Both the position numbers and the translations under genes were made by a program. The notes beneath the pieces are model-generated. The model saw only the letters and a program-made list of their open reading frames with translations. It did not search any database and was not told the DNA's origin. Positions 1 through 36,253 of a DNA stretch of 36,253 nt are shown one piece after another. This stretch comes from Deltaproteobacteria bacterium (lineage in GTDB: Bacteria; Myxococcota; Myxococcia; Myxococcales; UBA5297), in NCBI GenBank assembly GCA_016218885.1, contig JACRCT010000657.1, positions 1 to 36,253 of the forward strand. Reading direction: 5' to 3'. Every line of letters starts with the position of its first letter. Within the stretch, counting starts at the first letter, position 1.

Positions 1-383
1 ACGTCCAGAGCAAGCTCACGCCGCTCTACCAGCGCCACCTCGAGGTGGTCGAGCTGGTGCGCAGCCGGGCCCGGCTGGAGAGCGGGGTCGTCTTCTACGA
101 CGTCGGCGACCAGGACGTGGGCGCCCTCAACAAGTTCATCAGCTACGACCTGTTCCCCCAGGCCCGCTACGCGGTGTCGGTGTCGCGTCATCCCAGCCGC
201 GCCAAGATCTCGGTGGGCTCCAACCCCTGGGCGCGCGAGAAGCGCACCCACGACCTGGCACGCCTCTGCGAGCGCTACGGCGGCGGCGGGCACCCAGTGG
301 TGGGCGCGGTCTCCTTCCCTGCCGATGAGCTGGAGAAGGCCCGTCGGGTCGCGCAGGAGATCGTCGGGCAGCTGAAGGGGTAG
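1..383 (+). CDS. DHH-family phosphoesterase, C-terminal part (5' end outside window)
   Basis: The open frame enters from the left edge (first full codon at position 3) and stops at 381-383, so only the last ~126 residues are visible. The segment YGGGGHPVVGAV near the end resembles the glycine-rich GGGH motif of DHHA1 domains, which close many DHH phosphoesterases (exopolyphosphatase, oligoribonuclease NrnA and c-di-nucleotide phosphodiesterase relatives). The preceding stretch (FYDVGDQDV...ISYDLFPQARYAVSV) fits the beta-rich DHHA1 substrate domain. The catalytic DHH domain, with its metal-binding Asp/His residues, would lie upstream and cannot be checked, so the substrate is unknown. It converges on the leftward kinase gene at 390 with a 6-bp gap. 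Confidence 0.75.
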   Translation, partial: VQSKLTPLYQRHLEVVELVRSRARLESGVVFYDVGDQDVGALNKFISYDLFPQARYAVSVSRHPSRAKISVGSNPWAREKRTHDLARLCERYGGGGHPVVGAVSFPADELEKARRVAQEIVGQLKG

Positions 384-389
384 CGGCCT

Positions 390-1922
390 TCACCTTCCCG
401 GCGGCGGCTGAGCCGGTGCCGCGGCGCGCTCGACCTCGTCCAGGCGTGGCAGGAACACCTTGAAGGTCGTCCCGACCTCCGGCTCGGAGTGGGCCTGCAC
501 CGTGCCGCCCGCCTGCTGGACGATGGCGTACACCGTGGCCAGCCCAAGCCCTGTCCCCTTGCCCGGCTCCCGGGTGGTGAAGAAGGGCTCGAAGAGCCGC
601 TCCTGGACTTCGCGAGTCATGCCGCGGCCGTTGTCGCTGACCGCCAGCGTCACGTAGCGGCCCGGGGAGAGGCCGGCCTGACGCGTGCTCGCTTGGTCGT
701 CGAGGTCGACGTTGGCGGTCTCGATGACCAGCTTGGCGCCGGCCCGGCCGGCCATCGCGTCGCGGGCGTTGAGGACGAGGTTGAGCAGCACCTGACCCAT
801 CTGCTCGCCGTCGGCGCGGGCGCGGCCCAGCGCGGGGTCGCTGACTGCCACCAGGTCGAGGTCGTTGCCCAGGGCATGGCGCAGCACCTTCTCGGAGTCG
901 CGGACCAGCGTGTTCAGGTCGAGCGGCTCGAGGGGGGCGGGGCGCTTGTGGCTGAAGGTCAGCAACTGCCGGGTGAGGCGGGTGGCGCGTTGGGCGACGT
1001 CGAGGATGTCCCGGGCGCGTTCGCGGGTCTTCTCCTGCTCGGCAGAGCCGGCGGCGATGAGCTGGGCGTTGCCGACCACGAGGGCCAGCAAGTCGTCGAA
1101 ATCGTGAGCCACCCTGTCGGCGACGCGCCCCAGCGCGTCCATCTTCTGGGCGTGCCGCAGGTGCTCCTCGAGGGCGGCGCGCTCGCGCTCGGCCCGCTCG
1201 CGCTCGGTGACGTCGCGCACCGCCACGATGCGCATGGCTCGGCGCTGGAAGAGGAACTGGCCGAAGGAGACCTCGGCCGCGAAGGACGAGCCGTCCTTGC
1301 GCACGTGCCGCTGCGCCGCAAGACCCGCGTTCCCCTCGCGCGGAATCCCCACCCCGAGCCGATCGACCGTCATGGCCGCCAACTCGTTCTGGCTGTAGCC
1401 GTAGAGGCGCTGGGCTGCAGAGTTGGCGTCCTGGATTCGACCGAGATCGGCGTCGCAGACCAGGATGGCGTCGCAGGAGGCCTGAAAGACGCCGCGGTGG
1501 CGCTCCTCGCTCTCGGCGAAGCGGTCGAGCAGGCGGCGCTGGTCGCGCTTGAGGCGAACCTTCTCGGCGGCGTTCTGGACCTTCAGGTTGAGGTCGTCGA
1601 AGTCCTCGATGGGCTTCTGGATGTAGTCGAAGGCCCCCACCTTCACGGCCTCGATCGCCGAGTCGAGCGAGGCGTAGCCGGTAAGGAGGATGACCTCCAC
1701 GTCGGGGTGCAGGTGCTTGAGCTCCCGGGCGACGTCCAGCCCCGTCCGGTCGGGGAGGTTCTTGTCGACCAGGGCCACCTCGAGCGAAGGGCACCGCCCG
1801 GCCAGGGAGAGCGCCTGGCCGGCGGTCTCCGCCACGAGGAACTCACGATCGGTCCGCGCCAGGATGCTCTGCAGCACGGTGAGGATCACCGGCTCGTCAT
1901 CGACGATGAGGATCTTGTTCAT
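390..1922 (-). CDS. Hybrid sensor: receiver-PAS-histidine kinase
   Basis: A 510-aa soluble signalling protein. Residues 1-120 are a receiver domain (MNKILIVDDEP start, acidic pair D8/D9, predicted phospho-acceptor D53 in LVDKNLPD, conserved LLTGY and KP). Residues ~135-230 are a PAS domain, followed by a short coiled linker. The kinase core has H273 in an NtrB-like H-box (VAHDFDDLL; relatives usually read AHDFNNLL), then N-box NLVLNARDAM, G1 DNGRGM, F-box FEPFFTT and G2 GKGTGLGLA. The arrangement suggests a kinase whose activity is set by phosphorylation of its own N-terminal receiver plus a PAS cue. I chose ATG 1922 because the receiver fold begins there; the frame is open for 23 more codons upstream. 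The lipoprotein gene at 2013-2714 lies upstream on the same strand with a 90-bp gap. No DNA-binding output domain is present. Confidence 0.9.
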   Translation of the reverse strand: MNKILIVDDEPVILTVLQSILARTDREFLVAETAGQALSLAGRCPSLEVALVDKNLPDRTGLDVARELKHLHPDVEVILLTGYASLDSAIEAVKVGAFDYIQKPIEDFDDLNLKVQNAAEKVRLKRDQRRLLDRFAESEERHRGVFQASCDAILVCDADLGRIQDANSAAQRLYGYSQNELAAMTVDRLGVGIPREGNAGLAAQRHVRKDGSSFAAEVSFGQFLFQRRAMRIVAVRDVTERERAERERAALEEHLRHAQKMDALGRVADRVAHDFDDLLALVVGNAQLIAAGSAEQEKTRERARDILDVAQRATRLTRQLLTFSHKRPAPLEPLDLNTLVRDSEKVLRHALGNDLDLVAVSDPALGRARADGEQMGQVLLNLVLNARDAMAGRAGAKLVIETANVDLDDQASTRQAGLSPGRYVTLAVSDNGRGMTREVQERLFEPFFTTREPGKGTGLGLATVYAIVQQAGGTVQAHSEPEVGTTFKVFLPRLDEVERAAAPAQPPPGR

Positions 1923-2012
1923 GAGGGTCTCTGGCTTGGCAGACGCGCCTCTGAAAAGCAACGCCGGGAGGCCAAGGCCGCCCGGCGTCAAAGGCTCCTT
2001 CGGATCTCTCGC

Positions 2013-2714
2013 CTACATCTCGGCGAGCATCATGTCCAAGCCGTTCTGGAAGGCGCCCACCCAGACGTTGAGGCTCTCCTCGTCGACCTTGGCGAAGCCC
2101 ATCGCGCCCAGGGTCTTATTGCCCTGGAGGTCCTTGCGGCCCTTGAAGAGGCGGCGGCCCTGGCTGTCATAGACCGAGACGACGGTCTTGGCGTAGGCCT
2201 TGGTGGTGGGGATGATGCCGCCGGTCTGGGTGGTCCACTCCGAGTACACGACGGTGATGAGGTCCACGCCCAAGGCCTGGCAGAGGTCGGTCGCCATCTT
2301 GGGATCGAGGTTGGTCTTGACCATGTCGCTGCGGTCGGCGGCGAAGATGGGCATCTGTGCGCCGGCCGGCTTGGGGGCGAAGACGTTGCCTTCCGCTTTG
2401 GACTTGGCGAGCTTCTGGTAGGGCTCGGCGGCCACGATGGAGGCGGCAGGGACGATGGTCCACTTGGCGCCGAAGGCCGTTTCGGTGAGGCCGAGCATCT
2501 CGTCCATCTTCTTGGTGATGAGCGAGCCGACGTCCTCGCTGTTGCCGTGCTGGAGCGTCTTGCCGAAGTCGCTGACGGTGAGTGAGACCACCGCCATCTT
2601 GGCCTTCTTCTCCTTGGTGGCGTCGAGCTCGGCCTTCATGTTGGCTCCGCCCCCGCAGGCGGCGAGCAACGAGAGCGCGGCGATCACGGCGGTGAAGCTG
2701 AAGAAGCGATGCAT
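2013..2714 (-). CDS. Small lipoprotein of unknown function
   Basis: A 233-aa predicted lipoprotein. The start ATG at 2714 has a near-perfect Shine-Dalgarno (AAGGAGG, 5 nt upstream), which rules out the longer open frame to 2822. Residues 1-19 form a signal sequence ending in a lipobox LLAAC, so C20 should be lipidated. A GGG linker and a charged helix (KAELDATKEKKAK) follow, then a compact alpha/beta domain beginning MAVVSLTVSDFG with a conserved-looking core GVDLITVVYSEWTTQTG. The size and the strand-start motif faintly recall CsgG/LpoB-like periplasmic domains, but I do not recognise the family. With D21/G22 not apparent after C20, outer-membrane sorting is plausible. Lnt, which completes lipoprotein acylation, is encoded elsewhere in this window. 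Confidence 0.75.
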   Translation of the reverse strand: MHRFFSFTAVIAALSLLAACGGGANMKAELDATKEKKAKMAVVSLTVSDFGKTLQHGNSEDVGSLITKKMDEMLGLTETAFGAKWTIVPAASIVAAEPYQKLAKSKAEGNVFAPKPAGAQMPIFAADRSDMVKTNLDPKMATDLCQALGVDLITVVYSEWTTQTGGIIPTTKAYAKTVVSVYDSQGRRLFKGRKDLQGNKTLGAMGFAKVDEESLNVWVGAFQNGLDMMLAEM

Positions 2715-2842
2715 TATTTCCTCCTTGAGACCGGTGAGCACGGCAAGGCACGGACACCAAAATCGACGCTGGAAACTACCACAGCCCCTGGAGTCGAGTG
2801 CCAGCCCCCCCGCTCTTCTCACCCTTTCGCTTGCCGGGGAAC

Positions 2843-2857
2843 TCCCGACGAAGGGAC
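2843..2857. repeat. Intergenic repeat core TCCCGACGAAGGGAC, copy 1
   Basis: This 15-bp sequence occurs three times in the window (2843-2857, 21679-21693, 29549-29563). It contains a 4-bp stem TCCC/GGGA around a 6-nt loop. Here it sits directly at the stop codon (2857-2859) of the leftward receiver gene, i.e. in its 3' untranslated region, with CTTGCC 7 bp before it on the plus strand as a shortened version of the longer copies. Confidence 0.7.
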
Positions 2858-3240
2858 TATGGGCACCAGCGGCGCACGGCCTGGAGAAGCACGTCGAGGT
2901 CGATGGGCTTCTTGAGATAGCCGTCGGCGCGCACCGAACCCGGGTCGGCTCCGCGCACGTCTCCGGAGAGCACGACCACGGGGATGGAGGCGAGCGCCGC
3001 GTCGCGCAGCTGCTCGGCCCGAAATTGCCAGCCGTTCATCAGGGGCATCATCAGGTCGAGCAGGATGAGCCCTGGACGCTCGCCCCCGCGCAGCGCTTCC
3101 AGCGCCTCGGTCCCGTTGGCGAAGGCGAGGACGCGCCACCCTTCGAGCTCGAGCAGCTGGCTGACCATGGCCCGGATGTCCGGGTCGTCCTCTACGAGCA
3201 TCACCGCCGCCGGCGCGGCTCCCTCCTGGTGCTCGCTCAT
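2857..3240 (-). CDS. CheY-like single-domain response regulator
   Basis: A 127-aa stand-alone receiver. After a ~12-residue lead come VMLVEDDPD (acidic pocket), predicted phospho-acceptor D62 in ILLDLMMP, the switch serine in VVLSGD and the conserved lysine in GYLKKPI. There is no output domain, so it acts as a phosphoryl shuttle or by protein contact. Its ATG (3238-3240) overlaps the stop of the upstream histidine kinase gene as ATGA. This means translational coupling, and the kinase is its obvious partner. The frame is open 15 codons further upstream, but the coupled start fits better. The gene ends at a TAG that touches a copy of the TCCCGACGAAGGGAC repeat. Confidence 0.9.
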   Translation of the reverse strand: MSEHQEGAAPAAVMLVEDDPDIRAMVSQLLELEGWRVLAFANGTEALEALRGGERPGLILLDLMMPLMNGWQFRAEQLRDAALASIPVVVLSGDVRGADPGSVRADGYLKKPIDLDVLLQAVRRWCP

Positions 3241-5441
3241 GCGACTCCCCGCTCGCTGTCTGCCTTGGCGTGCGGGCCGTTGCACGGGAGCTCGACGAGG
3301 AAGGTCGAGCCGGAGCCGGGCTGGCTCTGCACCTGTATCGAGCCGCCCAGCGCGTCCAACACCCGCCGCACGATGTAGAGCCCCAACCCCAGGCCGCTGT
3401 AGTGGCGCGCTGACACCGCGCGCTCGAACCGCTCGAAGATGCGTCCCACCCTCTCCGGGGGAATGCCGATGCCCTGGTCACGCACCACCAGGCGGGCCAG
3501 GTCCGCCTCGGCGGTCACCTCGATCTCCACGGGCTTGCCTGCTCCGTACTTGAGCGCGTTGGAGAGCAGGTTCGCCACCACCTGCTCCAGCCGCGCCCTA
3601 TCCCACCGGCCCACCACGGGCACCTCGGCCTTCAGCGTGACCGCACAGCCGGAGCGCGCTGCCTCGGCGGCCGTCTGCGCCAGGATCTCCCGGGCGACCG
3701 TCGTGAGATCGACCTGCTCCAGCTGCAGGTCCAGGCGTCCCGCCTGGATGCGTGAGACATCGAGGAGCCGATCGATGAGCTGCGCCATTCGCCCGCTCTG
3801 GCGCGTCGCGGTCTCCAGCGAGCTGGCCAGAAACTCCGGCGGCACCTTGGCCAGGGACCCCGCCTTGGTGAGCCGCAAGAGCCCCTGCGCGGCCAGCTGC
3901 AGGCTGGTGATGGGGGTGCGTAGCTCGTGGCTGGCGATAGAGAGGAACTCGTCGCGTGCCCGGACCGCCTCCTGGGTGCGCAGGTAGAGCCGGGCGTTGT
4001 CCACCGCCAACGCGGCGCGGATGGCCAGATCCTCGGCCAGCGCCAGGTCCTTGTCGCCGTAGTGCCGGCCCGACGGCCCGTAAGCCAGGGTGATGGCCCC
4101 TAGCTGCTTGCCGCGCGCGGTGAGGGGGACGATGAGCAGCGAGTGCGCTCCCAGCTCCTCCAGCAGGGCGCGGTGGCCCTCGTCGCGGGCGATGGCTTGG
4201 AGGTGCTCCGGCGTGACCTCGGCGATCAGCTCGCTCTGCCCGGTGCGCAGCACCTTGGGCACCCCCGCCGGCCAGCTCAGGTTGGGAGGGAAGCGGATGC
4301 GCAGCTGGTGCGCCGCCTCCGCCCGTGCCGGGTCGACGTGCGCCACCGCGACCCGGTGCAGGGAGCGGTCCTCCTCCACCACGTCCACCACGCACCAGTC
4401 GGCGAAGCCGGGAAGGGCCAGGTGCGCCACCCGCTCCAGAGTCGCCGCCCAGTCGAGCGAGGCCGCCAGCAGCCGGCTGGCCTCGGCCAGGAACGCGGCT
4501 CTTCGCTGTGCATCCTCGGCGGCCTCGCGCGCCGCCTGCTCCTTCTCCAGCAGGCGCAGCCGCTCCCACTCGGCGCGACGGCGCTCGGTGGCGTCACGGA
4601 AGCCCCAGCTGCGCCCGAAGTAGACCCCTTCTCCGCTGCGCACCGGGGTGCAGGTCACGTCCAGGATGTGCCCATCATGCAGGCGGATCTCGCCCACGTT
4701 CGCCGCCTCGCCGCTGGCCGCGTAGCGCTCCAGGCGCGCACGGACCTCGGCCGGCTCCTGCGCGTGCTCGGTCATCGAGGAGAGGAGCCTCTCGGGCGGG
4801 GGTAGGGGGCCGTCGGGCAGATGGAAGAGCTCGCGGAAGCGCCGGTTGCAGGAGACCGAGGCGTCCACGGCCACGAAGAGGATCCCGTCGAAGGCCGCCT
4901 CGCGCTGACTCTCCAGGAGCGTCTTCTGCTCGTAGAGCCGGCGCTCGCTTTCGAGGGTGCGGGCGTAGAGCTGCCGGTGCAGGAGCGCCGTGCGGACGAT
5001 CTCCACCAGGCGCTCGACGACGCCGTGGAACTGCACCGGCAAGCGCGGCCCACCCTCGAAGAACAGCACCAGCCCGGAGGCGGCCTGCCCAGCGTCGGGA
5101 GCGGTGATGCGGAAGCTCCAGCGTACCAGCCCCTCCCTCGCCAGCTCGGGGTAGGGCAGCTCGGACGGGAAGGAATCGGCCGGGTCGAGCGGACCCAGGG
5201 GCATTCGCCTCGACGCCCGAGACAGGCCTGCCGCTCCGAACAGACGCGCCGCGCCTGAAGGCTCGGCTTCGCCTACGCACAGGGCCGCCACGCAGCCCAG
5301 CCGCACCGCCAGCCGATCGAGGAAGTCGTCCATCGATCGCCGGGGATCGAACAGGTCGAGCGCCGCCACCGTGAGCTCCTGCAGGACGCTGGCCCGTGCC
5401 AGGCGCTCCTCGGTGAGCTTGAGCTCGGCGTCAGCGACCAC
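3237..5441 (-). CDS. Cytoplasmic GAF-PAS-GAF sensor histidine kinase
   Basis: A 734-aa kinase without obvious membrane segments. Residues ~15-170 resemble a GAF-type input, ~185-310 a PAS domain ending in the usual FRDATERRRAEWERLRLLEKE coiled exit, and ~325-490 a second GAF domain (LPGFADWCVVDVVEED...LLIVPLTARGKQLGAITLA). The HisKA H-box SIASHELRTP carries H505. ATP-binding motifs follow: N-box NLLSNALKYG, G1 DQGIGIP, F-box IFERFER and G2 GLGLGLYIV. The start is GTG 5441: AAGGAG lies 5 nt upstream and spans the stop codon of the FIST gene (5451-5453), while its own stop overlaps the next gene as ATGA. It is therefore the middle gene of a tightly coupled FIST-kinase-receiver operon. The FIST protein probably supplies an additional sensory input. 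Confidence 0.92.
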   Translation of the reverse strand: MVADAELKLTEERLARASVLQELTVAALDLFDPRRSMDDFLDRLAVRLGCVAALCVGEAEPSGAARLFGAAGLSRASRRMPLGPLDPADSFPSELPYPELAREGLVRWSFRITAPDAGQAASGLVLFFEGGPRLPVQFHGVVERLVEIVRTALLHRQLYARTLESERRLYEQKTLLESQREAAFDGILFVAVDASVSCNRRFRELFHLPDGPLPPPERLLSSMTEHAQEPAEVRARLERYAASGEAANVGEIRLHDGHILDVTCTPVRSGEGVYFGRSWGFRDATERRRAEWERLRLLEKEQAAREAAEDAQRRAAFLAEASRLLAASLDWAATLERVAHLALPGFADWCVVDVVEEDRSLHRVAVAHVDPARAEAAHQLRIRFPPNLSWPAGVPKVLRTGQSELIAEVTPEHLQAIARDEGHRALLEELGAHSLLIVPLTARGKQLGAITLAYGPSGRHYGDKDLALAEDLAIRAALAVDNARLYLRTQEAVRARDEFLSIASHELRTPITSLQLAAQGLLRLTKAGSLAKVPPEFLASSLETATRQSGRMAQLIDRLLDVSRIQAGRLDLQLEQVDLTTVAREILAQTAAEAARSGCAVTLKAEVPVVGRWDRARLEQVVANLLSNALKYGAGKPVEIEVTAEADLARLVVRDQGIGIPPERVGRIFERFERAVSARHYSGLGLGLYIVRRVLDALGGSIQVQSQPGSGSTFLVELPCNGPHAKADSERGVA

Positions 5442-5450
5442 GGCGCTCCT

Positions 5451-6626
5451 TCAGCCCGGCAGAGCCAAGACCGCAGTGGTCTTGTTGTGGAACTGCGGCA
5501 CCGCTGCCCCCAGCGCACCCACCTCGCCCATGGTGAGGCAGCCCATCCACGGCACGCCCTGGCCCAGGCCCTCGCTCACCGCATTAAGCTCGTCGCGCAG
5601 GCCCTGGTCGCCCAGCAGCAGAAAGCGCGAGACACAGTCGAAGACGAAGGCGCCACCCAGGGGCCCGCCGACCGCGGCGCGGGCGGCCTCGGCGGCGGCG
5701 CGCGCCGCCCCCACCAGGTCCGACCCGTTCGACTCCATCACCCTCACCAGCGAGCCGTCCGGCACCTCGGCCACGCAGCGCAAAGAGCCGTCCGCCTCCA
5801 CGCCGATGGGGTCGCGGATGAGGTGGTCTCCGTCGGCCTGGGGGATGCCCAGCGGGTGGCGCATGGCGAAAGCCGTGAACCCCTCGCGGGTGACCTCGTC
5901 GCCTCGCTCGGTGGCCGAGCGCCGGTAGACCTCGAAGGCCTGCTCGTACTCCAGCTCGAGCACGTGGGAGCCGCGGGCGCGCGTGACCATGGTCGGGGGG
6001 CCGTAAGGGCGCCAGCCGTGCCGCATGCCTGCCCCCGTGTGCCCCGGCAGGTCCAGCGCCGCGGCCACCGCGTGGTCAGAGAAGGCCTGGCCGCGGGCGA
6101 ACTGCGCCGCCTGGATGAAGCGCAGATTGTCGCCAGCGCCGCCTCCCGCCCAGGCCAGCGCGGTGCCGCCCTCGTGCACCGCGCCGCGCACCACCTCGGC
6201 GCCGTGGCCGCCCAAGGCATTCATGAAGAGCAAGGCCATCCGCCCGCGGGTGGCGCTGCGAGCGGGGAGCTGGTCGAGCGCCCGGGCCACCGCTGCCGCC
6301 CCTGCCGAGCGAGGATTGCCGCTGACGGGGCCGGCCGCGCCCACCCCCACGAAGGCCTGAGGAGAGGAGACGACGCCCACCACCAGCCCTGCGCGCAGGA
6401 ACGCGGCGTCGGCAAAGACCCCCGCTGCGCTGCAGCCGACCCAGGGAAGGTTGCCCAGCTGGCGTGAGCGGGCGCCGGCCAGGACCTCGCCGGGATACCC
6501 GTCGGTCGCCAGCACCACCGCGAGGGCGGGATGCAGCGCGTCTTTCATGGCCGCGCCGGTGGCCTCGGCAACTGCTGCGCCGAGGTCTTCCTGTGTGCTC
6601 TTGCCGATATGCAGCTTGGAGATCAT
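5451..6626 (-). CDS. FIST-domain sensor protein (FIST_N + FIST_C)
   Basis: A 391-aa protein matching the FIST signal-input family: an N-terminal FIST half (~1-200, HPALAVVLATDGYPGEVLAG, GCSAAGVF, GGGAGDNL) and a C-terminal FIST_C half (~220-385, containing GHTGAGMRHGW, FDCVSRFLLLGD and PWMGCLTMGEVG). FIST domains are predicted small-ligand sensors that often sit next to kinases. No enzymatic motif is seen and there are no membrane segments. ATG 6626 is chosen because the FIST homology begins there; its Shine-Dalgarno is weak (GTCGGA close to the start), and the frame is open 17 codons further. It is the first gene of the operon with the kinase (5441) and CheY-like receiver (3240). A sensor encoded separately from its kinase suggests it acts as a ligand-binding partner of that kinase. 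Confidence 0.85.
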   Translation of the reverse strand: MISKLHIGKSTQEDLGAAVAEATGAAMKDALHPALAVVLATDGYPGEVLAGARSRQLGNLPWVGCSAAGVFADAAFLRAGLVVGVVSSPQAFVGVGAAGPVSGNPRSAGAAAVARALDQLPARSATRGRMALLFMNALGGHGAEVVRGAVHEGGTALAWAGGGAGDNLRFIQAAQFARGQAFSDHAVAAALDLPGHTGAGMRHGWRPYGPPTMVTRARGSHVLELEYEQAFEVYRRSATERGDEVTREGFTAFAMRHPLGIPQADGDHLIRDPIGVEADGSLRCVAEVPDGSLVRVMESNGSDLVGAARAAAEAARAAVGGPLGGAFVFDCVSRFLLLGDQGLRDELNAVSEGLGQGVPWMGCLTMGEVGALGAAVPQFHNKTTAVLALPG

Positions 6627-7033
6627 TCCGACGCGTCCGAGGTCGCGAGCGTAGCGCCTGAGCGGCGCCCGCCACAACCGTGCGAGCGCGAGCCGCCAGG
6701 CAGCCGTGCCCTGGCAAGGCGTTCACGTCGCTGAACCTTGGCGGCCGCGCGAGATCGACGTTGACCGCTTTCCTTGCTCTCGAGAAGCGGGATGGTCGGG
6801 TCGAGTATCGGCTTCAGGCCGTTCACGTCGCCGTCGCCGTCAACGTCAACGACCACGTCTACGTCCATCTCACGGGGAACCCCATGCTTGGCGTCGAGGT
6901 CCGAAATTCGAGCTTGGCCTCGACGTAATCGTTGACGTTGACGTTGACGGCGACGTTGACGGCGACGGCGACGGCGACGGCGACGGAGAGCCTCGATCGC
7001 GCGTGGGAGGCCGACCCAAGAAGACTCCCGACG
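6627..7033. other. Gene-free stretch of 407 bp
   Basis: The stretch holds the upstream region of the FIST operon and the hexamer repeat element at 6821-6984. Short open frames across it consist mainly of translated repeats. No convincing promoter can be called by eye. Confidence 0.6.
6821..6984. repeat. Hexanucleotide tandem repeats arranged as a large inverted repeat
   Basis: The right arm 6931-6984 is nine perfect hexamers: (GTTGAC)x3, GGCGAC, GTTGAC, (GGCGAC)x4. The left arm 6821-6868 is made of related hexamers of the opposite sense (GTTCAC, GTCGCC x2, GTCAAC x2, GACCAC, GTCTAC, GTCCAT). Aligning 6827-6857 with the reverse complement of 6924-6954 gives 27 of 31 matches around a 66-nt loop. 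Read as protein either arm gives only V-A/V-N dipeptides, and no ribosome-binding site precedes it, so I treat it as non-coding. It lies between the divergently placed FIST operon start and the 3' end of the DUF3467 gene. Confidence 0.75.
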
Positions 7034-7336
7034 CTAGTGCATGGGTCCCTCAGGCAGCTTGGCGAGATCGATGACCCCGAAGCTCGCCTCATACCGCTTG
7101 AGGTTGTCCTGTAGGGCCAGCAACAGGCGCTTCATGTGCTGGGGGCTGGTGATGATGCGTGAGCGGACCTTGGCCTTGGGCTGCTGCGGCTGCACGTAGA
7201 TGAAGTCCAGGGTGAACTCGGTGGGCGTGTGGTTCACCATCGCCAGGTTGCAGTACGCGCCCTGCGCGGTCTGCTCGTCGAGATCGATCTGCAGTTGGAC
7301 ATCCTTGGGGGCGGGCGCTTCGGGCTTGTCGGCCAT
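7034..7336 (-). CDS. DUF3467 family protein
   Basis: A 100-aa soluble protein. The strong Shine-Dalgarno GAAGGAG, 6 nt before ATG 7336, fixes the start although the frame is open for 157 codons upstream. Residues ~10-85 (DVQLQIDLDEQTAQGAYCNLAMVNHT, then EFTLDFIYVQP, then KVRSRIITSPQHMKRLLLALQDNLKRYE) match the small DUF3467 family. This family is common in myxobacteria and other deltaproteobacteria and its function is unknown. It is divergent from the esterase gene at 7487; a leftward hairpin plus U-tract (7439-7460) lies in its upstream region. Confidence 0.85.
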   Translation of the reverse strand: MADKPEAPAPKDVQLQIDLDEQTAQGAYCNLAMVNHTPTEFTLDFIYVQPQQPKAKVRSRIITSPQHMKRLLLALQDNLKRYEASFGVIDLAKLPEGPMH

Positions 7337-7438
7337 GGCGGGGCTCCTTCTGACGAGTATGGGTGCGAATCCTACCGCCGCAGCGTTCTGGCTGCTCTCG
7401 CGAACTCTCGAAAGGCGGGCATCGCCTGCTCCTCTGTG

Positions 7439-7460
7439 AAAAAGGGGGCTGCCAGCCCCT
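7439..7460 (-). terminator. Leftward intrinsic terminator-like hairpin
   Basis: On the minus strand the sequence reads GGGGCT-GGC-AGCCCC followed by CTTTTT, a 6-bp GC stem with a 3-nt loop and a five-T run, i.e. a textbook rho-independent shape. No leftward gene ends just upstream of it. It could stop antisense transcripts entering from the esterase/glpK side, or act as an attenuator in a long DUF3467 leader (starting 103 nt downstream). Confidence 0.45.
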
Positions 7461-7486
7461 GCGCGGCATGCTATCGGGGAAGGGTG

Positions 7487-8254
7487 GTGCGCCACCCGAC
7501 CGAAGACTCGAGGCTTGTTCCGTTCGACCTGGGCAGAGGTCCTCCGGTCCTGCTGGTCCACGGCTTCACTGGCACTCCCTTCGAGATGCGCTTCCTGGGC
7601 ACGCACCTCGCGCGCCACGGCTTCCGCGCCGTCGGCATGCGGCTGCCCGGCCATGGAGTCGACCCCTTTGCCCTGGAGCAAGCCACCGCCACGCAGTGGG
7701 TCAATGAGGCGCGCGCGGAGCTCCTGCGCATCGGTGAGGGCGGGCGCGCGCACGTGGTGGGACTGTCGATGGGGGCGCTCATCGCCGCCATCCTCGCCGC
7801 TGACCATCCTGACCGCGTGAGCGGCCTGGCGCTGTGCGCCCCGGCGCTACGGCTGAACAAGGTTCGTACCCTGATGATCGGCCTGTCCGCACTGCGCTTC
7901 TTCACGCCTAGGCTGCGCTTCGTCTCCAAGGGGCCCAGCGACCTGCAAGATCCCCTGATGCGAAGGCGGTTGCCGAGCATCGGACGCATCCCTGCCGCGG
8001 CGGTCGAGCAGTTCTCCCGTGTGCGCACCTGGGCCCGCCTGGCCTTGCCCAAAGTGCAGGCTCCGACGGTGGTGGTCTACTCCGAGAACGATCGCACCGT
8101 TCCCTCTGCCGCCGCCTTTGAATGCGCTCGCCTCGTAGGCTCGCGCCCGGTTCGCATGGTACGGCTGGAGCGGTCCAGCCACGTGCTCACGCTCGATGTG
8201 GAGCGCACCCGCGTCGCCGAAGAGATCGAACGCTTCATCCGCGCGCTGGCCTAG
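7487..8254 (+). CDS. Alpha/beta-hydrolase, Est30-like carboxylesterase / monoacylglycerol lipase type
   Basis: A 255-aa cytoplasmic hydrolase. It shows the oxyanion motif VLLVHGFTGTPFEM (~24-37), nucleophile S94 in GLSMGA, acid D202 in YSENDRTVP and H232 in RSSHVLTLD. The spacing is very like Geobacillus Est30-type carboxylesterases (S94/D193/H223), which act on medium-chain esters. No signal peptide is present. The start is probably GTG 7487 (GTG 7484 is three bases earlier), with GGGGAAGG just upstream; the frame is open much further back, but through the divergent DUF3467 gene. Glycerol kinase starts 33 bp downstream on the same strand, so ester or acylglycerol cleavage could feed glycerol to it; that link is inference from position. 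Confidence 0.85.
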   Translation: MRHPTEDSRLVPFDLGRGPPVLLVHGFTGTPFEMRFLGTHLARHGFRAVGMRLPGHGVDPFALEQATATQWVNEARAELLRIGEGGRAHVVGLSMGALIAAILAADHPDRVSGLALCAPALRLNKVRTLMIGLSALRFFTPRLRFVSKGPSDLQDPLMRRRLPSIGRIPAAAVEQFSRVRTWARLALPKVQAPTVVVYSENDRTVPSAAAFECARLVGSRPVRMVRLERSSHVLTLDVERTRVAEEIERFIRALA

Positions 8255-8287
8255 AGAGAGGTCCGCGCCTCGTCGAGGAGCCGCCAG

Positions 8288-9766
8288 ATGGCCCAGTACG
8301 TCCTGTCGATCGATCAGGGGACCACCGGAACCACGATCCTGGTTCTGGACAAGCACCTCGCGGTCAAGGCCAAGGTCAACCAGGAATTCCGGCAGATCTT
8401 CCCCAAGCCGGGTTGGGTCGAGCACAACCTCGAAGACATCTGGGCGACCGTCGAGAGCGGCATCCCCAAGGCGCTGCGCCAGGCAGGGGTCAAGCCGCAC
8501 GAGCTCGTCGCCATTGGCATCACCAATCAACGCGAGACCACCGGCCTGTGGGACCGGCGTAGTGGCAAGCCCGTCCATCACGCCATCGTGTGGCAGTGCC
8601 GGCGCACGGCCGATGCCTGCCAGGAGCTGCGCGCCGCCGGCCACGAGGAGTTCGTGCGCGAGCACGCGGGTCTGGTGCTCGACCCGTATTTCTCGGCCAC
8701 CAAGATCTCCTGGCTGCTCGACAACGTGAAAGGCGCCCGTGCTCGCGCCGAGAAGGGCGAGCTGGCCTTCGGCAACATCGACGCCTTCCTCGTCTGGCGT
8801 TTCACCGGTGGCGCGGTGCACGTCACCGACGCCACCAACGCCTCGCGCACCTCGCTCTTCAATCTCAGGTCCCTGACGTGGGATCCGGAGCTGCTCTCGC
8901 TCTTCCGGGTCCCCAAGGAGGTCCTGCCTCAGGTCAAGGGTTCGAGCGAGGTGTATGGGACGACCAGGGGCGTCAAGTGCCTGCCCGACGGGATCCCGGT
9001 GGCGGGCATCGCCGGGGACCAGCAGGCTGCGCTCTTCGGCCAGGCCTGCTTCGAGCCCGGTGAGGCCAAGTGCACCTATGGCACCGGGGCGTTTCTCTTG
9101 ATGAACGTCGGGCCGCAACCGGTCTTCTCGAAGAAGGGGCTGCTGAGCACCGTGGCCTGGAAGGTGGGCGGGGAGGTCAACTACGCGCTCGAGGGCAGCG
9201 CGTTTATTGCTGGCGCGGCCGTGCAGTGGCTGCGCGATGGGCTCAAGCTCATCAAGAAGGCCTCGGAGATCGAGGCCCTAGCCAAGACGGTCAAGGATTC
9301 GGGTGAGGTGGTCTTCGTCCCTGCGCTCTCCGGGCTAGGCGCGCCGCACTGGCGCCCCGAGGCCCGCGGGCTGCTCGCCGGCCTCTCGCGCGACACCCAT
9401 GCCGGGCACCTCGCGCGCGCGGTCCTGGAGGGAATCGCCTTCGAGGTCTTCGACCTCGCCGAGGCCATGGCCGCCGACGCAGGCAAGACCATTCCGGCCT
9501 TCAAGGTGGACGGCGGGGCGTCGGCCAACGACCTCTTGATGCAGTTCCAGGCCGACCTGTTGGGCGTGCCGGTGGTTCGCCCGCGGATGATCGAGACCAC
9601 CGCCTTCGGCGCCGCCTTCCTGGCAGGCCTGGCGGTCGGCTTCTGGCCAAACAAGGATGAGATTCGCCGCACCTGGAAGGCGGACAAGAGGTTCGTCGCC
9701 AAGATGAAGGATGACGAGCGGGCGCGGCACCTCGCCAAGTGGCGGCGTGCAGTGCAGGGCGCTTGA
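8288..9766 (+). CDS. glpK: Glycerol kinase
   Basis: A 492-aa FGGY-family kinase, the usual length for GlpK, which phosphorylates glycerol to glycerol-3-phosphate with ATP. It begins MAQYVLSIDQGTTGTT, the phosphate-binding loop of glycerol kinases, and continues with GWVEHNLEDIW, the signature GITNQRETT with the active-site Arg-Glu, AIVWQCRRT, and GIAGDQQAALFGQ containing the catalytic Asp. TYGTGAFLLMN and the FGGY C-terminal VDGGASANDLLMQFQADLLG are also intact. The neighbouring genes do not include glpF, glpD or a glp regulator. The upstream esterase may be co-transcribed. Nothing appears degraded. Confidence 0.96.
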   Translation: MAQYVLSIDQGTTGTTILVLDKHLAVKAKVNQEFRQIFPKPGWVEHNLEDIWATVESGIPKALRQAGVKPHELVAIGITNQRETTGLWDRRSGKPVHHAIVWQCRRTADACQELRAAGHEEFVREHAGLVLDPYFSATKISWLLDNVKGARARAEKGELAFGNIDAFLVWRFTGGAVHVTDATNASRTSLFNLRSLTWDPELLSLFRVPKEVLPQVKGSSEVYGTTRGVKCLPDGIPVAGIAGDQQAALFGQACFEPGEAKCTYGTGAFLLMNVGPQPVFSKKGLLSTVAWKVGGEVNYALEGSAFIAGAAVQWLRDGLKLIKKASEIEALAKTVKDSGEVVFVPALSGLGAPHWRPEARGLLAGLSRDTHAGHLARAVLEGIAFEVFDLAEAMAADAGKTIPAFKVDGGASANDLLMQFQADLLGVPVVRPRMIETTAFGAAFLAGLAVGFWPNKDEIRRTWKADKRFVAKMKDDERARHLAKWRRAVQGA

Positions 9767-10078
9767 GCAGGGGCTGGGCCTTTCCGAGCATTCGGCTCCT
9801 TGCCTTGGTTGCCGCACCGCTCTGAGCCAATAGGGTGGGAAGACCTTCGGGAGATCCGGTCTCGTGACCGGACCCGCGCCGAACGCAGGGATCGGGCGCA
9901 CCCGCCATCTCCCCAAGCTCGGCGAGCTTCAGGTCGCCTGCCTCTTCGCCTGCGCGCCGCGCGCTCACGGAGGGGACGGAGGGGGCAGTCTTCGTGTCGC
10001 AAGGGCGGCAGTCAGTAGCAGCGACGCTCTTCGGGGCCCAGGGGAGGTAGAGGGGTCCTCGAGCACCATTCTTCGAAA

Positions 10079-10093
10079 GTACAAGGTTTGTAC
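10079..10093. promoter_or_regulatory. Dyad GTACAA-N3-TTGTAC
   Basis: Perfect 6-bp inverted arms GTACAA and TTGTAC separated by GGT, in the AT-richer part of the 746-bp leader of the kinase-PilZ-Hsp70 gene. It has the size of a dimeric repressor/activator half-site pair. No T-tract follows, so a terminator is unlikely. Confidence 0.4.
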
Positions 10094-10243
10094 CAAGGGG
10101 TATTGCCCGTCCTGCCGATGCCAATGGAACGCGCTATTCGCTCTGCTGGGAGCTTCGGCCTCGGCTTTTGACTGCAAACCTCTTCGCTCAGCGCGCTTCC
10201 GGTTGCCCCTCCTGGAAGCTTTGGCGAGGTGCCGAATCGCAGA

Positions 10244-10262
10244 TGGTAAAGACCTTTTACCA
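10244..10262. promoter_or_regulatory. Dyad TGGTAAA-N5-TTTACCA
   Basis: Perfect 7-bp inverted arms with a 5-bp spacer (GACCT), 250 bp upstream of the 10513 start. The geometry fits an operator for a homodimeric regulator. The arms differ from those of the dyad at 10079, so two different regulators would be implied. Confidence 0.45.
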
Positions 10263-10512
10263 GACCAGCCGGGGGACCTATCCTCCTCTGAGGCCTTCGG
10301 CTGCCCTTTCGCGAACCCCCCCCCGCCTTCCCGGCTTCTCGCCCTGAGCCACGGTTGCGGCTTGCGAAGGATGGGGCAGGGAAGGAGAGCGGTTCCTGGC
10401 TCCTCGATAGCTACGGCACAGGAGAAGACCAGGCTGCGCCCGGAGTGTCGAATTCGAGACGGCGCCGCGATCCCGTCGTATCGTCTCGCGAGAGGCTCGC
10501 GCGCAGGCACCC

Positions 10513-13032
10513 ATGGCTGCAGACAACAACAGGCACTTCGAGGCTGGTCACATCGTCGATGGCAGGTACGAGCTCCAACGGCTGCTGGGCGAGGGCGCGA
10601 TGGGCGCCGTCTACGAAGCCCGCAACGTCTGGACGCAGCGACGCGTGGCCGTGAAGGTGCTCCTGCCGGAGCTGGCCCGCATCGACGGCTTCGCCCAGCG
10701 CTTCATCCTCGAGGGCCGCAGCGCCACCATGGTGTCCCATCCCAGTGTCGTGGAGGTGCTCGACATGGGGCGCGACCCGGCCGACGGGTCGCTGTACCTG
10801 GTGCAGGAATTCCTCGTCGGCACCGGGCTCGACGTGGTTCTCGCCAAGAGGGGGCGGCTGCCGGTCCGCGATGCCCTGGACATCGCCGTGCCGGTCATGG
10901 CCGCGCTGGCGGCGGCCCACCGGCGCGGAATCGTGCACCGCGATGTCAAGCCGGCAAACATCCTCCTGGCCCAGACCGCCTCGGGGATCATCACCCCCAA
11001 GCTGATCGACTTCGGCGTCGCCAAGCTGCTCTCCGGCGACCGACCCACCCAGACCCAACCCGGGGTCCTGGTGGGCACGCCCTGCTACATGTCTCCGGAG
11101 CAGCTCCTCGCCGAGGACCAGATCGATCAGCGTGCCGACGTCTGGGCCATGGGGGTCGTCCTCTACGAGATGCTCGCCGGCCGGCGCCCGTTCGATGGCG
11201 CGCTGGTGCAGGAGGTGTGCGTCGCCATCGCCCGCGGCCAGTTCGCGGCGCTCGGCAGCCTGGCCAAGGAGGCCCCGGACGGGCTGGTGCGGGCGATCTA
11301 CCAGGCCCTGGCACGCCGCAAGGACGAGCGTCACGAGTCGATGGAGGCCTTCCTCGATGCGCTGCTGAGCGCGCCGGGGCTCGAGGAGACCTGCGGCTGG
11401 CTGGTCGAGCGCCATGGCGAGAAGCTGCCCTACCGTCGCCATCATCCGCGCTACGCCGTCCACTGGAGCTGTGACGTGAGCTGTGCGAGTTGGGGCAAGG
11501 TGCTCGAGCTCGTCTCCGCCAACGTCAGCCGCGGCGGGGTGTTCCTGCTCTCCGGCAACCCGCCCCAGCCAGGGGCGAAGGTCGAGGTGGGTCTGGTCCT
11601 GCCCGACGGCGCTCGCATGAGGCTGCGGGGAGCAGTGGTACGAGTGATAGGGCCCGAAGCAGCTTCCTCGGGCGCGAGCGCCGGGTTCGCGGTCCACTTC
11701 GACCAGGAGCATGCGACGGAGCTCTCGGTGCTCGAGCAGGTCGCCGCGGCGCACCAATCGCCGGGGTACGAGGCCTTGCCCGAGGCCGTGCTGGCTCCAC
11801 GCTCTCCAGCGGCCCCGGAGCCCAAGCCAGCGCCGCAATCCCCCCGAGCCCTGCGCGAGCAGCTGGCCGACGCCGTGGGCATCGACTTCGGCACCACCTA
11901 CAGCAGCGTGTCGATCGCCTTCAAGGACCGCGTCTATCCCATCTGCGACGCGCGGCAGCGTTCGCTGCACCCGTCCATCGTGAGCTTTCCCAGGCATGGC
12001 GGCCCCGTGGTGGGTTGGGACGCAAGGCAGAGGCACCTGAGCGAGCCGGAGCGGACGGTGAGGTCGATCAAGCGCCTCCTGGGACGCTCGATCGACGAGC
12101 CCACCCTGCAGGGCTACCTCGGCTCGTTGCCCTATCCCACGGTGCGCGGACCCGGCAACGCCGTGGTGCTGCAGATCGACGACACGCCGCTGGCGCCAGT
12201 ACAGGTGGCCGCGGAGATCATCGGCCTGTTGCGCAAGACCGCTGAGTCGCGCACCGGGAAGGAGATCCTGCGCGCGGTGCTCTCCGTGCCGCTCGACTTC
12301 ACCGAGGCGCAGCGCCAGGCGGTGCAGCGCGCCGCCTCGATGGCCGGGCTCGAGGTGCTCGAGCTGATTGGCGAGCCTATCGCCGCGCTGCTCGCCTACG
12401 GCCTGGGGCAGAACAAGCGCGAGGTCGTCGCGGTCTACGACTTCGGGGGCGGTACCTTCGATTTCTCGGTGGTCGACATGCAGGGCGACCACCACCGCGT
12501 GCTGGCCAACGGCGGGGACGCCTGGCTGGGGGGCGACGACTTCGACCTGGCCATCGCCACCGCAGCCGCCGACCGCTTCTGGCGCGAGACGCGCGTCGAT
12601 CTGCGCCAGCGGGCCGTGGAGTGGCAGCGGCTCCTGTACGCGAGCGAGCACGCCAAGCGGATGCTCACCGCCCAGGAGCAGACAGAGCTGGTGGTGGAGA
12701 AGGCTTTGGAGCATCCCGCTCCCCGCGACCTGCGTTGGAGCCTGAGCCGCGCCGACCTCGAAGCTCTGTGCAAGAGCGCCATCGAGGCTTCGATCGAGGT
12801 GTGTCGGGACGCATTGGCTGGCGCCGGGGTCGCCCTGCAGCGCGTCGATCGCGTGGTCATCACCGGGGGTACCTCGCGGGTTCCCGTCCTGCAGCGCGAG
12901 TTGGCCCGCTTCTTCGGCAAGCCGGTGACCTCGCTCGTCGATCCCGAGATGTCGGTTTGCATCGGTGCCGGGCTGCGTGCGGCCATGCTGACCAAGCATC
13001 AGGTCCGCCAGGCCGCCCACCGCGCGCCCTGA
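10513..13032 (+). CDS. Ser/Thr protein kinase - PilZ - Hsp70-type ATPase fusion
   Basis: An 839-aa soluble three-part protein. Residues ~18-280 form a Hanks-type kinase: Gly loop LLGEGAMGAVYEA, K48 in VAVKVLL, catalytic HRDVKPAN with D144 and K146, metal-binding D166 in DFGVAK, VGTPCYMSPEQ activation/P+1 segment. Residues ~307-400 form a PilZ domain with both c-di-GMP contact motifs: RxxxR (R309, R313) and NxSxxG (N337, S339, G342). A Pro/Ala-rich linker leads to residues ~455-830, an Hsp70 nucleotide-binding domain: phosphate-1 IDFGTTYSS (457-465), phosphate-2 VYDFGGGTFDFS (641-652), adenosine motif VVITGGTSRVP (781-791). The Hsp70 peptide-binding beta-domain and lid are absent; the protein ends just after the ATPase fold. 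No membrane segment is seen. The start ATG has a poor ribosome-binding site. The CZB gene 172 bp downstream has the same direction. Inference: c-di-GMP binding could couple or gate the two nucleotide-using modules. Confidence 0.93.
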   Translation: MAADNNRHFEAGHIVDGRYELQRLLGEGAMGAVYEARNVWTQRRVAVKVLLPELARIDGFAQRFILEGRSATMVSHPSVVEVLDMGRDPADGSLYLVQEFLVGTGLDVVLAKRGRLPVRDALDIAVPVMAALAAAHRRGIVHRDVKPANILLAQTASGIITPKLIDFGVAKLLSGDRPTQTQPGVLVGTPCYMSPEQLLAEDQIDQRADVWAMGVVLYEMLAGRRPFDGALVQEVCVAIARGQFAALGSLAKEAPDGLVRAIYQALARRKDERHESMEAFLDALLSAPGLEETCGWLVERHGEKLPYRRHHPRYAVHWSCDVSCASWGKVLELVSANVSRGGVFLLSGNPPQPGAKVEVGLVLPDGARMRLRGAVVRVIGPEAASSGASAGFAVHFDQEHATELSVLEQVAAAHQSPGYEALPEAVLAPRSPAAPEPKPAPQSPRALREQLADAVGIDFGTTYSSVSIAFKDRVYPICDARQRSLHPSIVSFPRHGGPVVGWDARQRHLSEPERTVRSIKRLLGRSIDEPTLQGYLGSLPYPTVRGPGNAVVLQIDDTPLAPVQVAAEIIGLLRKTAESRTGKEILRAVLSVPLDFTEAQRQAVQRAASMAGLEVLELIGEPIAALLAYGLGQNKREVVAVYDFGGGTFDFSVVDMQGDHHRVLANGGDAWLGGDDFDLAIATAAADRFWRETRVDLRQRAVEWQRLLYASEHAKRMLTAQEQTELVVEKALEHPAPRDLRWSLSRADLEALCKSAIEASIEVCRDALAGAGVALQRVDRVVITGGTSRVPVLQRELARFFGKPVTSLVDPEMSVCIGAGLRAAMLTKHQVRQAAHRAP

Positions 13033-13204
13033 GGCTCGTGGCGGGGCAGAGGAGGGCCTGCCTGACCTTGGGAGAGAGCCTCTGGGCCGGCCGGAAAGCG
13101 CCCTCGGTTCGCGACTCTGGAGCTAATCGCCTGCGGTGAAGGTGCCGATGTCTCCGACTGAGCGCGTTCCGGGCTGGGATCCCGGCAGTGCCCAAGGAGC
13201 ATCC

Positions 13205-13567
13205 ATGGACGCCAAACAAGAGATCGATGCGGCGATCGATGCGCACGCCAAGTGGTTCGTCCGGCTGCGAGTGGCCATCGAGAAGAAGAGCAGCGAGTTC
13301 GCTCCCGGCAAGGTGTCGCTGGACAACGCCTGCGACTTCGGGAAGTGGCTCTATGGGAGCTTTCCGCCGCACCTGAAGGCCAGCCCGGCCTACCTGGAGA
13401 TTCGCAGCCTCCATGCGAGCTTCCACGTCGCCGCCGCGAAGGTCCTGGAGCTGGCGCTGGCGGGCAAGGCTCAAGAGGCGCTGAAGGCCCTCGAACCGGG
13501 AGGGCACCTCAAGCAGGTCTCCATCCAGCTGGTCTCGAAGCTCACCGCCTTGAAGGCCCAGGTCTGA
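13205..13567 (+). CDS. Stand-alone CZB (chemoreceptor zinc-binding) domain protein
   Basis: A 120-aa all-helical protein consisting of little but a CZB domain. The expected zinc ligands are visible: H14 in DAHAKWFVRL, C43 in DNACDFGKWLY, and H70/H74 in LHASFHVAA. CZB domains bind zinc and, in chemoreceptors and diguanylate cyclases, sense zinc or oxidants such as hypochlorite through the cysteine. Here no chemoreceptor or cyclase module is attached. Start ATG 13205 has AAGGAG 6 nt upstream. It follows the kinase-PilZ-Hsp70 gene with a 172-bp gap; co-transcription is possible but not shown. It converges on the gene ending at 13672, with a strong hairpin between them. Confidence 0.88.
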   Translation: MDAKQEIDAAIDAHAKWFVRLRVAIEKKSSEFAPGKVSLDNACDFGKWLYGSFPPHLKASPAYLEIRSLHASFHVAAAKVLELALAGKAQEALKALEPGGHLKQVSIQLVSKLTALKAQV

Positions 13568-13606
13568 GTGCGGCCGTCTCGATGAGATCCCGAAGGTAGG
13601 CAGGCG

Positions 13607-13638
13607 ACAGCCGCCGCCAGCTCCCTGGCAGCGGCTGT
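13607..13638. terminator. Strong hairpin between convergent genes
   Basis: Arms ACAGCCGC-GCCAG and CTGGC-GCGGCTGT pair over 13 of 14 positions (one C/A mismatch) around the 4-nt loop CTCC. It lies between the ends of the CZB gene (13567) and the leftward gene (13672), so it can serve both. There is no clear T-tract on either side. Confidence 0.6.
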
Positions 13639-13671
13639 GTCCTGTCGAAGCTCGTTGGGTACCGCCGCGAT

Positions 13672-15867
13672 CTACCGAGGGTCGGCGAGGATGCGGTCGA
13701 TCTCCGCCTGCGGGTCCTGGATCACGCCCTCGTGCACCAAGGTGAGGTCGCGATTGGACTTGGTGTCGTGCAGCGAGACGTTGTTCACCAGCACCTGGTC
13801 AGCGCCGGCGAGGCTGGCGAGGGTGGCGAGCTCGAGCTGGAGGTCGAGGCTCGCATTGGCCTTGGCGAACACGTGGGCGCGTGCCGCTGGCGTGGCTGCC
13901 TGCTGCAGTCGGGACACGAGTGAGCTGAGCTCCTCGCTGTCGCGCCATGCGGCCCGGTCTTGGGTCAGATTGCGGCCCGTGAGGAAGCGATAGCGGCCCT
14001 CGAGGTCCTGCGCCCGGAAGGAGATGCTGTCGCTCCGGAGCATCTTCATGATGTCGCCGTGGCGCGGGTGGTCGGTGGCCAGCCAGGGCGTATTCCTCCA
14101 CGCGCGCTGGTTGTCGCCGATGAGGTAGTGCATGTCCCAGGGGCGATCGAGCTTCTCGTAGGCGGCCCCGAAGGCCTTCTGCACCTGCTCCGGGCTTACC
14201 TGGCCGAGCGCCTGAAGCCCCTCGTCGGTGATGAAGAAGTCCACCGTGCGATCGGTCTTGCCGAAGCTGTCCAGGAACGTCCCGTTGTCGGCGAGGCCCT
14301 GCAGCGAGTCGCTCTCTGCGCCCAGGAAGCTGCTCAGCTCGATGAACTTGCGCACGTCGTTGCGGGAAGTGACCTTGTCGCCCCGCACGGTCTGGGTCAG
14401 GTGCAGGAAGCTCTCGACCGGCTCTCCCGGCTGCCGGGTCTGGATGAGCTCGGCGGACGTCGCGCGCTTGCCGGCCCAGATGTTGGAGAGGATGCCGGAG
14501 TAGTTCTCGTCGAGCCGGGCCCGGTCGAAGGTGAGCTCGCCCTGCGCCGAGCGGAGCGTGCCGTGAGCCTCGGAGTGGCTGGAAGCAGCTTGCAGCAGAG
14601 CAAGCTTGCCCAGCTTGAGGTTCGCCGAGGTGGAGGAGGTGCGCCCCACTTGGTCGAGGCGCGCGAAGGAGACGCCGCTGCTCGCGCCCTGCGCCCCCAG
14701 GGTGTCGGCCGTCCTCGTGTCCAAGCGCAACAGATCGGAGTAGGCCTTGGCGCCCTCCGCCTGGGACAGATCGATCGTGTAGCTCTGCACCACCTTCTCG
14801 CTCTTGGCGCGTGAGTGCGCCACCGAGAGATCGGCGCTCGTCCACTTGGAGATCTGCTTCTCGATTTTCTTGGCGACGGACTCTCCGCCCTGCTCGAAGA
14901 GGTCTCCGCCGAGCTCCGGCAGGTTGTCCCTAAGAGAGGCGGTGACTCCGACCCGGGCGCCCACCGAGCCGCTGCCCGTGGTGGACTCGAGCGTGGAGAG
15001 GGAGACGAAGACCTTGTCGCCCTCCAGCCGCTTCACCGTGAGCGATACGCTGCCCTCTCTGGACACGCCGACGTTCACGCCCGCCGAGGCCCCCACGCTG
15101 ATGAAGTTGCCGAGGTCGGCCAGCTGCGCGCCCACCCCCACGCCGGCGTTGGCCGCCACCGTCCCTCGCCCGACCAGCCGCACCTCGGTCCCCTCGGCCA
15201 GCGCCTTGGCGTTCTCGGGGTTGAAGGGCAGATCCACCGAGAGGTTCTTGGCGAGCTGGCCCGCTGCAGAGGTCTCGAGCGGATAGGGAGCCAGTACCGA
15301 GTATCCCAAGCTGGCCTTGGAGTTGAAGCCGGCGCTCACGCGGGCGGCGCCCGCCGGCAGCGAGAAGGTGAATCCGGCGCGGGGGTAGATGCCACCACCC
15401 ACCGTGGCCCAGGTCACCTTCTGCCACGCGGCCTCCATGCGCTGGGTCGTCGCCGCGCGATGCGGATCGTCAACGACAAGCGGGTCGTCGGGCCGCAGCG
15501 GTTTGACCTGCGTGCGCACGCAGATGCCGGCGTGGTCGCCCAGCTTGAAGTCGGCGATGGAGAGGTCGCGCGAGCGATAGATCTGGTCCTTGGCGAGGTC
15601 GACGAGCTTGTCCTTGACCTTGTCCAACAGCCCGTCGCTCTCATTGCTGCGCAGGGTGTCGGGCGCCATGCGGAAGAGGGCCAGGGCCTGGTTGCGCTCC
15701 GCGTCGCTGGCGAAGTACTCGCTCTTGAGCTCGTCGCGCAGGACCTGCTGCTGCTCGGCGGTCAGCGGCCCCTCGGCGATGAGCTGCTGCGCCTCGGCGG
15801 CAGTGAGCTTGTGGTCCTTCACCGAGGAAGCGACGCGGTGGCGGAAGGCTTCGAGCGAGACAGGCAT
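13672..15867 (-). CDS. 731-aa protein of unknown function
   Basis: I do not recognise the family. Start ATG 15867 has GAAGAGG 5-6 nt upstream. There is no signal peptide or membrane helix. Residues 1-80 are helical and charged (KDHKLTAAEAQQLIAEGPLTAEQQQVL). Residues ~130-330 are rich in Gly/Ala/Val/Ser beta strands (WATVGGGIYPRAGFTFSLPAG, GVGVGAQLADLGNFISVGASAGVNVG) that look like a beta-barrel or pore-forming-type core. Residues ~340-731 are mainly helical and polar. The alternating pattern with no secretion signal could suit a protein exported by a dedicated system or a phage-like particle component, but this is only an impression. The leader carries a run of eight G (15893-15900), 26 nt before the start. 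It converges on the CZB gene. Confidence 0.75.
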   Translation of the reverse strand: MPVSLEAFRHRVASSVKDHKLTAAEAQQLIAEGPLTAEQQQVLRDELKSEYFASDAERNQALALFRMAPDTLRSNESDGLLDKVKDKLVDLAKDQIYRSRDLSIADFKLGDHAGICVRTQVKPLRPDDPLVVDDPHRAATTQRMEAAWQKVTWATVGGGIYPRAGFTFSLPAGAARVSAGFNSKASLGYSVLAPYPLETSAAGQLAKNLSVDLPFNPENAKALAEGTEVRLVGRGTVAANAGVGVGAQLADLGNFISVGASAGVNVGVSREGSVSLTVKRLEGDKVFVSLSTLESTTGSGSVGARVGVTASLRDNLPELGGDLFEQGGESVAKKIEKQISKWTSADLSVAHSRAKSEKVVQSYTIDLSQAEGAKAYSDLLRLDTRTADTLGAQGASSGVSFARLDQVGRTSSTSANLKLGKLALLQAASSHSEAHGTLRSAQGELTFDRARLDENYSGILSNIWAGKRATSAELIQTRQPGEPVESFLHLTQTVRGDKVTSRNDVRKFIELSSFLGAESDSLQGLADNGTFLDSFGKTDRTVDFFITDEGLQALGQVSPEQVQKAFGAAYEKLDRPWDMHYLIGDNQRAWRNTPWLATDHPRHGDIMKMLRSDSISFRAQDLEGRYRFLTGRNLTQDRAAWRDSEELSSLVSRLQQAATPAARAHVFAKANASLDLQLELATLASLAGADQVLVNNVSLHDTKSNRDLTLVHEGVIQDPQAEIDRILADPR

Positions 15868-16021
15868 GGGACCTCTTCGAGGAGCGGCTTTCGGGGGGGG
15901 AGGCCGGTCAATGACGACGCAGCATTATGCCTGGAGAGCAGACGGACGATCCACTCCTCGGCTTCCTGCTTCGAGAGGTGGGAGCCAGGCAACGTTGGAG
16001 CAAGGGGCCTGGGCGATCCCT

Positions 16022-16501
16022 CTAGCGAAGGGCGGCCTCGACCATCGCCAGGTCCTCGTTGCTGCGCACCTCGAGGCAGTCGGCGGCGGAGTCGCACTGC
16101 GGGCAGCGCCCCACGCTTTCGGTGCGTGCCCAGACGCGGCGGCAGCGCAGGCACACGTAGAACGGCCGCAGGGTGGCGCGGGCGAGCGCGAGCAGCTCGT
16201 GGACGGGCAGAGGGGGCTGCTCGGCGCCCCGCGGCGGGCGGGGCTTCACCAGCTGGCGCACTCCGCCCGCGAAGAAGGCTGTGGCGATCAGGAGCAGCAG
16301 GAGCGCGAACGCCCGCAGCTCGCCTATCTGGTGAAGGTGCTGGCGGGCCACCCGCTCGGCAGCGACCGACCAGACGAGCGCGCCACCCCCCGCGAAGGCC
16401 GCAGCGGTCCCCAGCAGCAGGCCGCCCCCAGCGCGTCCGAGGCGGCGCACCGCATCACGCGCGTCCAGGAAGAGCGCGGCGAGGGAGTCGATCGACTTCA
16501 T
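16022..16501 (-). CDS. Two-TM membrane protein with C-terminal zinc ribbon
   Basis: A 159-aa protein of unknown function. Two hydrophobic helices at ~24-47 (GGGLLLGTAAAFAGGGALVW) and ~63-81 (RAFALLLLLIATAFFAGG) are followed by a Pro-rich linker and a zinc ribbon with C117/C120 and C133/C136 (CLRC...CPQC), presumably cytoplasmic. A further Cys at 142 is probably not a ligand. The assigned start ATG 16501 lies 13 bp after the PilZ gene stop; an alternative ATG at 16537 would overlap that gene by 23 bp, and neither has a good ribosome-binding site. Position suggests an operon with the PilZ protein and lnt upstream on the same strand. Confidence 0.7.
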   Translation of the reverse strand: MKSIDSLAALFLDARDAVRRLGRAGGGLLLGTAAAFAGGGALVWSVAAERVARQHLHQIGELRAFALLLLLIATAFFAGGVRQLVKPRPPRGAEQPPLPVHELLALARATLRPFYVCLRCRRVWARTESVGRCPQCDSAADCLEVRSNEDLAMVEAALR

Positions 16502-16514
16502 CGGGAAGGGATGC

Positions 16515-16919
16515 TCAGCCTGCCCGGTGCTGGGCAAGCCGGCGAGCGACGATCTCCTCGATCAGCGCCATGGAGTCGGCGTCGAAGTTGACGAACTCGA
16601 CCCCCATCCCGGCGACGACCGCGGGATCGCCCGGGAGGTTGACGCGCACGACCCGCCCCAGGCCCTCGATGAGCCGCGACCCGTCCTTGAGGGCGAACTG
16701 CAGATAGACGAACGCGCCCTCCTCTCGAGGCTCGTTGGTCTTGATGAACATTCCGCCCACCGAGAGGTCGGTGGAGTACTCGGCGAGGAACTCCTCGAAG
16801 GTGTCGAAGCGGTACTGGATGAGCAGCTGCAGCGGAGCGCGGGGATGGCGTCGGCGCTCATCGCCGGAATCAGCAGCCTCCGCGTCGGACATCGGGGCTT
16901 CTTCGTCGGAGGGGCACAT
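16515..16919 (-). CDS. PilZ-domain protein (single domain)
   Basis: A ~134-aa protein almost entirely made of a PilZ domain of the type common in Myxococcus. The c-di-GMP contact residues are intact: RxxxR (R23...R27 in ERRRHPRAPL) and DxSxxG (D51, S53, G56 in DLSVGGMFI). After binding, such proteins usually act on a partner through protein contact; no other domain is present. Starts at 16919 (used here) and 16892 (MSDAEA, preceded by the purine stretch GACGAAGAAG) are both possible, the second perhaps better. It lies 44 bp downstream of lnt and 13 bp upstream of the zinc-ribbon gene, all leftward. Confidence 0.9.
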   Translation of the reverse strand: MCPSDEEAPMSDAEAADSGDERRRHPRAPLQLLIQYRFDTFEEFLAEYSTDLSVGGMFIKTNEPREEGAFVYLQFALKDGSRLIEGLGRVVRVNLPGDPAVVAGMGVEFVNFDADSMALIEEIVARRLAQHRAG

Positions 16920-16963
16920 GGGGCTGCCATTCTAGACCAAGTCCGAATCGGCGCCAGTTGGGG

Positions 16964-18589
16964 TCAGGCGGCGGCAGCGGCCTTGCGTCGACCCGCCTCT
17001 CGGGAGCGGCCCGCCTGGGTGTTCTCCGGACGCAGCCGGCGCTGCAGGACCCCGAGGGTCGCGGCCGCCAGGGCCAGCCATCCGAGCATGTCGCCGAGGA
17101 GCCCGTAGACCGTGGCGCCGCCGGTGATCATCGGCACGTCCCGCACCAGGGTCTCTTCGGTCTCGAAGCCGCTGCGCTGCACCAGCCTGCCGCTCGAGTC
17201 GATGAAGGCGCTGATGCCCGTGGCGGTAGAGCGCACCAGCCAGCGGTGGTGCTCCACGGCGCGGAAGACCGAGAGCGCGAGGTGGATGGGCGGCTCGGCG
17301 GGCCCATACCAGGAATCGTTGGTCCCGTTGAACATCGCGTGCGGGCGCGTCCCGGCCTCGTCGAGGGGGCCCATCAGGTCGCGGATGTGGCGCGGCAGGA
17401 TGTCCTCGTAGCAGACGTCGGCGGAGAGCCTCCAGGGGCCCACGGGCAGCGGCGCGAACGAGGTGCCGCGCTCGTACACCGAGAGGTAAGGCAGGATCTT
17501 CATCTTCAGCAGCCAACGGAAGAAGCCGGGGAAGGTCTCGTAGCCGGGCAGGTACTCGCCGAAGACGAGCAGCTGCACCTTGTCATAGGCGGCGACCGTC
17601 TCCCCGCCCGGCGCAATGGCCAGGATGCTGTTCCAGACCCGGGCCCTCCCGCCCTCGGGGTTGGGCTCGCCGCGCAGGGCCCCCACCAGCATGGGGACCT
17701 TCACCTCGGTGGCGACCTTGCCGGTGAGGTTGGCTTTGCCCATCACCAGCCGGTTGAGGCCGCTCTCGGGCCAGACCGCCAGCCCCAGCCCGGGGATGCG
17801 CATCGCCTCGTCGGTCATGTCCCGATAGCGGCGGATGCCGGCCTCGGCCATCTCGTGCTTCGCGCCCGCCCCCACGTTCGCCTGGATGATCGCCGTCTTG
17901 AGGGTCGGCGCGGCCCGCTCGGCGGCGTCGTTCTGACCCATTCGCACCCAACCGTAGACGAGCGTGAAGGCCAAGGCCCCGGCCGCGGCGAGGGGCAGGG
18001 CGCGCGGGAGGGGACGGCGGTGGAGGCGGGCGAGGATGACCTCGGCCACCGCGCCGCTCACCAGCGCGATGAACCCCGACAAGAGCAGCACGCCGCCGAG
18101 GTCCACGACCTGGATGAGCAGCGGAACCCAGGCCTGCGAGTTGGCGGTGTAGCTGGGAAAAAGCAGGGGGAAGGCGAACTCGGTGGCCACCAGCGCCACC
18201 GGCGCGGTCCAACCGATGGCGATGCCGGTGCGCCGGTTCAGCTTCCAGGCCAGCCAGCCAAAGACGGCCAGCAGCGCACCCTGCCCCAGGCACAGCAGCA
18301 GGTAGCCGAGCACCGAGAGCGGCAACGGGAGGAACGCGAAGGTCTGCAGCAGGTGGACGACCCAGTAGTACCCGCCCAGGTGCGTGACGAAGCCCATCCA
18401 CCACGAGAGCAGGAAGGCGCGCCGGCCGGTCTGGATGCCGTCCAGGGCGACGAGCAGCGGCACGAAGGCGACCCATTCCAGGTACCACTGGTCGAAGCCG
18501 ATGAAGCCCACGAAGTAGAGCACGCCGGAGAGCGCGGCGAGGCCGATGGGAAGGAGCTTGCGCACGGATGGCACGATAGGGGGGCTCAC
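16964..18589 (-). CDS. lnt: Apolipoprotein N-acyltransferase
   Basis: A 541-aa inner-membrane enzyme that transfers an acyl chain from phospholipid to the N-terminal cysteine of apolipoproteins. About seven hydrophobic segments fill the first ~215 residues, followed by the periplasmic nitrilase-like domain and a final membrane helix near 505-525. The catalytic triad is in place: E275 in VWPESG, K337 in YDKVQLLVFGEYLPG and C393 in DVCYEDILP, with spacing close to E. coli Lnt (E267, K335, C387). GTG 18589 is used as the start; GTG 18574 is equally possible and neither has a clear ribosome-binding site. It is the first gene of a leftward group with a PilZ protein and a zinc-ribbon protein and is divergent from the kinase gene at 18732. 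Confidence 0.95.
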   Translation of the reverse strand: MSPPIVPSVRKLLPIGLAALSGVLYFVGFIGFDQWYLEWVAFVPLLVALDGIQTGRRAFLLSWWMGFVTHLGGYYWVVHLLQTFAFLPLPLSVLGYLLLCLGQGALLAVFGWLAWKLNRRTGIAIGWTAPVALVATEFAFPLLFPSYTANSQAWVPLLIQVVDLGGVLLLSGFIALVSGAVAEVILARLHRRPLPRALPLAAAGALAFTLVYGWVRMGQNDAAERAAPTLKTAIIQANVGAGAKHEMAEAGIRRYRDMTDEAMRIPGLGLAVWPESGLNRLVMGKANLTGKVATEVKVPMLVGALRGEPNPEGGRARVWNSILAIAPGGETVAAYDKVQLLVFGEYLPGYETFPGFFRWLLKMKILPYLSVYERGTSFAPLPVGPWRLSADVCYEDILPRHIRDLMGPLDEAGTRPHAMFNGTNDSWYGPAEPPIHLALSVFRAVEHHRWLVRSTATGISAFIDSSGRLVQRSGFETEETLVRDVPMITGGATVYGLLGDMLGWLALAAATLGVLQRRLRPENTQAGRSREAGRRKAAAAA

Positions 18590-18731
18590 GACGGACGGTC
18601 AACGCACAACTCCTCGCGGGCACTCCGCTTTTCGTTGGGCGAGAATTGACCGGTGCGCGAGGCCGAACCTATCCTGGAGAGCCTTTTCGGCCCATCAAAC
18701 CAGTGGCGGGAGCAGGCTCGCGAGCCTCAGG

Positions 18732-20522
<1,791 letters not shown>

Positions 20523-20575
20523 ACCGGGTCCATTCGTTCCTCGCGGGATTGGCAGCCCGACTGGTCCGCGCCAAG

Positions 20576-21493
20576 ATGCGGCGCATGAGCGCTCCCCTCG
20601 CCGTCCTCCTCCTCGCGAGCTTGCACGCGGCGCCCGCCGAGGCCGGTACAGGCACCCCTGCCGGGACGAGCGGCGACGTGGCGGTGCTGATCATCAGGCG
20701 CGCGGGTTTGCCGCGCCCCCCCGCGAACGACCTGGCGGTCCGGGTGGCCAATGGCCTGAGAGCCGCGGGGGTGAGGGTCCCCAGGTCGACGGCGGAGCTC
20801 CTCGTGGATCTCAAGAAGGCGGCGGTGGCCGATCCCGAGAGCTGCGTCGGGGACAAGCGCTGTGCCCAGGCTCTGGGGGCCAAGCTGCGCGTCGGTGCGG
20901 TGGTGGGCATCGAGGTCGGCGCGCTCGGGCTGTCGGTGGCGATTCACCTGGAGGCGCTCTCCGTCGCCACAGGGGAGAGCCTGGTGCAGTTCGACCAGCT
21001 CCTGCCGCGCGATCAGCTCACCAGCCTTCCCGGGTTCGACGTCTTCGCCAACAGTCTCCAGGAGGCGCTCCGGCCTCCACCGCCTCCGCCGGTCGTCCTC
21101 GCAGGCGAAGCCCCACGGGGCGTGGACGCGCCCAGGATGGTGGACTCCCGCTCCCCGCCTGAGCAGGACCAGCCCACCGGCCCGTCCCCTGAAATGCCCC
21201 CGGAGGCCGTGGCCGCGCCCCTCGGGGGGCAAGGAGGGCGCACCGCGGGGTATGTGATGGCCGGGACCGCCGCTGCCGCCGCCGTCGCCGCCGTGGCTTG
21301 CGCCGTCAGCGGCCTGATCCTCAAGCCCGCGCTCGATGGCGAGCCCATCGGTGACACGGGGAGGAGGCGCGTCGACATGACCCTGGCCGAGGCAGAGTCG
21401 CGGCGCGACACCGCGAACGCGCTCTTCACCGCCAGCCTCATCACCGGGCTCGTCGCAGTGGCTGCTGGCGGGACCGCCGTCTTCGTCTGGTAG
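20576..21493 (+). CDS. Secreted/membrane protein of unknown function linked to the Ser/Thr kinase
   Basis: A 305-aa protein. Residues 1-24 form a signal peptide (MRRMSAPLAVLLLASLHAAPAEA). Residues ~30-170 are a periplasmic alpha/beta domain with a probable disulphide pair (ESCVGDKRCAQALGA, two Cys six apart) and GAKLRVGAVVGIEV. A Pro-rich linker (~171-225, including six Pro in a row) leads to two hydrophobic segments at ~228-255 and ~285-305, the last ending at the C-terminus (AGGTAVFVW). This plan of signal peptide, small periplasmic domain, Pro-rich linker and C-terminal helices is frequent beside myxobacterial Ser/Thr kinases; I do not recognise the domain. ATG 20576 is used; ATG 20585 also gives a good signal peptide. 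Confidence 0.75.
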   Translation: MRRMSAPLAVLLLASLHAAPAEAGTGTPAGTSGDVAVLIIRRAGLPRPPANDLAVRVANGLRAAGVRVPRSTAELLVDLKKAAVADPESCVGDKRCAQALGAKLRVGAVVGIEVGALGLSVAIHLEALSVATGESLVQFDQLLPRDQLTSLPGFDVFANSLQEALRPPPPPPVVLAGEAPRGVDAPRMVDSRSPPEQDQPTGPSPEMPPEAVAAPLGGQGGRTAGYVMAGTAAAAAVAAVACAVSGLILKPALDGEPIGDTGRRRVDMTLAEAESRRDTANALFTASLITGLVAVAAGGTAVFVW

Positions 21494-21833
21494 CCGCTCG
21501 CGCCGCCACTTCTCCGAACCCGGCCGAGCCGGAACTAACGTGGGTGTCGGCGACGGCTACAGGCTCTAGACCCCAGGCTTCAGGACGAGCGGCCCCAGGC
21601 CACCAACTTCGCAGAATCCAAGGCTTTTCCTGGGTCTGAAGCCTGGAGCCCGAAGTCCTTGCCATCTTGCGCACGATTTCCCGACGAAGGGACCAAACAG
21701 ATCTCGCCCCAACGCCGTCGCAGAACACGATGCCGGCACGCAAACGTGCTGTAATAGCAACGTTTTCGCGGCTGGCACGACAATCGAGTCGGCGAAAAGC
21801 TCGCTTCCTCTCGACGCACCAGCGGAGCAGGCA
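21494..21833. other. 340-bp gene-free region with repeats
   Basis: No gene is seen. It contains inverted arms CCAGGCTTCAG (21573-21583) and CTGAAGCCTGG (21636-21646), then a copy of the TCCCGACGAAGGGAC element (21679-21693). The last ~120 bp are less GC-rich and lead to the ribosome-binding site of the 21834 gene, so the promoter is probably there. Confidence 0.55.
21630..21693. repeat. Intergenic repeat element, long copy 2
   Basis: A ~64-bp copy sharing, in order, GGGTCTGAAG-CTGG, GGAGCCC, CTTGCCAT, GAT-TCCCGACGAAGGGAC with the copy at 29500-29563. The first part also pairs with the inverted arm at 21573-21583, so the copy could end a longer hairpin. Confidence 0.7.
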
Positions 21834-24800
21834 ATGAAAGTCACCGGCTCGAGACCCAGCAGTGTGCCCACTCCGGCAGCTTCATCCTCTCCCGGGAAGA
21901 CCGCTCCGAGGAGTCCGGCTCAGAGCGCCAAGGTGCCGGTCGCTCCCGGCGATCGCTTCGAGTCCACGCCTTCCTCGAACCAGGCGGCGGGGACGGGAGC
22001 CGGCAAGCTCCTCGATACCGTGCAGCCCGATGCCCTGGTGTCATCGGTGCTCTCGTCGTTCGATTCCTCGACGGTCGTCAGCATCGACGACCTGCAGCTG
22101 CTCACCGCCGTCAACGATGGGACCGTGACCCTCGACGTGCCGCTCAAGGCGGGCAAGCACGACGTCAAGGGCATCTCTTTCGAGATCAAGCCAGGCACCG
22201 TCGCCCACGTGGAGGTGGAGGTCAGCGGCGGCAAGCTGGTTCCCGCGCGCGACCGCGACGGCTCCTCGACCGGACGGGGCTGCAAGGTCGACATCCGCCC
22301 GCCCGTGGACCTGCCGTTGTGGCTGAGCGGCAACGGCGCCTACCTGCGCGACCGCGGCGCTGCCCAGGGCGCCTTCAAGGCGGACATCGGTGGCTTCTTC
22401 GACATCAACGTCCAGAAGACCGACCTCGATCTCGCCTCGGTGGTTCGCTCGCTGACCACTCAGAAGCCGGAGTCGAGTGGCTCGGCCATGCCCCCGGGGC
22501 TGTTCGACCTGGGCAAGCTCAGCTTCTCGGGCTCGGTCACGATGCGCGACGACCGCATGGAGCTCGGCTCGGCGAAGATCGACCTCGCGCCAGGCTCGCA
22601 CCTGCAGGTGAGCGGTGACGCCAACGCGGCTCGCCTCTCTGGCCAGGTCAACCTGCGCGGCGCCCAGATCTCCCAGGACGGGGTCAACGCCCGGCTGGGG
22701 CCCGGCTCTGCCGAGATCGCCGCCAGCTATTCGCAGGCCGCCGACGGCACCCTGCAGATCCACACCGCGCTCGAGAAGCTCGACGCCACCCTCGAGGGCT
22801 TCGACCTTTCGCGCAGCCGCCCCGACGGCAAGCTCGACCAGCTCTCTCTGGGCCAGACGCAGGTGAAGGGCGGCAGCCTGGCGCTCGACACTCGAATCAA
22901 GCCCGACGGCAACCACCTGGCGGTCCTGAAGACGGATATTCGCGGCAGCCTCCAGGCCGACGGCGAGCTCAAGAGCGCCCAGCTCAGCATTCCCGACGCC
23001 AAGGACGATGCCGAGGTCCGCCTGGGGGTCGGTCACTTCCAGGGCAAGCTGGAGCTCGCGAAGAAAGCCATCAAGCTCGAGGGCCAGGTGACCGACGCCT
23101 CGGTGGGCGTGAGCGACCTGCAAGAGAAGCGAGCCGGCGCCAGCCTGTCGCTGCATCACGCCAATGCCTCGGGCAACGCCAAGGTCAAGATCGATACCCA
23201 GGCGGGCACGTTCGATGCCCAGGTCCAGGCCAGGTCGTTCGACGCCCTCGTCCAGGACTTCCGGGGCACCCAGGGCTCGCTCAAGCTCGACGTCGCGCCC
23301 ACCTCGGTGCAGGGCTCCGGCTCGGTGAGCCTCAGCAACGCCGGGGTGCGAGCCACCGGCGACCTCAAGGTCAAGGGAGGCATGGACGCGGTCCGCGTGG
23401 AGAGCAAGGCGCTCAAGGCCCAGACCGCCGCCGGCATCCAGGTGGACGGGAGGCTCAAGTCGCTCGTGGCCGAAGGCTCCGACTTCTCCTTGGAGGCCTC
23501 CGCCAACGTCGCCGCCAACCTTCGGGGTGCCAGCTTCCAGATGCGCGACATGCGGGCCGCGGGAGCTGCGCAGTTCACCGGCCACGCCGACGTCCGCGTC
23601 GGGCCCGACGGCGTCTTCGTCACCGCCCCCGACGGGCATCTGGCGGTCTCGGTAGACGACGCGAAGCTCGGCAACGGCGACCTGAAGCTCGATGTGGCCG
23701 CCGGCTCCAAGCTCGACGTCCGGCCGCAGGACATCGCCATCACCGGCGCCGGGACGAAGGTGAAGATCGGGCCCGGGAGCGTGCTCGACGCCTCGCTCGA
23801 CAGCGGAAGGGTCAAGCTTGGCGGGCAGGAGATGGCCCTCGCCAAGGGCAGCCGCGCCCGCCTGGAGGTCAGCTCTGCGCAGACCACTCCCCAGGGCGTG
23901 CAGCTCAAGGGCAGCCTCCAGCTCGACGCCAAGGTGTCCGCCGACCTCGGCCAGTCCGCCGGGCGTCTGGGGTTCAAGGTGGATCAGCTCCCGGGCGAGG
24001 GGCGGGCGCGCATCACCATCCCCGACGTCTCGCTCGCGCCCGACGGCAAGCTGTCCCTCCAAGACGCCCAGGTGCAGCTCGATGCCAAAGTGGGTACGTT
24101 CGTCGCCGCCACCTCGCCCCAGGGCGCTGCCGTCTCTGCCGAGCAGCTCCCCGAGGGAGTGAGGAGCCCGGAGGCGGTCCAGGCCAGCTCCGCCGCGCAG
24201 CTCGCCGGGGTCGACGCGCCTGCCGCCACCACCTTCAGCCCCTTGCAGGTGGCCAAGAAGCTGAAGGATGGGTCCCTGGACCTCACCATCCCTCTGGAGG
24301 GCAAGGTCAAGGCCGCCGGCGTCACCGTGCTCCACGTGCCAAATGGCACGCAGCTTCGCCTGAAGGCGGAGGTCAAGGACGGCCAGCTGGTGCCTGACCA
24401 CACCAGGGTGACCGTGGAGGGCCGCGCCGGTGCGCTGTGGATGAAGCTCAAGGGGGCCTACCTCGACGAGAACAACACCGTGCGCCTGGACATCGAGGGG
24501 TTGCCCAATTTCCCCGTCCCGAAGCTGGGCGAGCTGCCGCTGGACGTCGACACCCTCATCGACCGGCTGGCGCCAGGCCACGGGTCGTCCCCCAAGTCTG
24601 CCCACAACCTGGTCTCCGACCCGATGGACCTGGTCAAGCTCGACCGCACCGCCCTCTCCATCCAGGACGCTGCTTTCAAGGAGGGGGCCATCGTCCTGCC
24701 GGGAGGGTCCATCGACGTGGACGACACCACGCGGCTGAGCGTGAAGGGTGGCCTGCAAGGCGGCACCGTGAGCGGGAAGGTGCAGCTCAAGAACCTGGAG

Positions 24801-25559
24801 TTCGCCCAGGACGGGGTGGCCATCAAGGGCGAGGGAAGCGCCGAGCTCAAGGTCGATTTCAAGCGCGAGCGCGGCTCGGCCAAGGTCCACACCGAGCTGA
24901 GCAACGTCTCTCTCGCCACCGACTACGCGGTGAAGAAGCGGGCCAACGGCGACTACATCCAGCTGGCCAAGGGGCAGCTCGAGGGTGGCTCGCTGCGCGC
25001 CGGCGCCGAGGTCACCCTCGATGCCCAGGGTCGCCCCAAGGGGATGAAGCTGGGCGAGGTGAAGCTCGACATCACCCACTTCAAGGGCGAGGTCTCGGGG
25101 GCGCGCGTGACGGTCCCGGATGCCGACGGAACCGCCCAGGTCGAGCTGGGTCGATCGAGCGTCGAGGGCGGGGTGAAGATCGACGGCAAGCGGATCGAGC
25201 TCAAGGCCCAGGTCGACGAGCTGGACGTGGCGCTTCGCGATTTCGCCGCCAAGCAGAAGGGCGCCGCGGCGAAGCTCGAGGACGCCCGGTTCGTGGGGCG
25301 CGGCAAGGTGGAGCTCTCCACGCAGAAGGGGCTCTCGTTCAGCGCCGAGGCCCAGGGCTTCGAGGCGGTGGTCAGCGAGGCCGCGGCGAATACGAGCAAG
25401 GCGAGCGTCGCCGCGGGGCGCACCCGAATCCAGGGCCGCGGGAACGTGTCCCTGGGCGCCGACGGCGAGCTCAGCCTCAACGGAGAGATGAGCTCGAGCA
25501 GCACCGTGAGCGCCGAGGTCGACGTGGGGTCGCCCAAGCGGCCGGGACGCCCTCGGTGA
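21834..25559 (+). CDS. 1241-aa beta-repeat protein with internal duplication
   Basis: Function not recognised. ATG 21834 has GGAG 7-8 nt upstream. There is no signal peptide or TM helix. Residues 1-55 are a disordered Ser/Pro/Ala/Thr leader ending in GDRFESTPSSN. The rest is a long run of short amphipathic beta strands with Gly/Asp turns and almost no Cys or Trp. Residues ~93-515 and ~810-1220 are diverged copies of one block: compare DGTVTLDVPLKAG/DGSLDLTIPLEG, AQISQDGVNARLGPGSAEI/LEFAQDGVAIKGEGSAEL, and VQGSGSVSLSNAGV/IQGRGNVSLGADGE. The middle ~520-800 is made of similar strands. The pattern recalls AsmA/TamB-type or other elongated beta-structures, but without the usual N-terminal membrane anchor. 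Codon use and GC match neighbours. It follows a repeat-rich gap; nothing ties it to the adjacent genes. Confidence 0.85.
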   Translation: MKVTGSRPSSVPTPAASSSPGKTAPRSPAQSAKVPVAPGDRFESTPSSNQAAGTGAGKLLDTVQPDALVSSVLSSFDSSTVVSIDDLQLLTAVNDGTVTLDVPLKAGKHDVKGISFEIKPGTVAHVEVEVSGGKLVPARDRDGSSTGRGCKVDIRPPVDLPLWLSGNGAYLRDRGAAQGAFKADIGGFFDINVQKTDLDLASVVRSLTTQKPESSGSAMPPGLFDLGKLSFSGSVTMRDDRMELGSAKIDLAPGSHLQVSGDANAARLSGQVNLRGAQISQDGVNARLGPGSAEIAASYSQAADGTLQIHTALEKLDATLEGFDLSRSRPDGKLDQLSLGQTQVKGGSLALDTRIKPDGNHLAVLKTDIRGSLQADGELKSAQLSIPDAKDDAEVRLGVGHFQGKLELAKKAIKLEGQVTDASVGVSDLQEKRAGASLSLHHANASGNAKVKIDTQAGTFDAQVQARSFDALVQDFRGTQGSLKLDVAPTSVQGSGSVSLSNAGVRATGDLKVKGGMDAVRVESKALKAQTAAGIQVDGRLKSLVAEGSDFSLEASANVAANLRGASFQMRDMRAAGAAQFTGHADVRVGPDGVFVTAPDGHLAVSVDDAKLGNGDLKLDVAAGSKLDVRPQDIAITGAGTKVKIGPGSVLDASLDSGRVKLGGQEMALAKGSRARLEVSSAQTTPQGVQLKGSLQLDAKVSADLGQSAGRLGFKVDQLPGEGRARITIPDVSLAPDGKLSLQDAQVQLDAKVGTFVAATSPQGAAVSAEQLPEGVRSPEAVQASSAAQLAGVDAPAATTFSPLQVAKKLKDGSLDLTIPLEGKVKAAGVTVLHVPNGTQLRLKAEVKDGQLVPDHTRVTVEGRAGALWMKLKGAYLDENNTVRLDIEGLPNFPVPKLGELPLDVDTLIDRLAPGHGSSPKSAHNLVSDPMDLVKLDRTALSIQDAAFKEGAIVLPGGSIDVDDTTRLSVKGGLQGGTVSGKVQLKNLEFAQDGVAIKGEGSAELKVDFKRERGSAKVHTELSNVSLATDYAVKKRANGDYIQLAKGQLEGGSLRAGAEVTLDAQGRPKGMKLGEVKLDITHFKGEVSGARVTVPDADGTAQVELGRSSVEGGVKIDGKRIELKAQVDELDVALRDFAAKQKGAAAKLEDARFVGRGKVELSTQKGLSFSAEAQGFEAVVSEAAANTSKASVAAGRTRIQGRGNVSLGADGELSLNGEMSSSSTVSAEVDVGSPKRPGRPR

Positions 25560-25593
25560 GGTGATCCCCCTCGGGAGCCGACTCGTTCAGCCG

Positions 25594-25609
25594 GGAAACG
25601 CGCAGGGGG
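25594..25609 (+). repeat. Direct repeat GGAAACGCGCAGGGGG, copy A
   Basis: The same 16 bases recur at 26200-26215, and the match continues to CGAGC after one mismatch in both. The two copies flank the four-TM gene at 25771-26169. Confidence 0.55.
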
Positions 25610-25770
25610 CCGAGCCCGTCTCCCGCGGCGACAGATAGAGCCTCGCACTGCGCGAACGGCGATTGCGGTGGTGCGGCGGGCGCCGAGCTTGGCATGAAGG
25701 TCGCGCGCCTTGACCACCGGAGAAATCCGGAGGGATCCGAGAAGAATCGCAACCCAAGGGAGATCTTCCG

Positions 25771-26169
25771 ATGCCGAGCAGCACCTGGCCCAACCGCCTT
25801 GCGCGCGCGTTTGCTCTCCTCCGGGGCGCAATGGTCGTCCTGTTTTCCGTATCGCTCATCATCGTGCCCGAGAGGGTGATGGCCGGGAGCTCGACCGAAC
25901 CCGCGCGGTCGCTCGCCCTGGTCTTCGCCAGCCGTTCGATACTTCTGGGAAGCTTGCTCGTCGTCTTGGCGATCAGGGGCAAGAGGGAAGGGCTCGCCTG
26001 GGTCCTCCTGGCCGATGCAGCGCTCCAACTCTTCGATACCGGAATGGCGCTTGCGACGCACAAAGGCGCGTTGGCGGTCCTCCCGGCCGCCTTGGGCGCG
26101 ATGGACGTCTGGGTCGCTCTCTTCCTCCTGCGCGCGGCACGGGTGCCACCAGCCTCGCCTGCCCATTGA
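25771..26169 (+). CDS. Small four-helix membrane protein
   Basis: A 132-aa integral membrane protein with four hydrophobic helices at ~17-36 (LRGAMVVLFSVSLIIV), ~48-67, ~72-90 and ~103-122. The arrangement, with an Arg in helix 2 (FASRSILLG) and an acidic LLADAALQLFDTG segment, resembles DUF4267/DUF4345-type four-TM proteins; that is a family impression only. ATG 25771 has GGGAG 10 nt upstream. It is flanked by 16-bp direct repeats and converges on the MYXO-CTERM gene. Confidence 0.75.
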   Translation: MPSSTWPNRLARAFALLRGAMVVLFSVSLIIVPERVMAGSSTEPARSLALVFASRSILLGSLLVVLAIRGKREGLAWVLLADAALQLFDTGMALATHKGALAVLPAALGAMDVWVALFLLRAARVPPASPAH

Positions 26170-26199
26170 CGGGAGGGCCTCGCTTGGACCGCCAGCCTC

Positions 26200-26215
26200 G
26201 GAAACGCGCAGGGGG
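26200..26215 (+). repeat. Direct repeat GGAAACGCGCAGGGGG, copy B
   Basis: Second copy of the repeat at 25594-25609, 31 bp after the stop of the four-TM gene. Confidence 0.55.
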
Positions 26216-26288
26216 GCGAGCTGGGAGTGGATGCCCTCCCGATCGTGTGTTGAGAGATCCCGCTCACCCCCCACGACCTGCCCCGGAG

Positions 26289-26333
26289 ACGGCAGCGCCT
26301 GCATCGCTTGCCGCTCCCCAGCCCCGCTGCCGT
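26289..26333. terminator. Inverted repeat between convergent genes
   Basis: Perfect 9-bp arms ACGGCAGCG (26289-26297) and CGCTGCCGT (26325-26333) around a 27-nt loop, in the 199-bp gap between the converging four-TM gene and MYXO-CTERM gene. There is no T-tract, so termination is plausible but not certain. Confidence 0.35.
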
Positions 26334-26368
26334 GCGCGGCTCCCTTTGGGATCGACCAGGCTTCTTTG

Positions 26369-28912
26369 CTATCCCCTTCGGCGCCACCTCAGGGCGACGA
26401 GGGCGGCGAGCAACCAAGCCACGGGTGCGCCGGTTCCCGCGCCGCAACCGCAGCCGACCTCTAGTGGAGGGGGCCCTCCAGCATCGGGGACCTTATCGGG
26501 CAGGCATTGGCCGGTCGCCGAGTCCAGGTGCGTGCCGGGTCCGCAGGGCTCACCCGCGTCGACGGCGACGTCAGCTTCGCACTCGCCCGAGCGACAATGC
26601 CCTCTGGAGCAGGGCGTGCCATCGGCCAGGTTCGCCTGAGCCCTGCAAACCGGCTCGCCTTTCGAGCAGTCGATGGCCCCGACCGTGCATTCTTGCGACA
26701 GCGTGCACGAGACACCCGGAGTACATGGACGGCAGACCCCTGCCTTGCACGCGCCGCCCGTGCACGCCGTGCCGTCAGCGCGATTGCCGAGCGAGCCGCA
26801 CACCGAGGGAGTCTCGGAGCAATCGATGAGGCCCGTCTGGCAGCCGTCGACGGACGTGCAGGGTTGCCCGGCGTTGCAGGCGCTGCAGGCCCCGGAATGG
26901 CAAGTGCCGGTTCCAGCCGCACAGGCTGCTCCCTCGGGCTGGTTCGTGAGGCCCGTGCACACGCCCTCTCCGGTCGCGCAGCTCAGGGTCCCGGACTGAC
27001 ATCCATCGAGTGAGGTGCAGCTCGCGCCCGCATTGCAGTAGCGGCAGCTCCCTGCATTGCAGACGCCCGAGCCAGGGCACGGCGTGCCATCGGGGCTATC
27101 GGTGAGGTGCGAGCAGGTCGCCTCGCCGCCGACGCATTCGAGGGTGCCTGCCCGGCAGCCGTCGGGGGAGGTGCACGCGCCGCCAGGGACACAGGTGCTT
27201 GCGTCCGCTGCGCCGGCGTCGGCCCCGGGCCCGACCGCGGTGTTTCCGTGGGCCACGTTCGAGAGCGGCCCGAAGACCACGTCCGCCTGGAACGTGCCGC
27301 GGAACGGCACGAGCCGGAAGTCGTAGGCGGTGCCCGGCGAGAGCCCGCCCGCGGTGCAGCTTCTCAGCGCTCCGATGGCGCTGCCGGTGATCGGCGCTGA
27401 GCAAGTACCTTGGCTCACCTGCGTCGCCGTTCCCCAGTTGATGGGAGTGGGCGCAAAGCGAACCTCGTAGCTGGCCGGATGGTTGGAGCCGTCGTCGACC
27501 TCGGTGAAGGAAAGCGTCGCCGAGTCGGTCGTAGTGGCGGTCACCACGAGGTCCCTCACCGCGCCTGGCACCCCGGCATCCGGAGGGATGACCTGGGCAT
27601 CCGCCACCAGGATGGTTGCATCGGGTCTCGGGCTCGCATCCGGCGCGCCGGCATCCATTTCGGGCCCGATCCCGGTGGTCGCCTGAGCCACATTGGAGAG
27701 CGGCCCAAAGACCGCGTCCACCTGAAGGGTGCCGCGGAATGGCACCAGCTGAAAGTCGTAGGCGGTGCCAGGCAGGAGCCCGCCCACGGTGCAGCTCCTC
27801 AGCGCGCCAATGGTGCTGCCGACCATCGGCGTTGAGCAGGTGCCTTGGCTCACCTCGGTCGCAGTGCCCCAGCCAATGGGAGTTGGCGCATAGCGCACGT
27901 CGTAGCGCGCCGGCTGGCCCAGGCCGTCGGCGACCTCGGTGAAGGAGAGCGTTGCCGTGCTGCTGGTCGTCGTGGTCACGGCGAGATCGAGCACCGTTCC
28001 CGGGGTCCCTCCACCGGCGTCGGGACCAGGCGCGCCGGCATCGACCGCGCCGCCGGAGGGACCGACGTAGGTGGTGCTCAGGACATAGTCATCGAGCTCG
28101 ATGGCCCGCCACGCATGTTGCCAGACTTCTCCCACGCTCGAGCGGTTGCCGAACCCAAACCCATCCCGCGTAAACACCGAGTTGTCCCTTGCGTCAAAGC
28201 TCCTATTCGCTTGCGTGCGCACATGCGTCCCGTCAATCCAAGCCTCGGCGATACCGTCTGACCGGCCACCCGAGTTGAGCTTGATCCGGAATTCCAAGCA
28301 GTGCCAATTGCCGTCCTTCAAGGCGGCCGACTCGGCGGCGGTGATGAGGGGTGGCGGAAAGGCATCGATAAGAGAGGCCATGACGTAAAGATCGCCGGGA
28401 AACTCACTGCTGTACTTGATGTTGAAATAGACTTCATTTCCACCATTGGGTCCCGCGGGTGCGAAGTTGTATCGCCAGAACTTCTGATAGTCCGTGTACT
28501 CGGTCCAATCCAGGTCGACCGGTATCCTCATGTACCAACGGACATATATGTCCCGGTGCGACCCGGGCGTGTTGTTGTACAGCGTCATGTAGGACCGGTC
28601 ATGGGGGAAATCACTATGAGTCCATATCTTGAGTGACTTACCCCCCGGGGTGCGCCCGCCGGAGCTGAGCTCCTGGGCGTAGTGCGTCACGTTGTCCTTG
28701 GTGGCGAAGTTGCTCGCCTGCCCGTCGCTGTCGTCCCATCCGCCGGGCGTCGGGTACCCGCCATGCCAATCCGGATCCGAATCGAAGTTGTCCTGCCAGA
28801 TGGGCGCGGCCGCGGCCACGCCGGGGAAGAGCAGGACGAGAATCGCGCTGATGGTGAGAATCGGCTTGACCCTTGGGGGCGGGGGGAGAGCAGAGAGCGC
28901 GTCGGTTCGCAT
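26369..28912 (-). CDS. Surface protein: lyase/lectin-like domain, two FN3, Cys-rich repeats, MYXO-CTERM
   Basis: An 847-aa exported protein. ATG 28912 has GAGGAG 7 nt upstream. Residues 1-36 are a signal peptide (hydrophobic ILTISAILVLLFPGVAAAA). Residues ~38-275 form a concanavalin-like fold resembling polysaccharide-lyase or laminarinase-type domains (IYVRWYMRIP, NWHCLEFRIKLNSGG, AWIDGTHVRT, AIELDDYVLSTTYVG); the catalytic role is unproven. Residues ~301-409 and ~445-556 are two fibronectin-III domains, recently duplicated (both contain ALRSCT and PGTAYDF). Residues ~570-790 hold four ~52-residue Cys-rich repeats of the type C-x-DGC-C-C-DGT-C-G-C-C. A linker with D/A/G/P follows. The C-terminus has GCGCGAGTG, a short hydrophobic helix and WRRRG, matching the MYXO-CTERM sorting signal, so final anchoring at the cell surface is expected. 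Likely role: binding or breaking down polysaccharide outside the cell. Confidence 0.88.
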   Translation of the reverse strand: MRTDALSALPPPPRVKPILTISAILVLLFPGVAAAAPIWQDNFDSDPDWHGGYPTPGGWDDSDGQASNFATKDNVTHYAQELSSGGRTPGGKSLKIWTHSDFPHDRSYMTLYNNTPGSHRDIYVRWYMRIPVDLDWTEYTDYQKFWRYNFAPAGPNGGNEVYFNIKYSSEFPGDLYVMASLIDAFPPPLITAAESAALKDGNWHCLEFRIKLNSGGRSDGIAEAWIDGTHVRTQANRSFDARDNSVFTRDGFGFGNRSSVGEVWQHAWRAIELDDYVLSTTYVGPSGGAVDAGAPGPDAGGGTPGTVLDLAVTTTTSSTATLSFTEVADGLGQPARYDVRYAPTPIGWGTATEVSQGTCSTPMVGSTIGALRSCTVGGLLPGTAYDFQLVPFRGTLQVDAVFGPLSNVAQATTGIGPEMDAGAPDASPRPDATILVADAQVIPPDAGVPGAVRDLVVTATTTDSATLSFTEVDDGSNHPASYEVRFAPTPINWGTATQVSQGTCSAPITGSAIGALRSCTAGGLSPGTAYDFRLVPFRGTFQADVVFGPLSNVAHGNTAVGPGADAGAADASTCVPGGACTSPDGCRAGTLECVGGEATCSHLTDSPDGTPCPGSGVCNAGSCRYCNAGASCTSLDGCQSGTLSCATGEGVCTGLTNQPEGAACAAGTGTCHSGACSACNAGQPCTSVDGCQTGLIDCSETPSVCGSLGNRADGTACTGGACKAGVCRPCTPGVSCTLSQECTVGAIDCSKGEPVCRAQANLADGTPCSRGHCRSGECEADVAVDAGEPCGPGTHLDSATGQCLPDKVPDAGGPPPLEVGCGCGAGTGAPVAWLLAALVALRWRRRG
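27226..27905 (-). repeat. Tandem FN3-coding duplication inside the MYXO-CTERM gene
   Basis: The segments around 27226-27440 and 27700-27905 are near-identical over long stretches, including GAAGTCGTAGGCGGTGCC, GCCGCGGAA and CCTTGGCTCACCT, showing recent duplication of the fibronectin-III unit. Confidence 0.75.
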
Positions 28913-29043
28913 CAGAGACTCCTCGGTCAATCGTTCTTACCAGCAGGAACCCGCGGGCCTCTCAATGTACCGGAGGACCGGTTCCGCGTTGGTTGGTGGC
29001 CGTGGCCAGCTCGGGAGGCGTCGTCCGGCTCCGGCGGGAGTGG

Positions 29044-29223
29044 ATGCCATCCTGAACATCGAACACAAAGATCCGGTCACCCCGAGCGTGGCTCCCGCGG
29101 CGCAGCGGTGGGAGCGGAGTCGAGGGGCCCCTCGACTCCGGGGCTCGCGCTCCTGAGCTTGCCGAAGGGTCGCCCCTGCGCTCGGGGAGACCGGAGACCC
29201 TCGGCCCAGGTTCAGGATGGTAT
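29044..29223. repeat. Palindromic, MITE-like element of ~180 bp
   Basis: Outer arms CCATCCTGAAC (29047-29057) and its exact complement 29210-29220 (extending to 13 of 14 with one mismatch). Inner arms CCGGTCACCCCGAGCG (29073-29088) pair at 15 of 16 positions with 29179-29194 and share the same centre. Near the middle a perfect 26-bp palindrome runs 29115-29140 (half-site CGGAGTCGAGGGG). No transposase gene lies inside or nearby, and no target-site duplication is obvious by eye. Confidence 0.7.
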
Positions 29224-29499
29224 CGCTCCGGCTCCTGGTGCCCGCCAGGGTCCTAGCGTTCGTGGAGATGGACCGCCGACGGCCGGCGGGGCCTGAACAC
29301 GAAGCATGGGCGAGGGCTGGTTCCATGGCTGTTCGCTTGGCGGCAACCAACCCTAAACAACACATGAAGCAGGCAGAGCTTTCCTGACCTCCCGCAACCG
29401 TCGGCAACGACAGCGGAAACCTCTTCAGCGGGCTCTCGGTGCCTGTCTCTCGCCGCCAGGATCATCGGGTCCTTCTCGATCTCACTGCCGACGTTGAAG

Positions 29500-29563
29500 C
29501 TGGGGTCTGAAGTCTGGCGGCTGGAGCCCTTGCCATTCACGCAAGATCTCCCGACGAAGGGAC
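29500..29563. repeat. Intergenic repeat element, long copy 3
   Basis: A 64-bp copy similar to 21630-21693, ending in TCCCGACGAAGGGAC (29549-29563). It ends 4 bp from the TAG stop (29568-29570) of the leftward PilZ gene, as copy 1 touches the stop of the receiver gene. Confidence 0.7.
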
Positions 29564-29567
29564 TGGA

Positions 29568-29888
29568 CTAATGGGCCGACCGCAGCGCCAAGGCGTTGAC
29601 GTAGCCATGGATGGAGGTGAGCGCGTTCGGGGGTAGCTGGGTGAAGCGGATGCCAGAGCCCTCGGGCGAGCTGTGTCGGACCTCGCCGACCACCATGACC
29701 GGGCCTGATTCGGCGAGCGACATCGTGATCGAGACCGTCGCTCCCGCCGGCAAGCTGCTGCCCCTGAAGAACGCCCCTCCCACCGAAAGGTTGGCGCAGA
29801 CGCCGCGATGGCTCTCGCCCGGCAGAGTCACGAGAGCTTCGGCGTCGCATTCGACTCGAACGAAGCGCCGCTGAGTGGTCGGGTTCAT
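29568..29888 (-). CDS. PilZ-domain protein (single domain)
   Basis: A 106-aa PilZ protein. RxxxR (R7, R11 in QRRFVRVEC) and NxSxxG (N33, S35, G38 in ANLSVGGAFF) are intact, so c-di-GMP binding is expected. ATG 29888 is selected because GAGG lies 7 nt upstream; ATG 29894 is directly against that motif, and the frame is open for 54 further codons without a better site. There are no other domains. It is divergent from the cupredoxin lipoprotein, separated by 234 bp that should hold both promoters. Confidence 0.88.
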   Translation of the reverse strand: MNPTTQRRFVRVECDAEALVTLPGESHRGVCANLSVGGAFFRGSSLPAGATVSITMSLAESGPVMVVGEVRHSSPEGSGIRFTQLPPNALTSIHGYVNALALRSAH

Positions 29889-30122
29889 TTGCATCCTCGT
29901 GGAAAGGCATCTCCACCGAGCAAGCGGCATGCCGGCAGCCGGACCTCGGCCAGACCGTGGATCTTCTTGGGATCGAGGGAGCGGCTCGAGCTCCAGAGGC
30001 CTCGCAACAAGCTGCAGGGTCCGCAAGGAATGCGCGCCCTCGACGAGCTCCCCCAACGTGCCAAAGGGAAACTCCCGTCACCGGTGAACATCGAACGCTC
30101 TTGCCTGCAAAAGGAGCGACCG

Positions 30123-30641
30123 ATGCCTCGCCCGTACTCTGTCGTGCTTGCCGTGATGCTCGCGTCCGCCTGCGGCGGATCCTCGGATGGCTCCGACGCC
30201 GGCTCCGGCACGGACGCATCCCCGTCCGCGGCCGATGCCACCGCCGCTACCGGCCTGGATGCGACGGCAGAGCCGGGCCTTGATGCCTCTCTCGAGGCGG
30301 CCGACGCGGGAGGGAACTCGGGTTGCGCCGCCGCGTTCGCCGGCTGCGCCGACTATCTCGATGCGACGGGTCCGAGCGCCGACCGCACGGTCTCCTTCAC
30401 CTGCTGCCAGTACACCCCCAAGTGCCTGAAGATCGCCGTCGGCCAATCGGTGACCTTCAGCGGTCCTTTCGGGTTCCATCCCGTGAAGCAGGCCTGCGGC
30501 TCCACCCCCGTCATTGCCTCGACCTCGAGCGGATCGTCGGCCAGCTTCGTCTTCGGCACCCCGGGGGAGTTCGGCTTCTTCTGCCCCCTCCACGGCTCGG
30601 CGGATGGCACGGGAATGGCCGGGAGCATCCTCGTCGAGTAA
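30123..30641 (+). CDS. Cupredoxin (blue copper) lipoprotein
   Basis: A 172-aa exported electron carrier candidate. AAGGAG sits 6-7 nt before ATG 30123. A lipobox LASAC predicts lipidation at C17. Residues ~18-65 are an Asp/Ala/Ser/Gly-rich disordered spacer typical of surface lipoproteins. Residues ~85-172 form a plastocyanin/azurin-like fold with the type-1 copper ligands H119 (GFHPVK), C154 and H157 (FFCPLHG) and M165 (GTGMAG). The Cys-His spacing CxxH is standard, but the loop from His to Met is longer than in pseudoazurin (8 rather than 5), which could shift the copper potential. Additional Cys before the fold (C-x-C, CC, C) may form disulphides. No oxidase or reductase partner is encoded next to it. 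Confidence 0.88.
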   Translation: MPRPYSVVLAVMLASACGGSSDGSDAGSGTDASPSAADATAATGLDATAEPGLDASLEAADAGGNSGCAAAFAGCADYLDATGPSADRTVSFTCCQYTPKCLKIAVGQSVTFSGPFGFHPVKQACGSTPVIASTSSGSSASFVFGTPGEFGFFCPLHGSADGTGMAGSILVE

Positions 30642-31189
30642 CGGCCTCGAGACGCATCGAGGGCCAGCGTCGTCGATCCACGAATCCGGAGGCGGTCTCC
30701 TCTCTCTCGCGGCCGCTCGTAGAGGATCCACGTGGATCCTCCAGACATCACGGTCCTTGAGCTACAGGCGTCACGCGCAGTGACAGAAGACCCGGCCAGT
30801 CGTCCGGAGCAGCCGCCTAGGAGCTCGAAGGCAACGGAGGCGGCAACGCTGAGCGATCAGCAGGCCGAGAGCCTTCGAGACCGGCTCGCCCGCCCGCCGA
30901 GCACCAGCTGCTGCCTTGGCCAATTTCGCCTGAGCCGCCCGGCGAGTGTCCTCGATGAGGTCTGGAACCCGTTCGACCGAGGCCCTCGCCGCCAACGACC
31001 CCAGCGGTGCAGCCGGGCGGGGCCGCCCCCGCTCCCCAGAACCGAGACGCCGCGCCAACGACCGGTCAGCAGTCGTTGCTCGCATTTGCAGCTTGCGAGG
31101 CTCTTCGCGCAAGCACATATCTTGAGGGCGCGTTCGGGCCGCAGGTTCGGGAATGCCGCTGAACGCTCACAACGACATCCGGGTGCCAT
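30642..31189. other. 548-bp gene-free region
   Basis: No gene with a ribosome-binding site or familiar motif is seen. It begins with the 3' end of the cupredoxin gene, contains a perfect 20-bp palindrome at 30722-30741, and ends at the GTG of the CheB/CheR kinase. A leftward open frame near 30771-31118 is Arg/Ala-rich and not convincing. Confidence 0.5.
30722..30741. repeat. Perfect 20-bp palindrome
   Basis: Half-site GAGGATCCAC is followed without spacer by its exact complement GTGGATCCTC, 81 bp after the cupredoxin stop. There is no T-tract. It could be a terminator stem or a binding site for a dimeric protein. Confidence 0.6.
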
Positions 31190-35065
<3,876 letters not shown>

Positions 35066-35384
35066 TCGTCTCGGACATCGCGATGCCGGGCGAGGATGGC
35101 TTCAGCTTCATCCAACGGGTGAGGCGCCTCTCCCCCGAGCGCGGTGGGAGGGCCCCCGCGGCGGCCCTCACCGCCCTGGCCAGCGACGACGACCGTCAAC
35201 GAGCGATGCAGTCGGGCTTCCAGCTCCACGTGGCCAAGCCCATCGGCTCGGCCCGGCTGGCGGCCGTCATCGCGGAGCTGGCCGGCTGGAGGGGGTGAGT
35301 GGCAACCGCCTGCCTGGAGCTGCCTCCCCGGAGGTTCGACTCGGCCCTTGTTCGGCCCTACCTACCGACCTGCCTGGGCATGCC

Positions 35385-35552
35385 TCACGGAGGCGGTGCA
35401 GGCCCGTCTTCGCACGCATGGTGGGGTGCCGCCTGCGCGAGCTCCCGCTCGAGGGCCGGCAAATCGGGGGGCTTCGCCAAGTGGTGATCGAAGCCTGCGT
35501 CGAGCGCACGGCGCCGGTCCTCATGCTGGGCGTACCCGGTCAGGGCTGATCT
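35385..35552 (-). pseudogene. Truncated receiver-domain fragment
   Basis: The leftward frame at 35418-35552 encodes the last third of a receiver ([20 protein letters not shown]...HHLAKPPDL). It is closely similar to the end of the adjacent intact receiver ([20 protein letters not shown]...QHLPKPPDL). The phospho-acceptor and the N-terminal two-thirds are missing, and the frame ends at 35385. It lies 26 bp beyond the stop of that gene and in a different frame. It looks like the remains of a second, tandem receiver domain or gene. Confidence 0.75.
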
Positions 35553-35578
35553 CAAGCGCCGCAGCTGCGGTGAGGGGA

Positions 35579-36253
35579 TCACCGCGCGCCGCACTCGCCG
35601 AGGATGCGGTCAATGGCGTCCAGGTCAGGCGGCTTGGGCAGGTGCTGATCGAACCCCGCCTCCTGGGCGCGGCGTTGGTCCTCAGGCTGCGCGTAGCCGG
35701 TCAAGGCGACGAGGAATACCGAGGCCAGCGCTGGGTCGGTATCCGCCCGCAGCGCGCGGGCGACGCCATACCCATCGATCTCGGGCAGGCCGATGTCACA
35801 GAGCACCACCGCTGGCTTGAACTCCTTCGCCCGGTTCAAGCCCTCGCGCCCGTCAAATGCGATCGAGACCGTGTGCCCGGCGAGCTCGAGGATCTCGCGA
35901 AGGCCGTCGGCGGTGTCGCGGTTGTCCTCGATGACGAGTACCCGCCGTGCGGGCGTGACCACGGGCTCGGCCGGCCTGGTCGGAGCCGGGCGGTGGATGG
36001 ACACCGCTCCGGCTGGGACGATCGGGAGCTTGGTCCTGAAGTACGCGCCGGTGCCCGGTCCGTCGCTGTGGGCGTGGATCTCGCCCCCGTGGAGCTCCAC
36101 CAGCCCCTTCACCAGAACGAGGCCCAGACCGAGCCCGCCTCGGCTGCGGTCGAGCGAACGATCTGCCTGCGCAAAGGGCTGGAACAGGCGCTGAAGGGTC
36201 TCGGAGTCGATGCCGATGCCGGTATCGGCTACCTCCAGGACGGCGTGGCCGAT
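35579..36253 (-). CDS. Hybrid histidine kinase, C-terminal part (5' end outside window)
   Basis: The visible 224 residues start inside the ATPase domain: ADTGIGID (G1 box), [11 protein letters not shown] (F-box), [19 protein letters not shown] (G2), then FRTKLP. A Pro-rich linker leads to a C-terminal receiver with [14 protein letters not shown], phospho-acceptor Asp in [20 protein letters not shown] and KPPDL. It is thus a hybrid kinase whose receiver takes the phosphoryl group first. The 5' half and its sensor lie beyond position 36253. It converges on the CheB-CheR kinase and is followed by a truncated copy of its own receiver end. Confidence 0.92.

What the first reader, a model, noticed from the sequence alone, without database searches (positions are those of the whole stretch)
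10513..13032. Ser/Thr kinase, PilZ and Hsp70-type ATPase in one polypeptide
Seen directly: complete kinase motifs (K48, D144, D166), a PilZ domain with both c-di-GMP contact motifs (R309/R313; N337/S339/G342), and an Hsp70 nucleotide-binding domain with all three nucleotide motifs but no substrate-binding domain. Each family is well known on its own. A single soluble protein linking second-messenger binding, protein phosphorylation and an actin/Hsp70-type ATPase is not an architecture I can name. Inference: c-di-GMP may gate the kinase or ATPase, with the kinase perhaps phosphorylating the ATPase domain in cis. The 746-bp leader with two dyads suggests separate control.
Basis: partly seen in the sequence, partly recalled or inferred. 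Interest (0 to 1): 0.85.

Follow-up and report, generated by a model that had tools for sequence, protein, structure and literature searches.

The report
Kinase, c-di-GMP sensor and chaperone ATPase fused
A myxobacterial gene really does join a protein kinase, a c-di-GMP-sensing (PilZ) domain and the engine half of an Hsp70 chaperone in one protein; the two pairwise fusions are already known from Myxococcus, but the three-way fusion was found only in this genome, and its chaperone half lacks both the client-binding part and the usual co-chaperone docking residues, so it probably works as a signalling switch rather than a folding machine.

Summary
Window 10513-13032 (+) is one 839-aa ORF with intact Pkinase (aa 19-242), PilZ (308-408) and an Hsp70 nucleotide-binding domain (454-830; profile positions 1-380 of 599) with no substrate-binding domain. 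It is not a frame error. The triple fusion was found once in 195 genomes of the phylum. Its PilZ-NBD half belongs to a small SBD-less clade (100/100 support) with two kinase-free Archangiaceae proteins. All ATPase residues are kept, but the DnaJ-docking triad R167/N170/T173 is E/G/I here and D/A/V in the other two, so it is unlikely to be a J-protein-driven chaperone. The gene lies in a 6.8-kb segment absent from the matching site of a same-family genome; the segment also holds a CZB zinc-sensor gene and an orphan gene. Best reading: an accessory c-di-GMP-responsive kinase with an Hsp70-type ATPase switch module. Ligand binding and activity are untested. Unrelated kinase-Hsp70 fusions in Sumerlaeota, Actinobacteria and another myxobacterium suggest this coupling arose repeatedly.

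The parts
10513..13032 (+). kinase-PilZ-Hsp70(NBD) fusion gene, 839 aa
   Evidence: single open frame; Pfam; AF2 model
10561..11364 (+). Ser/Thr kinase domain (aa 17-284), PknA/PknB-like, RD type, complete catalytic motifs
   Evidence: Pkinase 6.6e-46; PknA chains 7e-46 in PDB; motif positions
11434..11736 (+). PilZ domain (aa 308-408) with RxxxR (R309/R313) and NxSxxG (N337/S339/G342)
   Evidence: PilZ 6e-9; TIGR02266 4.9e-11, below its cut-off; motifs
11767..11859 (+). Pro/Ala-rich flexible linker between PilZ and NBD (aa 419-449)
   Evidence: pLDDT below 50 at 419-439; matching Pro/Ala-rich linker in the Archangiaceae relatives
11872..13002 (+). Hsp70-type nucleotide-binding domain (aa 454-830), ATPase residues kept, no inter-domain linker or SBD
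   Evidence: HSP70 profile 1-380/599; residue table; Foldseek
12361..12381 (+). site equivalent to the DnaK J-domain-docking residues R167/N170/T173, here E617/G620/I623 (charge reversed at 167)
   Evidence: role of these DnaK residues from PMC4022485
13205..13567 (+). stand-alone CZB zinc-binding domain protein directly downstream (ATG at 13205 behind AAGGAG), possible co-transcribed partner
   Evidence: CZB PF13682 1.8e-10; best NCBIfam hit is the CZB part of diguanylate cyclase PRK09894, 3.3e-9
13672..15867 (-). orphan 731-aa protein in the same extra segment, no Pfam match
   Evidence: no homologue in 12 relatives
16022..16537 (-). 171-aa protein with apparent membrane helices and a CxxC...CxxC zinc-ribbon-like motif, at the edge of the segment
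   Evidence: translation; no significant Pfam match
9762..16536 (.). segment absent from the matching site of same-family genome G002 (about 254 bp there between the FGGY and PilZ genes)
   Evidence: blastn collinearity 7036-9761 and 16537-18559; tblastn order DUF3467-FGGY-PilZ-LNT
9767..10512 (+). 746-bp upstream intergenic stretch with dyads at 10079-10093 and 10244-10262; no demonstrated regulatory signal

Best explanation
The gene encodes an accessory, soluble, c-di-GMP-responsive Ser/Thr kinase whose output or location is set by an Hsp70-type ATPase module that is no longer a chaperone. Proposed working: c-di-GMP binds the RxxxR/NxSxxG pocket of the PilZ domain, which sits between kinase and ATPase, and changes how the two pack. 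The NBD binds and slowly hydrolyses ATP as a conformational switch or timer, without J-protein stimulation and without a client, because it lacks linker, SBD and the J-docking triad. The kinase phosphorylates itself (activation-loop Thr residues) and a target, which may include the NBD in cis or a partner held by the NBD. It arose by adding a PknA/B-type kinase in front of a pre-existing SBD-less PilZ-NBD protein. Shown here: domain content, intact catalytic and ligand motifs, loss of SBD and J-site, shared ancestry of the PilZ-NBD half with two Archangiaceae proteins, absence from the matching site of a relative. Inferred: c-di-GMP binding, ATPase activity, kinase activity and their coupling.
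For: Complete kinase, PilZ and NBD motifs. NBD residues equivalent to DnaK D8, K70, E171, D194, T199 and D201 all kept, while R167/N170/T173 are E/G/I here and D/A/V in both relatives, against R167 in 87 of 94 Hsp70s compared. NBD clade with the two SBD-less PilZ-NBD proteins at 100/100. PilZ and NBD match those proteins as one unit (34% and 48%) while the kinase has no counterpart there. The genome has 20 GGDEF matches, so c-di-GMP is very probably made. A CZB protein resembling the sensor part of a diguanylate cyclase lies directly downstream. Precedents: PilZ-DnaK CsdK1/2 and kinase-PilZ Pkn1 (PMC10313047, PMC8316039).
Against: No binding, ATPase or kinase data. In the precedents, Pkn1's PilZ is predicted not to bind c-di-GMP and CsdK1 lacks half of the motif; the CsdK2-CdbS interaction did not depend on the PilZ arginine (PMC8316039, PMC10313047). 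One Archangiaceae relative has G in place of the motif serine (NAGRGG). The PilZ sequence finds no convincing solved PilZ structure by sequence alone. A single occurrence gives no conservation test of the three-way join.
Confidence: 0.4

Rival explanations
1. It is a chaperone-type protein of the CsdK kind: the NBD acts in trans with other Hsp70 or J-protein machinery to stabilise PilZ-containing clients (such as the stand-alone PilZ protein at 16515-16919), with the kinase as an added regulator.
For: Same domain pair as CsdK1/CsdK2, which stabilise the stand-alone PilZ protein CdbS (PMC10313047); the CsdK2 DnaK part, not its PilZ, binds CdbS; a stand-alone PilZ gene lies 3.5 kb away.
Against: No linker or SBD and the J-docking triad is lost or charge-reversed. 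NBDs of CsdK-like proteins form a different, well-supported clade (100/99), although one common clade is not rejected (p-AU 0.095). The nearby PilZ gene belongs to the conserved flank, present without the fusion in G002.
Confidence: 0.15
2. The NBD serves mainly as an ATP-dependent dimerisation, scaffold or filament module (actin-like) that brings kinases together for trans-autophosphorylation; c-di-GMP controls assembly.
For: NBD fold is complete and weakly similar to MreB profiles; kinases of this kind can activate by dimerisation (general knowledge); other STK-Hsp70 fusions exist.
Against: Similarity is far closer to DnaK than to any filament-forming actin homologue; no polymerisation evidence.
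Confidence: 0.25
3. A recent chance fusion without coupled function: the kinase works alone and PilZ-NBD is a passenger or is decaying.
For: Only one genome has it; it sits in a segment missing from a relative; long branch in the NBD tree (1.03).
Against: Catalytic and ligand residues in all three domains are intact despite about 50% divergence from the nearest relatives; uniform GC3.
Confidence: 0.15
4. Assembly or frame artefact that joins separate genes.
For: The source is a fragmented genome: 1290 contigs, 87% complete, 5.9% contamination.
Against: Single frame over 2.5 kb with no stop, uniform codon bias, short join without N; PilZ-NBD is one unit in relatives; the contig is native to its lineage (LNT gene 69% identical and collinear in a same-family genome).
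Confidence: 0.03

Closest known systems
CsdK1 / CsdK2 (MXAN_3778 / MXAN_6605), PilZ-DnaK chaperones of Myxococcus xanthus (PMC10313047)
   Same: PilZ N-terminal to an Hsp70 NBD in one protein, in the same phylum; full c-di-GMP motif present (as in CsdK2).
   Different: CsdK proteins have no kinase and keep linker and SBD; CsdK-like proteins read here (L005, L012, L013) keep the J-docking residues R167/N170/T173 and form another NBD clade.
Pkn1 (MXAN_1467), Ser/Thr kinase with PilZ domain, important for sporulation in M. xanthus (PMC8316039)
   Same: Ser/Thr kinase and PilZ in one protein; the window's own genome has such a protein too (L025).
   Different: No Hsp70 domain; Pkn1's PilZ is predicted not to bind c-di-GMP; the window kinase does not group with the own kinase-PilZ L025. 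Pkn1 itself was not fetched.
SBD-less PilZ-NBD proteins of Archangiaceae bacterium nzgw249 (L035/L011 and L036/L023)
   Same: PilZ + linker + NBD ending at the same point; 42-46% identical over the shared part; same loss of J-site; same short C-terminal tail.
   Different: No kinase; 574 aa.
Kinase-Hsp70 fusions elsewhere: Sumerlaeota (L043, L046, L049, L052, L053), Myxococcales CSMAG_262 (L075), Microtetraspora and Streptomyces (L082, L102, L114)
   Same: Ser/Thr kinase and Hsp70 in one polypeptide.
   Different: No PilZ found; Hsp70 part runs into the SBD in those scanned; kinase at the C-terminus in Sumerlaeota and L075. A common NBD clade of the window and the Sumerlaeota fusions is rejected (p-AU 7e-5).
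SBD-less Hsp70 of eukaryotes, STCH/Hspa13 (PMC9691929)
   Same: Hsp70 NBD without a substrate-binding domain.
   Different: ER protein, no fused kinase or PilZ; not compared by sequence here.

Membership tests
CsdK-type PilZ-DnaK chaperone | PilZ domain N-terminal to Hsp70 NBD | tested here: met
   Pfam
CsdK-type PilZ-DnaK chaperone | Hydrophobic linker and substrate-binding domain | tested here: not met
   profile 1-380/599 and about 9 residues after it; L005 and L012 reach profile 531 and 497
CsdK-type PilZ-DnaK chaperone | NBD in the same clade as CsdK-like proteins | tested here: inconclusive
   separate clades 100/100 and 100/99; joint clade not rejected, p-AU 0.095
Hsp70 chaperone with J-protein cycle | ATPase residues (DnaK D8, K70, E171, D194, T199) | tested here: met
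Hsp70 chaperone with J-protein cycle | J-domain docking residues R167, N170, T173 | tested here: not met
   E617, G620, I623
Hanks-type Ser/Thr kinase (PknB-like) | Gly loop, K48, E67, HRD D144, DFG D166, activation loop | tested here: met
Hanks-type Ser/Thr kinase (PknB-like) | Phosphotransfer activity | not testable with these tools
   needs in-vitro assay
c-di-GMP-binding PilZ | RxxxR and (D/N)xSxxG motifs | tested here: met
   R309/R313 and N337/S339/G342
c-di-GMP-binding PilZ | Measured c-di-GMP binding | not testable with these tools
   needs ITC, BLI or DRaCALA
Pkn1-type kinase-PilZ | Kinase and PilZ in one polypeptide | tested here: met
Pkn1-type kinase-PilZ | Kinase domain closest to other kinase-PilZ proteins | tested here: inconclusive
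   not with own kinase-PilZ L025 in the tree, which is poorly resolved; Pkn1 itself was not fetched

The most novel reading that the evidence does not exclude
A c-di-GMP-gated protein kinase that uses a J-protein-independent, SBD-less Hsp70 ATPase domain as an intramolecular switch: a new use of the Hsp70 fold in bacterial signalling, and one instance of a wider, repeatedly evolved coupling between Ser/Thr kinases and Hsp70 domains.
Probability: 0.3. Interest if true: 0.75.

Novelty: new variant of a known kind. Interest (0 to 1): 0.5.

Why it matters
If the coupling is real, one purified protein would report how a second messenger, protein phosphorylation and an Hsp70-type ATPase talk to each other. 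The SBD-less, J-site-lacking PilZ-NBD clade suggests that Hsp70 nucleotide-binding domains can be recruited as signalling switches without chaperone function. The recurrence of kinase-Hsp70 fusions in at least three phyla makes that idea testable in tractable hosts such as Streptomyces. Against this, the triple fusion is known from one draft genome.

Tried and rejected
Frame error or chimeric contig: rejected on the continuous frame, uniform GC3 and a collinear same-family flank. Regulatory leader: dyads, RNA fold, sigma-70 and Rfam scans gave nothing clearly beyond chance. Plasmid-borne relatives: none covers 80% of the protein. L057 looked like a kinase-Hsp70 neighbour but is two genes on opposite strands. 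E217 as a J-site marker: variable in Hsp70s generally (R in 13 of 94), so only R167/N170/T173 are relied on, R167 most. Several whole-genome searches with P0004 and the L075 protein failed on the server, so the counts of SBD-less PilZ-NBD and Hsp70-kinase proteins in the phylum are lower bounds.

Full report
What is there. Window 10513-13032 on the + strand is one open frame of 839 codons. Pfam finds Pkinase at aa 19-242 (6.6e-46), PilZ at 308-408 (6e-9) and HSP70 at 454-830 (2.4e-93), the last only over profile positions 1-380 of 599. Third-position GC is high and even along the whole frame. The AlphaFold2 model shows three folded units joined by low-confidence linkers at 300-317 and 419-439, and the NBD superposes on DnaK, mortalin and Hsc70 NBDs over its whole length.

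Where it comes from. The window is a contig of an 8.7-Mb draft genome (87% complete, 5.9% contamination). A genome of the same order (G102) has the same contigs, by length and match, as 'Archangiaceae bacterium nzgw249' (20875 and 20405 bases), so this is a myxobacterium. The contig is native: the apolipoprotein N-acyltransferase at 16964-18589 is 69% identical in a same-family genome.

Relatives of the protein. Searching 195 genomes of the phylum gave no second kinase-PilZ-Hsp70 protein. The nearest are two paralogues in the Archangiaceae genome: PilZ, a Pro/Ala-rich linker and an NBD that ends at the same point as the window's, with no kinase and no SBD. The second of these is split by an assembly gap. 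The PilZ (34%) and NBD (48%) match these proteins as a unit, while the kinase has no counterpart. In an NBD tree the three form a clade with 100/100 support, on long branches. CsdK-like PilZ-Hsp70 proteins with SBD (L005 of the own genome, L012, L013) form a separate clade (100/99); a single origin of all PilZ-Hsp70 proteins is not rejected (p-AU 0.095). The kinase domain is of the PknA/PknB type and does not group with the own genome's kinase-PilZ protein L025, in a poorly resolved tree. The simplest history is that a kinase was placed in front of an existing SBD-less PilZ-NBD protein.

The NBD is an ATPase that seems to have left the chaperone cycle. Aligned to E. coli DnaK, the window keeps the equivalents of D8, T11, K70, P143, R151, E171, D194, T199 and D201. 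R167, N170 and T173, which are implicated in DnaJ binding or its stimulation of ATP hydrolysis (PMC4022485), are E617, G620 and I623 here and D, A, V in both Archangiaceae proteins. Among 94 Hsp70-type sequences R167 is arginine in 87; the exceptions are the three SBD-less PilZ proteins and four others. Together with the missing linker and SBD this argues that the clade does not run a J-protein/client cycle. That is an inference from sequence; no ATPase was measured.

Genomic setting. In the same-family genome G002 the order DUF3467 - FGGY kinase - PilZ - LNT is collinear with the window, but only about 254 bp separate FGGY from PilZ, where the window has 6.8 kb (9762-16536). The extra segment holds the fusion gene, a stand-alone CZB zinc-binding domain gene (ATG 13205 behind AAGGAG) and two genes on the other strand: a 731-aa orphan with no Pfam match and no homologue in 12 relatives, and a 171-aa protein with apparent membrane helices. 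One comparison genome with both flanks cannot say whether the window gained or G002 lost the segment, but absence of the fusion from the other same-family genomes favours gain. No tRNA lies in the window and no integrase was seen among the annotated neighbours, so the route is unknown. The CZB protein resembles the sensor part of the diguanylate cyclase family PRK09894, a possible but unproven link to c-di-GMP. The genome has 20 GGDEF matches.

The leader.

What is known. In M. xanthus, Pkn1 is a kinase-PilZ protein needed for full sporulation, with a PilZ predicted not to bind c-di-GMP (PMC8316039). CsdK1 and CsdK2 are PilZ-DnaK chaperones that enable accumulation of the PilZ protein CdbS during heat stress (PMC10313047). 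The same group's survey says four M. xanthus PilZ proteins carry DnaK or DnaJ domains. Thus both halves of the window protein are known architectures and the own genome holds one of each (L025, L005). The triple combination, the lack of an SBD and the lost J-site are the new points. No paper held here describes a kinase-PilZ-Hsp70 or bacterial kinase-Hsp70 fusion.

Wider pattern. The genome scan turned up kinase-Hsp70 fusions without PilZ: Hsp70 first, kinase last in five Sumerlaeota/BRC1 genomes; the same order in a Myxococcales draft (L075, whose NBD has lost K70, E171 and T199); kinase first in Microtetraspora and two Streptomyces. Grouping the window with the Sumerlaeota fusions is rejected (p-AU 7e-5). 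Fusion of Ser/Thr kinases with Hsp70 has therefore happened more than once, which supports a functional link between the two activities without showing what it is.

Most likely mechanism. An accessory c-di-GMP-responsive soluble kinase in which an Hsp70-type ATPase domain acts as a nucleotide-driven switch or scaffold. Steps shown: architecture, intact motifs, loss of chaperone parts, ancestry, absence from a relative's matching site. Steps inferred: ligand binding, activities, coupling, targets. Confidence in the architecture is above 0.95; in this mechanism about 0.4.

Noticed in passing
L043 4953-8681, L046 3089-6373, L049 4959-8762, L052 4977-8546, L053 4971-8681: Sumerlaeota/BRC1 proteins of 1095-1268 aa with an Hsp70 (NBD plus SBD) N-terminal and a Ser/Thr kinase C-terminal, with TPRs between them in the two scanned; found in five genomes.
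   Followed up: partly
L075 4917-7676 (and G198:C30:265-2868): Myxococcales Hsp70-kinase fusion of 920 aa whose Hsp70 part has lost catalytic residues (DnaK K70->Q, E171->A, T199->Y), a possible pseudo-Hsp70; a second 905-aa frame in the same genome may also hold Hsp70 and kinase.
   Followed up: partly
L082 4881-7364, L102 4776-7418, L114 4674-7412: Actinobacterial kinase-Hsp70 fusions (kinase first) in Microtetraspora and Streptomyces; a plasmid copy in S. anulatus is annotated only as Hsp70 family protein.
   Followed up: partly
window 13205-13567: Stand-alone CZB zinc-binding domain protein directly downstream of the fusion gene.
   Followed up: partly
window 13672-15867: 731-aa orphan protein, rich in Gly/Ser/Val stretches, no Pfam match and no homologue in 12 relatives.
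   Followed up: partly
window 31190-35065: CheB-CheR-PAS-histidine kinase fusion of 1291 aa, a known kind of hybrid sensor.
   Followed up: no
L094, L108: Two planctomycete Hsp70s also have D in place of the J-docking R167; L094 has a long tail after the NBD, L108 is cut by the contig end.
   Followed up: no
G000 (whole genome of the window): The genome holds 139 matches to the kinase, PilZ or Hsp70 parts at E<=1e-3, mostly Ser/Thr kinases.
   Followed up: no
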